Positions 1-64,000 of a DNA stretch of 64,000 nucleotides are shown here, piece by piece. The stretch is from Nitrospira sp. (GTDB lineage: Bacteria > Nitrospirota > Nitrospiria > Nitrospirales > Nitrospiraceae): contig JAEURX010000052.1 in NCBI GenBank assembly GCA_016788885.1, positions 62,001-126,000 of the forward strand, written 5' to 3'. A program made the translations under genes and the position numbers. Each line of letters begins with the position of its first letter. Position 1 is the stretch's first letter. The notes beneath the pieces were generated by a model. It was not told the origin of the DNA. It made no database searches and saw only the letters and a program-made list of their open reading frames with translations.

Positions 1-41
1 ACAACGTCAAAACCGACGAAACCGTCATCCAGCTGGATTAA
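1..41 (+). CDS. C-terminal tail of an upstream gene (partial)
   Basis: An open frame enters from the left edge and ends at a TAA (39-41), encoding a tail that reads NVKTDETVIQLD. The next gene starts 3 bp later, which is the spacing of an operon. The piece is too short to identify. A chance open frame of 12 codons cannot be excluded, so this is a tentative call based on spacing. Confidence 0.45.
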   Translation, partial: NVKTDETVIQLD

Positions 42-44
42 CGG

Positions 45-1007
45 ATGATGCGCGCGGCGTTCCTCCTCCGCTTCGTGAGGATCTCGCCGCAATCTGCCAC
101 CGCCTGGCTCCTCGCGAGTGTCCTGATGCATGGTTGCGCGGCAGCACCGGACATCCCTCCCTGGTTCGACGCGATCCAGCGAATTCCCGTCCATACCGCC
201 TCTGTCAACGGCCATCGCATCGCCTATCTCGACGAGGGCCAAGGTCCGCCGCTGATCCTCATCCATGGCTACGGCGGCTCCATGTGGCAATGGGAATATC
301 AACGCCCTCTTACAGGAACCTTTCGCGTCATTACGCCGGATCTCATCGGCTCCGGACTGTCCGATAAACCCGACATCGACTACCGTCCCGAAGATCTGAT
401 TGACACCATCCATGGCCTGATGGAGAGCTTGGGCTTGCCCTCTGCAACCCTCGTCGGCAGTTCCATGGGAGCCGGCGTGGCCCTTGGTCTGGCATTGACT
501 CACCCCGAGCGAGTCGACCGGCTGGTGCTGATCGACGGATTTCCGGACCACGTGCGCGAACGCCTCGTCAGCCCACTGATGCGCCGCGCCGTCGACACCC
601 ATGCCCCGGCCTGGCTGGCCCGCTTCGGCGCGTTGCTGTTCGGCAACCGCGCCATGGAAGCCGTGCTGAAAGAAATCGTCTATGACCACACCCTCGTGAC
701 ACCGTTGGTGATCGACCGGTCCAACCGGAACCGGCAGAGAGCCGACATGATCACGCCGCTCCTCGCGCTCCGCGATAGCCTGCCGCTCTGGGAACAACAG
801 TTCGCTCCGCGACTCAGGGACGTCCGGCACTCCACACTCATTCTTTGGGGCGAACAAGACCGCCTCTTTCCCCCGCAAGTGGGCCGGGATCTGCAGGCGT
901 TGATCACAGGCTCCCGCTTCATCCTGATCCCGAACGCCGGTCACATCCCGCAGTGGGAGCAACCGCACGTCGTAAACCGGCATATCACAGAATTCCTCCA
1001 ACCTTGA
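45..1007 (+). CDS. alpha/beta-fold hydrolase, predicted lipoprotein
   Basis: 320-residue alpha/beta hydrolase. The N-terminus is a basic, hydrophobic signal ending in a lipobox-like LMHGC near residue 31, so the enzyme is probably lipid-anchored outside the cytoplasm. The fold markers are all visible: oxyanion region HGYGGS, nucleophile elbow GSSMGAG, acid in LWGEQDRLFP and the catalytic histidine in NAGHIPQWEQP. Two ATGs are adjacent (45 and 48); either works. Substrate is unknown; such enzymes include esterases, epoxide hydrolases and haloalkane dehalogenases. It may be cotranscribed with the partial gene at the left edge. Confidence 0.85.
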   Translation: MMRAAFLLRFVRISPQSATAWLLASVLMHGCAAAPDIPPWFDAIQRIPVHTASVNGHRIAYLDEGQGPPLILIHGYGGSMWQWEYQRPLTGTFRVITPDLIGSGLSDKPDIDYRPEDLIDTIHGLMESLGLPSATLVGSSMGAGVALGLALTHPERVDRLVLIDGFPDHVRERLVSPLMRRAVDTHAPAWLARFGALLFGNRAMEAVLKEIVYDHTLVTPLVIDRSNRNRQRADMITPLLALRDSLPLWEQQFAPRLRDVRHSTLILWGEQDRLFPPQVGRDLQALITGSRFILIPNAGHIPQWEQPHVVNRHITEFLQP

Positions 1008-1080
1008 CAGAGTCCGCAGCCGGCCATAGAGTGGCTGACTGAACGATTGAGGTTCCGCCCCTTGTCCATGGAGATTTTCT

Positions 1081-1767
1081 ATGTCGGCCCATAGCCCTTC
1101 AGTTACGCACGGTCTACGTCCCACCCCAATACTGCTCACACTGCTCTACTTGGGACTCAGCGCCTGTGGCACCTTGCCGGGTCACGGCAAGAGTGCGTTT
1201 TCCTACAAGGACATGCCGGTGGCCGACGGCAGCGCCGTGGCCGGTGAAAGCAATAACATTCTCTTCCAGGGCAAACCCCTGATGCTCGCGGGAATGGGAG
1301 TGAAGGTGGGCGACAAGCTGCGCGACGTGAAACTTGCCCAACCGGACCTGTCGATGATCCCCATCAACGAGACGAAGGGCAAAGGGAAGGTCCGGATCAT
1401 CAGCATCGTCCCGTCGCTCGACACGAAGGTCTGTGAGCAACAAACCCACTATCTCAGCGAGAAAAATATGGGACTCGACCGCATGGTGGAGCTCATCACG
1501 ATCAGCGTCGACACGCCCTTCGCGCAAAAGCGCTTTGCGGAGGAAGCCAAGATCTCGAACGTGACCTTCCTGTCAGACTATCGTGCAGCGGATTTCGGCA
1601 AGGCGCACGGGCTACTGCTCAAGGACCTCCATCTGCTGAGCCGGGCCGTGTTGGTGGTGGACAAGGACAACAAGGTTCGCTATCTCCAGATCACCCCCGA
1701 GCTGGCACAACTGCCGGACCTCGAAGAAGCCTTTCGATTCGCGCGGAAGCTGGTCACGGCCAGCTGA
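1081..1767 (+). CDS. Tpx-like peroxiredoxin, predicted lipoprotein, lacking the resolving Cys
   Basis: 228 residues. After a signal with lipobox LSACG (about residue 29) comes a thioredoxin-fold peroxiredoxin of the thiol peroxidase (Tpx) type. The peroxidatic motif reads VPSLDTKVCEQQ, matching the family PSxDTxVC. Classical two-Cys Tpx has a second, resolving Cys in the helix after DxPFAQxRF; here that segment is DTPFAQKRFAEEAK with no Cys. The protein would therefore work as a one-Cys peroxidase needing an external thiol, or is redox-reassigned. GGAG about 10 nt before the ATG supports this start. Family known; envelope location is inferred from the lipobox. Confidence 0.85.
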   Translation: MSAHSPSVTHGLRPTPILLTLLYLGLSACGTLPGHGKSAFSYKDMPVADGSAVAGESNNILFQGKPLMLAGMGVKVGDKLRDVKLAQPDLSMIPINETKGKGKVRIISIVPSLDTKVCEQQTHYLSEKNMGLDRMVELITISVDTPFAQKRFAEEAKISNVTFLSDYRAADFGKAHGLLLKDLHLLSRAVLVVDKDNKVRYLQITPELAQLPDLEEAFRFARKLVTAS

Positions 1768-1930
1768 GGTCACCGGTGGTTGACACCCCTCATTCTCATC
1801 GTGGCATAGAGCAGTTGGGTGGGCGAACCTGGGTCCGCGTGACGGCGCGAGCGGCGTATCGTACCACCATTCAGAATGTGTGAGAGCGGCCGCCCAGGGC
1901 GGGAAGCCGTCCAGGGCAGTAGGAGCGCAC

Positions 1931-3334
1931 ATGGCGCATTATGATCTCCTGGTGATCGGCACCGGCCCGGCAGGGCAAAAAGCCGCCATTCAGGCGGCTA
2001 AACTGGGGAAGAAGGTCGGCATCGTCGAGCGTAAACGGGTCGTCGGCGGTGTCTGCACCAACACCGGCACGATCCCCAGCAAATCCCTGCGCGAAGCCGC
2101 CCTGTACCTCTCCGGATTTCACCAGCGAAGCCTGTACGGCGCCAGCTATCGCGTCAAGCAGGACATCACCATGACGGACCTGACCTTCCGGGCCAACCAC
2201 GTCATCACGCGTGAAATCGAAATCATTCAAAACCAGATGACGCGGAACAATGTCGACCTGTGCTTCGGGACGGCCTCGTTCCTCGATCCACACCGTCTGC
2301 TCATTGAGCGTCCGGACGACCGCGTGGAACATACGGCCGACTTTTTTGTCATTGCCTGCGGAACGGTCCCGGCCCGCCCCACCCACATTCCGTTCGACGA
2401 CCAGACCATCATCGACACCGATGGACTCCTCGCATTAACAGACCTTCCGAAGTCCATCACCATCATCGGCGGCGGCGTCATCGGTGCGGAATACGCCTCA
2501 ATTCTTGCGACCATGGGCATTCACGTCACCCTGATCGAGCGCCGCCCGCGGCTGTTGGAGTTTGTCGACCAGGAAACCATCGAGGCGCTGCAGTATCACA
2601 TGCGCAGCATCGGGGTGGTGCTCCGATTCAACGAAGAGGTCGTCTCCGTCGAGCGAACGGCCGGACAACAGGTCATCGTCCGCCTGAAAAGCGGCAAAGA
2701 GATCGCCGCCTCCACCGTCCTCTATTCTGTCGGCCGTACCGGAGCCAGTGCCACGCTCAATCTGCACACCATCGGCCTTTCCGCCGATGAGCGCGGACGC
2801 CTGACCGTCAACGAGCACTATCAAACCGCCGCCCCACACATCTATGCCGCCGGGGACATCATCGGGTTTCCCGCGCTGGCGTCGACGTCCATGCAGCAGG
2901 GCCGCCATGCCGCCTGTCATGCCTTCGGCATTCCCTGTCAGACCCAATCCGACCTGATGCCCTACGGCATCTACTCCATTCCGGAGATCTCCATGATCGG
3001 CCGCAACGAGGACGACCTGACCAAGAACGGAGTCCCGTACGCCGTCGGCATGGCCCGATACCGGGAAATTGCACGCGGGCAGATTATCGGCGACGAGATC
3101 GGCATGTTGAAACTGCTGTTCCACAACAAGACCCGACAACTCCTCGGCGTCCATGCGATCGGTGACGGCGCGACGGAGCTCATCCATATCGGACAGACGG
3201 TCATGGCCTACCAGGGCCAGATCGACTACTTCGTGGATGCGGTGTTCAACTATCCGACCCTCGCAGAATGTTATCGGGTCGCCGCCCTGGATGGGATTAA
3301 TCAGCTCCCCAGACCCTGGACCCCGCGGGCATGA
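1931..3334 (+). CDS. sthA: Soluble (Si-specific) NAD(P)+ transhydrogenase SthA
   Basis: 467-residue flavoprotein that interconverts NADPH and NAD+ in the cytoplasm. It begins with an FAD Rossmann motif GTGPAG, has a second dinucleotide motif GGGVIGAEYAS near residue 185, and an FAD motif YAAGDIIG. The redox-disulfide site of lipoamide dehydrogenases is degenerate (VCTNTGTIPSK: only one Cys), and the C-terminal NYPTLAECYRVAALDG closely follows SthA rather than disulfide reductases. The start at 1931 is chosen because AGGAG lies 5 nt upstream and the FAD fold begins at once; a longer frame begins at 1880. Confidence 0.93.
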   Translation: MAHYDLLVIGTGPAGQKAAIQAAKLGKKVGIVERKRVVGGVCTNTGTIPSKSLREAALYLSGFHQRSLYGASYRVKQDITMTDLTFRANHVITREIEIIQNQMTRNNVDLCFGTASFLDPHRLLIERPDDRVEHTADFFVIACGTVPARPTHIPFDDQTIIDTDGLLALTDLPKSITIIGGGVIGAEYASILATMGIHVTLIERRPRLLEFVDQETIEALQYHMRSIGVVLRFNEEVVSVERTAGQQVIVRLKSGKEIAASTVLYSVGRTGASATLNLHTIGLSADERGRLTVNEHYQTAAPHIYAAGDIIGFPALASTSMQQGRHAACHAFGIPCQTQSDLMPYGIYSIPEISMIGRNEDDLTKNGVPYAVGMARYREIARGQIIGDEIGMLKLLFHNKTRQLLGVHAIGDGATELIHIGQTVMAYQGQIDYFVDAVFNYPTLAECYRVAALDGINQLPRPWTPRA

Positions 3335-3423
3335 GAGTTAGGATGCAGTGGTGATCGCTCGCGACGTTCCCGTTGTACTGAGTACGTAGCTGGATCCGCA
3401 GAGGCTGAGGAAGGAGGAACCGG

Positions 3424-4092
3424 ATGTCGTTTTCAAACCATCTTCGAAAATTGGCCCAACCCGTCTGGGACGCACAACTGACCCACCCGTTTGTGCTGGC
3501 ACTGGGGAAGGGTACGTTGTCGGAGCGGAAGTTCCGTTACTACATTCTTCAGGACGCCCGCTTCCTCGCGGACCTGGCGCGGGTGTTTGCCGCAGGCTCC
3601 GTGCGAGCGCCGGACGCCGAATCTGCGCTCCGTTTCGCAAAACTGGCCGAAGACACCATCATCGTCGAGCGCAGCCTCCACGAGAACTACGGGAAGCGCT
3701 GGAATCTCTCGCCGCAGGACATGCTGAACGAGCCGATGTCCCCGACCAACTACGCGTACACCAGGCACATGCTGACCGTCGCCCAAAGCGGCACGGCCAC
3801 GGAAATCGGCGTCGTCGCGCTTCCCTGCGCATGGATCTACTGCGTCGTCGGCAAACATCTGCTGAAGAATGGCGCTCCACCCGCCAAGCACCCGTACCGA
3901 GACTGGTTGATGCTGTATGCCTCGCCGGAGTTCGAGGCGGTTCAAGAATGGATGCGCGCCAGAATCGACACCTGGGCGCGAACGGCCGGCCACGAAGAAA
4001 AGAAGCGGATGGAACACTCGTTTCTCATCAGCTCGAAGTATGAATGGATGTTTTGGGAGATGGCCTGGAACGAGGAGAAGTGGCCGGTGTGA
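3424..4092 (+). CDS. tenA: TenA family thiaminase II / aminopyrimidine aminohydrolase
   Basis: 222 residues, the usual TenA length, all-helical. The catalytic Cys sits in the family motif LPCAWIY (about residue 137), with acidic and aromatic pocket residues in YYILQDARFL and the C-terminal SSKYEWMFWEMAW. TenA proteins hydrolyse damaged thiamine or its aminopyrimidine fragment so that HMP can be recycled; ThiD, which phosphorylates HMP, is encoded 3.3 kb downstream on the same strand. A strong AAGGAGGAA precedes the ATG. Substrate preference (thiamine or aminomethylpyrimidine) cannot be read from sequence. Confidence 0.9.
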   Translation: MSFSNHLRKLAQPVWDAQLTHPFVLALGKGTLSERKFRYYILQDARFLADLARVFAAGSVRAPDAESALRFAKLAEDTIIVERSLHENYGKRWNLSPQDMLNEPMSPTNYAYTRHMLTVAQSGTATEIGVVALPCAWIYCVVGKHLLKNGAPPAKHPYRDWLMLYASPEFEAVQEWMRARIDTWARTAGHEEKKRMEHSFLISSKYEWMFWEMAWNEEKWPV

Positions 4093-4095
4093 GGG

Positions 4096-4296
4096 GACGA
4101 GGGAGTGAGGCAACCTCTTCGCGTGGAATCACAACCCCGGCGGGCTCTGCCAGAGACTCCCTTGGCGTCTGAACTTGCTGCGTTCCGCAGCTTCGAACAG
4201 CAGAGGCCACCTGCAAAGCAGGACGGTACGTCTCTCGCAGCGCAACAATCTCACCGGGGTCGTGAACACGCTCAGACCCTGCCTCACTCCCTCGTC
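4096..4296. ncRNA. 201-bp rod-like palindromic element, candidate structured RNA
   Basis: The ends are a perfect 17-bp inverted repeat (4096-4112 with 4280-4296). Inside, further segments pair in register: GCGTG 4121-4125 with CACGC 4267-4271, TCAC 4129-4132 with GTGA 4262-4265, ACCCCGG 4134-4140 with CCGGGGT 4254-4260. The middle has local hairpins, including CCTGCAAAGCAGG at 4210-4222 and a GCTGCG/CGCAGC stem. The whole would fold into one long interrupted rod, a size and shape reminiscent of 6S RNA, but no family is established and the strand is unknown. A non-autonomous mobile element with 17-bp termini is the alternative; no target duplication is seen. Confidence 0.5.
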
Positions 4297-4397
4297 AATC
4301 ACATATCCAGGTCGAAAGCAGGAGTGCTGAAACAGAAGAGTAGCTGCACACACACCCTCAAGCGTGACCGTGTGGGACGGACCGCTCAGCGACGGGA

Positions 4398-4553
4398 CTA
4401 ACTTGCCTTACGGTATCCCGGCTCCTCCGTAAGAGGCTCCCACTTCGGCTCATACTGCTCGACCTCCATCCCATCCTCGTCGTCCACCAGCGTGGCCCAG
4501 ACTGCAATCACCAGGATCAACAACGTCAATGCGCCGAGAAAATAGACTGGCAT
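4398..4553 (-). CDS. 51-aa single-helix membrane protein
   Basis: A short gene with a strong GGGAGG 6-7 nt before ATG (4553). The product starts MPVYFLGALTLLILVIAVWA, a clear transmembrane helix, then continues as an acidic tail with DDEDG, EQYEPKWEPL and EEPGY, ending TAG. Hydrophobic head plus conserved-looking acidic/aromatic tail suggest a small accessory subunit of a membrane complex, but I cannot name a family. It lies alone on the minus strand between tenA and the HEAT-repeat gene. Confidence rests on the ribosome-binding site and the coherent topology. Confidence 0.7.
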   Translation of the reverse strand: MPVYFLGALTLLILVIAVWATLVDDEDGMEVEQYEPKWEPLTEEPGYRKAS

Positions 4554-4745
4554 ATTGACCTCCCGGGTTCATGTGTTCCCTACTCACATGCTAGTCGTTC
4601 CCCCGCACGTTCACTACGAGGGAAATACCCGGTTTTTGTCGGCAACATCCCCAGGATGAGCCAAGGTCCCCTCCCTTTCAGATTTCCTTCCAGGTTATGT
4701 TAGGCTGAGTCCATCACAAGACAGAGCGCCGGCCTCGACTTCCGT

Positions 4746-5792
4746 ATGTCCGTCACCACCTCATCACCGACCATCCTCACCACACGCGAGATCACGCTCC
4801 ACCTGCTTGGACTCGTTCTCGTTCTCAGCCTGCTTGGACTCTGGTATTGGCTCTCGACCGGAGCGCGGGTCGTGCCGACGCTCATTGAGATGTTGAAGGA
4901 CGATGATCCCTCAACCCGCATCGTCGCCGCAGAGCAGTTGGGACAGATCGGCCCAGCAGCCAGGGCGGCCATTCCACAATTGCTCAGCCAGGCGACCCAA
5001 GACGGCAGCCAGCATGCGAATACCACCGCCGCCACGGCCTTGAAGTGGATTGATCTCTCGGCCTCTCGCCGCGTCATGACCCACTTCATCCCGCGGCTGC
5101 AGGATACGGATGTGCAACAGCGCCGTACGGCCTGCGCCATCCTGGGCAGCCTGGGACCGGTCGCCAAACCGTCGGTGCCGGCCTTGGTTGCCGCGACGCA
5201 TGATGCCGACGCCCTCGTGCGCCGCAACGCACTCACCGCGCTGGCCACTATCGGCATCCCCTCCGGCGCGGTCGGCACGGCGCTCCTTGCAGGTCTGCGT
5301 GATTCCTCATCACTCGTGCGCCAGACGGCCGTCGCACAGTTTGCGTTTACGGTTCCGGTGTCCGAGGAAGCGGCGGCGGCGTTGACACCGATGGTGAACG
5401 ATCAAGACAAAAGCATCGCGACACTTGCACGGACGGCACTGGAGAAGCCACGAACCGGCGACGCGGCGCATATCGAATCTCTCGGCATGATGCTGGGACA
5501 CAGCACGGCTCGTGACTATGCGCTGCACCAACTGGCTCAGGTAGGCCCGGCGGCAACCGAGGCCCTGACGCCGGTGCTGCCATTGCTCGATGATAACCAT
5601 CCCTTCATTCGGTATCTGGCCGTGGAAACCCTGTCCGGGATGGGCCAGGGAGCGAAACAGGCGCTCCTCCCGCTCAAGCAACGACGGGATTCCGACCCGA
5701 TCGTCCAGGCCGCCATCACCGACGCAGTGGCCGCAATCGAGTCCGGACAGACACCGACTCCCGGCGTTGCCCCAGGAGGTAGGCACGAATGA
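4746..5792 (+). CDS. Membrane-anchored HEAT-repeat protein
   Basis: 348 residues. One transmembrane helix (about residues 20-38, LLGLVLVLSLLGLWYWL) is followed by HEAT-like repeats recognisable by recurring DDDPSTRIVAAEQLGQIG, DTDVQQRRTACAILGSLG, DADALVRRNALTALATIG and DNHPFIRYLAVETLSGMG blocks. Such solenoids act as protein-protein scaffolds; the domain should face the periplasm or cytoplasm depending on anchor orientation. It overlaps the next gene by 4 bp (ATGA), so the two are translationally coupled. Specific partner unknown. Confidence 0.82.
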   Translation: MSVTTSSPTILTTREITLHLLGLVLVLSLLGLWYWLSTGARVVPTLIEMLKDDDPSTRIVAAEQLGQIGPAARAAIPQLLSQATQDGSQHANTTAATALKWIDLSASRRVMTHFIPRLQDTDVQQRRTACAILGSLGPVAKPSVPALVAATHDADALVRRNALTALATIGIPSGAVGTALLAGLRDSSSLVRQTAVAQFAFTVPVSEEAAAALTPMVNDQDKSIATLARTALEKPRTGDAAHIESLGMMLGHSTARDYALHQLAQVGPAATEALTPVLPLLDDNHPFIRYLAVETLSGMGQGAKQALLPLKQRRDSDPIVQAAITDAVAAIESGQTPTPGVAPGGRHE

Positions 5793-6289
5793 CCCCCATC
5801 GCGCGGGAGAAAACGTCTCGCCTCCGAGTCCTGACCAGATTAGGATTCTGGTTCACTCTTCTGATTGGCTTTCTGCTCCCCTGGGCCATCATGCTGGGAG
5901 TGGACACCTGGGTGCACGACGTGCCACTTGCCCGGGCCTGGCGCTCGTTTACCCTGCATCTGTTCGCCCCCGGCTACAATCTCTTCCTCGTGAGCGTGCT
6001 GACGGCCATCCCCTTCGTAGTCCTCGCCCTGGTGATGCTCCTTCACATGGGGACCATCCCTAGCCAGCAGGCGTTGATCGCCCACCGCCGCGCGCTAGGG
6101 CTTCTCTCGGCGGAATTCGTCATGCTGACCATCGCGGGGTGGACGCACGTCAGCGTGCTCGTCCACCCGGATGCGCAGGGGGCTCTCGCCTACTTTTATC
6201 TTCCGGTCCTGTTATTGATCAGTTTGCCACTCGGCTATGGAGTGGGGCGTGCCTTGGCGAAGGCGCTATTGCCGCGATTGACGCCGTAA
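5789..6289 (+). CDS. Four-helix integral membrane protein, function unknown
   Basis: 166 residues with about four hydrophobic stretches (FWFTLLIGFLLPWAIMLGV, LFLVSVLTAIPFVVLALVMLL, LLSAEFVMLTIAGWT and FYLPVLLLISLPLGYGVG). No catalytic motif is apparent and I do not recognise a family. The start overlaps the stop of the HEAT-repeat gene (ATGA), so the pair probably forms one membrane unit in which the HEAT protein scaffolds or loads this subunit. That joint role is inference from coupling only. Confidence 0.7.
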   Translation: MTPIAREKTSRLRVLTRLGFWFTLLIGFLLPWAIMLGVDTWVHDVPLARAWRSFTLHLFAPGYNLFLVSVLTAIPFVVLALVMLLHMGTIPSQQALIAHRRALGLLSAEFVMLTIAGWTHVSVLVHPDAQGALAYFYLPVLLLISLPLGYGVGRALAKALLPRLTP

Positions 6290-6300
6290 ACGGCACAGGC

Positions 6301-6328
6301 TGGACAGCATCGACGACGTGAGTATAAT
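6301..6328 (+). promoter_or_regulatory. Sigma-70 promoter for the FlgO-like gene
   Basis: TGGACA (6301-6306), 16-bp spacer, consensus TATAAT (6323-6328). Transcription would start near 6335, downstream of a possible GTG at 6329 and upstream of the ATG at 6365, which supports the later start. Confidence 0.65.
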
Positions 6329-6364
6329 GTGGGCCATGCGTCACGTGATCGGACACGGGTGCCG

Positions 6365-7342
6365 ATGATTCGTCTGTTGCCCTGCCTCATTGTGCTTCTC
6401 TTCTGGCACTCCACTTCCTTGGCTGCCTCGAAATATGAGGACAGCGTGAAGGAACTCGCCGAAGGTGTGGCCGCCGAGGCGATCAAGATGAAGAAGTCGC
6501 GGCTTGCACTGTTAGACTTCGTCGACAACAAAGGCGAGGTGACTCCCATCGGACAATTCCTGGCCGAAGAGCTGGCGACGCACCTGCTCGTCGCCGGAGA
6601 ACTCAAAGTGGTCGATCGCAAGTTGCTGATCGCCACCATGGAGAAGCACCAACTGACTCACCTCGACACGTCGCAGGCCAAGGCGGCCAAGAAAGTGGCG
6701 AAGGCCCTCCGCGCCGATCTGTATGTCACCGGCTCGTACCTCGAACTTCCTGAGGGGGTGCAGGTCACAGCGAAGCTGATTGGTCCGTACACGGTGTACC
6801 CCGTCGGCGCCTCACGGACGATCGTGCCGAAATCCGGCCCCCTGGCAGCACTCCTGAAACAAGCCGCTGCCCCTGCCCCGGCAACGACCGTAGCACCGGT
6901 GACGGAATCTGCCCCGGTATTGAGCGTCCATGAAAACGAGCTCTACAAAGTCACGATTCTCAACATTTCGCGACAAGACGATCTGATCGGCCTCGAGCTG
7001 CTCTTCACCAACCGCACGGCCCATCCGGTCAAGATCGGCTGCCAGCTGCTCGACACCTATCTGGTGGGTGAGCATGGAGAGCAGTGGAAACAGAACGTCG
7101 CGCAGAATCGCGAAGGCCTCTGCACCCGCGGAATGGAACTGAACCCGAAGCGGCAACAGCATGCGAGTTTATCCTTTCTGGCTAAAGACAAACCGCCGAC
7201 AGGTCCGATGACATTGCATTACCATGAAACGTCGCCCCGGGCGGATCGAATCATCACCCTGGACGGACTGACACTCGACGCCGCGCCGGCCGTTGAGCCA
7301 GACACCCCTGCCACGCAGGGATCAACACCCCCCACACCGTAG
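6365..7342 (+). CDS. Secreted FlgO-like domain protein
   Basis: 325 residues starting with a signal peptide (MIRLLPCLIVLLF...SLAAS). Residues about 40-150 resemble the FlgO / outer-membrane assembly fold: LALLDFVDNKG, FLAEELATHLLVAG, LKVVDRKLL and ADLYVTGSYLEL, a pattern shared with proteins that build envelope structures. After a Pro/Ala linker (AAAPAPATTVAPVTES) comes a second, probably Ig-like, C-terminal domain. The start at 6365 is preferred because the signal peptide begins there and a consensus promoter ends at 6328. It is followed by thiD after 35 bp. Role unknown. Confidence 0.75.
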   Translation: MIRLLPCLIVLLFWHSTSLAASKYEDSVKELAEGVAAEAIKMKKSRLALLDFVDNKGEVTPIGQFLAEELATHLLVAGELKVVDRKLLIATMEKHQLTHLDTSQAKAAKKVAKALRADLYVTGSYLELPEGVQVTAKLIGPYTVYPVGASRTIVPKSGPLAALLKQAAAPAPATTVAPVTESAPVLSVHENELYKVTILNISRQDDLIGLELLFTNRTAHPVKIGCQLLDTYLVGEHGEQWKQNVAQNREGLCTRGMELNPKRQQHASLSFLAKDKPPTGPMTLHYHETSPRADRIITLDGLTLDAAPAVEPDTPATQGSTPPTP

Positions 7343-7377
7343 GCCATGACCTCCGGTCACACGCACAGGAACCATCC

Positions 7378-8172
7378 ATGATCAAACAAGTCTTGTCGAT
7401 AGCGGGTTCGGATTCAGGCGGCGGCGCAGGCATTCAGGCAGATCTGAAAGCCATGTCGGCCAATGGCGTCTATGCCATGTCGGTCATCACAGCCATCACC
7501 GCCCAGAACACGGAAGAAGTCACCGATGTGTTCGAACTCCCCACGTCGATTATCGCCGCTCAGCTCGACGCCATCTTCGACGATTTCGACGTGGCGGCCG
7601 TCAAAACCGGCATGCTGTCCTCGGCAGAGATCATCAGAACGGTCGTGAAGCTCCTGAAACCCCAACAGATCCAACAGCTGGTCGTAGACCCTGTCATGAT
7701 CGCCAAAGGCGGGCAGGCGCTGCTGAAACCAGACGCCATCGATACCATCAAAAAGGAGCTCTTCCCGCTGGCCTTGCTCGTGACACCGAACGTGCATGAA
7801 GCGCAGCAGCTGTCCGGTATCGAGATTACCTCGCTGGCCGATGCTCGCCGTGCCGCGAAGGTCATTCATCAATTCGGTTGCGCCAATGTGCTCATCAAGG
7901 GGGGCCATCTGCCAAAAGATCGCGGGACTGATCTGCTCTATGACGGACGGTTCTTCAACATCTTCAAAGGGGAATTTATCGACACCCCGCATACGCACGG
8001 CACCGGCTGCACTTTTGCGTCCGCTATTGCCGCACACATCGCCCGGGGGAAAACTGTCCCCGACGCCATTCAAACCGCCAAAACCTATCTCACCGAAGCC
8101 ATCAGGCATAGCTTGGCGATCGGACATGGCAAAGGACCGACCAATCATTTCTATTTTTTGAACCAGGGATAA
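7378..8172 (+). CDS. thiD: ThiD, hydroxymethylpyrimidine / phosphomethylpyrimidine kinase
   Basis: 264 residues, normal ThiD length, ribokinase-like fold. It opens with the family signature VLSIAGSDSGGGAGIQADLK and carries the pyrimidine pocket region VKTGMLSS, PVMIAKGG and the anion-hole/catalytic motif HTHGTGCTFASAIAAH. It phosphorylates HMP and HMP-P for thiamine diphosphate synthesis in the cytoplasm. With TenA in the same window, HMP recovered by salvage has an obvious route into the pathway. No TPP riboswitch was seen ahead of it. The following membrane-protein gene begins 7 bp later. Confidence 0.93.
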   Translation: MIKQVLSIAGSDSGGGAGIQADLKAMSANGVYAMSVITAITAQNTEEVTDVFELPTSIIAAQLDAIFDDFDVAAVKTGMLSSAEIIRTVVKLLKPQQIQQLVVDPVMIAKGGQALLKPDAIDTIKKELFPLALLVTPNVHEAQQLSGIEITSLADARRAAKVIHQFGCANVLIKGGHLPKDRGTDLLYDGRFFNIFKGEFIDTPHTHGTGCTFASAIAAHIARGKTVPDAIQTAKTYLTEAIRHSLAIGHGKGPTNHFYFLNQG

Positions 8173-8179
8173 CAGGGCT

Positions 8180-15481: not shown

Positions 15482-17359
15482 ATGCAACGAGTCTCACACA
15501 GACACTCGTCATCCACCCGCGAACGTATCTTCTTACGAGGCCTCCGACGCGTGGCGCGGCTGGAGGACATGGGCCGACGCAGCAGCGCGCGCTTCACCAC
15601 CGCACGATTGGCCATCTTCGCGCTCGGACTCGTCGGCTCCATCATCCCGCATAAAATGGGATGGACCACCTCGGGCAACCTGACCCTCGCGTTCAGCGTC
15701 GTCCTGTTCCTAACGGTAGCCTGGTATCATAACAGGCTGGAAGACCGCTTGCATCGACTCCGCCGCTGGCGCAACATCAAACAGACCCATCTGGCACGCA
15801 TTCACCTGAATTGGCCTGACATCCCGCTTCATCCTGTCACGGTGCCGGAGCGGCACGGCTATGCCAAAGACCTGGACCTCGCCGGCCCACATTCGTTGCT
15901 CCATCTGATCGACACCACCATTTCGTCGCAGGGCCGACAACGCCTGACCTCGTGGCTGCTGGAGCAGCCGTCGCCCACCGTTGCGTGGAGAACCCGCCAG
16001 GCCCTCATCCGCGAACTGACCCCCTTCGCGCTGCTTCGGGACCGCTTGATCCTGGAGGCGCAAGCCGTGGAAGACGCTGATATCGACGGCCGGCGGCTCC
16101 TCGCCGTCTTGCAGAAGCGGGTCGACGACTCCGGCCTCATCCCCATGTTGATTACCGAAACCGCCTTGACCGTCACCACCGCAGCACTCCTGCTCGCGGA
16201 TCTTCTATACGGGCTCGGGAACTATTGGATGTTGTCGTTCGGACTCTACGCGTTCCTGTTCCTGTCCGTGCGCAGTCGGTCGGAAGAGATTTTCGACCAT
16301 GCCCAATCGTTGCATCTCCAACTCGAGCGGCTCAGTGCAGTACTCGGGTATTTAGAGCGAAGAACCTACCGGCTCACCCCCCACCTGGCACAGCTCTGCC
16401 GACCTCTCCTGCAACAGCACACTCGGCCATCGCGCTCGCTCAGGCAGGCGGCGTCCGTCATGAACCGACTCAGCGTACGTGCGCATCCGCTGGTGCATTA
16501 CCTCATCAATGCCTTGGGCCCCTGGGACCTCTACCACACGTATCGGCTGCAGCAATTGCAGGACCGAATCGCCACCATCGCACCGGGGTGGTTCGAGTTA
16601 CTGGCCGAACTGGATGCAGCGGCATCGCTTGCCACCTTCGCGCACCTGCACCCGGACTATCGCTGGCCAGACCTGGTCGAACCCCGTGCGAGAGGGCAAG
16701 ACGGCGGCGATGTGCCGATGCTCGACGCCGAGGGCCTCGCGCATCCGCTGATTCCATCGGCCGTCCGTGTCGCCAATCAGATCCGGTTCACCGGCCGAGG
16801 CCGTATCTACCTGGTGACCGGCTCCAACATGTCCGGCAAGAGCACATTTCTCCGCACCATCGGCATCAATACCTGCCTGGCACAGGCAGGAGGCCCGGTG
16901 TGCGCGACCTCATTCAACTGGTCACCGGTCCGCATCGGCAGCTGCATCCGTGTCGACGACTCACTCGATGGCGGCCTCTCGTTTTTTTATGCCGAAGTCA
17001 AACGACTGAAGAGGATCCTCGACGACACCCGGAACGAACAGGCCCCGCCGGTGCTCTGGTTGATCGATGAAGTCTTCAAAGGCACGAACAACCGGGAGCG
17101 GCTGATCGGCGGACGAGCCCTCATTACGGCGCTCGCGGGAGGAAACGGATTCGGCCTGGTGACCACGCACGACCTTGAACTCTCCGAACTGGAGCGGCGG
17201 CTCCCGACGGTCACCAATGTGCACTTTCAGGAAACCGTCGCGCAAGGCGCACTGCATTTCGATTATCGGCTCAAGCCCGGCCCCTGCCCGACGACGAATG
17301 CCCTCCGCATTATGGCCCTCGAAGGACTGCCGGTGGAGAGCCCAGATCCGTCCTCATGA
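15482..17359 (+). CDS. Membrane-anchored MutS-family ATPase
   Basis: 625 residues. Two transmembrane helices near the N-terminus (IFALGLVGSII and LTLAFSVVLFLTVAWY) and another hydrophobic pair around residues 225-260 (LTVTTAALLLADLLYGLG, MLSFGLYAFLFLSV) flank a MutS core. Ahead of the ATPase is a clamp/lever-like helical part, then Walker A TGSNMSGKSTFLRTIG, Walker B VLWLIDEVFKGTNNRER and the trans-signature TTHDLELS. The mismatch-reading domain I with its F-x-E motif is absent, so classical mismatch repair is unlikely. ATG 15482 is preferred over a TTG at 15443 that would overlap prmA. Confidence 0.82.
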   Translation: MQRVSHRHSSSTRERIFLRGLRRVARLEDMGRRSSARFTTARLAIFALGLVGSIIPHKMGWTTSGNLTLAFSVVLFLTVAWYHNRLEDRLHRLRRWRNIKQTHLARIHLNWPDIPLHPVTVPERHGYAKDLDLAGPHSLLHLIDTTISSQGRQRLTSWLLEQPSPTVAWRTRQALIRELTPFALLRDRLILEAQAVEDADIDGRRLLAVLQKRVDDSGLIPMLITETALTVTTAALLLADLLYGLGNYWMLSFGLYAFLFLSVRSRSEEIFDHAQSLHLQLERLSAVLGYLERRTYRLTPHLAQLCRPLLQQHTRPSRSLRQAASVMNRLSVRAHPLVHYLINALGPWDLYHTYRLQQLQDRIATIAPGWFELLAELDAAASLATFAHLHPDYRWPDLVEPRARGQDGGDVPMLDAEGLAHPLIPSAVRVANQIRFTGRGRIYLVTGSNMSGKSTFLRTIGINTCLAQAGGPVCATSFNWSPVRIGSCIRVDDSLDGGLSFFYAEVKRLKRILDDTRNEQAPPVLWLIDEVFKGTNNRERLIGGRALITALAGGNGFGLVTTHDLELSELERRLPTVTNVHFQETVAQGALHFDYRLKPGPCPTTNALRIMALEGLPVESPDPSS

Positions 17360-17548
17360 TAAGTAATTGCATCATTCCGACAGTTTCGGCAGACTGAGGA
17401 GCGACACACGACGCTGGCGTTCACCACTTGGACATGGGAGGCCCCTATCGATCCGCAGCCGGATTCCTCACAACGAACCCCACATCCGCTACGAGGGCTG
17501 CTCTTCGCGCAGTTCTGCGGCGCCTTTAATGATAACGCCTGGAAATTC

Positions 17549-20887
<3,339 letters not shown>

Positions 20888-20956
20888 CACAGGACTCGCG
20901 AAGCGAGCACAACCGAGATGCGGCGGGAGTTCCGAGGAGTGATATCAAGCCTCACG

Positions 20957-21765
20957 ATGAAATCCCTGATCGACTGCCATGTGCATCTCGCGGCACCGCC
21001 GAATGGCGACGACGGATGCGACATCTCCCGCAAAACGCTCCGGGGTCCACTGTTCCGATTCCTGCTCTGGAAACACCGGCTCTCACCGGACACACCGCGC
21101 GAGCGCATCCCGATGAATTGCTGGCCGGAGTGTCCATCAACCCGCAACGGCGCGACGCCATCGACGAACTGCATCGTTGTGCGGACGCGGGAGCCGTCCT
21201 GGTGAAGGTGCTCCCCAACGCCAAACAATTCGACCCGGCCAACCCGCGGTACAAGGACTATGATCGCGCCCTCGCCGAGCGCAAGCTCCCGTTCCTGAGC
21301 CATGTCGGCTACGAATTCAGCTTGATCGGGAAGAACCAATCGGTGGGTGATCCAGACCGCCTGCGGCCGGCACTGGATGAAGGCGTCACGGTCATCGCCG
21401 CCCACGCCTGCAGCTATGGTGTGCTCCCGTATAAAAAGTTCCTGCCGACGCGACGCGACCTGGTGCAGCGGTATCCCCGTTTCTATGCAGCTATTTCTGC
21501 CCTGACGCTGCCGAACCGGATGCGAATGCTGCTCCGGCTGAGAACCTATCCCGAGATGCACAAACGCTTCCTCTTCGGCACGGACTATCCGCTCTCCGTC
21601 TTCCATGCGGTAGCCTGGGGCCGCGTCGCACTCGGCACGTTGCGCAACATCATCAAGACCACGAACCACTTCGATCGGCAGGTTGAAGTCTGTCGGGGCC
21701 TGACGCTGGGGTTTCGTTCGATCGGCGACCTCCTCACCCCCGCATCGGCGTCTCCCCGAGGATAA
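20957..21765 (+). pseudogene. Amidohydrolase-2 (metal-dependent TIM-barrel) gene, frameshifted with an internal deletion
   Basis: The N-terminus is intact in one frame: MKSLIDCHVHLAAPPNGDD with the metal-binding HxH, through LWKHRLSPDTPRE near 21100. The rest is in another frame, from about 21100: HPDELLAGVSINPQRRDA, ADAGAVLVKVLPNAKQFDP, FLSHVGYEFSLIG, AAHACSYGVL and KRFLFGTDYPLSVFH, the C-terminal half of the same family. From memory of intact relatives, about 60-80 residues between the two parts are missing as well. The metal ligand His/Asp set of the C-terminal half is retained, but a single polypeptide cannot be made without frameshifting. It might be a real deletion or an assembly error. 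Confidence 0.8.
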
Positions 21766-21776
21766 CCGGATCGGCC

Positions 21777-22274
21777 ATGTACCGGGACACCATCTTACAC
21801 AGCCTGCGCGAAAGGATTCTGGCCTTCGCGACATCACGGGTTTCGAGGGACCTCGCCGAAGATCTCACCCAGGAGGTGCTGGTTCTGCTACACGAGAAGT
21901 ATGCGCATGTGACGGAGCTGACCGAACTGGTCCCGCTGGCGTTTCAGATACTCCGATTCAGAATGTTGGATGCCCACCGCAAATCGCTGCGACGGGGTGA
22001 GTATAATCAAGACGCGATTGAGGATCTGCCGCTGACCAATCCCGGAGATGACCCGGCCATGCAATTGGATCAAAAGCAGCGCGTCGCCCGCCTGTTGGCG
22101 GCCGTGGCGCAACTCGGAGACCGCTGCCGGGACCTGTTCAAGTGGAAGCTGGAGGGGCACACGTTTCCGGAGATTCAGAAACTCATGGGCCAGGCTTCCA
22201 TCAACACCATCTACACCTGGGACTTGCGCTGCCGGAAGCAGTTATTGAGTCTGATGGGGGGAACGTGGGAATAA
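21777..22274 (+). CDS. ECF-type RNA polymerase sigma factor
   Basis: 165 residues, the length of an ECF sigma. Region 2 is visible as DLAEDLTQEVLVLLHEKY and RFRMLDAHRKSLRRGEY (core binding and -10 melting); region 4 as CRDLFKWKLEGHTFPEIQKLMGQ followed by SINTIYTWDLRCRKQLL (helix-turn-helix for -35 recognition). It starts 12 bp after the broken amidohydrolase and is followed by a membrane protein gene that is its likely partner. Its regulon is not visible here. Confidence 0.82.
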   Translation: MYRDTILHSLRERILAFATSRVSRDLAEDLTQEVLVLLHEKYAHVTELTELVPLAFQILRFRMLDAHRKSLRRGEYNQDAIEDLPLTNPGDDPAMQLDQKQRVARLLAAVAQLGDRCRDLFKWKLEGHTFPEIQKLMGQASINTIYTWDLRCRKQLLSLMGGTWE

Positions 22275-22349
22275 GGATGGCGTCCAGATTGCCCCATGAG
22301 CGGTCTGCTCCACAGACCACGCATAGCATATCCCGAGCGACGATCCTCC

Positions 22350-23618
22350 ATGGCTGAGCACGAACTGGACACATTGTTGGGCGGCTTCGCAGCTGATACG
22401 CTGACGGCCGAGGAGCAGCAGCGCCTCTATGCCGCGGCGTTGAACGATCAGCGGCTGTTCGATGCGCTGGCGGATGAGCAGGGGCTGAAGGAATTGCTCG
22501 CCGATCCCGAGGTGCGACGCCGACTGCTGGAAGCCCTCAGGCAACCGGCGACGTCAGGAATTGAACCATCGATGCCCTGGTTGAACTGGCTCCGAACACC
22601 GTCCGGACTGGCGTGGGCCGGAGGCCTCGCGGCCATCCTCTTCGCCCTCACCTTTGGCATACACATCTATCAGGAGAGTCTCGATCGGCAGGCCCGATCG
22701 GTCGCCACCGAGGAACCGGCTTCCCCCGCTCCGGTGAATCCCTCACCATCACGCGCCCTGCCGCCTCCACAGCCAGCGGCAGAATCAACGTCATCGGCGA
22801 AAGAGAAGAGCCCCCTGCCGAAGATGACGCAAGAGGCGAAGCGCGAGACACCAGCCAAGCGCCAGCGGGCCGATGCCGCCAAGCAGGCCCCTGCTGAAAA
22901 CATGCGTGCTGCCGCCGAACAACCACGCCTATCGGAAGACCGCGCGCGACCGGCGGACGCGCCGTCCCCCGCAGCACCGGCCGCTGCCCCAGTACCCAGG
23001 CCTGCCCCCTCCGCATTATCCGCCACAGCAGCGCCAGCGCCGGCCCGAAGCGCCCGTGCCCTCTACTACGGAGGAGGTGCGCCATCCGCCGGAGCCGCCG
23101 TGAAGGCGGAAGAACAGGCACGCGGCGCCGGGTCACCAACGGTGTTGGGGGTGCGATACAGCTTTGCACTCCGGGGAAGTGACGGACAAAACCAGGAGGT
23201 CAGCAGGGCCATCGCCGCCAGGAGTCGAGAACCGGTTCGCCTGCTGGTAGAGACGACACAGGACGGTTATCTGCAACTTCTCCAGAACCTCGGCTCTGCC
23301 GGAACGCGGCTGTGGTGGCCACCGCAAGAAACCGGCAAAATTTCGCTCAAGGCCGTGGCACGTACCCGTACCGACATTCCCCTGCCGCCTCCGGCAGAGA
23401 GCGGCCTGCTTGATCTGGTCCTCCGGTTTTCACCCAAACCCTTCGGTCCGCTCACCATGCAAGAAGTCGGTATGCTCGATCGGTTTTCAGGCAATCTCCT
23501 CGTCGAAACGATCTCACCGGGCGACGCCACCGGCCAGCAGGAGTCGGCGACGTACGTGGTGAACCCCGAGGCGTCGCCCGCTGCCCAAATCGCGGTCGAG
23601 ATTCCCGTCAGCCGGTAA
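22350..23618 (+). CDS. Single-pass membrane protein with DUF4384-like domain, likely anti-sigma or sensor partner
   Basis: 422 residues. A cytoplasmic helical head (residues 1-75, EHELDTLLGGFAADTLTAEE) resembling short anti-sigma heads, one transmembrane helix (about 80-100, LAWAGGLAAILFALTFG), a long Pro/Ala/Glu-rich disordered stretch, then a periplasmic domain with RYSFALRGSDGQ, VRLLVETTQDGYLQLLQNLG and GLLDLVLRFSPKPFGPL, similar to DUF4384. Placement 75 bp after the ECF sigma supports a sigma/anti-sigma pair that reads an envelope signal. There is no zinc HxxxCxxC motif. ATG 22350 is preferred over 22296 because the helical head starts there. Confidence 0.72.
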   Translation: MAEHELDTLLGGFAADTLTAEEQQRLYAAALNDQRLFDALADEQGLKELLADPEVRRRLLEALRQPATSGIEPSMPWLNWLRTPSGLAWAGGLAAILFALTFGIHIYQESLDRQARSVATEEPASPAPVNPSPSRALPPPQPAAESTSSAKEKSPLPKMTQEAKRETPAKRQRADAAKQAPAENMRAAAEQPRLSEDRARPADAPSPAAPAAAPVPRPAPSALSATAAPAPARSARALYYGGGAPSAGAAVKAEEQARGAGSPTVLGVRYSFALRGSDGQNQEVSRAIAARSREPVRLLVETTQDGYLQLLQNLGSAGTRLWWPPQETGKISLKAVARTRTDIPLPPPAESGLLDLVLRFSPKPFGPLTMQEVGMLDRFSGNLLVETISPGDATGQQESATYVVNPEASPAAQIAVEIPVSR

Positions 23619-23643
23619 CTCGATACACCGCCACATCTCGCGG

Positions 23644-24006
23644 TCAGGGATACCACCGCAATACCAACAGCCCGGCCATCGCCGCCAGCCCGCCACTCAC
23701 ATACAGAACAAACCCCAAGGCCCCTGCCACAAACCACCGTCGGATGCGAGGATATTCGTCCGCCGTCAGGAGAGGGTGCAGGGCAACCGGCTTTCGCCAC
23801 CACTGTGAGGGCATCGGCATTCGTCCTGCCAGCGTCCGATAGAGCACCACGTGATACCACCATCCGGTGGGAATCCCGATCACCAGACCGGCAGCCAGGG
23901 TCCAGAGCCCGTATTCAACCATCATGGGCGGGGTGACCATGACGGTCACCAGACCGATCAACCCGATCAGGCCCAGACTTCCCGCGACAATCAACAGCTC
24001 AAGCAT
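23644..24006 (-). CDS. Small integral membrane protein, function unknown
   Basis: 120 residues, four hydrophobic stretches: LLIVAGSLGLIGLIGLVTVMV, YGLWTLAAGLVIGIPTGWWYHVV, and two near the C-terminus (VAGALGFVLYVSGGLAAMAGLLVL). A soluble loop has LHPLLTADEYPRIRRWF. I do not recognise a family. Start at 24006 is where hydrophobic sequence begins; a longer frame reaches 24099 but overlaps the upstream lipoprotein gene. It ends 25 bp from the converging DUF4384 gene. Confidence 0.65.
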   Translation of the reverse strand: MLELLIVAGSLGLIGLIGLVTVMVTPPMMVEYGLWTLAAGLVIGIPTGWWYHVVLYRTLAGRMPMPSQWWRKPVALHPLLTADEYPRIRRWFVAGALGFVLYVSGGLAAMAGLLVLRWYP

Positions 24007-24095
24007 GGGACCGAGTATACCGGAGACGATGCAAGGAGGGCGAAGAGAGGCTGAGGCGTGGACAGAACGGCAGCTGCCCTTCGCGGGCATCACCA

Positions 24096-24728
24096 TCACG
24101 GTGGAGCATCGATATCAGTACGATTCCAGGTGAGAAAGAATAAGAGCGTGTACTGATTATAAAACGTGCGGCCCACCAGGGTGGCGGACGACCCGAGAAA
24201 TTCACCGGTGCGATTGTCGTAGATGTCCAGGTGCAGTCGCGCATACCCGCTCTGATTCTGCTGCTTGTACAGCGTCAGTTCCGGAAGCGCGAAGGGAATC
24301 AACACACTCTGAACCGGCGGCATGCCGAAGAACGTCACGCCCTGCATCGTGCCGAATGACTCGGCCATCACGCGCACCAGATACGGCGTCTCCATGTCGC
24401 GCGCCCGCACCAGATACCCGCGACGCCCCAATTCCGCCGCCACCGTATCCCGGATGTAGAGAATATCGCGGTTGGGACTGTTCAAGGTACCCAGGTCCGA
24501 ATTGGTCATGCGTAGACGGGACCGATCGCTTTCAAGACCCGTCGCATCCAGCTCGACATTCACGCCGGCAGGCAACCGCAAGGTAAGGTTTGTGAGGGCG
24601 TGCGTCACCGCTTGCGTCAACAGGACCTGCTCCACCGCCGTCCTGGGTGTTCGGGACAGCTCCTGTTCCAGCGAACAGCCCCCGACCAACATCATGAACA
24701 GAACAGCGCACAGCGCACGGTGCAGCAT
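24096..24728 (-). CDS. Predicted lipoprotein, function unknown
   Basis: 210 residues with lipobox LVGGCS near residue 18, so an inner- or outer-membrane lipoprotein. The body has RTAVEQVLLTQAVTHALTNL, an ILYIRDTVAAELGRRGY segment and a C-terminal FLGSSATLVGRTFYNQY. The overall style resembles DUF6655-type lipoproteins, but that match is weak and from memory. It is divergent from the RnfD-like gene 140 bp away and upstream of the small membrane gene, with which it may share a transcript. Confidence 0.7.
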   Translation of the reverse strand: MLHRALCAVLFMMLVGGCSLEQELSRTPRTAVEQVLLTQAVTHALTNLTLRLPAGVNVELDATGLESDRSRLRMTNSDLGTLNSPNRDILYIRDTVAAELGRRGYLVRARDMETPYLVRVMAESFGTMQGVTFFGMPPVQSVLIPFALPELTLYKQQNQSGYARLHLDIYDNRTGEFLGSSATLVGRTFYNQYTLLFFLTWNRTDIDAPP

Positions 24729-24866
24729 CTGTCTCTCCTTGGACCGCCTCTATCTTTTCAATCATATGCGGCCTGTATCAACTGTTCAATGAGGGATCTC
24801 CCTAGCCGTCGAAGACGTGAAAGGATTTGCCTTCTCGCTCCATATCCTCCGGTGAAGGGAGACATC

Positions 24867-25760
24867 ATGGAGCAGACTCACACCTCGTCCCAGCCCAGAA
24901 CCTCAGCGACTCCACTCGATCCCCGTCTCTACCAGATCCTGAGCCTTAGCGCGCTGCTATCGTACGGGTTCGGCTGGCTCCACTTCGATGTCTCGTGCGA
25001 ACAAATCGTCGTCACCATCGGAACCGCGCTGTTGGCGCAGTATACCGCGACCCGCCTCGTCGGTCTGCCTGCATTCGATCCCAAGAGTGCGCTCATCTCC
25101 GGACTCTCGCTCTGCCTGCTCCTCCGCACGAACGAGCTAGCCGTGTCGGCGGCGGCGGCGCTCCTGGCGATATCCAGCAAGTTCCTCTTTCACCGGCGCA
25201 ACAAGCATCTCTTTAACCCGACCAACTTCGCGCTGGCCGTCACCTTGGCAGCCGGCCTAGGGTGGATCTCCCCGGGCCAGTGGGGCCAGACCGCCTGGTT
25301 CGGCTTTCTCGTGGCTTGCCTCGGAGGCCTGGTGGTGACTCGTGCCGCGCGAGCCGATGTGACGCTGACATTCCTCTGCGCCTATGTCGGCCTGCTGGTC
25401 GGACGCAGCCTCTGGCTCGGCGATCCCATGACGATTCCACTGCATCAACTCGAAACCGGTGCCCTCCTGATTTTTTCCTTCTTCATGATCTCGGACCCGA
25501 AGACCACGCCGGATTCCCGCTCGGGACGGATCATGTACGCCTTCTGCGTCGCCCTCACCGCTTACTATGTCCAGTTCAACCTGTTTCGCCCCAATGCGCC
25601 CCTGTGGGGGCTCATCGTCTGCGCACCACTTGTGCCGTTGATCGATGCCTGGCTGCCGGGTCAGCACTACGACTGGCCCGTCGCATCATCTCATGACGCA
25701 TCCCCTCTGATTTCGGTGCCGCATCCCCTGTCCATTTCACAACCAAGGAGGTTTTCATGA
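24867..25760 (+). CDS. Orphan RnfD/NqrB-like membrane protein
   Basis: 297 residues, about 9-10 transmembrane segments. RnfD/NqrB signatures: LFHRRNKHLFNPTNFALAV (the conserved H-x-FNP-NF region) and FFMISDPKTTPDSRSGRI, the position where RnfD/NqrB carry covalent FMN on a Thr. No other Rnf or Nqr subunits are present here, so it is orphan. It overlaps the DUF2330 gene by 4 bp (ATGA), so the two are coupled. Start at 24867, with GAAGGGA upstream, is preferred over a longer frame to 24600 that overlaps the divergent gene. It may move electrons across the membrane with DUF2330 as periplasmic partner; inference. Confidence 0.85.
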   Translation: MEQTHTSSQPRTSATPLDPRLYQILSLSALLSYGFGWLHFDVSCEQIVVTIGTALLAQYTATRLVGLPAFDPKSALISGLSLCLLLRTNELAVSAAAALLAISSKFLFHRRNKHLFNPTNFALAVTLAAGLGWISPGQWGQTAWFGFLVACLGGLVVTRAARADVTLTFLCAYVGLLVGRSLWLGDPMTIPLHQLETGALLIFSFFMISDPKTTPDSRSGRIMYAFCVALTAYYVQFNLFRPNAPLWGLIVCAPLVPLIDAWLPGQHYDWPVASSHDASPLISVPHPLSISQPRRFS

Positions 25761-27103
25761 GACGTTGGCTGGTTCCCGTTCTGACATTCGCTGCGGGGCT
25801 GTTCTTCTGCGGCGCCGAGGCGTCGGCCTTCTGCGGCTTCTACGTCGGCAAGGCCGACAGCACGCTGTTCAACAAGGCCTCGGAGGTGGCCATCGCTCGG
25901 CACGACAATAAAACAGTGATCACCATGGCAAACGATTACGAGGGCGACGCGAAGGAGTTCGCCCTGGTCGTGCCGGTGCCGACCATTCTGGAGAAAGGGC
26001 AGATCCACGTGGGCGACGCAGCAATACTCAAACATCTCGCCGACTATTCGGCCCCGCGGCTCGTGGAATACTTCGACGAGAATCCCTGCCGCCGGTACGA
26101 CTTGACGGAGCGCCGGAGCATGGACGCCATGAAAAGCATGGCGCCGGCTGCGGCCTCATCGAAGGCACGTGAGCAGGCCCTGGGGATCACCATCGAGGCG
26201 CAATACACCGTCGGGGAATATGACATCCTCATCCTCTCGGCCCAGGAAAGTGCCGGACTCGAAACCTGGCTGACCGAGCACGAATATAGAATCCCCAAGG
26301 GAGCGTCCCTGGTCCTTCACAGCTACCTGAAACAAGGGATGAAATTTTTCGTGGCCAAGGTGAACGTGGGCGAGCAGGCCAAACTTGGGCTGACGCACCT
26401 CCGGCCGTTGCAGATTGCCTTCGAATCGCCGAAGTTCATGCTGCCGATCCGCCTCGGGACGGTGAATGCCGACGGCATGCAGGAATTGTTCATCTATCTG
26501 TTGACCAAACAAGGACGGGTGGAGACGACGAACTATCGGACCGTGCGCGTTCCCGAGGCCCAGGACGTGCCGATCTACGTCAAGGACCGGTTCGGCGATT
26601 TCTATCGGGACCTCTTCTCCCAACAGGTCAAGCGGGAGAACCAGCGCGGCCTCTTCCTCGAATATGCCTGGGACATGAACTGGTGTGATCCCTGCGCCGC
26701 CAATCCGCTGTCGGCTGAAGAACTGCGCAACCTGGGCGTCTTCTGGCAGGAGCCCCAAGGCCGTGGCGGGAGATCGTTCCCGCAAGGCCAGAACGTGTTT
26801 CTCACACGGCTGCATGTTCGGTACGATGCCGCGCACTTTCCGGAAGATCTCGTGTTTCAGGAGACGTCGGATCGCGCCAACTTCCAGGCGCGCTATATCA
26901 TTCGTCATGCCTGGACCGGAACGGATGCGTGCGCGGCGGCCACCACCTACCGAGAACAGTTACGGGAACGCTATGAGCGCGAGGCCCAGACCCTGGCCTC
27001 ATTGACCGGATGGAGGATCGAGGACATCCGCCATGCGATGCACATCGCGTCACGGCCCGCCGGGGATGAAACACCGTGGTATCAACGATTGTGGGTAAAC
27101 TAG
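25757..27103 (+). CDS. Secreted DUF2330 protein
   Basis: 448 residues. A signal peptide (ending EASAF) is followed by the DUF2330 signature CGFYVGKADSTLFNKASEV and NDYEGDAKEFALVVPVP. Conserved Cys residues include the first CGFYV, ENPCRRYDL and NWCDPCAANPLS, a CxxC. DUF2330 proteins are periplasmic; their function is unknown. Coupling to the RnfD-like gene suggests that it receives or presents a redox-active group. The C-terminus lacks the hydrophobic anchor some members have. Overlap of 4 bp with the upstream gene sets the start. Confidence 0.87.
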   Translation: MRRWLVPVLTFAAGLFFCGAEASAFCGFYVGKADSTLFNKASEVAIARHDNKTVITMANDYEGDAKEFALVVPVPTILEKGQIHVGDAAILKHLADYSAPRLVEYFDENPCRRYDLTERRSMDAMKSMAPAAASSKAREQALGITIEAQYTVGEYDILILSAQESAGLETWLTEHEYRIPKGASLVLHSYLKQGMKFFVAKVNVGEQAKLGLTHLRPLQIAFESPKFMLPIRLGTVNADGMQELFIYLLTKQGRVETTNYRTVRVPEAQDVPIYVKDRFGDFYRDLFSQQVKRENQRGLFLEYAWDMNWCDPCAANPLSAEELRNLGVFWQEPQGRGGRSFPQGQNVFLTRLHVRYDAAHFPEDLVFQETSDRANFQARYIIRHAWTGTDACAAATTYREQLRERYEREAQTLASLTGWRIEDIRHAMHIASRPAGDETPWYQRLWVN

Positions 27104-27120
27104 GCACACTGGCAGCGACA

Positions 27121-27148
27121 GAGGAGGCCGGGAGAATCCGGCCTCCTC
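27121..27148. terminator. Perfect hairpin after the DUF2330 gene
   Basis: 11-bp stem GAGGAGGCCGG (27121-27131) with CCGGCCTCCTC (27138-27148), 6-nt loop. It sits between the convergent DUF2330 and DUF3617 genes and could terminate either. No T-tract on the plus strand. Confidence 0.55.
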
Positions 27149-27193
27149 ACACCTGCGCGAACGCGGTAGGCTCAGGACCTTCGAATCGGCCGG

Positions 27194-27634
27194 TTACTTA
27201 GAGGTGCACTCGCCCGTTCGCTTTCCATCGACTTTCATCGTGACCGAAAGCGCCTTGTCTCCCTTTGGGGTGGCTTTCCGAACCACAGAAAAACTGGTGC
27301 CCGACACCGTGCCTTCCACGCGAGTGATCGCATAGACCCCTTCGATGTCATAGCTGATGTTCCCACCATGCATCGAGACGTTCATTACTTTATTCGCCGG
27401 ATTGGGTTTGAAGCCATTCAGAGCATAATAATTAAAGACCGCGTCGGGATTGGCCAGGTGCTCTTCCTTCAGGCACCGGCTATGCGTATCCGGCTTGCCT
27501 GCCTCGCCGCTACTACTTTCCGTGACCGCCGTCACCTGATACTCCCCCGGCTTGAGAGGCACCGATTCCGCCCCCATCGCCGGTGCGGCACAGATGAGGC
27601 CTGCCAGTACGTAGCTGCCAACGCGTCTCGTCAT
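27194..27634 (-). CDS. Secreted DUF3617-like protein
   Basis: 146 residues. Signal peptide MTRRVGSYVLAGLICAAPAMG, then LKPGEYQVTAVTES and a conserved RCLKEEHLANPDAVF with the disulfide-type Cys of DUF3617; a second Cys is near the C-terminus in RTGECTSK. Members are small periplasmic beta proteins of unknown function. GGAGG precedes the ATG. Divergent from the lipoprotein gene at 27885 across a 250-bp region. Confidence 0.78.
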   Translation of the reverse strand: MTRRVGSYVLAGLICAAPAMGAESVPLKPGEYQVTAVTESSSGEAGKPDTHSRCLKEEHLANPDAVFNYYALNGFKPNPANKVMNVSMHGGNISYDIEGVYAITRVEGTVSGTSFSVVRKATPKGDKALSVTMKVDGKRTGECTSK

Positions 27635-27884
27635 GTTCGATCCTCCTTGTGATACCAGGGTGCGTCCGCTCCTGGGTGCTGAGAGATCACCAGGACGCCT
27701 CGCCCGAACTCGTGCCCCATCAAGGACCCGGCGATTGTGCTCATGCCTCAGGACATTGTCAACCGCTTCCTCCTTGTCGACCCGGCTGCCCCGACGCTTC
27801 CTGGCTTATTTCCTCGATGACTATGGTATAGTCGGGCGCCATGAGCGTGATCTATCTCTGGTGCACAACAAGGAGGATTCACCC

Positions 27885-28277
27885 ATGACCACCGGCCATC
27901 GCCCGATGATTGCCGCATTCGGCGGGCTATTTCTCCTGCTGCTTTCGGCCTGTTCCCTGAAAGCCACCTTCAAGGAAACGACGGATACGACCTCGAATAT
28001 CACCGGCACGACCTCCGGTCGTATCTGGTGGAACGAGGACGGCCTGCTGAGACCGGAACACAAGGTAGCGGCATTCACCGCCTATACCGCGGAGAATCTG
28101 GAAACTGATGCGGCACGCGGACAGGGTGAATACCTCGCGTCGCTCAACTCGCTCACCGCCGCATCCGGCAGCCCGGCCTATCAACCGACGGTACAGGAAG
28201 TCTTCACCCGGTGGAGCCGATCAACGAACCCCTCGGCCACTGACCTGGTGAACGATCTACAGGCGTCGGCCCGCTGA
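27885..28277 (+). CDS. DUF3015-like lipoprotein
   Basis: 130 residues. Start at 27885 follows a strong AGGAGG at 27871-27876. The signal ends in lipobox LLSAC near residue 23. After a Thr/Ser-rich stretch comes KVAAFTAYTAENLETDAARGQGEYLASLNSL, which matches the acidic/Gly-Glu pattern of DUF3015-type proteins. Envelope location is predicted; function unknown. A longer frame starts at 27633 but has no signal peptide. Confidence 0.75.
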   Translation: MTTGHRPMIAAFGGLFLLLLSACSLKATFKETTDTTSNITGTTSGRIWWNEDGLLRPEHKVAAFTAYTAENLETDAARGQGEYLASLNSLTAASGSPAYQPTVQEVFTRWSRSTNPSATDLVNDLQASAR

Positions 28278-28335
28278 GCGGACACGGGCCAGTCACAATT
28301 CGACCCACTGCACCTCACCGGAGTTCGACATCGAC

Positions 28336-29190
28336 ATGCATGCGCCGAATACGCCGCTTGTGATTCACCGCATCTTCCATCCGACAGATTTTTCAGAAGA
28401 TAGTCAGGTGGCGTTCGCCCACGCGCTCAAATTAGCCGTGGCGTATCGCGCCGAACTGACCATCATGCACGTGGATCCCGATGTGTCGCCGGAAGGATTC
28501 GAGGACTTTCCCCGCGTACGGCCGACGCTGGCGAAATGGGGGCTGCTCTCGGAATCCAGCACCAAGAGCGATGTCACGACACTCGGCGTGCACATCCGCA
28601 AGGTGCGAGCCCTGGCCGCCGACGCCAAGCAAGCCATCATTCACCACCTGACGACCACTCCAACCGATCTTATGGTCCTGTCCACGCACCAGCATGAAGG
28701 CTTCGCCCGATGGACGCATCACTCGCTGGCGGAACCGGTCTCCCGGCACATGCATGTGAAGACACTGTTTGTGCCGTCGCATGTCCAGGGCTTCGTCGCC
28801 GGCGACAGCGGGAAGACCTCGCTGCACCGGGTCCTCTTACCGATCTCGCTTACCCCGCCCTCCCAACCAGCCATTGATGCAGCCACCACCCTGGTCACGC
28901 AAGTGAACGTGTCACCGGTCACGTTCACCCTCGTTCACGCAGGGAAGGAACCGGACACCACTGCCTTAGTGCTCCCGGAGAAGCCTGATTGGTCCTGGAA
29001 CCAGCTGTTTGGAAAAAGCGACCCCGTGGAGTGGATTCTGGCGGCCGGGGCTGAGTTCGATGTGGATTTGATCGTGATGGCGACGAAAGGACAGGACAGC
29101 GTGTTGGACCTCTTGCGCGGGAGCACGACCGAACGCGTGCTGCGCGGGGCGCGCTGCCCGGTGCTCGCAATTCCGGCCTCGCTGATTTGA
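28336..29190 (+). CDS. Tandem universal stress protein (UspA family)
   Basis: 284 residues with two Usp domains. Domain 1: HRIFHPTDFSEDSQVAFAHAL and ELTIMHVDPD. Domain 2: HRVLLPISLTPPSQPAIDAA and DLIVMATKGQDSVLDLLRGS plus RCPVLAIPAS, which keeps most of the ATP/AMP-binding G-x2-G-x9-G(S/T) region. Such proteins are cytoplasmic nucleotide-binding stress sensors. It is solitary; the stop codon abuts that of the convergent Lhr gene, with no intervening terminator visible. Confidence 0.87.
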   Translation: MHAPNTPLVIHRIFHPTDFSEDSQVAFAHALKLAVAYRAELTIMHVDPDVSPEGFEDFPRVRPTLAKWGLLSESSTKSDVTTLGVHIRKVRALAADAKQAIIHHLTTTPTDLMVLSTHQHEGFARWTHHSLAEPVSRHMHVKTLFVPSHVQGFVAGDSGKTSLHRVLLPISLTPPSQPAIDAATTLVTQVNVSPVTFTLVHAGKEPDTTALVLPEKPDWSWNQLFGKSDPVEWILAAGAEFDVDLIVMATKGQDSVLDLLRGSTTERVLRGARCPVLAIPASLI

Positions 29191-32100
29191 TCAGAGGCGA
29201 GTATCCCGCCGGGCCACTTCCAGGAGAAGCGACTCCCGGCGGTCGTTCGTGTCACGCCCGGTCACCGTGCGCACCACCATTCCGTCGCGAAACACCACAA
29301 GATTCGACGGCACGGCGGCCACTCGCGGACCCGGCAGGATCACGCCGGCCAGATTCAGCGGATCGGCAGCCGACAGGGTAATCTCCTGCTGGTGCGCGCT
29401 ACCCGGGCGCTTTTTCATCGCCCGCAAGGATTCCAACGCTGCCGGCAACGCGAATTGCTCTCCCGTAAAGCCGCTCACAAACCGGCCACCGCGAACCTCC
29501 CCAGTGAATTCGAGCCGCCGATAACAGACCAACAGATCCCGCCAGGAAGATGCCATCGACTCACGCGCCAACAAGTCCCGGAATACGATGCCGTATCGCT
29601 GCAACAGCTGCCTGGCCACACGCTCGGTGGCCGCTGCCGCCGCGCGCGGATCGGATGACACGGTGGCCGGTCTCAGCAGCGACCAACGGCCGCCGACATG
29701 GCGAGGCCGACGACTGCGATCGGACGCCTCCGCTCGCCGACGCTTGGGATCGATGAGTGCGCGCAGATTGTCAAAGCCGTCGGCCGTTACCAGCCCGGCA
29801 GCCACCAACTCCCACAACCCGTCCTCCACTTCAGAGGCCAACAACCTGGTTCCATGCAGGAGCTCACTAAAAAAACTGGCGCCACGATCCTGCAAGCACC
29901 GTCGAATGGCTTGTGCCGACGCACTGAGTCTGGCAGAGAGATCCAATCGCGCCAACTCTTCTCCCGTCACTGCAAGCAAGACCGGCGCATCTTCACGCGC
30001 AAACAGACTGACCGGCGCCACGCGGGTTGGAACGACCCGACGCCCGGGCACTGTCGCCAACTCCTGCATCAGGCGTGGATGAGGCGTCAACCGCCCCCAC
30101 ATCAGCGCTCCGTTCAGACAGAGTCGGTCCAGCCACTCGGGTTGATACCTGGCCATGCGGACGCGCAGGATCTGTGTCTCCCAGGCGGACGCCGCCGCCT
30201 CGAACCCACCGAGTTGCTTCACCACCTCCAGCAACCCCGCCTCTCCATGCAAACGCGCGCCGGGTGCGGCCCGTTGCCATTGGAATAGGAACCGCATGAA
30301 CTCCGCCGCCGTGACAGGCTCGATCTCCTTGCGCAGCCGACCAATGGTGAGACGATGGATTCTCGCGAGGAGACGACGATGGCACCACTCCATGGCCCCG
30401 TTCGTCGATCGTGAGGCCTGAGCTGAAAAGCGACCTCTGAGCACATGGCCTTGCGCTTCCAATCGCAACATCGCCCCGTTCACATCTTCAACCGACAGGT
30501 GCAGGCGAGCGGCCAGGTCTTCGGCCGTCGTCGGCCCGATACTCTCCATCCAGCCCAACACGATACGGGTCAGGACCTCTTCCCGCTCGAGCACCTCTGT
30601 GTCCGCACACGTGGCGACGGGTTCGATCCTGGCATCCGGAAACAGCTGCTCCCCGTACTGCCGACACTCCGCAGCCAACCAGCCCAGCTTCGTCTCTCCC
30701 TGCCACACTGTCATCAGGCGGCCGGCAGCCGACAGGGCCGGCACGAGGAGGTCCCAACCGGGCATGCACGCGCAGGGCACCCACCCAAGGGACAACAACG
30801 CATGGTGGAACTCTTCCGCATCGCGCACCACCGGCCACGATTCGTCGATGACCTGCTCGATGGCGGTCTGATCCAACGCGCCCATCTCGCCTGCCAACTC
30901 CGGAGGCAGAGTCCGCCGCATGTCGACCGCCCGCGCCCGGCGCTCCTCCAGCGGAGCGTCGTCGAGAAACGCGTAGGGATTGGCATTCAAGATTTCATGA
31001 CAAAAGACGGAGGGTAAGGGCGTATCGATGGCGCGGCAGGCTATCGCGCCGCGTTCGATACGATCCAGCACTGCGATCAGCCCATCGAGATCCATCGCCT
31101 CGGTCAAACAATCCCGGATGGTTTCCTGAGCCAAGGGATGGTCGGGAATCTGACGGATCGTGCGCGCCCCCTGAAAATTGTCCTGACAGGCAATCGCATC
31201 GGGAAACACCGCCGCAAGGAGATCCTCGGCACGCATCCGCTGAATCTGCGGCGCGACACGTTTGCCGCCGACAAATCGGAGCAAGGCCAGGGCACGCGAG
31301 GCATTCCAACGCCAGCGCGTCATAAACATGGGGGCCTGCAGGACAGCTTGCGTCAACACCTCGCGCAGGGTCCCTGGGTTCAGAAACGCAAACACCGTAT
31401 CGAGGGGAAAACTGTGTTTCTCCCCCAGCGACAGCACAATGCCTTCGTCCGTGGCCGCGGCCTGGAGTTCGAAATCGAAGGTCACACAAAAACGTTTTCG
31501 CAGCGCCAGCCCCCAGGCGCGATTCACTCGTCCGCCGAACGGGGCGTGAATCACCAGTTGCATTCCGCCGCTCTCGTCAAAGAACCGCTCGGCAATGATG
31601 GTCTGTTGCGTCGGAACCGTGCCGAGCACCGCCTTTCCCGCCAGTATGTACGCAACCGCTTGTTGCGCCCCACGCTGATCCAGTCCGCACTCACGGGTCA
31701 ACCACTGCACCGGTGGTGTGGAACGCGCCGGGTCGGTCTCCGTGGTGTCCACGCGCCGGTCGATCTCGGCCCTGAGCGCCGCCACCTCCGCGGACAGATC
31801 CGCCGTCCTGGCCGGGGCTTCCCCACGCCAAAACGGAATGGTGGGGGGTGCGCCCTGCGCATCTTCGACCCGCATTTTGCCGGTCTCTACCCCTTTGATT
31901 CGCCAGGACGTATTGCCCAGCAGCATGATGTCCCCTGCCAGGCTTTCAACCGCAAAATCCTCATCCACCGATCCGACCACCGTGCCGTCGGGCTCGGCGA
32001 TCACCGCATAGTTGGCCGTATCAGGAATGGCGCCGCCGGAGGTGATGGCCGCGAGTCTGGCGCCACGGCGACCCCTGATGTGATGGTTGATGCGATCATG

Positions 32101-33582
32101 GTGGAGATAGGCCCGCCCTCGACCTCGGCTCGTCACGAATCCCTCGGCCAACATCTTCACCACCGCGTCGAATGAGGCCCGGGTGAGATCGCGATAGGGC
32201 ATGGCCCGTCGGCACAGGTCGAACAATTCCGTCTCATCCCAGGACTGCGTCGCGGCCGCGGCGACAATCTGTTGCGCCAACACATCCAGCGGTGCGGGCG
32301 GCACCTCGATACAGTCCAGTACCCCGCCTCTGATCGCCCGGATTAACGCGGCACATTCGATCAATTCGTCGCGTGTGGTGGCAAAGAGCCGGCCTTTGGG
32401 GATCGCATGAATCCAGTGCCCGGCCCGGCCGATGCGTTGCAGACAGGTCGCGATGGAACGGGGCGAACCGATCTGACACACGAGATCGACTGTGCCGACA
32501 TCGATGCCAAGCTCCAATGATGCGGTCGCCACAACCACGCGTACGGCCCCCGTCTTCAAGCGATCCTCTGCCGACAAGCGAATCTCGCGAGACAAACTTC
32601 CGTGGTGCGCTGCCACAACATCGTCGCCCAGATGCCGGAGCCGCTCCTCCAGGTAATGGGAGACCCGCTCTGCCAGGCGGCGAGTATTCACAAACACCAG
32701 CGTGGAGCGATGGGCTTCGACCAGGGCGGCCACCCGGTCGTAGACGTCGCTCCAAACGGCATTGGTGGCGACCGCGCCGAGTTCGTCTTTCGGCACCTCG
32801 ACGGCAAGATCCATATCGCGACGGTGCCCCACGTCAATGATGGCCACGTCTTTGGGCCCGCCTCGTCTCTCACCCAGTTCTGCTTCAGACGCAGCGATAT
32901 CGCGATTCACGAAGACGTGCGAGCCACTGCCGCCCAGAAAGTGAGCGATGAGGTCGATAGGTCGCTGCGTCGCCGAGAGGCCGATCCGCTGGACGGCCCC
33001 CCCTGCCAACACTGCTGCCCGCTCCAGGGACAACGCCAGGTGCGCCCCTCGCTTGTTGGGTGCAACCGCATGAATTTCGTCCACAATCACTGTGCGCACC
33101 GTGCGCAACATCGCCCGGCTTTTTTCCGCGGTGAGAAGAATAAAGAGGGATTCAGGCGTCGTGATCAGGATATGCGGCGGCCGCCGCAGCATCTGCTGGC
33201 GTTCGGTCATCGGTGTGTCGCCGGTCCGCACGACGACCCGCAGGTCCGGCAGCAGAAACCCGGCGGCCAAAGCAGCCTGACCGATTTCGGCGAGCGGCTG
33301 TTGGAGATTCTTCTGGACGTCGTTGCTGAGCGCTTTCAGCGGTGAGACGTAGAGGATCTGGGTTTCATCTCGAAGATCGCAGCGCACCGCCTGCTGAAAC
33401 AGGGTGTCGATGCAGGAGAGAAAGGCGGCCAACGTCTTTCCGGATCCTGTCGGCGCAGAGATCAAGAGGTCGCAGCCGGATTGAATGGCCGGCCAGGCCC
33501 GCAGCTGCACCTCCGTCGCAGAGGCGAACCGTCCTGTGAACCAGTCGTTGATGATGGGATGAAACGGCAGGGGCGGCGTCAT
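29191..33582 (-). CDS. lhr: Lhr-type large ATP-dependent DNA helicase
   Basis: 1463 residues, close to the ~1500 of Lhr. N-terminal helicase core: Walker A SAPTGSGKTLAAFLSC, DEIH-box VIVDEIHAV, TPESLF, STLVFVNTRRLAE, ELGIDVGTVDLVCQIGSP and QRIGRAGH. A winged-helix plus beta-barrel middle and a long C-terminal domain follow. Lhr unwinds DNA:DNA and RNA:DNA hybrids 3' to 5' and is linked to repair of cross-links and oxidative damage. It is solitary with its 5' end facing the gap at 33583-33757. No frameshift was found in the long reading frame. Confidence 0.93.
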   Translation of the reverse strand: MTPPLPFHPIINDWFTGRFASATEVQLRAWPAIQSGCDLLISAPTGSGKTLAAFLSCIDTLFQQAVRCDLRDETQILYVSPLKALSNDVQKNLQQPLAEIGQAALAAGFLLPDLRVVVRTGDTPMTERQQMLRRPPHILITTPESLFILLTAEKSRAMLRTVRTVIVDEIHAVAPNKRGAHLALSLERAAVLAGGAVQRIGLSATQRPIDLIAHFLGGSGSHVFVNRDIAASEAELGERRGGPKDVAIIDVGHRRDMDLAVEVPKDELGAVATNAVWSDVYDRVAALVEAHRSTLVFVNTRRLAERVSHYLEERLRHLGDDVVAAHHGSLSREIRLSAEDRLKTGAVRVVVATASLELGIDVGTVDLVCQIGSPRSIATCLQRIGRAGHWIHAIPKGRLFATTRDELIECAALIRAIRGGVLDCIEVPPAPLDVLAQQIVAAAATQSWDETELFDLCRRAMPYRDLTRASFDAVVKMLAEGFVTSRGRGRAYLHHDRINHHIRGRRGARLAAITSGGAIPDTANYAVIAEPDGTVVGSVDEDFAVESLAGDIMLLGNTSWRIKGVETGKMRVEDAQGAPPTIPFWRGEAPARTADLSAEVAALRAEIDRRVDTTETDPARSTPPVQWLTRECGLDQRGAQQAVAYILAGKAVLGTVPTQQTIIAERFFDESGGMQLVIHAPFGGRVNRAWGLALRKRFCVTFDFELQAAATDEGIVLSLGEKHSFPLDTVFAFLNPGTLREVLTQAVLQAPMFMTRWRWNASRALALLRFVGGKRVAPQIQRMRAEDLLAAVFPDAIACQDNFQGARTIRQIPDHPLAQETIRDCLTEAMDLDGLIAVLDRIERGAIACRAIDTPLPSVFCHEILNANPYAFLDDAPLEERRARAVDMRRTLPPELAGEMGALDQTAIEQVIDESWPVVRDAEEFHHALLSLGWVPCACMPGWDLLVPALSAAGRLMTVWQGETKLGWLAAECRQYGEQLFPDARIEPVATCADTEVLEREEVLTRIVLGWMESIGPTTAEDLAARLHLSVEDVNGAMLRLEAQGHVLRGRFSAQASRSTNGAMEWCHRRLLARIHRLTIGRLRKEIEPVTAAEFMRFLFQWQRAAPGARLHGEAGLLEVVKQLGGFEAAASAWETQILRVRMARYQPEWLDRLCLNGALMWGRLTPHPRLMQELATVPGRRVVPTRVAPVSLFAREDAPVLLAVTGEELARLDLSARLSASAQAIRRCLQDRGASFFSELLHGTRLLASEVEDGLWELVAAGLVTADGFDNLRALIDPKRRRAEASDRSRRPRHVGGRWSLLRPATVSSDPRAAAAATERVARQLLQRYGIVFRDLLARESMASSWRDLLVCYRRLEFTGEVRGGRFVSGFTGEQFALPAALESLRAMKKRPGSAHQQEITLSAADPLNLAGVILPGPRVAAVPSNLVVFRDGMVVRTVTGRDTNDRRESLLLEVARRDTRL

Positions 33583-33757
33583 CCGGAGATCGTAACATAA
33601 GCGAAGAGATCAAAGAATGTGCAGCAGACGGGATGGAACGCCTCACCTGTCCGATGGACGGTCCCGGGAAGAGCCCACGAGTACTCCCGGCAGGAACCGC
33701 ACACGACCGAACTGCGTCGTATGCCGCCTGACAGGTACGACTCAGGGAGCAGGAGCG

Positions 33758-33967
33758 TTAGCTCATGGCACCGCCGTAGGTCTTCAAGATGTCGTACGAC
33801 AGCCGGCACTCGCTACAGTAGTTTCTCGAAAATCGCACCTGCGAAGGAGCCACCACATGCCGCGCAAGGTAACTGGGGAAGTCGACCCAGCAGTGTGTCC
33901 CTCTCGAGGAAAACCCATCATCACGAACCCGCCGGCACAACTCACACATTGGTACGACTCGGACCAT
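33758..33967 (-). CDS. 69-aa Cys4 (zinc-ribbon-like) microprotein
   Basis: Preceded by AAGGAG with a 7-nt spacer before ATG 33967. The product has CELCRRVRDD, YLARHVV, VRFSRNYCSECRLSYD: two CxxC pairs about 42 residues apart, with the R-D-D and FS...C motif that also appears at the C-terminus of many sensor kinases and receiver proteins (C-x2-C-x2-IRDD...FSHGxCPxC). A stand-alone version of that accessory module seems likely. It lies 47 bp downstream of an orphan receiver on the same strand, so they may be one operon. Confidence 0.72.
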   Translation of the reverse strand: MVRVVPMCELCRRVRDDGFSSRGTHCWVDFPSYLARHVVAPSQVRFSRNYCSECRLSYDILKTYGGAMS

Positions 33968-34014
33968 CCTTGGTCTCCTTTGGCACGACTCAGCTCGTTC
34001 ACCAACGCCCGGCC

Positions 34015-34446
34015 TTACTTCTTTTTCTGCCGCCCTGCTCGCTTCTGTAAATCATCCGGACAACAGACCCGCTCACCTTGCAACACCCGGCTCAGGTAAT
34101 GCCCCAGATCGACCGTCAAGTGTTTCACCAAGTACGCCATCGCCCCCACTTCAAAGGCCGCCATAACATAGGCCGGGTCTTCGTGCGACGAAAAGAAGAC
34201 GACCCTGCTGCTCGGTACCGCATCCTGAAGTTGACGACCGATGGAAAGGCCGTCCAGGAACGACAATGAGAAATCCAGGATCACCAAATCCGGAGTTAGG
34301 CGTTTCGCGGTCAGCACCAATGCTTCGCCTTCGGTCTCCGACGCGACGATATCATATTGAGACTCAAGGAGAATCTCAAGAAAGGCCAACATGGACCGCG
34401 AAGAGTCGCCGATAAGGATACGGGGACGGGAGAGTTTCTTCCTCAT
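34015..34446 (-). CDS. Orphan single-domain response regulator
   Basis: 143 residues consisting of a receiver domain. Phospho-acceptor region LVILDFSLSFLDGLSIG, switch Ser/Thr in RVVFFSSHEDPAY, Lys in AYLVKHLT. The acidic pocket that is normally DD appears as GDSSRS, with only one acidic residue, so Mg2+ binding may be weak. No output domain is present. Start at 34446 (TAGGAAT upstream) is preferred over 34509, since the latter adds an unrelated hydrophobic stretch. It probably acts with the neighbouring kinase or the Cys4 microprotein. Confidence 0.82.
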   Translation of the reverse strand: MRKKLSRPRILIGDSSRSMLAFLEILLESQYDIVASETEGEALVLTAKRLTPDLVILDFSLSFLDGLSIGRQLQDAVPSSRVVFFSSHEDPAYVMAAFEVGAMAYLVKHLTVDLGHYLSRVLQGERVCCPDDLQKRAGRQKKK

Positions 34447-34609
34447 ATTCCTACGAGTCACTGCGTAGTAAAAGATGCCGCATACTAGGGCAAGTGAAGG
34501 GAAAACCACACGCGTAATAAAGCGGGGCTCAACGCCAAAAAACTTACCAGGCTACAGACTAGTAAGAAAGGCTATGCTATGGAGCGGGATGGGATTTAGA
34601 CTGGGAACG

Positions 34610-35254
34610 CTACGTTTGACTCGTGAGACCTTGAGCCAGTGCGTATTTGACGAGCTCGACGGTCGTGTGCAGATTCAACTGTTCCATGATCTGCCCTTTA
34701 TGAAACTCTACCGTGCGCGGAGAAATCTTCAGGGTGGCGGCAATATCCTTCACCGTGTGCCCTTCGGCTAGCAGCTGCAACACCTCTCGCTGGCGCGTGG
34801 TGAGCTCAGGACCGGTCGGTGCGCCGCCGTCGATGCCCCGTAACATGCTTTCAACGACTTCCTTGGTCACCAGCGGCGTGACATAGAAATTCCCGCCCCG
34901 GACGGCGCGGATCGCCTGAGCTAACTCTTCGCCTACGCACCGTTTCAAGAGATACGCCGAGGCGCCGGCTTCAAAAGCCGCTCGCACATAGGCGGGGTCG
35001 GCATGCATTGTAATAAACACGACTTTGACCTGAGGAAACTTGACCTTGAGGACGCGCGCGGCATCGATCCCATTGAGGACCGGCATCGAGATGTCGAGGA
35101 TGACAATGTCTGGCTTCAATTGCGGGATAGCCTCCAGCAGGGCACGCCCGTCCCCGACCGTACCGACCAGCTCACATTGATCATCCAAGAGACGCCGGAA
35201 CCCCTCCAGAACCAGGGTATGGTCGTCCGCCAACAGCACGCGCGGCAGCGTCAT
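34610..35254 (-). CDS. NarL/LuxR-type response regulator
   Basis: 214 residues. Receiver: VLLADDHTLV with the acidic pair, phosphorylated Asp in DIVILDISMPVLNG, VVFITMH and YLLKR. Output: helix-turn-helix LTTRQREVLQLLAEGHTVKDI followed by SPRTVEFHKGQIMEQL. Its start overlaps the sensor kinase stop (ATGA), so it is the cognate regulator. It binds DNA as a dimer to control unknown targets, probably outside the window. Confidence 0.92.
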   Translation of the reverse strand: MTLPRVLLADDHTLVLEGFRRLLDDQCELVGTVGDGRALLEAIPQLKPDIVILDISMPVLNGIDAARVLKVKFPQVKVVFITMHADPAYVRAAFEAGASAYLLKRCVGEELAQAIRAVRGGNFYVTPLVTKEVVESMLRGIDGGAPTGPELTTRQREVLQLLAEGHTVKDIAATLKISPRTVEFHKGQIMEQLNLHTTVELVKYALAQGLTSQT

Positions 35255-36360
35255 ATCGCCACCCTGACTAGAGGCACATTCATGGACACGGTCGTTCCTT
35301 TTCCCGGAATCGATTCGATTTCACAGCTGCCCTGGACCGACAGGAGGCGTTCTCGCATATTCAACAGCCCCAACCCACCTTCCCCCTTGTTGACGAGCAG
35401 CTGATCGAACCCCCGGCCGTCATCACGGACCACCACAACCACTTCTTCGTCTTCCACCGTGACCTCCACCTCTACTCGAGTCGCTTTGGCATGCCGGGCA
35501 ATGTTGGACAGGCTCTCCTGCACAACCCGGTACAAGGCCGTCGACGCCGCCTTATCCAGCTGATGGTCGAACGGCTGATGGACAAACAGGATTTTTACGC
35601 CGGTTCGACTAGAAAAGTCATCCAACAACCGCTGCAGCGCAGCCTTTAACCCCAGATCGTCCAGAATCGAGGGATGGAACCGATAGGCCATGTACCGCAC
35701 GTCGTCGGAGAGTTCCTCCAACCCCTTCACGGCATGTCGAACCCCGAGATGCGCATCCTCAGGAGATCCCGCGATTCGCCGGTCGACCTCCTGCAACTCC
35801 AACAACAAGAGGGCCAGGCGCTGATTCACGTCATCGTGCAGATCCCTCGCGATGCGTCGACGCTCCTCTTCCTGCGCGGTCAGGATCCGGCCGGTCAGCA
35901 CATGCAGTTGCTCCTCGCTGCGCTCCAGCGCCACCCGACTAGCCGCCAAATCGGCGGTCCGTGCCTCGACGCCACGCTCCAGCCGCTCATTTGCTTCCTT
36001 CAACAGGGACTCTATGTGGCGACGCTGATACACAAATAACACCGGAGCCCAAATTCCGAAAAGGCTGAAGAGATGATTCACCCACTCAAACCAGGACGGA
36101 AGGCCCGGCACACGCGGGCTAAACGGCACCGCGATAGTCGTCAGCAAGGAACAAGCGGTGGCGGTTACGACGGGCAACCAGCGATACTGACTGGCGGAAG
36201 AGAGCAGTACCACGGCACTGTACAACACCGCGTTGGCCACCCCCAACGGCAAATGCAGGTCCAGGACAAAGAAGATGCACGCCAGCAGACCGGCCAGCCC
36301 GACCATCACATGCTGTCGTCGTTGCGCCAGGGCCTCGGTTGATCGGTCGACCTGATCCAT
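35251..36360 (-). CDS. Membrane histidine kinase (HisKA_3 / NarX-DegS type)
   Basis: 369 residues. Four transmembrane helices in residues 15-115 (VGLAGLLACIFFVLDL, AVLYSAVVLLSSA, WLPVVTATACSLLTTI, LFSLFGIWAPVLFVY) with little periplasmic sensing loop, then a coiled coil, the H-box ERRRIARDLHDDVNQRLALLLLE (phospho-His), and HATPase_c motifs DDGRGFD and GLGLLNMRERLLS. It phosphorylates the NarL-type regulator encoded immediately downstream (overlap ATGA). Ligand probably membrane-located; unknown. Confidence 0.9.
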   Translation of the reverse strand: MDQVDRSTEALAQRRQHVMVGLAGLLACIFFVLDLHLPLGVANAVLYSAVVLLSSASQYRWLPVVTATACSLLTTIAVPFSPRVPGLPSWFEWVNHLFSLFGIWAPVLFVYQRRHIESLLKEANERLERGVEARTADLAASRVALERSEEQLHVLTGRILTAQEEERRRIARDLHDDVNQRLALLLLELQEVDRRIAGSPEDAHLGVRHAVKGLEELSDDVRYMAYRFHPSILDDLGLKAALQRLLDDFSSRTGVKILFVHQPFDHQLDKAASTALYRVVQESLSNIARHAKATRVEVEVTVEDEEVVVVVRDDGRGFDQLLVNKGEGGLGLLNMRERLLSVQGSCEIESIPGKGTTVSMNVPLVRVAI

Positions 36361-36494
36361 CCGCTCGTCCCGCCGTTGGTTGGTAGACGCTACCGGGGCG
36401 GGATTTTAGCATGTGATTTGGCCCGGAGACCAGAACCAGAATGGCCGGAACACGGACTGGGCAAACCGCCCGGCGCTTCGAGTATGATGGGGCG

Positions 36495-37298
36495 ATGATC
36501 ACACCACCCCCTCTCGTCATACTGGGATTTGGCTACACAGGCCGCTGGCTCTACAGACTGGCCCACGAACAATCGGGCCGCATCCTCGCCAGCAGCCGCC
36601 AACCAGAACGCCATCTGACCGAGGTCCCGCCCACCGATCGGATTCGCTTTGATGTGACGGATCCGACCAGTTGGCCCACCCTGCCTCGGGAGGCAGACCT
36701 CATTTGGACATTTCCCGCCATTCCGCTGGACCAGGTCCAGGAGTTTGCCAAACAGCACTGCCACGCGCATCGGCGGCTCGTCGTGCTCGGGAGTACTTCA
36801 GCCTACGACCGGCATGAGCAGCCCACCATGGACCTGCCTCCATGGATCGACGAAACCAGTCCCATCAATGCCGACCTCCCCCGCGTTCAAGGAGAAGAAT
36901 ATTTGCGCACCCACCATGGCGCCATCATTCTTCGCGTGGCAGGCATCTATGGTCCGCATCGCAATCCCGTGGACTGGATCCGGCGGGGGCGAGTGGGCCC
37001 GACGAATAAATTCGTGAACCTCATTCACGTTGAGGACTTAGCGCGACTGTGCCTTCAGGCCCTGCGACAGGGACAGGCAGGCACGTCCTATAACATCAGC
37101 GACGGCCAGCCACGTCGCTGGGTCGAGATCTGCCACGAAGTGTCGGCCCGGTGGGGGGTGGTGAGTCCTCGCCAGACACTGGCAGAGGAGGCCGGCAAAC
37201 GAATCCGCAACCACAAGGCGCTGACACAGCTTCAGTACACGCTCCGCCACCCTGATTTCTATCAGGCGCTCAGGTCCATCGAAGGGCTTCCGGCTTAG
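36495..37298 (+). CDS. NAD(P)-dependent epimerase/dehydratase-like (SDR) protein
   Basis: 267 residues. Rossmann motif VILGFGYTGRWLYRL at residue 6-20, then LGSTSAYDRHEQP, RVAGIYGPHRNPVDWI and FVNLIHVEDLARLCLQAL, as in extended SDR proteins related to YeeZ. The SDR catalytic Tyr-x3-Lys is not clearly present, so activity may be altered. ATG 36495 places the Rossmann fold at the N-terminus; an earlier ATG at 36441 is also open. Divergent from the histidine kinase gene. Confidence 0.75.
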   Translation: MITPPPLVILGFGYTGRWLYRLAHEQSGRILASSRQPERHLTEVPPTDRIRFDVTDPTSWPTLPREADLIWTFPAIPLDQVQEFAKQHCHAHRRLVVLGSTSAYDRHEQPTMDLPPWIDETSPINADLPRVQGEEYLRTHHGAIILRVAGIYGPHRNPVDWIRRGRVGPTNKFVNLIHVEDLARLCLQALRQGQAGTSYNISDGQPRRWVEICHEVSARWGVVSPRQTLAEEAGKRIRNHKALTQLQYTLRHPDFYQALRSIEGLPA

Positions 37299-37316
37299 AC
37301 TGTTCGCCCGAAAACC

Positions 37317-37345
37317 TTGTGCCTATTGAACAAACCGTGTACACT
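37317..37345 (+). promoter_or_regulatory. Sigma-70 promoter of the XRE-cupin gene
   Basis: TTGTGC (37317-37322), 17-bp spacer, TACACT (37340-37345). Predicted start near 37352 leaves a ~50-nt leader with GAGGAGG before ATG 37402. Confidence 0.5.
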
Positions 37346-37401
37346 CGCCTCACTCACTCGGGACGCGGGATCACGCCAGGGGTAGGACCGCGAGGAGGCA
37401 T

Positions 37402-37989
37402 ATGACTCGATCAGTCCGCCCCAAAGTTGCGCCGAAAGCAGAGGTCCACGTCGGAGACATCGTCAGGCGCCTGCGAAAATCCCGCCACTTCTCCGTGCGG
37501 ATGCTCGCCGATAAGTGCGGATTTTCCCCCAGCTTCATTTCCCAGGTCGAACTACGCCAGGCCTCGCCGTCCATTGCATCGACCGAAAAAATCGCGTCCG
37601 CACTCGGTGTCACCCTGGGCGAATTTTTTCGTACGGCGGACCCCGTCCTGCCGGCCATCATTCGTTCCGATGCTCGCCCGGTCGTCCAAAGCCAATGGTC
37701 TCGCGCAAGAATTGAAACGCTCGGGCCCTTCAATAAAGACAGTCGGTTTGAGCCGATGGTCATTACCATCCAGCCTGGCGGAGCGAGCGGCCACAAACCC
37801 TATGCACGTGAGGCCGAACAATTGGCCATGGTGCTCCAGGGTTCACTGGAGCTCACGCTGGAGGACGAGGTCCACCTCCTCAAACGGGGGGATGCAGTCG
37901 GAATCCCTGCGGGCAGCCGTCATTGTTGGAAAAATACCAGCCGGAAGCCGGCGCAGATGCTGCTCGTCACTGCACACCGCTCCCACTAG
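37402..37989 (+). CDS. XRE-family regulator with C-terminal cupin domain
   Basis: 195 residues. Helix-turn-helix IVRRLRKSRHFSVRMLADKC..FSPSFISQVELRQASPS (residues 17-60), then a small cupin (about 125-190: TIQPGGASGHKPY, EAEQLAMVLQGSLELTLED, GDAVGIPAGSRHCWKNTS). The architecture is that of regulators of amino-acid, polyamine or osmolyte pathways in which the cupin senses a small molecule. Good GAGGAGG before the ATG. Targets unknown. Confidence 0.87.
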   Translation: MTRSVRPKVAPKAEVHVGDIVRRLRKSRHFSVRMLADKCGFSPSFISQVELRQASPSIASTEKIASALGVTLGEFFRTADPVLPAIIRSDARPVVQSQWSRARIETLGPFNKDSRFEPMVITIQPGGASGHKPYAREAEQLAMVLQGSLELTLEDEVHLLKRGDAVGIPAGSRHCWKNTSRKPAQMLLVTAHRSH

Positions 37990-38067
37990 TCCGCACACCT
38001 GCCACTCTGCTCGACACGCCGTCTGATAGATCGAAATGGGCCGGTGGGACAGAGCGATGGTCTCGGG

Positions 38068-39561
38068 TCAGGACCGCAACAACGCCATCACGCTCAGACA
38101 GACGAGCAGATTGTTCACGGCATGTCCGAGCACCCCGGGCCAGAGACTGCCGGTGCGTTCATAGGCCCAGGCCCAGACCAGCCCGCTCCAGAATACGCTG
38201 AGAAAGCCGATCAGCCCATACCCATGAGCCAGTGCAAAGAGGGCGGCGCTCAGCATGGCGGCAGTCCCCCACTGAAACCGCCGCCGAAAGACACCGAACA
38301 GCAGCCCACGAAACGCTAACTCCTCAAAGACCGGCGCAAACAGCACATACTCCAAGAGACTCACCACCAGAGTCGGCGACGATCCCCACACCAGGTCCGC
38401 ATCGAACCATTCCGTCCAATGACTGATCAATTTGAGCGGTTCCGCAATCCGGCCCAACACCCACTCACCCACAAGCCCGGCGGCGACGACGGCCAAGACC
38501 GCCAGCGCCAGCTGCCCGAGGTGACGCGGCTGAATGCTGATTCCGAACCCGCGCCAGAAAGACTGCCGTTGCGGTCGGAGCAGGTGATAATAGGCCAGCG
38601 CCAACAAGGGCAGGTTCGACAGCGGCACAGCCACAACCCGCAACGACGGGAAGTCACTCGCGGCAAACAGAAATGCCACGGTCAGGAGTGCCCCGACGGC
38701 CCCCCCACGCAGCAGAACGCCCGCGCCAAGACGGCCTGCCCATAAGGGAGGCAGCTCGGCCGAGCCCACGCGAAACATGGTGGCCCCCTTCCCCCGCCGA
38801 AGCCAAGCCATCAACACCAGGATTCCCACGATCATCAGCGCCAGCTCCAACCAGGCAAATGCCCGTGAACGCCAGACCAGAGCCTCCACCCGTTGCTGCG
38901 AAGAGGTTTCAATTGTCACGAGCAGAGGACGGTCTCCTGCCCGCTCGGCAATGCGGGTGGCAAGCCGGGCATAAAACCAGCCTGTGACGGGTTGCTCCGC
39001 CAGATAGGCTTGCAAATTGAACCCCACCGCCGGCGACACCTTCGCATCCACATAGGCCGCCTGCAGCAATCGGGCAAACGACGCATACGGTTCCCCCTGA
39101 CGGGTCCATCGCGATACGTCCTGCTTGATCTCCGCTAGGTGCCCCGACTCCCCTTCCAAAATCGCCAGATGCAGGTCGACGAAGGGATCGGCCGATTCTT
39201 CCGCGAGTTCTCGATACCATTCGATGACCTGATCACGATCGTTTGCGTCACTGCCCATCGTGATGTCGTAGAGAACCTGTTCCCACACCGGCAAGGTCTT
39301 GAGTCCCTCTTCCTGATCCATCAGACGGCCGACCATGTGACTCAACGCCCGTTCGGCATCCGGCACGCGTTCCACCCGGGGGACATCGAAGGAGAGCCAG
39401 GCCACCACCGCAATCGACGCGGACAGCACCACGGCGGACAATACCGTGACAGCCCGTGAAAAACCGGGATTGTACGCATGGGGCGGAGGAGGCGCCCCGA
39501 CACAGGGTGCCGATGAAGTCACCGGTTGCACGGGCGCCCCGCTCGATAGATCCGCGTCCAC
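38068..39561 (-). CDS. CPBP-family intramembrane metalloprotease
   Basis: 497 residues with multiple transmembrane segments. The CPBP (CAAX/Rce1-like) motifs are present: FEELAFRGLLFGVFRRRF (EExxxR), FALAHGYGL (FxxxH) and HAVNNLLV (HxxxN). An N-terminal helix (AVVLSASIAVVAWLSF) precedes a tetratricopeptide-like or helical soluble domain (about 60-225). Members cleave or modify prenylated or small peptides; substrate unknown. Divergent from the aminotransferase operon over 209 bp. Confidence 0.85.
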   Translation of the reverse strand: MDADLSSGAPVQPVTSSAPCVGAPPPPHAYNPGFSRAVTVLSAVVLSASIAVVAWLSFDVPRVERVPDAERALSHMVGRLMDQEEGLKTLPVWEQVLYDITMGSDANDRDQVIEWYRELAEESADPFVDLHLAILEGESGHLAEIKQDVSRWTRQGEPYASFARLLQAAYVDAKVSPAVGFNLQAYLAEQPVTGWFYARLATRIAERAGDRPLLVTIETSSQQRVEALVWRSRAFAWLELALMIVGILVLMAWLRRGKGATMFRVGSAELPPLWAGRLGAGVLLRGGAVGALLTVAFLFAASDFPSLRVVAVPLSNLPLLALAYYHLLRPQRQSFWRGFGISIQPRHLGQLALAVLAVVAAGLVGEWVLGRIAEPLKLISHWTEWFDADLVWGSSPTLVVSLLEYVLFAPVFEELAFRGLLFGVFRRRFQWGTAAMLSAALFALAHGYGLIGFLSVFWSGLVWAWAYERTGSLWPGVLGHAVNNLLVCLSVMALLRS

Positions 39562-39770
39562 AAGGACCTCCAGACAAGAAAGAAGCGCCGGAGTATAGCA
39601 CCGGCCTCAGAGAGGTGAAACAGGCAGTGCCCCTTGCGGCCCCAATGAGCCCCGACATAATCCCATGGCTGAATCCCCTTCGCTTTCGTTATACTGAGTC
39701 ACGCAACAGGACCGTTTGATGGCCGGGCTATGGAACCTTCCCGGGTGACGAGACGCGATCGACTCCGAAG

Positions 39771-40988
39771 ATGAGCCTGCCTCCACCGGATCACGAATTT
39801 ATCCCGCCCACTCGCCTGCTCCTGGGTCCCGGGCCGAGCATGGTCCATCCCCGGGTCTTGCACGCCCTGGCCCAGCCACTTGTCGGCCATCTCGATCCGC
39901 TGTTTCTGGGCCTGATGAATGAGATCCAAGCCCTGCTCCGCACCACATTCCAAACCCACAATGAATTCACCATTGCCCTGTCCGGCACCGGATCGGCTGG
40001 CATGGAAGCCGTCATCGCCAACCTCATTGAACCGGGTGACCGTGCGCTCGTCGGAGTGAACGGTGTCTTCGGGACACGGTTGGCAACCATGATCGAACGA
40101 CAGGGTGGGATCCCACTGCGCATCGACGCACCATGGGGAGACATCATCACGTTGGAGGCTTTACGCGACCAGTTGGCCCGGTCCGGTCCGATCAAAGCGG
40201 TGGTGCTCGTTCACGCAGAGACCTCGACCGGCGCCGCACAACCGCTGGAGGACGTGGGCGCCCTCTGCCGCGCCCATGGGGCACTCCTGATCGTCGATGC
40301 GGTGACGTCACTTGGCGGCATGCCGATGAACGTGGATGCCTGGGGCATCGACGCTTGCTACAGCGGCACCCAGAAATGTCTCAGTTGTCCGCCCGGCCTG
40401 GCCCCACTAACGATGAGCCCGCGGGCTATACAGGCGATTCGGCAACGGCGCACGCCCTGCCACAGCTGGTATCTAGACCTGGCCTTGATCGCCGACTATT
40501 GGAATGACCAGAGCCGCGCCTATCACCACACCGCCCCGATCTCCATGCTCTATGGACTTCGAGAGGCCTTGCGCCTGCTGCACAGTGACGCGCGTGAGGC
40601 GCGGTTCGCGCGCCATCGGCTCAACAGCGAGGCCCTGCTGGCGGGACTTGCCATCCTAGGTGTGATGCCGCTTCCCGCCGCAGAGCATCGACTCCCGATG
40701 CTCAACTGTGTCACCCTACCGGATGGGATCGACGATGCCGTGGTGAGAACCCAGTTGCTTCAGCAGGACGGCATTGAGATCGGAGGCGGGTTGGGTCCTC
40801 TGCGCGGGAAGGTCTGGCGCATCGGGCTCATGGGCGAATCCAGTCGGCAGGCTCACGTTCTGACGCTGCTGAGCGCCTTGGAACGTATCTTTGTGTCCCA
40901 CGGATGGCTGGCGCAGCCCGGCTGCGCGGTGCAAGCGGCAGTCGACGTGTATACCGATTCACAGTTGGCGACGAGGAGGAGTGCATGA
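39771..40988 (+). CDS. Class V aminotransferase (alanine/serine-glyoxylate-type)
   Basis: 405 residues. PLP enzyme motifs: LLLGPGPSMVHPRVL, SGTGSAGMEAVIANL, LVHAETSTGAAQPLEDVG, VDAVTSLGGMPMNVDAWG and the Schiff-base Lys in YSGTQKCLSCPPGLAP. It likely transfers an amino group to glyoxylate or removes one from serine, in the cytoplasm. Its stop overlaps the ATG of the haem-binding DUF3365 gene, whose stop overlaps the amidohydrolase ATG, so all three are translationally coupled. Confidence 0.88.
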   Translation: MSLPPPDHEFIPPTRLLLGPGPSMVHPRVLHALAQPLVGHLDPLFLGLMNEIQALLRTTFQTHNEFTIALSGTGSAGMEAVIANLIEPGDRALVGVNGVFGTRLATMIERQGGIPLRIDAPWGDIITLEALRDQLARSGPIKAVVLVHAETSTGAAQPLEDVGALCRAHGALLIVDAVTSLGGMPMNVDAWGIDACYSGTQKCLSCPPGLAPLTMSPRAIQAIRQRRTPCHSWYLDLALIADYWNDQSRAYHHTAPISMLYGLREALRLLHSDAREARFARHRLNSEALLAGLAILGVMPLPAAEHRLPMLNCVTLPDGIDDAVVRTQLLQQDGIEIGGGLGPLRGKVWRIGLMGESSRQAHVLTLLSALERIFVSHGWLAQPGCAVQAAVDVYTDSQLATRRSA

Positions 40989-41587
40989 GTCGAAACGGAT
41001 TGTGGATTGTGGCGGCAGGCGTAGCCGGCTTCGTCGCGGCGGTGACCTACTGGATCATCGCCCTGGCCGTCGCCGAATCGCGAAAGACAGATATGATCGC
41101 ACCGGAGCGCGTGACCAGTTTCATTCACGCCGTGATCGACGCCAATCGCGCCAACTACACACAAAACGTCGTCGACAAGCTGCACACACAGGGCGTCGTC
41201 GAGGCGCTCGAACATTGGAAAGAAGAGAAGGGGCTTCCGTTGCCCGCCCAATTTCTCCTCGAATCGGGCCGGCTCGTGGCACAAAAGGATATGAAGCTGA
41301 GCTTCCGCCTGGCGAGCCTTACCCCCATCTACGTCTGGAACGGACCGAACAGCGAATTCGAACGGCGCGGCCTGGAAGTCGTTATGAAGTCACCGGAAAA
41401 ACCGTTCACCGGCTTCTACCAACAAGCCGGCGTTCGGTATTTTCAAGGGATCTACGCCGACCGTGCGGTATCGGAAAGTTGTGTGGCCTGTCATAACGGG
41501 CATGCCAATAGCCCGCGCCGCGACTACAAACTGAACGACATCATGGGCGGCGTCATCGTCACCATTCCGATCAGCGAGGCTCCATGA
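40985..41587 (+). CDS. DUF3365 (Tll0287-like) c-type haem protein
   Basis: 200 residues. Start at 40985 (GAGGAG upstream) overlaps the aminotransferase stop. One N-terminal transmembrane segment (LWIVAAGVAGFVAAVTYWIIAL) anchors a periplasmic haem-binding PAS-like domain with the c-type motif SCVACHN near the C-terminus and FTGFYQQAGVRYFQGIYADR ahead of it, matching DUF3365. It may sense redox or gas. Coupled genes on both sides are metabolic, so it could report on the same pathway. Confidence 0.85.
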   Translation: MSRNGLWIVAAGVAGFVAAVTYWIIALAVAESRKTDMIAPERVTSFIHAVIDANRANYTQNVVDKLHTQGVVEALEHWKEEKGLPLPAQFLLESGRLVAQKDMKLSFRLASLTPIYVWNGPNSEFERRGLEVVMKSPEKPFTGFYQQAGVRYFQGIYADRAVSESCVACHNGHANSPRRDYKLNDIMGGVIVTIPISEAP

Positions 41588-42792
41588 TTACGGCAATCCG
41601 GCACATCCGAATCCTCGACGGCCTCGGCGGGCGGCTTGAACAGGGCACCCTCATGATCGACAATACCCGCATCCTGGCGGCCGGACCCGAGCGCGCCGTC
41701 CGTATCCCCAAGGGCGCGCGCCGTCTCGATGGCCGTGGCCTCACCGTCCTCCCGGGACTCATCGACTGCCATGTTCACTTCTGCCTGGGCGCCGAAGCCG
41801 ATGTGGTGGCGGCGGTCGAAGGAGAATCTTCCTCCGTCACGCTACTCAAGGCCGCTGAACAGGCTCGTCGCACGCTGCAGGCCGGATTTACCACTGTGCG
41901 CGACGTGGGGTTTCGCGACCATGCCGTCTTTGCACTGAAGCATGCCATTGCCGCAAGGCTGACGCCGGGGCCGCGCATTCTGGCTGCCGGACTGGCCATC
42001 TGCATGCCGGGGGGACACGCACGCTTCATCGGTCGCGAAGCAGACGGCGTGGAAGCCGTCCGAGCCGCCGTGCAAGATCAACTCAATGCCGGAGCGGAAG
42101 TGATTAAAGTCATTGCCTCCGGCGGTGTACTGACACCCGGCACCTCACCGGACGACGCCCAAATGACCGTCGAAGAGCTGCAGGCCGCCGTCGCCGTCGC
42201 CGCCGCACAGGGACGGCATGTCGCCGCCCATGCGCACGGAGCCACCGGGATGAAGAATGCCCTGCGGGCCGGGGTGCACTCAATCGAGCACGCCACGCTA
42301 ATGGACGACGAGGCTGCCGGAATGATGAGCCGACAAGGGGTCTACATGGTGCCGACCCTGTCCGCACTTGCAACAACAGCCGCCTGCCCGACCGGCTGCG
42401 GTATTCCGGACAGCGCCCGCTCCAAAGCGAAGAATATGGTGAAGCAACACGAGAAGAGCTTCCGCGCGGCCGTGCGACGTGGCGTGCCGATCGCGCTGGG
42501 CACCGATGCCGGTACGCCGTTTAATCATCATGGGGACAACGCGCAGGAGCTGGAGCGCATGGTGGCCCTTGGCATGACGCCGATGAACGCGATCATGACC
42601 AGCACCTCCGCCGCCGCGCGATTGCTACGGCTATCCGAACACATCGGCACTATCGAGGTGGGAAAACAGGCGGATCTCCTCTTTGTGGAAGGCAATCCCT
42701 TGAGAACGATCGGCGTGTTGATGAAACAGGAGCGGATTGCCGGCGTGATGCAAGGCGGGCGCTTCGTGGCGGGTCCCCTCTCGCAGGTGTGA
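41584..42792 (+). CDS. Amidohydrolase family protein (imidazolonepropionase/Xaa-Pro dipeptidase-like)
   Basis: 402 residues. TIM-barrel metal hydrolase: DCHVHFCLGAEAD (HxH), AGAEVIKVIASGGVL with the carboxylated Lys position, VAAHAHGATGMKNAL, HSIEHATLM, and the catalytic Asp in LGTDAGTPFNHHGD. It resembles prolidase-like and imidazolonepropionase-type enzymes; substrate unknown. Its ATG overlaps the DUF3365 stop. Predicted cytoplasmic, since no signal peptide is seen. Confidence 0.87.
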   Translation: MITAIRHIRILDGLGGRLEQGTLMIDNTRILAAGPERAVRIPKGARRLDGRGLTVLPGLIDCHVHFCLGAEADVVAAVEGESSSVTLLKAAEQARRTLQAGFTTVRDVGFRDHAVFALKHAIAARLTPGPRILAAGLAICMPGGHARFIGREADGVEAVRAAVQDQLNAGAEVIKVIASGGVLTPGTSPDDAQMTVEELQAAVAVAAAQGRHVAAHAHGATGMKNALRAGVHSIEHATLMDDEAAGMMSRQGVYMVPTLSALATTAACPTGCGIPDSARSKAKNMVKQHEKSFRAAVRRGVPIALGTDAGTPFNHHGDNAQELERMVALGMTPMNAIMTSTSAAARLLRLSEHIGTIEVGKQADLLFVEGNPLRTIGVLMKQERIAGVMQGGRFVAGPLSQV

Positions 42793-42803
42793 TCTCCGTG
42801 CCC

Positions 42804-42840
42804 GGCGCCAACCATCCGCTCTCGGGATGGTTGAAGCGCC
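42804..42840. terminator. Two-part hairpin terminator between convergent genes
   Basis: AACCATCC (42810-42817) pairs with GGATGGTT (42825-42832), extended by an outer GGCGC/GCGCC. It separates the amidohydrolase and DnaJ-like genes; both could use it. Confidence 0.5.
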
Positions 42841-42858
42841 ACCATGAGGGCATCGACG

Positions 42859-43497
42859 CTACCTCCGCTCGTAGAGCAATTCCAGCGCGGCAGCAAAACC
42901 GTTGATCCGGCCTTTTCGAAACGCCTCCTCCAGACGCCCCCGTAACGCTCGTATCCCGCCCTCATCGCCTCGCGCGACGACCGCCTGCGAGACCATCATT
43001 TGCACTGCCACTTCGAGCAAGCGCTGCTTACGCTCATCCATTTCCGTCGTCACGAATTCCTCGATCACTTCTGCGCCGCGCGCCTCGACGATCGGTTCCT
43101 TGAACGTGTCATAGCCCTGATACGCCACGGTACGCTCGCGAATGAGAGCGAGTTCCGATTTAATTCTGGGCACCATCTTCATGAGGACCGCAAAGACCTC
43201 CTTCCGCCCCTCGTCGAACAATTTCTTCTCCATCTCCTCAAGAATCTGAGAAGGATCGGCGGCTTCGGCCCTGGGCTCCTCCCCCCAGTGCAAGCGGTCG
43301 TAGGTGCGCCGACGCTCCGGATCACCGAGGACTTCGTAGGCGGAGTTGATCTCGCGAATCTTTTCTTCGGCCTTGCTATTGTGTGGATTTCGATCAGGAT
43401 GATGTTCAAAGACGAGCTTTCGATAGGCTTTTTTGATGTCGTCATCGGAGATATCCCGTGGGATGCCGAGGACACGGTAATAGTCAATTTTTGGCAT
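42859..43497 (-). CDS. DnaJ-domain protein
   Basis: 212 residues. J domain at the N-terminus (DYYRVLGIPRDISDDDIKKAY, HPD motif in VFEHHPDRNPHNSKAEEKI, YEVLGDPERRRTYD), then a helical C-terminus with EEMEKKLFDEGRKE and ERKQRLLEVAVQMMV. No Gly/Phe-rich or zinc-finger region, so a specialised co-chaperone. Start at 43497 (MPKIDYY) places the J domain first; a longer frame reaches 43536. Divergent from the MFS gene. Confidence 0.85.
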   Translation of the reverse strand: MPKIDYYRVLGIPRDISDDDIKKAYRKLVFEHHPDRNPHNSKAEEKIREINSAYEVLGDPERRRTYDRLHWGEEPRAEAADPSQILEEMEKKLFDEGRKEVFAVLMKMVPRIKSELALIRERTVAYQGYDTFKEPIVEARGAEVIEEFVTTEMDERKQRLLEVAVQMMVSQAVVARGDEGGIRALRGRLEEAFRKGRINGFAAALELLYERR

Positions 43498-43587
43498 AGT
43501 ATCGGCGACTATACCACGGGACTTTCTCAGCTTCACCTTGACAGCACGACGTCCTGCCCGTAGCTTGGCGACGATCCGATCGTGTCA

Positions 43588-44883
43588 ATGAGGAGCATCT
43601 GCGTGGGCTGGACACACGGCGTCACCCGATACCAATGGTTGGTCCTGTTCGTCGCCTGGTTAGGCTGGGTGTTCGACGCCATGGACGCCACGATTTACGC
43701 GATCGTGCTCCATCCCGCTCTGCAGGAATTGCTCCACGCCGAAGCGGCTCACGGCGCCGTCACATCCGAACTCATCGGCTGGTACGGCGGCCTGGTCTTT
43801 TCTATTTTTTTGATCGGCTGGGCCATCGGAGGGATCGGCTTCGGACTTGCCGCTGACTATTTCGGCCGCACCAAGACGTTGATTGCCACCATCTTGATTT
43901 ATGCGATCTTCACCGGCCTGGCCGCCTTCGCCCAAGAGTGGTGGCACCTGGCGATTGCCCGCTTTCTCACGGCGCTTGGCGTCGGGGGAGAATGGGCGGC
44001 GGGCGCAGCCATCGTGGCCGAAACGTGGCCTGAAGAGAAACGCGCCAGGGCGGCCGGGATCTTACAGACAGCCTGGGCCTTGGGCTTTTTCCTTGCCGCC
44101 GGGTGCAACCTCCTGTTGAAAGATTCCGAATGGCGGGTGCTGTTCCTGGTCGGCATTCTGCCGGCATTTGTGGCATTGCTCGTCCGCCGGTGGGTGAAAG
44201 AACCGGAGCGCTGGATACGGGCACAAGAACGGGAGGGGCGTTCAGCCCATACGACGGTGATGCACCTGTCTGAATTGTTCAGCCCGTCCCTTCGCCGCGA
44301 TACGCTGGTGGGCTCCACCTTGGCTTTCGTGGCGGTCTTCGGCCTCTGGGGCGCAACCAATTGGGCCCCGACCCTCATCCGCACCATGCCAGATCTGCAG
44401 GACCAGGATCCCGCCGACCTCACGGCCAAGGTGAGTTACGCCATCATGGCGCTGAACGGGGGGGCTCTGTTTGGCTATCTCGGGTTCGGGCCGCTGGCTG
44501 AACGGTTTGGCCGCCTGCCCGTCTTCGGCCTGATGTGCTTCGGCAGTCTCATTCTGCTGCCGGCCACCTATTTTGTGCCCCACAGCTATGCGGAAGTGCT
44601 GCTCTTGTTGCCGGTCCTCGGATTTTTCAACAACGGCATCTTCAGTGGATTTCCTATCTACCTTCCCGAGCTGTACCCGACGCGCCTCCGAGCCACAGGG
44701 TCCGGCTTCTGTTTTAACGCAGGCCGCATACTCGCCTCCGCAGCACCGTTCATCACCGGCTGGCTCGTCACAGTACTCGGTTCATTCAACAACGCCGCCA
44801 GTGCCATCGCATTGATCTACGTGTTAGGCTTGGCCATACTTCCATTCGCAACCGAAACCACAGGGAAACCCTTACCAGAGTGA
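43588..44883 (+). CDS. MFS transporter, possibly for 5-oxoproline or a related acid
   Basis: 431 residues, 12 hydrophobic segments. MFS loop motif is present in LAADYFGRTKTLI (RxGRR-like) and LAERFGRLPVFG. It resembles SHS/benzoate-type (sialate or organic acid : H+) permeases, e.g. GVGGEWAAGAAIVAETWPEE. It is followed by pxpB after 45 bp, so 5-oxoproline or another organic acid is a plausible cargo; that is inference from context. Start ATG 43588 is preferred over GTG 43582. Confidence 0.85.
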   Translation: MRSICVGWTHGVTRYQWLVLFVAWLGWVFDAMDATIYAIVLHPALQELLHAEAAHGAVTSELIGWYGGLVFSIFLIGWAIGGIGFGLAADYFGRTKTLIATILIYAIFTGLAAFAQEWWHLAIARFLTALGVGGEWAAGAAIVAETWPEEKRARAAGILQTAWALGFFLAAGCNLLLKDSEWRVLFLVGILPAFVALLVRRWVKEPERWIRAQEREGRSAHTTVMHLSELFSPSLRRDTLVGSTLAFVAVFGLWGATNWAPTLIRTMPDLQDQDPADLTAKVSYAIMALNGGALFGYLGFGPLAERFGRLPVFGLMCFGSLILLPATYFVPHSYAEVLLLLPVLGFFNNGIFSGFPIYLPELYPTRLRATGSGFCFNAGRILASAAPFITGWLVTVLGSFNNAASAIALIYVLGLAILPFATETTGKPLPE

Positions 44884-44928
44884 CCGCTACCGGTCACCGT
44901 CTCCACACACCGTGAGGCCTTTCGCAGG

Positions 44929-45615
44929 ATGATGCCGCGAATCGTTCCCTTGAGTGAATGTGCGTTCACCGTGGACTTCGGCGACGAGATCAGTCTGCAG
45001 ACGAGCGAACTGGTGCTCACATTTTCCGCTGCCGTGGACCAAGCTGCCTTCCCTGGTGTCGTGGAAGTCGTCCCCACCTATCGATCCGCCACCATCTACT
45101 TTGACCCGTTACAAATCGATTCGACGGCACTCATCAAGCAGGTGCAGGCAGTCATCCCCAACAAGAGCGACGCGCCTATCCACCCGGCGACCACACATTT
45201 CATTCCCATTTGGTACGGCGGGGACGCAGGACCAGACTTAGTCGACGTGGCGCAACAGGCCGATCTGACTCCGGCCGAAACCGCCAGGCTCCACGCTTCT
45301 GTCACATACCGCGTGTACATGTTGGGATTTAGTCCGGGCTTTCCCTACCTGGGGACCGTGCCGGACCGCTTGGCGGTACCTCGCCTCCCGACACCGCGGA
45401 GACAGGTTGCCGCTGGCTCCGTCGGCATCGCAGGAACGCAAACCGGCATCTACCCACAGGCCAGTCCTGGGGGGTGGCACCTCATCGGACGCACTCCGGT
45501 TCGCCTCTTTAACCTGAGCAGACCCCACCCGTTCCTCCTTGCTCCTGGCGACCTCGTACAGTTTGTCTCGATCGACGAGGAGGAGTTTGGCAAGCTCTCC
45601 GGGAATCAGGCATGA
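44929..45615 (+). CDS. pxpB: 5-oxoprolinase subunit PxpB
   Basis: 228 residues, KipI/PxpB family. Motifs: PTYRSATIYFDP, YMLGFSPGFPYLGTVPD, PRRQVAAGSVGIAGTQTGIYP, GGWHLIGRTP and LAPGDLVQFVSI. With PxpA and PxpC it forms the ATP-dependent 5-oxoprolinase that opens 5-oxoproline to glutamate. The stop overlaps the PxpA start (ATGA), so translation is coupled. Two tandem ATGs at 44929 and 44932. Confidence 0.92.
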   Translation: MMPRIVPLSECAFTVDFGDEISLQTSELVLTFSAAVDQAAFPGVVEVVPTYRSATIYFDPLQIDSTALIKQVQAVIPNKSDAPIHPATTHFIPIWYGGDAGPDLVDVAQQADLTPAETARLHASVTYRVYMLGFSPGFPYLGTVPDRLAVPRLPTPRRQVAAGSVGIAGTQTGIYPQASPGGWHLIGRTPVRLFNLSRPHPFLLAPGDLVQFVSIDEEEFGKLSGNQA

Positions 45616-46388
45616 CGCAGACACGCCGCATCGATCTGAATTGCGACCTCGGCGAAGCCATCACGCCCGAGCAACTCGATGTGGAAGCACACCTCATGGC
45701 CCACGTCACCTCGGTCAATATCGCCTGCGGAGCCCATGCGGGCGATGCAGCACTGATGCGGCACACTGTCCGAATGGCCCATCAGCACCACTTGGCCATC
45801 GGCGCGCACCCTGGACTCCCCGATCGCGAATCCCAAGGACGCCGGGAGCAAGCGTTACCCCCAACATTCGTGGAGGAGCTCATTGTTTCCCAAGTCGGCA
45901 CACTGATGGCCATCAGCCAGGAGGAAGGCGTCAGCCTCACACACGTGAAGCCGCACGGAGCCCTCTACAACATGGCGGCACGAGACCGCGTGGTCGCGGA
46001 TGCCATTGCCAGCGCACTCATACGAATTAACCGCCGATTGATTCTCGTGGGGCTGGCTGGGTCTGAATTGATCGCCGCCGGATCGGCGCACGGGCTTCGA
46101 GTCGCTGCTGAAGGGTTTGCCGATCGGGGATACCAAGCCAACGGCCGCCTGGTACCCCGAGGGCAACCAGGCGCGATTATTCACGATGAAGCCCTGGTGA
46201 TCGAACGGGCACGATCGCTTGCCATGGACGACCGTCTCACGGCCATCGACGGCTCAAGGCTTCACACCCACATCCACACACTCTGCCTGCACGGGGACAC
46301 TCCAGATGCCGTGCGTCTGGCCCGTGCGGTGCGGGTCATGTTCGACCAGGCAGGACTGCCCGTTCTCCGTGTGGACCATGTCGCCTAA
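45612..46388 (+). CDS. pxpA: 5-oxoprolinase subunit PxpA
   Basis: 258 residues, LamB/YcsF family, a TIM-like barrel subunit. Motifs: RIDLNCDLGEAI, VNIACGAHAGDAALM, HLAIGAHPGLPDRES, VSLTHVKPHGALYN and AEGFADRGYQANGRLVPRG. Part of the pxpBAC operon; it overlaps pxpB by 4 bp and pxpC by 11 bp. Confidence 0.93.
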   Translation: MTQTRRIDLNCDLGEAITPEQLDVEAHLMAHVTSVNIACGAHAGDAALMRHTVRMAHQHHLAIGAHPGLPDRESQGRREQALPPTFVEELIVSQVGTLMAISQEEGVSLTHVKPHGALYNMAARDRVVADAIASALIRINRRLILVGLAGSELIAAGSAHGLRVAAEGFADRGYQANGRLVPRGQPGAIIHDEALVIERARSLAMDDRLTAIDGSRLHTHIHTLCLHGDTPDAVRLARAVRVMFDQAGLPVLRVDHVA

Positions 46389-47334
46389 CCACTCGACCAT
46401 TCATGTCTTGCGCCCCGGGCTGTTCACCACGATTCAAGATCTCGGACGCCGTGGCTATCAGCGTTTCGGCGTGTCGGTGAGCGGCGCGATGGATCCCTGG
46501 GCGTTGACAGTCGGCAATCGCCTGGTCAGCAACCCCGACCGCGCCGCCGGCCTGGAAATTACGTTGCAAGGCCCTGAACTCTTCTTCGAACACCGTCTGT
46601 CCATCGCGATCACAGGAGCGGACCTCTCACCGACATGCGATGGCCACGCACTCCCCATGTGGACCGTCGTGACCATGCAGGCAGGAAGCCGATTGCAGTT
46701 CGGCGTCCGCAGACGAGGCACCCGCGCCTACCTGGCGGTAGCCGGCGGCATCGACACACCGGTTCAACTCGGGAGCCGCGCAACGCATGTCCGGAGCAGA
46801 CTGGGCGGACTCGCAGGAGGTCCGCTAAGAAAGGCCGACCGGCTTGTAGTGAGATCGCCCGCGCAGGCGCGAGACGGCCATGCGCTCCCGCCTGCACATC
46901 ACCCCCACTATTCCACCTCCCCCACCGTGCGCGTGATGCCAGGACCGCAGGTCGGTCACTTTATCGAGGAAGCACTAGAGCGGCTGACGAGAGGCCCCTA
47001 TCGCGTGACCTCGGAATCAGATCGCATGGGGTACAGACTGGAAGGAATGGCATTGCCGCATCGCACCTCGGCCGACATCATCTCGGAAGCTGTCAGCATC
47101 GGGAGCATCCAAGTGCCGCCGAACCGGCAACCGATTTTACTGATGGCTGACTGTCAACCGACAGGCGGGTATACAAAACTGGCGACGATGATCGGTGCCG
47201 ACCGCCACCTCGCCGCCCAGGTGGGACCGGGGGACAGCCTCTCATTTATGGTGGTCACTGCGAAGGAGGCATCTGAACTATTTCGGTCGTTGCATGCCGA
47301 ACTTGACCGGCTACTACCTCCGCAGAATGGCTGA
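46378..47334 (+). CDS. pxpC: 5-oxoprolinase subunit PxpC
   Basis: 318 residues, KipA/biotin-dependent-carboxylase-like family. Motifs: HVLRPGLFTTIQDLGRRGYQ, GAMDPWALTVGNRLV, YLAVAGGIDTPVQLGSRATH, SESDRMGYRLEG and LPILLMADCQPTGGYTKLA variants. The start at 46378 overlaps pxpA by 11 bp and sits just ahead of the conserved N-terminal motif; a frame from 46219 is open but would sit deep in pxpA. Completes the oxoprolinase. Confidence 0.92.
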   Translation: MSPNHSTIHVLRPGLFTTIQDLGRRGYQRFGVSVSGAMDPWALTVGNRLVSNPDRAAGLEITLQGPELFFEHRLSIAITGADLSPTCDGHALPMWTVVTMQAGSRLQFGVRRRGTRAYLAVAGGIDTPVQLGSRATHVRSRLGGLAGGPLRKADRLVVRSPAQARDGHALPPAHHPHYSTSPTVRVMPGPQVGHFIEEALERLTRGPYRVTSESDRMGYRLEGMALPHRTSADIISEAVSIGSIQVPPNRQPILLMADCQPTGGYTKLATMIGADRHLAAQVGPGDSLSFMVVTAKEASELFRSLHAELDRLLPPQNG

Positions 47335-47430
47335 ATTGACGGCGCCACTCGCTCTGGTGGCAGTACGATAACGCTCATTAGATGCGCACGCTCCCCCCGA
47401 ACGAGAGCGACGCACACGGCCAACCAGTTC

Positions 47431-47458
47431 TTGACATTGCCCTGAAGGGATCTATTAT
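47431..47458 (+). promoter_or_regulatory. Near-consensus sigma-70 promoter of a leaderless gene
   Basis: TTGACA (47431-47436), 16-bp spacer, TATTAT (47453-47458). The predicted start falls at 47464-47467, on or within a base or two of ATG 47466, so the mRNA would have no 5' leader. Confidence 0.6.
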
Positions 47459-47465
47459 TATTCGT

Positions 47466-47666
47466 ATGGACACCACACTGACTCCTCGACAGATTACCCA
47501 CGATGAGAAAAAGGCGGCCGAAGCCGCTTTCGCTGGTCGCCCATTCAATCCGAAATGGTCAGACGCGGCTCGCATCGTTTACGACGGCCTTCTCGCCGCG
47601 ATGGGGAAAGACGCTCGAGCCGTCGACACCGACGATGAACTCGAGCCGGTTGAGCCGCTGGCTTAA
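47466..47666 (+). CDS. 66-aa hypothetical protein, apparently leaderless
   Basis: ATG 47466 lies about 7 nt after the -10 element of a strong promoter and has no Shine-Dalgarno. The product is soluble and acidic (TDDELEPVEP end) with EKKAAEAAFAGRPFNPKWSDAARIVYDG. A longer open frame begins at 47382, but it would have to be translated from RNA made upstream of this promoter. I do not recognise a family. Direction and the coding pattern look real. Confidence 0.62.
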   Translation: MDTTLTPRQITHDEKKAAEAAFAGRPFNPKWSDAARIVYDGLLAAMGKDARAVDTDDELEPVEPLA

Positions 47667-47692
47667 TCCCCTCCGCTCGTGTCGCTGGCGTG

Positions 47693-47708
47693 GGGATGCA
47701 TGCATCCC
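47693..47708. terminator. Perfect 16-bp palindrome between convergent genes
   Basis: GGGATGCATGCATCCC. It lies between the 66-aa gene and the tRNA nucleotidyltransferase and could act as a hairpin or a symmetric operator. A terminator role is a guess from position. Confidence 0.3.
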
Positions 47709-47760
47709 GGGTTCTCTCGCACGCCCTGCAGTGCGGTAGACATCGAACACGAGTCCTGCA

Positions 47761-50433
47761 TCAGGTCCCTTCCTGCAGCTTCGATCGTCCTCGTTCGACA
47801 CAGTCCTTCACCAGTGCTCGTTCCTCTTCCTCGCTCGTGACCTCACCGTCCAATCGCGCCTCAGTGAGTCGCGCCAGAATCGTGCGGTACAGTGGACCAG
47901 GCTTCAGCCCCAAGGCTTTCAGTTCCTTCCCAGTGAGTGTTGGCTTCACGTTGCGATAGGTCGTGAGAAACATCGAGAGTTGTCGCTTTGCCGATTCCCC
48001 CAGGTTCTGTGCCAGGAGGAATACCAGGCATTCATCCGAGAAATCCGTCAAGAGGCGCACCGTTTCCGATGGCGTGAGCGGTGCCCGCCGACTGAGGGTC
48101 CGACACACCGGATGCGTGAGAAACCGAGCCTCATTGATGGCGGCCCGCTCGGCATCGGTAAACGGAAACCGCTTCAGCATCTCCCGCACCGCTTGATCGG
48201 ACATGGCTTCAGCCAAGGCCATGGCGTAGACCAGCCACCCGCTGATGGTCCGGTCAAGGCAGGAGAGCCGGTACCAGTCCAATGCTGCCTCCACCTCGAT
48301 GAGCCGACGGTCCAGTCGATTCGACCAGATGAGTTTCGGATGAATGAATCGCAGAAGGTCGAGCTCCGATAGACGCCGGACGGCCTGCCGCGGCATCCGC
48401 TCGGAAAACAACAGACGCAACTCATCCAGGAGGCGCTGCCCGGAAAGTCTGTGAAACAGCTCCATCTTCACCGCGCCCTTAATCAAGGCCAATGTGTCTT
48501 TGCTCAACTGAAAACCGAACCGGAGTTCGAACCGGATCGCACGAAACACACGAGTCGGATCCTCCACGAAGCTCAAACTGTGGAGCACCCGAATCAGCCG
48601 CTCCTTGAGGTCACGTTGCCCGCCATAAAAATCGATCAGCTGGCCGAACTGTCGCGGCCTGAGCGCCACCGCCAAGGTGTTGATCGTGAAGTCCCGCCGA
48701 TAGAGATCCTTTTTCATCGAACTCTGCTCAACCGTTGGAAGCGCCGTCGGGTATTCATAATATTCAGTGCGGGCGGTGGCCACGTCCACCTTGAACCCGT
48801 CGGGGAGATGCACGACGGCCGTTCCAAATCGCTCATGTACGTTGAGTTTCCCGCCGTGTTCCTTCGCCAGTGCGCGCGCAAACACGATCCCATCCCCCTC
48901 CACCACGAGATCGACATCCAAATTGTCGATCCCGAGTAACAAGTCCCGAACGAATCCCCCGACGACATACACGGACACACCCAGCCGCTCGCCTAATTCA
49001 CCAGCCACCCGCAGGAGATCCTGGACCACGTGGGACAGCCGGTCACGCAGCAGCCCTTTGAGATCCCGCCGCCGCACACCGCCCATAGACTCCAACCCCA
49101 TCAATGATTTTGGCTTCCCGCGCGCACCGGCAAGCACATCGTCATGAAGGCTGCGAAGCAGATCGGTCCTGGTGATGACCCCAACCGTTTTGCCATCGGA
49201 CAGCACGGGCACGAACCGCTGGTTCAACTCAATCATTCTGGTTTCAATGTCGTGAAACGGCGTCTCAGGATGTGCGCTATAGTGCCCGCTACTGGTGACA
49301 TCCCCGACCTGGTGCGCGTCAAGGTGATGGAACAGCGCTTTCTGGATGGTCTCACGGGAAATTATCCCGAGATATTGCGCCTTCCGGTCGACCACCGGGA
49401 GCACATTGACCCCATAGGTCGTCATAGCCCGTTCAGCCTCCGTAATGGTGGCATCCTCGGTGATCGATTTGACCGGCGTCGTCATGACGTCCCGAGCGAA
49501 CAAGGTGGGACGATATCGCTGCGTCAGCAGACGCGTCAGTTCCTGCTGCACCTCCACCAATGTCCGTCCTTTGACGCTGGCGGCGGCCGCCACCGCATGG
49601 CCACCCCCGCCGAACTCGCGCGCGATCCAGGCCACGTCGATTTCCGGCCGACGACTCCGCCCGATGATCTCCACTTTCTCTTGCAACGCAATCGCCACGA
49701 TGACGGCATCAAGGCCTTGCAACTCCGCAAGCCGCTGAACCGCCTCTGCTAGGTCGCCGGTATAGCGATCATACGCACTCGACGCGACAAGAATCTTGCG
49801 CCCTTCCAAGTAGTAGATATCTCCTGACTGCAGCAGATCGTTCAGCAGCGCGATCAGGTCCGGATCCAGAGGATGTTGCAACGTCTCCGTCACCACATGG
49901 AGATCAGCCCCAACACGCACAACAAAGGCCGCCGCCTCCAGGTCCCGCGGGGTGGTCGAGGGATACCCGAATGAACCGGTTTCTTCGTACAAACCCAGCG
50001 CCAACACCGTCGCCTCAGCCGCGGTGAGAGAGATGTGTCTATCCTTCAGTTGCTCGACCAGCAAGGTCGTGGTGGCCCCGACGGGTTCGACCAGTCGCAG
50101 GCCGATCGACGGCCAGAGCGGTTGTTCCGCAATCTGACCGGCTCCATGGTGGTCGTAGAGGTGAACCTCCACATCGCCACGTGAACGGAGTGCACTCAAG
50201 GGTCCCAGCCGCTCCGGTTCCTGAACATCCACTAGCACCAATCGGGTCACGCGATCCAACGCCACATCCTTCAAACGGGTCATCTCCACATGATGCGTGG
50301 CCAAAAAGTTCCGGACTGCTTCTTGCGCCCCGCCGGGAAGCACGAGCACAGCGCCGGGATACAATTTTTGGGCCGCAACCATAGAGGCGATGCCATCAAA
50401 ATCCGCATTCACGTGTGTGGTAATGAGGTCCAT
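47761..50433 (-). CDS. A-adding-type tRNA nucleotidyltransferase fused to DHH and CBS domains
   Basis: 890 residues. N-terminal DHH/DHHA1 phosphoesterase (THVNADFDGIASMVAAQKL, DVQEPERLG, FGGGGHAVAAAASVKGRTL), two CBS domains (ARDVMTTPVKSI, VGVITRTDLL), then a class II poly(A) polymerase/CCA-type head (YVVGGFVRDLLLGIDNLDVD with the catalytic GG-x-R-D...D-x-D, RRDFTINTLAVALRP) and neck. This fused layout is that of A-adding enzymes of Aquifex-like and related bacteria, which need a CC-adding partner elsewhere; that split function is inferred. CBS suggests adenylate sensing. Confidence 0.87.
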   Translation of the reverse strand: MDLITTHVNADFDGIASMVAAQKLYPGAVLVLPGGAQEAVRNFLATHHVEMTRLKDVALDRVTRLVLVDVQEPERLGPLSALRSRGDVEVHLYDHHGAGQIAEQPLWPSIGLRLVEPVGATTTLLVEQLKDRHISLTAAEATVLALGLYEETGSFGYPSTTPRDLEAAAFVVRVGADLHVVTETLQHPLDPDLIALLNDLLQSGDIYYLEGRKILVASSAYDRYTGDLAEAVQRLAELQGLDAVIVAIALQEKVEIIGRSRRPEIDVAWIAREFGGGGHAVAAAASVKGRTLVEVQQELTRLLTQRYRPTLFARDVMTTPVKSITEDATITEAERAMTTYGVNVLPVVDRKAQYLGIISRETIQKALFHHLDAHQVGDVTSSGHYSAHPETPFHDIETRMIELNQRFVPVLSDGKTVGVITRTDLLRSLHDDVLAGARGKPKSLMGLESMGGVRRRDLKGLLRDRLSHVVQDLLRVAGELGERLGVSVYVVGGFVRDLLLGIDNLDVDLVVEGDGIVFARALAKEHGGKLNVHERFGTAVVHLPDGFKVDVATARTEYYEYPTALPTVEQSSMKKDLYRRDFTINTLAVALRPRQFGQLIDFYGGQRDLKERLIRVLHSLSFVEDPTRVFRAIRFELRFGFQLSKDTLALIKGAVKMELFHRLSGQRLLDELRLLFSERMPRQAVRRLSELDLLRFIHPKLIWSNRLDRRLIEVEAALDWYRLSCLDRTISGWLVYAMALAEAMSDQAVREMLKRFPFTDAERAAINEARFLTHPVCRTLSRRAPLTPSETVRLLTDFSDECLVFLLAQNLGESAKRQLSMFLTTYRNVKPTLTGKELKALGLKPGPLYRTILARLTEARLDGEVTSEEEERALVKDCVERGRSKLQEGT

Positions 50434-50527
50434 GCCGGCATTTTAGCAGGATCGACGGATCGAGTCAGAACTGTCGGCAAGTCCGGGAAGAATTGCAGCA
50501 GGTGCGGGGGTGTGCTCGAGGTCCCGT

Positions 50528-50570
50528 CAAAACAACCGTGCCGTCCACAACAGCGTTGCGGACGGCACGG
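50528..50570 (-). terminator. Rho-independent terminator downstream of the 104-aa gene
   Basis: 11-bp perfect stem (50536-50546 with 50560-50570), 13-nt loop, and TTGTTTTG after it on the minus strand. It lies about 100 nt beyond the stop of the minus-strand small secreted gene. Confidence 0.65.
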
Positions 50571-50666
50571 AACCACTCGACAAGAAGCGCGAGCGCGGGA
50601 ATCAAGATGCCGGCCAGGCTACCGTATGCAGACCCTGCTGGAGGCCCAGCCCCGAGACGAACACTA

Positions 50667-50981
50667 TCACTGTTGGCGGTCGTGCTTCTGGCGAGCAATA
50701 TGGCGCGACGTACGATCTTGGGCGTGCCTCAGTCTGGCGCGTTCTTTGTTCGTGACGGCACCGTCGCCCTTGGCCTTGTCCTCCATTTTATTGATGTGCT
50801 CCTGCTGATTGTTCAAACGGTTGGCCTCGCGCGTATTCAACTGGCCGTTCGCAATGCCTTGATCGATACGCCGTTCCTGATTCGCCTGCCGCTGATCAAT
50901 GCCCGGGGTCTCTGCTTGTGCGAACACAACCGATGAGGCGAAAATCGACCATACCGCAGCACTCCAGATCACCTGCTTCAT
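50667..50981 (-). CDS. Small secreted helical protein
   Basis: 104 residues. Signal peptide (MKQVIWSAAVWSIFASSVVFAQA) then a charged all-helical body: DQRQANQERRIDQGIANGQL, ANRLNNQQEHINKMEDKAKG, DGAVTNKERARLRHAQDR. Proteins of this look recur in Proteobacteria and have no assigned function. A strong AAGGGGGG precedes ATG 50981; a longer frame starts at 51224 without a signal. A candidate promoter lies at 51023-51051. Confidence 0.78.
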   Translation of the reverse strand: MKQVIWSAAVWSIFASSVVFAQAETPGIDQRQANQERRIDQGIANGQLNTREANRLNNQQEHINKMEDKAKGDGAVTNKERARLRHAQDRTSRHIARQKHDRQQ

Positions 50982-51325
50982 ACATCCCCCCTTGGTTAAC
51001 GACCATGCCTGCCACCCATTCCAACGTACAAGGGGACCGCCACGTTGACAACGAGATTCCATTTTCTGCAGCTGTGTATCCATTGAGATGCAAGGCCCAG
51101 GTCGCACACTTCCGGATGACTCATGAGCTGATGCTGCGTCTATGCCTGAGCAGAATTGAACACCTGCGCGCGAAGGACCGCTCTCCGTGAATCTTCGACC
51201 GATACAATGTGACAGAACCGCCACAAATCCGACCGATTCAGCACATGGGCGGCGGGACGGGCGGGCATACGGATTGCTGCAGAGGAGGTCGATAGGCCGT
51301 GAGCGTTATCGCAAGGAGGAACGAG
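50982..51325. other. 344-bp divergent intergenic region
   Basis: Between two divergent small secreted-protein genes. It holds a candidate minus promoter (51023-51051) for the 104-aa gene and the ribosome-binding site of the plus gene. I see no other gene, RNA or repeat in it. Confidence 0.6.
51023..51051 (-). promoter_or_regulatory. Candidate sigma-70 promoter for the 104-aa gene
   Basis: On the minus strand TTGTCA (51051-51046), 17-bp spacer, TACGTT (51028-51023), giving a ~35-nt leader to ATG 50981. The -10 is imperfect. Confidence 0.35.
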
Positions 51326-51733
51326 ATGCATAAGATATTGCAACCTTCCCTCGCGACCGTTGCCGTCGCGACCCTCGCAGCCGTCAGCGTCCTCATCACT
51401 CCCGCATTTGCCAAAGACAAAGCCGAGAAACACTCGAAGCAAGCGCCCATCACATCAGCCGCCGCCGCGGCATCACTCATGGGCTCTGTACCCGAGCAAG
51501 CTCCCACGCCGAAGCCAGGCCACTATGACTCCAAACCGGGAACGGCATGGAAAACCATCGGCGGCACGGTCAAAGACATCCAGGGAGAAACCTATACCGT
51601 GGAGGACTACGACGGAAGCCAAATGCAGGTGCGTGTCGGACAGGGCACCAAACACCTACGAGGTCATAAGAAGGTCGGTGACACCATTCGGGCTGAAATT
51701 ACACATGGTGGCTTCGCCAATTCAGTTCAATGA
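51326..51733 (+). CDS. Secreted 135-aa protein, function unknown
   Basis: AAGGAGGAA precedes ATG 51326. Signal peptide ends at about AFA (residue 30). The body contains an SH3-like or OB-like barrel pattern, WKTIGGTVKDIQGETYTVEDYDG, MQVRVGQGTKHLRGHKKVGDT, IRAEITHGG, often seen in small periplasmic proteins of unknown function. A longer frame from 51299 lacks a ribosome-binding site and a clean signal. Confidence 0.72.
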   Translation: MHKILQPSLATVAVATLAAVSVLITPAFAKDKAEKHSKQAPITSAAAAASLMGSVPEQAPTPKPGHYDSKPGTAWKTIGGTVKDIQGETYTVEDYDGSQMQVRVGQGTKHLRGHKKVGDTIRAEITHGGFANSVQ

Positions 51734-51777
51734 TCCACTGATTCTGCGAACCCGCAGCAGCTCGCCGGTATCCTGGC

Positions 51778-51804
51778 GCGGCCGCCCCTGTACAGGTCGG
51801 CCGC
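51778..51804. terminator. Weak hairpin between convergent genes
   Basis: GCGGCCG (51778-51784) with CGGCCGC (51798-51804), 13-nt loop, between the 135-aa protein and DUF3047 genes. No T-tract. Confidence 0.3.
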
Positions 51805-51840
51805 ACCGCAGCTCATCGCACACCTACCATCCCCGCGCAC

Positions 51841-52587
51841 CTACTTCATCGCCTGCACGAACACAATGTCGCCGTAATAGGCCACGGCCTGCTCCAACGT
51901 GTTGTCCGTGTCGGTCATAATGGCCACACCGTTGATCGCCGGAGGCTCCTCGCCGAAGGCACGCGTATAGTCTTCATACACATTGCGCTCTTCTTCGACC
52001 CAGGAACCGACGTGGCGAGAGCCGCTTTGCACGACGATCATTTTGGCGAAGCCGGTGTAGGCGTTGTCTACCATCGTCCCCACCGGACTCTTTCCATCCC
52101 AGATGTAGTTGAGCGCGCCGATGGGAATCTCGCCGAACAGGACCTGCCCGGCCTTATACTGCAATTTCTTCCCGAAGCTCACCTTGTCCGGTTCATACGC
52201 AAAAGTGATGTAAAGCCGCGCCGGATAATCATCGCCGTCCTTGCGGGCCACATCACTCCGCTCCAGCACATGGTCGATCTTCCAGCGCCAGCGAACGATC
52301 GGATACTCACGCGGACTGATCGTCACGGCTCTTGTCAGTCCCGAGGCGGAGGCGTCGCTCACCGCCTTCACAACGGACACTGCCCCATCCTTCACCACTT
52401 CGTAGCGCGTGTGCCGTGAGATCTTCTTGAACGTGAGCGGGTTCCACCCCTCCGGTAGACTGTCCCCTGGGGCCGCGAGCGAAAAGGCCCCCACGACCAG
52501 CTTGGCCGGATCATTCGCAAGCCCTACCGACGCTGAGCCCAGCAACAAGAGCACCAGCATGCCACGCTGCACTGCAGATAGACTCAT
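51841..52587 (-). CDS. Secreted DUF3047 protein
   Basis: 248 residues with a signal peptide (AVQRGMLVLLLLGSASVGLA). DUF3047 pattern: EGWNPLTFKKISRHTRYEVV, YPIVRWRWKIDHV, YPARLYITFAYEP, LNYIWDGKSPVGTMVDNAYT and AIMTDTDNTLEQAVAYYGDI. Probably a periplasmic beta-sandwich protein. The start (52587) overlaps the upstream MerA-like gene stop (ATGA), so it is translated from the same mRNA. Function unknown. Confidence 0.8.
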   Translation of the reverse strand: MSLSAVQRGMLVLLLLGSASVGLANDPAKLVVGAFSLAAPGDSLPEGWNPLTFKKISRHTRYEVVKDGAVSVVKAVSDASASGLTRAVTISPREYPIVRWRWKIDHVLERSDVARKDGDDYPARLYITFAYEPDKVSFGKKLQYKAGQVLFGEIPIGALNYIWDGKSPVGTMVDNAYTGFAKMIVVQSGSRHVGSWVEEERNVYEDYTRAFGEEPPAINGVAIMTDTDNTLEQAVAYYGDIVFVQAMK

Positions 52588-54173
52588 CGCCGCAACCAAG
52601 CAAAGAGACGGGCCAGGATTGCTTTGGTCCGCGGCGTGAAGTGTGCTTTGCGCCAAAGATTGGCGGTCTTCTTGATGATCTCGGCCCGGGTGGGATAGGG
52701 ATGGATCGTTGCCGCAATGGTCTTCACACCAACATCTGCCTTCATCGCGACCGACACTTCGCTGATCAGGTCTCCCGCATGGGACGACACAATCGTTGCA
52801 CCAAGAATCTTGTCGGTCCCTTTCTGAATGTGCAGACGGGCGAACCCTTCCTCGTCCCCATCAAGAATGGCTCGATCGACCTCCGTGAAGGGATAGGTAT
52901 AGGTTTCGACCTCCACCCCTTTCTGCTTGGCGTCGGCTTCGTAGAGGCCGACGTGGGCGATCTCCGGAGTGGTATAGGTGCACCAGGGCATGTTCAGTGA
53001 GTCCGTACTCGCATACCCCAGGCCAAAGGGATGCGGGAACAGGGCGTTTTGAATGACGATCTGCGCCATCGCATCCGCCGCGTGGGTAAATTTGTAGCGT
53101 GAGCAGATGTCGCCAGCGGCATAGATCTGCGGATTCGTCGTTTGAAGTCGTTCGTTCACCGTCACCCCGGCCTTGTCGAATGCGACCCCGACCGTCTCCA
53201 GTCCCAGTCCCTGGACATTCGGCGAGCGACCCGTCCCCACGACAATCTCATCGACGATCACTTCATGGCGCTGGCCATGGGACTCCACGACTAGACGCTT
53301 TCCGTTGGAGATGGTCTCAACCCTCACATCCTTTCCGCAACAGTGCAGCGTGACCCCATCCTTGGCCATCACCCGTTGAACAATCTCCGCCGCATCCCGA
53401 TCCTCGTTCGGCATGATGCCGTGCATAGCTTCAAACAGCGAAACGCGGCTGCCGAATCGCGCAAATGCCTGCGCTAATTCACATCCAATCGGTCCCGCAC
53501 CGATCACCGCCATCCGCCGAGGCAGCTCCGTCAGCGAAAACACCGTATCGTTCGTGAGGTACCCTGCTTCCTCCAGCCCGGGAATGGGAGGGGCCGAGGC
53601 GCTCGCGCCCGTGCAGACCGCTGCTTTGACGAACGACAAGATCCGATCTCCCGACGGCCCCTCCACCACCACACGGTCCTGGCCGGCAAATCGGCCCTGG
53701 CCGATGTAGACATCCACGCCCAGCGAGGCGTATCGATGTGCGGAGTCCATATGGCTGATTCTGGCACGCACCTGCCTCATCCTGGACATCGCCACACCAA
53801 AGTCATACGTCGCCGCAGAACCCATCTGCGCACCAAACGCAGAAAGATTGCGCAACTGCGCCCACGCATTGGCCGCACGAATGAGGGCTTTGGACGGCAC
53901 ACAGCCGACATTCAAACAGTCCCCCCCCATCAGATGTCGTTCGATCAAGGCCACTTTCGCGCCCAAACCTGCCGCAACCACCGCGGTGATCAACCCTGCC
54001 GTGCCCGCCCCCAGGACAACGATGTTGTATCGCCCTGTGGGTTCAGGGTTCACCCATGCGGGTGGATGAACGTTCTCCACGAGCGTGCGGTTGAATTCGT
54101 CATCCGGCAACACCATCTGCTGCGCCGGAGTTGCCATAGCAGCAGAGACATCTCTCGCGTCACGCGACATCAT
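52584..54173 (-). CDS. Mercuric-reductase-like FAD-dependent disulfide oxidoreductase, not a mercuric reductase
   Basis: 529 residues. FAD motif VVLGAGTAGLITAVVAAG, redox disulfide GGDCLNVGCVPSKAL, NAD motif AVIGAGPIGCELAQAFARFG, and FAD motif YAAGDIC. The dimer-interface catalytic motif reads IHPYPTRAE, where the usual His before PT is Tyr. The C-terminus ends without the Cys pair that MerA uses for mercury. So a disulfide reductase of the MerA-like branch coupled to membrane genes (TVP38, DUF3047). ATG 54173 follows GGGAG and AAAGG by good spacing; 54197 is also open. Confidence 0.84.
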   Translation of the reverse strand: MMSRDARDVSAAMATPAQQMVLPDDEFNRTLVENVHPPAWVNPEPTGRYNIVVLGAGTAGLITAVVAAGLGAKVALIERHLMGGDCLNVGCVPSKALIRAANAWAQLRNLSAFGAQMGSAATYDFGVAMSRMRQVRARISHMDSAHRYASLGVDVYIGQGRFAGQDRVVVEGPSGDRILSFVKAAVCTGASASAPPIPGLEEAGYLTNDTVFSLTELPRRMAVIGAGPIGCELAQAFARFGSRVSLFEAMHGIMPNEDRDAAEIVQRVMAKDGVTLHCCGKDVRVETISNGKRLVVESHGQRHEVIVDEIVVGTGRSPNVQGLGLETVGVAFDKAGVTVNERLQTTNPQIYAAGDICSRYKFTHAADAMAQIVIQNALFPHPFGLGYASTDSLNMPWCTYTTPEIAHVGLYEADAKQKGVEVETYTYPFTEVDRAILDGDEEGFARLHIQKGTDKILGATIVSSHAGDLISEVSVAMKADVGVKTIAATIHPYPTRAEIIKKTANLWRKAHFTPRTKAILARLFAWLRR

Positions 54174-54225
54174 CGCAACCTTTCTCCCTGCGCCCATGAG
54201 AGATCATCCTGCATGCGTTCGCTTG

Positions 54226-54942
54226 CTACACCGCCCTGCCGGCGATTTTTTTGTAGAGGATGGGGACCAGTGCCAGTAGCCCTAACAACATAAAGGCCAT
54301 CAAGACATTCGGCGAGACAATTTCCTTGAGCGAATTGATCGTGCCCAGCTGACGCCCCGCATAGGCGAAGACGAAACTGCCTGGAATGATCCCTAACGAC
54401 GTGGCGACCACATAGGTTCCAATGGACACGCGAGTCAATCCCGACACCATATTGACCAGGAAAAATGGAAACAGCGGAATCAGACGCAGGGTCATGAGAT
54501 AACTGAACGCGTTCTTGGCAAACCCCTCTTGAATGGCACCCAAGCGGCTCCCGAACTTGCGTTCCACCCAATCCCGCAACAGATAGCGCGCCACCAGAAA
54601 CGCCAGGGTCGCCCCCACAGTCGCTCCGACGTTGACATACAGGGTCCCTAAGACACTGCCGAACAAAAATCCTCCGGCCAGGGTCATGATCGCCCCACCG
54701 GGCAATGACAACCCGACCACGGCACAGTATGCGCCGATGAACAGGGCCACGGCGGTCGAATAGTGGGCGTCGGTAAAGTCCATCAGGTGGTCGCGGTTGG
54801 CTTTCAGCCCGTCCAACGAGAGGTACCGCCCAAGGTCAAAATAAAAAAACGCCGCAACCGCAAGTACGACAGACAGTCCGAGCATCAGTTTGCCGAAGTT
54901 GGAGCCGGTGGGTTGCGAGGATGCGTCTGCAGAAGTGGTCAT
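54226..54942 (-). CDS. TVP38/TMEM64 (VTT domain) membrane protein
   Basis: 238 residues, about 6 transmembrane helices. SNARE-associated/VTT signatures: LSLPGGAIMTLAGGFLFG, TVGATLAFLVARYLLRDWVE, FSYLMTLRLIPLFPFFLVNM and FAYAGRQLG. The family is implicated in lipid or glycolipid translocation. It is followed by the MerA-like gene; together with DUF3047 it forms a three-gene operon. The start at 54942 is preferred over the longer frame to 55263, which includes the promoter region. Confidence 0.84.
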   Translation of the reverse strand: MTTSADASSQPTGSNFGKLMLGLSVVLAVAAFFYFDLGRYLSLDGLKANRDHLMDFTDAHYSTAVALFIGAYCAVVGLSLPGGAIMTLAGGFLFGSVLGTLYVNVGATVGATLAFLVARYLLRDWVERKFGSRLGAIQEGFAKNAFSYLMTLRLIPLFPFFLVNMVSGLTRVSIGTYVVATSLGIIPGSFVFAYAGRQLGTINSLKEIVSPNVLMAFMLLGLLALVPILYKKIAGRAV

Positions 54943-54971
54943 CGTAGTCCTATTCTCCCTGGCGGTATCAT
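54939..54971 (-). promoter_or_regulatory. Possible 10-codon leader minigene or promoter overlap
   Basis: AAGGAG then ATG at 54971 opens a 10-residue frame rich in ATA, AGA, GGA, CTA and CGA codons, whose TGA overlaps the TVP38 ATG. Alternatively TTGACA (54995-54990) with GATGAT (54972-54967) is the TVP38 promoter, which would place the RNA start beyond this ATG. The two readings exclude each other. Confidence 0.3.
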
Positions 54972-55212
54972 CGTGTCTCCTTATGCATGTGTCAATTGCG
55001 CCCTCACCGTATTGAGCGGCGGGACAGTCCGCCATAGCGCTTGCCGCCACGCCGCACACACACGTCCTCACTCCCGCAAGGGAATGTCGGACCCGTCGCC
55101 TACCGAACCCATTGGTCGAATCTGTCACCGACTTTTTCGTCGGACCACTCAAGTACGGAACACAGCCCTCCGAAAGATCTCTTGAAGCTCGGGTGTCAGA
55201 GGAGGTAATGTC

Positions 55213-55413
55213 ATGCTCTCGATACTGATTGATCTCCTGGATCCTGCTATGCCGACAACACATTCGGTTTCACAGCAGACTCGTACCTCGCACCCCAGTT
55301 ATGACACCGCTTCACACGTGTGGATGCGCCCCTGTCCGCACTGCAGTTCACGCCTGAGAAAAACTTCTCCTGAAGAATCATGGCGTTGCAGTTGCGGCTG
55401 GCGCTCGGAGTGA
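55213..55413 (+). CDS. 66-aa zinc-ribbon-like small protein
   Basis: GGAGGT (55201-55206) before ATG 55213. The C-terminal half has CPHCSSRL, then ESWRCSCGWRSE: a CxxC...CxC arrangement typical of a zinc ribbon. The N-terminal half begins with a short hydrophobic helix (LSILIDLLDP). Its leader GGAGGTAATGTCATG closely matches the leader of the next small gene, so both may be co-regulated. Function unknown. Confidence 0.68.
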   Translation: MLSILIDLLDPAMPTTHSVSQQTRTSHPSYDTASHVWMRPCPHCSSRLRKTSPEESWRCSCGWRSE

Positions 55414-55449
55414 CGTGGTACAATTGCATCATAGCAGGGGGGTGATGTC

Positions 55450-55599
55450 ATGGGACCGCTCTCGGTGCACGATATGAAAGGTGGCTTCTTTCTCATCGCA
55501 AGCTTCGTTCTCTTGGCGACGATTTGTGCCATCGCCGCGCTGGGAACGTTGATGCGCCCGCAACGCTGGTGTGAACGAGAGACCAGGCTCCACGCCTAA
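55450..55599 (+). CDS. 49-aa single-helix membrane protein
   Basis: Starts at ATG 55450 after a GGGGGG and a GGTGATGTC leader. The product has one hydrophobic helix (FFLIASFVLLATICAIAALG) followed by MRPQRWCERETRLHA. It is 36 bp downstream of the 66-aa zinc-ribbon gene on the same strand. A membrane partner of the small zinc protein is possible; nothing further can be said. Confidence 0.6.
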   Translation: MGPLSVHDMKGGFFLIASFVLLATICAIAALGTLMRPQRWCERETRLHA

Positions 55600-55848
55600 T
55601 CTCTCTTCCTTCTGCAGCCACGCGGCATGATGGCCTTCCGTAGCCACGCGCGAGCTTCCGTCTAAACTGTCCATCCCCGACACGATCCATAAGCCCCCAC
55701 AATTTCAATCATTTCCGCTGGCAGTCTCGTTTCTCGCCTTCTGAGCTCCCCTGTACCAGATTCCATCCCCTCACGCCATGCTCGCTAGCCCTGCGCCCTT
55801 GCCAGTTGATGGATACTTGCCCTACTCTGTCACCGTAGGAGGCTGGGT

Positions 55849-56493
55849 ATGGATCAGAACGACCGCTTGATAAAGAGCAAGGAAAATTGGGCCAGGGCTC
55901 GTCGCGGAGGGGAAGAGCGTGAGGTCTTCTATGAGGGAGATGATCGGCTTCCACCGGGCCAGCATCTGGTCGAAACCTGGCCGGTGCTGGACCTTGGACA
56001 CAAGCCGGAGATTCCTCTGGTGGATTGGAGATTGACCATTGGAGGTGCCGTCACCACGACCGTAACCTGGACATGGGACGACTTTCTCGCCCAGCCGCAG
56101 TTCAAGGACGTGTCAGACTTCCATTGTGTCACCTCCTGGAGTCGGTATGACAATGAATGGGAAGGGGTTAGCTTCAAACAGCTGATGACGGTCGTCCAGC
56201 CGCTCGCATCCGCCCGATTCGTCCTGTTCAAGTCGTACGACGATTACACCACCAATTTGCCCCTGAGTGCCTGCCAGGATGACGATGTTTTGCTCACGTA
56301 CAAATGGAGTGGGCGCCCACTCACAAAGGAACATGGCGGCCCTGTCCGCATGATCGTCCCGAAGCGATATGCCTGGAAGGGTGCCAAATGGATCAAGGAG
56401 ATCACGTTTTCAGAGCATGACGAGAAAGGCTTCTGGGAAGTACGGGGCTATTCCAATACGGCCTTCCCCTGGAAGAACGACCGGTACGGCTGA
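55849..56493 (+). CDS. Sulfite-oxidase-like molybdopterin protein (YuiH-type)
   Basis: 214 residues, no signal peptide. Oxidoreductase molybdopterin-binding fold with the Mo-ligating Cys in DFHCVTSWSRYDNEW, plus FVLFKSYDDYTTNLPL, LTKEHGGPVRMIVPKRYAWKGAKWI and GYWEVRGYSN-type C-terminus. YuiH-like proteins lack the haem domain of SorA and the YedYZ anchor. GTAGGAGG precedes the ATG. Substrate unknown; the following epimerase gene is 10 bp away. Confidence 0.88.
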   Translation: MDQNDRLIKSKENWARARRGGEEREVFYEGDDRLPPGQHLVETWPVLDLGHKPEIPLVDWRLTIGGAVTTTVTWTWDDFLAQPQFKDVSDFHCVTSWSRYDNEWEGVSFKQLMTVVQPLASARFVLFKSYDDYTTNLPLSACQDDDVLLTYKWSGRPLTKEHGGPVRMIVPKRYAWKGAKWIKEITFSEHDEKGFWEVRGYSNTAFPWKNDRYG

Positions 56494-56503
56494 CCTACGG
56501 ATT

Positions 56504-57622
56504 GTGAGTCCAAGACACCCGGTGACACCACACACCATTCAACGCATCCAGATCTGGCCAGTTGATATCCCGATTACGGATCCGTTTGTTGTCGCCACCG
56601 GCGCACGAGTCACGGCACAAAACCTCTTCATCCGAGTCACATTGCATGACGGTGCGCAAGGCATCGGGGAGGCGGCTCCCTTTCCGGAAGTCGGAGGAGA
56701 AGATCGACCGACCTGCCTTGCCGCCGCGACGAACCTTGCCCGGACGATGATCGGCCAATCGGCCGCAGACTACGAATCTCTTGCCGACCGATTGACTGAG
56801 CTGTCCCCGCTCCAGCCTGCCGCCCGCTGCGGACTGGAAACCGCCGTACTCGATGCCTATTGCCGATCACAAGGCGTGCCGCTGTGGCGGCTGTGGGGAG
56901 CAGCCGACATCCGTGACCATCAAACCGATATCACTATCCCGATCTGCGATCTGGAGAAGACCGTGGCCCTGTCACGCGCCTGGTATGGTCGAGGGTTCCG
57001 CCTGTTTAAAATGAAAGTCGGCACTGATGTGGAGGAGGACATTCGCCGACTCCACGCCGTGCACGAGGCGCTCCCAGGGATCAGTTTTATTGGTGATGGG
57101 AATCAGGGATTTTCCCGCGAAGACTGCCTCCGCTTTGCCGGCGGCGTCAAACAATTCGGAGGGCGGCTGATACTGCTCGAACAGCCGGTGGTACGAGATG
57201 ACCTCGAGGGTCTGCAGGCGATCCGCCATCTGACCGGCATACCCGTAGCCGCAGACGAATCCGTGCGATCGTTAGAGGATGCGCGCCGGGTCGTCGCGAT
57301 GCACGCTGCCGACTACATCAATATCAAGATCATGAAAACCGGGGTGATCGAAGCTCGACGCATCGCCGCCTATACCCGCTCGATCGGCCTCCGTCTCATG
57401 GTCGGAGGGATGCTGGAAACTCGCATTGCCATGGGCTGCTCGTTCAGCCTCGTGCTAGGCATGGGCGGCTTTGATGTCCTTGATCTGGATACCCCGTTGC
57501 TTCTCTCGAACGACCCCATCGTCGGTGGCTACCGATACAGCGGTCCGCGATTATACCCCTGGCAGGAATCAGGCCTTGCGATGCAGGTGTCGTCCCCGAC
57601 AGACGGCATCATCATTCAATAG
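56504..57622 (+). CDS. Enolase-superfamily dipeptide epimerase-like enzyme
   Basis: 372 residues from GTG 56504 (GTG 56522 also possible). Motifs of the MLE subgroup: RLFKMKVGTDVEED (KxK acid/base), FIGDGNQGF (first metal ligand), LLEQPVVRDD, VAADESV and INIKIMKTGVIEA (second catalytic Lys). This is the pattern of L-Ala-D/L-Glu-type dipeptide epimerases, which act in murein peptide recycling; the exact dipeptide cannot be read. Adjacent to the sulfite-oxidase-like gene with a 10-bp gap, so probably one operon. The ribosome-binding site is weak. Confidence 0.85.
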   Translation: MSPRHPVTPHTIQRIQIWPVDIPITDPFVVATGARVTAQNLFIRVTLHDGAQGIGEAAPFPEVGGEDRPTCLAAATNLARTMIGQSAADYESLADRLTELSPLQPAARCGLETAVLDAYCRSQGVPLWRLWGAADIRDHQTDITIPICDLEKTVALSRAWYGRGFRLFKMKVGTDVEEDIRRLHAVHEALPGISFIGDGNQGFSREDCLRFAGGVKQFGGRLILLEQPVVRDDLEGLQAIRHLTGIPVAADESVRSLEDARRVVAMHAADYINIKIMKTGVIEARRIAAYTRSIGLRLMVGGMLETRIAMGCSFSLVLGMGGFDVLDLDTPLLLSNDPIVGGYRYSGPRLYPWQESGLAMQVSSPTDGIIIQ

Positions 57623-57788
57623 GCGACCGATCACCAATCCCCCTCACAGACAACCGGCTGCAGGTTTCCTGAAATATTTTGCCGTTTTCCCCCTTTTCTG
57701 AAAAATTAACCTGAGGCACAGTGGCTCTGCAGAGGGCGGGCCACCTGTTGCATAGACTGCCACTCTACGCACCTGAGAGGAACGTCCC

Positions 57789-58607
57789 ATGCCATCAATG
57801 ACCCAATCTTCGCGGACAGCGAACGTCTCGGCTCTGACGGCCCGAGCCATCACACTCTGCTGGATAGTGGGCAGCGCTGCGTTGATCTTGGGAGGCTGTG
57901 TCTCACAACGAACCTATGACACCGCCAAACATGAAGCAAAAACGAGAGCCACTGAACTCGCGCAGGCCCAATCGGAGCTCCGTGGTCTGGAGCAGCAACG
58001 GGAGGAGGCGCATCTCGCCAACCAGCGTGATGAACGCGCCCTCACCGCGCTGAAGAGCGAGTTGAGGAAGATCCAGGCCTCGTATGATCAGATCCACAAA
58101 GCCAATCAGGCCAAACTGGCGCTTCTGGAACAGAACATCACCACGTTACGAGCCCGACACCAGGCGATGCTGAAGGAAATCGGCGAGACCAAGCGTCTGG
58201 AAAAACGGTTGGAGGCTCTCACGGCCCAGCGTGAACAGACCATGGCGCCCGTCGACGCAGCGACGGACGCGCAGGCGACCATGATTGATCACGTGCAGCC
58301 GGCGCCAGCCATGGTCGCAGTGATCACCCCTCAACCGGCTCCCGCAGAAACCTCAGCGGCCCCCGCGACAGCTCCGGCGCCGGCGCCAGCCACACCAGCG
58401 GTAAGCCCAACTCCCACTGCAGCCGCGCCACAGCCGACGCCGTCGGTGGCTCCATCTACGCCATCACCGGTACCGGCAAAAGTTGCTCAAGCACCAGCCG
58501 CACAGCCGGCCCCTCGCCCTGCGACCGCCGCAGCTCCGCAGGAAGACTCCTGGTTCTCGAGCGTCACCGGCTGGTTCTCGTCCCTGCTGAACTGGATCTG
58601 GGCCTAA
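57789..58607 (+). CDS. Coiled-coil lipoprotein with Pro/Ala-rich tail
   Basis: 272 residues. Signal with lipobox LGGCV near residue 37. Residues about 45-150 are a continuous heptad-rich coiled coil (TELAQAQSELRGLEQQREEA, LKSELRKIQASYDQ). Then a long Pro/Ala/Thr disordered tail with PAPAPATPAVSPTP runs, ending in an amphipathic WFSSVTGWFSSLLNWIWA that may dock on the membrane. Envelope scaffold or tether is likely; family not recognised. Confidence 0.75.
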   Translation: MPSMTQSSRTANVSALTARAITLCWIVGSAALILGGCVSQRTYDTAKHEAKTRATELAQAQSELRGLEQQREEAHLANQRDERALTALKSELRKIQASYDQIHKANQAKLALLEQNITTLRARHQAMLKEIGETKRLEKRLEALTAQREQTMAPVDAATDAQATMIDHVQPAPAMVAVITPQPAPAETSAAPATAPAPAPATPAVSPTPTAAAPQPTPSVAPSTPSPVPAKVAQAPAAQPAPRPATAAAPQEDSWFSSVTGWFSSLLNWIWA

Positions 58608-58679
58608 GCCCCCGCAGGGTTAAGTACCCGACACCTGCTCAAGACGCCCCACACACCGGCATCAGCTCTATCGAGCCCA

Positions 58680-58901
58680 TTAGGACGGGGCCTCGGTAGG
58701 GCTGTACCCGTCACCCCCCTCTTCACATTTTTTACAATTGAGTTCGGTGCCGAGGAACGCACGCCGCCCCTCCAAGGTCAGCACCCAAGGGCGACTCGTC
58801 ATCGGCGGTTGATGGCGCACGTGCTGGCCATGCCCGCAGCGAAGGTCTGCGACCCAATGGCCTTCTTCATCCTGATGATATCCGATAATGGCCTGTTGCA
58901 T
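58680..58901 (-). CDS. DUF3565 family small protein
   Basis: 73 residues. MQQAIIGYHQDEEGHWVADL, then CGHGQHVRHQPPM, the SRPWVLTLEGR signature and NCKKCEEGG. DUF3565 members are probably zinc-binding through the C-x-H and CxxC residues. GGGAG and AGGA precede ATG 58901. An N-terminal extension to 58979 lacks homology. Divergent from the dehydrogenase gene. Confidence 0.8.
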   Translation of the reverse strand: MQQAIIGYHQDEEGHWVADLRCGHGQHVRHQPPMTSRPWVLTLEGRRAFLGTELNCKKCEEGGDGYSPTEAPS

Positions 58902-59041
58902 TCCTGGCTCCCCACCGCTCCTGATGACGCACGCACAATTCCGCCGGCCGGACACCCGCCGGCGCCAAGACATGTGCATCAGAAACGACTATGGTACACT
59001 TCCGCGCTAACAAGAGCAGCATGTTTTCCAGGAGGAGATGG

Positions 59042-59953
59042 ATGGCACAGTCAGAATTTCGTATCGGCATCGTCGGTGTTGGACGCATGGGAGCCAACAT
59101 GGCCCGACGGCTCCAGGAACTCCGCTATCCCGTCGTCGCCGTGTATGACTGCGATGCACAACGCGCGAAAGAATTGGCGAGTGAGCTGGGATGCATGGCC
59201 GCCTCAACCCTGGCAGATCTAGCCGAGCTGACCAACACGGTGCTGACCGTTGTATCGGATGATGGGGCCATGCGGAAGATTTATGCGCCAGGGTCGGCTG
59301 ACAGCCTCTTACGACACGCGACCGGCCGACTCTTTATCAATTGCGCGACGCTGTCTCCGGCCCTCCAACGGGATGTCCACACTTTGGTGGAGCAACAAGG
59401 CGGACAGTGCCTCGAGGCCTGCATGGCGAGCAGCATCACACAAGCTCGCCAAGGGACGCTCTACCTCATGTGCGGCGGACGACGTGACGTCTTCGATCGG
59501 GCCGCCCCCCTCCTGAAAGCGTTGAGCGCACATCTCCGCTATATCGGTCCGGCCGGTGAAGCCGCCAACGTAAAAGCCCTCGTGAATATGGTGATGAACG
59601 CCAATACGGCGGCCTTGGCAGAAGGTCTGGGATTGGGGTCTGCACTGGGCCTCGACCTGACGATGCTGCGCGAAGTGTTCGCTCAAACCGGCGCCAATTC
59701 GCGCGTGTTGGAAACCGACGGTGAGGACATGCAGCAGCGTGCGCACGACTGTTATTTTTCAGCCGCTCATGCCGCCAAAGACTCAGGAATCGCCTGCAGT
59801 CTGGCCAAAGAGGTCGAATTGAACCTCCCAGTAGCACACGCCACCCACGAGCAATATCGACGCTTGGTCGCGATGGGCAAGGGGGAGATGGACAAGTCAG
59901 CCGTGGCGGAACTGACCTTCAAAGAGCGGCTGACGGCGTCACGTGCCGACTGA
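59042..59953 (+). CDS. 3-hydroxyisobutyrate dehydrogenase-family NAD(P)-dependent oxidoreductase
   Basis: 303 residues. N-terminal NAD(P) fold RIGIVGVGRMGANMARRL, then the substrate/catalytic regions FINCATLSPALQ, CLEACMASSITQARQGTL (a degenerate form of the DAPVSGG motif), and the active-site Lys in NVKALVNMVMNANTAALAEGL. It probably oxidises a beta-hydroxyacid or reduces glyoxylate/succinic semialdehyde. GGAGGAG precedes ATG 59042. Confidence 0.86.
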   Translation: MAQSEFRIGIVGVGRMGANMARRLQELRYPVVAVYDCDAQRAKELASELGCMAASTLADLAELTNTVLTVVSDDGAMRKIYAPGSADSLLRHATGRLFINCATLSPALQRDVHTLVEQQGGQCLEACMASSITQARQGTLYLMCGGRRDVFDRAAPLLKALSAHLRYIGPAGEAANVKALVNMVMNANTAALAEGLGLGSALGLDLTMLREVFAQTGANSRVLETDGEDMQQRAHDCYFSAAHAAKDSGIACSLAKEVELNLPVAHATHEQYRRLVAMGKGEMDKSAVAELTFKERLTASRAD

Positions 59954-59969
59954 GCAGCATGGCTCTCGA

Positions 59970-60434
59970 TTACGGCTTTTCAAACGGCCGCTCCGATTTG
60001 ACCGACGGTGAGAGAAACTGCCAGCGCTTCTGTGTATCGATATCGAACGTGCCCAAATAGGTTGCCTGCCCGGCCAGCGACTGAAATTCCACCAGGCGAA
60101 TGGCACAGCTGTGCGGGTCCACCACCCTCGCGTCGTACTGCCCTAAGACCGTGATGACGCCAGAGGTCTGCTGGTACACATTGCGGCGTCCGGCATAGCC
60201 GGTGTCAGGGAACAGCTCAGCCGTGGCCTCGCAACCCTGCCGACCCTCCACACGAAGCGTCAACCGATAACGGGACAGAAACGGATGGGTTGCGACACGA
60301 GTCAGACGGACGCGCAGACCGACGGAGGGTAGATCCACCTCCGCCGGTTCTGGGCGATCACTATTGCACGCCGTCAGGAAAAGAGCCAGGCCGACCACCA
60401 TCCAGCCCGGTCCCCGTCCCCGCATTCGCATCAT
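59970..60434 (-). CDS. Predicted lipoprotein, function unknown
   Basis: 154 residues, lipobox LTACN near residue 23. The mature part reads RVRLTRVATHPFLSRYRLTL, CEATAELFPDTGYAG, VDPHSCAIRLVEFQSLAG, suggesting a compact beta domain with a Cys pair. Its start overlaps the stop of the HbpS/GlcG-like gene (ATGA), so they are translated together. Confidence 0.72.
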   Translation of the reverse strand: MMRMRGRGPGWMVVGLALFLTACNSDRPEPAEVDLPSVGLRVRLTRVATHPFLSRYRLTLRVEGRQGCEATAELFPDTGYAGRRNVYQQTSGVITVLGQYDARVVDPHSCAIRLVEFQSLAGQATYLGTFDIDTQKRWQFLSPSVKSERPFEKP

Positions 60435-60982
60435 TTTGCCGCAGGCATCTTCGAGGCAGCCCCGATGGCATCGAGACCGGCTTCAGCACAGGCATCATCC
60501 AGATGAGTGCCGGGAGCTCCACCGACCCCGATCGCTCCGACAACTTCACCCGCGATTTCGATCGGCAGACCGCCACCAACCATCAGGATGCTCTCATTCA
60601 TCTCGCGCAAAGCCTGCAAGGCCGGTTGCTTGGCAATCATGTCCGCCAAGTCGGTCGTCGCACGCCTCAGGCTGGCCGAGGTGTAGGCTTTCTTCCTGCT
60701 ACTGTCGACCGTGTGCGGACCGGCCCCGTCAGCTCGCAGCATAGCGCGCAGGACACCGGCACGATCCACCACCGAGGCACTGACCCGATACCCGTCCTTC
60801 TTACAGAAATCCAGCGCGGCCTGCGCGGCCTTCCCTGCCAATGAGGCCGGCAACACCGATTCTTTCGGCAATTCGTCCGCCGCATTCGCCACGAACAACC
60901 CTTGCCCGGCCATCAGCAAGATCACAGCCACCGCCCCCACGCTGCCCAACTTCCCCCCGGACACCTGTATCGCCCGTCCCAT
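60431..60982 (-). CDS. Secreted HbpS/GlcG-family protein
   Basis: 183 residues with a signal peptide (VGAVAVILLMAGQGLFVANAA). The GlcG/HbpS fold is visible: AALDFCKKDGYRVSASVVDRAG, KKAYTSASLRRATTDL, SILMVGGGLPIEIAGEVVGA and IGVGGAPGTHLDDACAEAG. Members bind or degrade haem or act as small-molecule sensors in the periplasm. ATG 60982 has GGGAGG 6 nt upstream. It overlaps the downstream lipoprotein gene by 4 bp. Confidence 0.84.
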   Translation of the reverse strand: MGRAIQVSGGKLGSVGAVAVILLMAGQGLFVANAADELPKESVLPASLAGKAAQAALDFCKKDGYRVSASVVDRAGVLRAMLRADGAGPHTVDSSRKKAYTSASLRRATTDLADMIAKQPALQALREMNESILMVGGGLPIEIAGEVVGAIGVGGAPGTHLDDACAEAGLDAIGAASKMPAAK

Positions 60983-61288
60983 CATTCGCCTCCCATGGTC
61001 GTGTTCTCTCTGGACCAGAATCCTCACGCCGACATCGCGAGCCTACGGCCATCCTCCCGCGCTGTCAATATCCAACCACCGGCGCAGAGATCCGTGAGAC
61101 AGGCACAGTAGACGAAGAGGAGAGAGCGAATCTCGCCGCCGGCCAGGGAAGCCCCCTGCCTTCGTGGGCTACGCAATCAATAGCGAATCCCGACGACACG
61201 CACTCGCGCATGATCATGGACTCCGCAATGATGGAGAATCGGCCGGAAGAGCGGGCCGAAGCAGGAAACGAGACGAGATCGACGATCG
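60983..61288. other. 306-bp intergenic region upstream of the HbpS/GlcG-like gene
   Basis: It contains a candidate minus promoter at 61040-61068 and otherwise no gene, hairpin or repeat that I can support. Confidence 0.55.
61040..61068 (-). promoter_or_regulatory. Sigma-70-like promoter for the HbpS/GlcG-like operon
   Basis: On the minus strand a consensus TTGACA (61068-61063), 17-bp spacer, TAGGCT (61045-61040). The RNA would start near 61033 and give a ~50-nt leader. Confidence 0.45.
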
Positions 61289-61795
61289 CTAGTAGATGGA
61301 AATGGGGTGGATCACGGGATCGACTGCGCCGGGACGATGCAATTCCTCAATCCATACCTTGGCCTGCGCGACATAGAACGTGTAGTCGCTCTCCGGATAA
61401 CTCAGCACCACGGCGTACAGAAGTTGTTCGGCCTCCTGTTCCCGCCCCGCACTGAGACTTGTCCGGGCTGCCTGCAAGGTGCACGACGCAGCCAGAGCCT
61501 TGGGGTCCACGGTCGTGCGAACCGGCTGTCTCGTGACGAACCGATCCAGACTTTTCGGAACATCCGGAGCAGGGACCACATGCGTATCGGCGGACTGCTG
61601 TAATTGCTTTGCCGCCGACAAGACCGTCTCCACATCCCCGCTGGACTGACAGTGGCGGTACAACTCCCACATCGACATCACCGAGGTCGACGGCGAGGTC
61701 GTCGCTTTCGTGGAGCCATCAAACAGCTGACAACCGGCGAACAACATTCCGGCAGACAACACCGCAGACAGAGGTATCACTGTGGACCGTGCCAT
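61289..61795 (-). CDS. Predicted lipoprotein with TPR-like helical region
   Basis: 168 residues, lipobox LFAGCQ near residue 22. The mature part has MWELYRHCQSSGDVETVLSAA, LAASCTLQAARTSLSAGREQEAEQLLYAVV and PESDYTFYVAQAKVWIEEL, short helix-turn-helix repeats resembling tetratricopeptide motifs. Start at 61795 follows the signal peptide; a longer frame to 61954 overlaps the debranching gene. Function unknown. Confidence 0.7.
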   Translation of the reverse strand: MARSTVIPLSAVLSAGMLFAGCQLFDGSTKATTSPSTSVMSMWELYRHCQSSGDVETVLSAAKQLQQSADTHVVPAPDVPKSLDRFVTRQPVRTTVDPKALAASCTLQAARTSLSAGREQEAEQLLYAVVLSYPESDYTFYVAQAKVWIEELHRPGAVDPVIHPISIY

Positions 61796-61934
61796 TGATC
61801 GTATGCTTACCGGAACGGTTCCGACGCTGTCAAGAATTTTGGCGAGGAATCCTGAGAAAAGATCACTGCGTCCGTCACGAGTGCGATTTCGACAAGACGA
61901 ACATTCGGAACGGCCGCAACCATGACACCATGCA

Positions 61935-63920
61935 TCAGCGCACGACCGGCGCACCCTCGCGAGTCATGCCGACGTCTTCGATGAGGGCGCGTAACGGCTC
62001 CGCCACGGACCAGGCCTGCGCGATGCACCCACGTGCCCGGTGCGGAAGTTCCCCGTCGAAGATTTCCGACACCTGCCCCAGGCAGCCCTCTTCAAGATGC
62101 TGGGACAATCCCTGGAGAAACTGTCGTGCTTCACGCCGAACCTCAGGACTGTCCCCATAGGTCTTCACCCAGGCCGTCACGAAGGGGCCAAGCAGGAACG
62201 GCCACACGGTTCCTTGGTGATACGCGGCGTCCCGTTCGGCCACGCCGCCTTCGTACGATGCGAAAAAGCGAATATCTTCCGGCGCCAGCGTCCGCAGCCC
62301 GACCGGCGTGAGAAGTCGCTCCTTGAGCAATTGGAGAATCTGTTTGGCCTGCACATCGGTCACCAACTGATCATCCAGCGCCAAGGCAAAGATCTGGTTG
62401 GGGCGCAGGGAGGCATCGTCGCCGGTCAGCCCGTCCACGACATCGAACAAATACCCTCCGGTTCGGTACCAAAACCGCTCTCGGAATGATGCGGTCGCAC
62501 GGGCGCGATGCTCTCGACACTGCGCCGCATAGGCCGGCTCGCCGAATTGCTCTGCCAAGCCTGCGGCAACCGCCAAGGCCCGCACCCAGAGTGCTTGAAC
62601 CTCGACCGGTTTGCCGTGGCGCGGCGTGACGACCCAATCGCCGATCTTGACGTCCATCCAGGTTAGCTGCACTCCTTCGACGCCACCGGTGATCAGGCCA
62701 TCGTCATCCATACGGATTCCGAACCGCGTGCCTTGACGATAGCCGTCAAGAATCTGCTTGATCGCCGGCCAGGCAATCCGCTGCACACCGGCAAGATCAC
62801 GGCTGTACTGCAGGTAGCGATCGACCGTGTGAATGAACCACAAGGATGCATCGATCGTGTTGTACTCCGGCTGTTCGCCGATATCAGGGAACCGATTGGG
62901 CACCATCCCTTGCGACACGTACGAGGCAAACGCCTCGATCACCTGCCGTGCCACGTCATATCGACCGGTGACCAGACAGAGCCCAGGTAACGCCACGAAC
63001 GTATCGCGGCCCCAATCGGCAAACCAGGGATACCCGGCGATCACTGTCTGCCTGGCTCCCCGCTGAACCAGGTAGGCATTCGACGCCACCCACAGGCGGC
63101 GTGTCAGTTCGTCCTCGGTCGGCGCAGAACTCACCAATCCGGCGCGGCGACGGCGCTCCGTCTCCACCAGCTGCGTCACACTGAGGGTCGGCATAGTCTC
63201 CGTCGTACACACCAGTTCAGCCGTCGTACCCGGTGTGAGCGTGAACAGGCACTCGCCCGGTGACCACCAATCTTCGACATGATCGAGCCCACGCTCCTGC
63301 TCCACCCTGTAATGAATATGACGGTACCAATCAGGCTGGTGATGGTACTGGCCGTTGTGCAGAGCCCGCACCGCAGGCAAGCCCTCATAGGGATGCCAAA
63401 CCACCTGCCCCTCCGTGACCGTCGCCTCGTTTCGCAATGTGGCATTTTCCAAATGCGTCGCATGAAAATCCCGTCCGGTGAGCATCGGTCGCACGCGCAG
63501 CACTACGGGCAGTGAGATGTCATCAAGCAATCGCCAGCGAAGGATCACCAGATCACGTCCATGCGGACAGACTAGCTCCCGCTCCAATCGAATGCCACGA
63601 CAGGCAAACTGCCAGGTCGGCCAGGGCGCGTCGGAAAACTGTTCGCAATAGTGATAGCCCTCGGGATGAACGGCTCCGGCATAGAGGTTCGTCGAAAGCG
63701 GATACGTCTCCCCGCCGACCTCGATGGATTCCTCCAGATGATTGACCAACGTCACCCGATCGACCGGCGGATGCCTGGCCACGAGTAGCAACGCATGGTA
63801 CCGGCGGGTGTTGGCACCGGCGACCGTCCCCGACGCATACCCGCCGCGGCCGTTCGATTCCAGCCACTCCAGACTCAACGCCCGCTCAAGATCCCGGCAC
63901 CCTCTCGCGTCAATCGTCAT
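61935..63920 (-). CDS. Glycogen-debranching-type amylo-alpha-1,6-glucosidase
   Basis: 661 residues. N-terminal beta domain (LEWLESNGRGGYASGTVAGA, RRYHALLLVARHPP) followed by an (alpha/alpha)6 catalytic domain of the amylo-1,6-glucosidase (GDE) type: VIAGYPWFADWGRDTFVALPG, GMVPNRFPDIGEQPEYNTIDA, WMDVKIGDWVVTPRHGKPVE, YHQGTVWPFLLGPF. The likely catalytic acids are in the DWGRD and WMD motifs. It cleaves alpha-1,6 branches left on glycogen. CGGAG precedes the ATG. The next minus-strand gene upstream is also a glycoside hydrolase. Confidence 0.88.
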   Translation of the reverse strand: MTIDARGCRDLERALSLEWLESNGRGGYASGTVAGANTRRYHALLLVARHPPVDRVTLVNHLEESIEVGGETYPLSTNLYAGAVHPEGYHYCEQFSDAPWPTWQFACRGIRLERELVCPHGRDLVILRWRLLDDISLPVVLRVRPMLTGRDFHATHLENATLRNEATVTEGQVVWHPYEGLPAVRALHNGQYHHQPDWYRHIHYRVEQERGLDHVEDWWSPGECLFTLTPGTTAELVCTTETMPTLSVTQLVETERRRRAGLVSSAPTEDELTRRLWVASNAYLVQRGARQTVIAGYPWFADWGRDTFVALPGLCLVTGRYDVARQVIEAFASYVSQGMVPNRFPDIGEQPEYNTIDASLWFIHTVDRYLQYSRDLAGVQRIAWPAIKQILDGYRQGTRFGIRMDDDGLITGGVEGVQLTWMDVKIGDWVVTPRHGKPVEVQALWVRALAVAAGLAEQFGEPAYAAQCREHRARATASFRERFWYRTGGYLFDVVDGLTGDDASLRPNQIFALALDDQLVTDVQAKQILQLLKERLLTPVGLRTLAPEDIRFFASYEGGVAERDAAYHQGTVWPFLLGPFVTAWVKTYGDSPEVRREARQFLQGLSQHLEEGCLGQVSEIFDGELPHRARGCIAQAWSVAEPLRALIEDVGMTREGAPVVR

Positions 63921-63934
63921 GACATTACTCCGAA

Positions 63935-64000
63935 TTATGTCCCTGACTGCTGAATCAATTTGGCAACCAGGCCGGTCCAGCCGGTCTGGTGACTGGCGCC
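63935..64000 (-). CDS. C-terminal end of an MGH1/GH63-like glycoside hydrolase (partial)
   Basis: On the minus strand the final codons read GASHQTGWTGLVAKLIQQSGT then TAA, at the window edge. HQTGWTGLVA is the C-terminal signature of MGH1-type (alpha/alpha)6 glycosidases. It ends 14 bp ahead of the debranching enzyme start, so the two form a carbohydrate operon. The rest lies beyond the window. Confidence 0.7.
   Translation of the reverse strand, partial: GASHQTGWTGLVAKLIQQSGT

Follow-up and report, generated by a model that had tools for sequence, protein, structure and literature searches.

Between tenA and a gene for a 51-aa membrane microprotein, which converge on each other in a 64-kb stretch of Nitrospira DNA (the whole stretch that was analysed, here called the window), lies a palindromic element of 201 bp (Table 1). 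The tenA stop codon stands only 3 bp before the outer arm of this element. The microprotein has no Pfam match, and its gene is the right-hand neighbour of the tenA site in many Nitrospira. The ends of the element form a perfect 17-bp inverted repeat, as the initial annotation had stated, and the two arms are fully complementary. No other inverted repeat of the 64-kb window reaches an arm length of 12 bp within 260 bp, and simulated windows contained 0.12 pairs of 14-mers on average in the inverted-repeat control. RNA folding with 200 shuffles per strand predicts one interrupted rod for the plus strand (−110.6 kcal/mol, z −9.1) and one rod for the minus strand (−121.5 kcal/mol, z −9.5), and on either strand none of the 200 shuffles folded equally well. 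Three inner pairings that had been read from the sequence beforehand (4121-4125/4267-4271, 4129-4132/4262-4265 and 4134-4140/4254-4260) are present in the predicted structure. The middle, where small local hairpins had been noted, is a conserved core of the element and no incidental group of hairpins.

Table 1. Coordinates of the palindromic element, its parts and the neighbouring genes in the window
Feature	Position	Strand	Remarks
tenA (TENA/THI-4 family), upstream host gene	3424..4092	+	ORF list; Pfam PF03070, 3e-41
Palindromic element, 201 bp	4096..4296	+	same orientation as tenA; core AACTT...TTCGAACA on +
5′ outer arm, perfect 17-bp inverted repeat	4096..4112	+
3′ outer arm	4280..4296	+	complementary to 4096-4112
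Conserved core	4158..4226	+	matched by covariance models R1 and R2; R2 70.5 bits
Core stem 1, 5′ side, GGCGTCTG	4164..4171	+	pairs with 4201-4208
Unpaired AACTT, asymmetric internal loop	4172..4176	+	near-invariant; ≥95 of 96 copies have AAC
Core stem 2, GCTGCG/CGCAGC	4177..4191	+	terminal loop differs in size and sequence among copies
Unpaired conserved TTCGAACAG, internal loop	4192..4200	+
Second small core hairpin, CCTGC-AAA-GCAGG	4210..4222	+
51-aa membrane microprotein gene	4398..4553	-	convergent with tenA; genus-conserved; orthologous sequence in relatives

An undescribed palindrome family in Nitrospiraceae

The element is one copy of an undescribed family of ~200-bp palindromic DNA elements in Nitrospiraceae. 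A covariance model made from the core (R1) recognised this core between genes at numerous unrelated loci, with matches in at least 28 of 61 relatives. A second model rebuilt from 31 matches (R2) found, among the matches listed, between 1 and 20 copies in each of many Nitrospiraceae genomes and nearly none elsewhere. In a scan of the phylum, at least 28 of 198 genomes had matches, all 28 of them in the window's own family; the sole exception to this range is one copy in G051, a member of a sister family. When 84,980 species were scanned with a sequence pattern, 32 stretches came up, 31 of them from Nitrospira/Nitrospirota; the remaining one, from Nocardiaceae, was discarded after the covariance model gave no confirmation of it, and viral contigs contained no match to the element. 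Full-text literature searches found no description of this palindrome family. In the window's own genome, the search for further copies that the initial annotation had proposed gave one full copy, among the matches listed, and a decayed half-copy behind secA.

The pairing is kept and covaries in relatives, in line with the conservation and covariation that the same annotation had asked for. Both partners have changed in 18 of 19 pairs across 96 distinct copies, and double changes number 340, compared with 107 ± 10 in shuffles and 36–78 in slid controls. In these copies the unpaired AACTT and TTCGAACA are near-invariant, and the terminal loop differs from copy to copy in both length and sequence. 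The distance between core and outer stem is fixed (about −58 to −40 and +47 to +64); the sequence of this stem is particular to a locus or subfamily, and element termini are shared only within one subfamily. That the arms drift yet stay complementary may be due to selection for the hairpin or to neutral repair of a quasi-palindrome by template switching, a process established for bacterial palindromes. Whether the arms are selected or neutrally repaired, the near-invariance of the loop bases points to a binder that is sequence-specific. Copies within one genome are 83% identical at best and 64% on average; recent MITE amplification was rejected on this ground, and the diversity is easier to reconcile with old sites or arrival on cassettes than with a recent burst of MITEs.

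In relatives of the same genus, the spacer 3′ of tenA is occupied by homologous elements whose centre is conserved and whose arms drift, and no element was found behind tenA in G004, G010 and G017. The orthologues at tenA extend the pairing slightly outwards, into the end of the gene (GTGTGA with TCACAC), and in most of them TCACACGTCCAC, directly after the 3′ arm, is complementary to the tenA end GTGGCCGGTGTGA. Two differing versions stand in tandem behind tenA in G005, G007 and G009, and G014 has further copies downstream of the tenA site. In G005, a gene pair for an AAA_21 ATPase and a DUF4276 protein (L039:1896-3658), which we take to be a PARIS-like defence system, lies between the double tenA elements and the microprotein gene.

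Other features were also seen behind tenA. A degenerate second tenA 3′ end (GAGAAGTAGCCGGTGTAG) precedes a second palindrome in L053 (G030), as if duplicated by insertion, and L030, L038, L048 and L049 carry a second palindrome family of ~100 bp with the core GCTCGCGCAACGCGCGGCCTC..GAAGGCCCTCGTTGGACGCGCGCAG and locus-specific outer stems.

Placement of the copies and contents of the arrays

Copies of the element are polar and placed directly behind stop codons. The end of a same-strand upstream gene lies within 200 bp of 43 of the 64 non-redundant copies, and about 20 of these 43 stop codons coincide with the edge of the element; a convergent downstream stop is found within 200 bp of 11 of the 64 and at the edge of none. 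The host genes include tenA, secA, purQ and ychF, the last three of which we take to be these genes from their translated sequences. At secA, occupied, decayed and empty forms occur in one genus. G023 is occupied and G022 is empty, their secA ends being 96% identical, and the relic in the window's own genome (L245; G000, contig C75) is a left half directly behind secA, cut after AACTTGTTCC, a truncation also present in G021. Presence and absence are likewise seen at purQ-purL, where some orthologous junctions are empty; the gene precedes the element in G001 and follows it elsewhere. Neither locus yielded a clean two-sided empty site. Insertion into the loop of an older terminator hairpin, considered as an explanation of the outer stems, was rejected since the empty purQ-purL sites have no hairpin, and secA gives no clean two-sided comparison for this idea.

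Several other repeats were also noticed. Behind ychF, L164 and L165 (G006 and G013) have a third repeat, GGCTGCTGAAAAAGGCC...GGCCTTTTTGAGC, where G001 has the element. A hairpin of ~40 bp 3′ of ychF in L101 and L164, CCTGTA-AACTCG-GTCGCGGCGAC-CTCAAACAG-TACAGG, mirrors the architecture of the core and may be a minimal relative of the element. A 35-bp motif (L157:2206-2240) occurs many times in nearly all Nitrospira genomes searched.

In a set of 103 copies, 13 pairs of neighbours are no more than 2.5 kb apart, compared with 0.5 expected, and 12 of these 13 close pairs are co-oriented (p 0.003), one being inverted. Most of the 1-2-kb intervals between elements hold one toxin-antitoxin-type module. 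These comprise a HigB-like Gp49 with an HI1420-type antidote in L299 (another interval of which has two unassigned small genes), a MazE-type antitoxin with a PIN toxin behind the secA-adjacent copy in L300, DUF2442 in L301, BrnT with CopG in L302, Fic in L303, RelE with an HTH antitoxin in L118 and L142, BrnT with an HTH protein in L043, and, in the inverted pair of L155, DUF4258 with a zinc-finger protein, a YgiT-type antitoxin by eye. Phd/YefM and YafQ-like genes lie 3′ of the second L142 copy. The Pfam matches for Gp49, BrnT (L302), CopG, YafQ and Phd are under the curated cut-off, and these genes were assigned partly by their two-gene arrangement. At the typical density of toxin-antitoxin genes, one would be expected in ~2% of random 1-kb stretches, and the enrichment in the intervals is accordingly large. 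This signal is specific to array intervals; Pfam matches of the genes downstream of all copies are mixed, with no single family, and most copies are solitary and have no evident cassette. The window copy is such a solitary site.

Two elements in L301:1519-2704 (G197) have common flanks, with GCGGGAGAGAAGTAYAAGCAAGCTTGGAGG on the left and GCCGGMGGG..AGCAAGCTCGGTGG on the right; the left and right flanks are also alike, which may indicate direct repeats at a unit boundary.

RNA, mobile repeat or joining site

The initial annotation had likened the element to a processed RNA of the 6S type, which it resembles in size and rod shape only. No Rfam family, including 6S RNA (RF00013), was found in the window at gathering thresholds, and at E-values up to 10 the region 3900-4700 matched only eukaryotic microRNA and lncRNA models, far under their cut-offs. 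6S RNA and other Rfam RNAs were rejected since neither the strict nor the permissive run gave anything bacterial. There is no promoter-like site for the element, and the family is multicopy, patchy and tied to upstream stop codons, which makes a 6S-like or other free-standing non-coding RNA very improbable. A structured 3′-UTR or terminator RNA, in which the upstream transcript would end in the rod, serving termination or mRNA protection, and the core would be bound by a protein, is rather improbable. Such an RNA would account for the orientation fixed to the upstream gene, the start at the stop codon, the very stable fold, the pairing conserved with compensatory changes, and the site between convergent genes in the window. 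However, a T-tract of four or more follows the stem in 2 of 39 copies, the background level (6%) for an intrinsic terminator, the element matches no Rfam family, and many close relatives lack it at the 3′ ends of the same genes. Full-length copies at tenA orthologues have more A-C mismatches than G-U pairs on the tenA-sense strand (41 and 14, respectively), which is suggestive of the strand opposite tenA in what the RNase P control shows to be a weak test; in the family core, G-U is not above A-C (~19 and 23, with misaligned helix 2 excluded). Because the RNase P control lacked the expected excess, this strand test is powerless and is given no weight. Taken in its context, an RNA function of the element is disfavoured.

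A non-autonomous element, named at first as the alternative to an RNA, comes closer to the data on dispersed unrelated loci and presence/absence in near relatives; neither the polarity of the copies, with their position at stop codons, nor their cassette arrays had been foreseen. No target duplication was seen earlier, and none was established here. According to this explanation, a REP/MITE-like palindrome would spread by itself, settle behind stop codons, where insertion is harmless or favoured, and share hotspots with toxin-antitoxin genes that it does not move. The copies are indeed dispersed and mostly solitary, presence and absence are seen at secA, and several other palindrome families occur in the same hotspots; REPs elsewhere also adjoin stop codons, lying within a few bases of them or even supplying them (PMC3733652, PMC12306157). 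A family of this kind would not be expected, however, to show co-oriented neighbours and one toxin-antitoxin-type module per interval, and near-identical copies are absent, no Y1 transposase is associated, and a length of ~200 bp far exceeds that of REPs. This explanation is therefore considered somewhat unlikely.

The preferred reading, to which a probability of about 0.45 is assigned, is that the family represents boundary sites, of the recombination type, of an integron-like gene-cassette system. Being placed behind stop codons and separating toxin-antitoxin pairs, the element may be the joining site of a gene-shuffling system; the polarity, the stop-codon position, the conserved fold with variable arms, the co-oriented arrays and the presence of one module per interval together resemble integron cassettes. 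As a single strand or an extruded cruciform, the core would fold into a bulged hairpin, which would be recognised by a putative recombinase or transposase, and units of gene plus element could be inserted or lost beside an element already in place or just past the 3′ end of a chromosomal gene, a target where insertion would be harmless. Since the element is accompanied by no attC boxes, integrase or Y1 transposase, we infer the enzyme and the mechanism; the IntI and Y1 loci examined gave no recombinase for the element, and neither an excision product nor an exact recombination point was identified. The predominance of solitary copies, the one inverted pair and the differing order of gene and element at purQ also speak against this reading. 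A fuller proposal, in which Nitrospiraceae would possess an integron-like system unrelated to IntI/attC, with ~200-bp folded DNA sites that join toxin-antitoxin and defence cassettes through a putative recombinase, is more doubtful and is made tentatively.

If the elements truly serve for joining, then the clade to which comammox bacteria belong, and which is dominant in nitrite oxidation, has an integron-independent route to toxin-antitoxin and defence genes. The conserved hairpin provides a handle for isolating the enzyme. Should the element be no more than a mobile repeat, it would still be a strongly polar palindrome present across the clade, with an AACTT/TTCGAACA motif outside every Rfam family, and a marker of insertion hotspots behind housekeeping genes.

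Comparison with known systems

6S RNA shares with the element a rod of ~200 nt but differs from this multicopy, patchy family, which has no Rfam match. ERIC and other bacterial MITEs are likewise palindromic intergenic repeats of 100-250 bp with presence/absence at orthologous sites, whereas the present family has no family-wide terminal sequence and no near-identical copies and shows strong polarity and cassette arrays. The REP/BIME-RAYT system, with its IS200/IS605-like Y1 transposases, also consists of dispersed, clade-specific extragenic palindromes near stop codons. REPs measure only 20-40 bp (PMC3733652), in contrast to ~200 bp here, and the element has a low copy number and no Y1 gene near any examined copy. 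A scan of 30 Y1-transposase loci with their flanks found no element core, and a Y1/RAYT system was rejected for this lack of co-location.

With regard to integrons, the attC boxes RYYYAAC/GTTRRRY are present at the outer ends of none of 39 copies. IntI scored above the NCBIfam cut-off in 5 of 61 genomes, the window's own not among them; true IntI was found at L108-L111 (G006, G013, G014 and G044), with attC-like folds beside two of these loci, and no element core lies near the four IntI loci examined. Membership in attC was rejected because the boxes are absent and the distribution of IntI is discordant, and since neither IntI nor Y1 tracks the element, it is attC-like at most and is not classed as attC. 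It further differs in that attC sites measure 57-141 bp, the element core has a second hairpin, and many element sites stand behind single-copy housekeeping genes (tenA, secA, purQ and ychF), without end boxes or IntI nearby. On the other hand, the element, like attC, is an imperfect palindrome in which unpaired bases are conserved and the terminal loop varies. In both, the fold is conserved while the sequence is highly variable, the orientation is fixed, and the site lies where the upstream gene has its stop codon. Its arrays, in which co-oriented sites alternate with one small toxin-antitoxin-type unit, are like those of integrons and of CALIN, namely attC clusters without integrase, two of which were reported in Candidatus Nitrospira inopinata with IntegronFinder 2.0 (PMC9024848).
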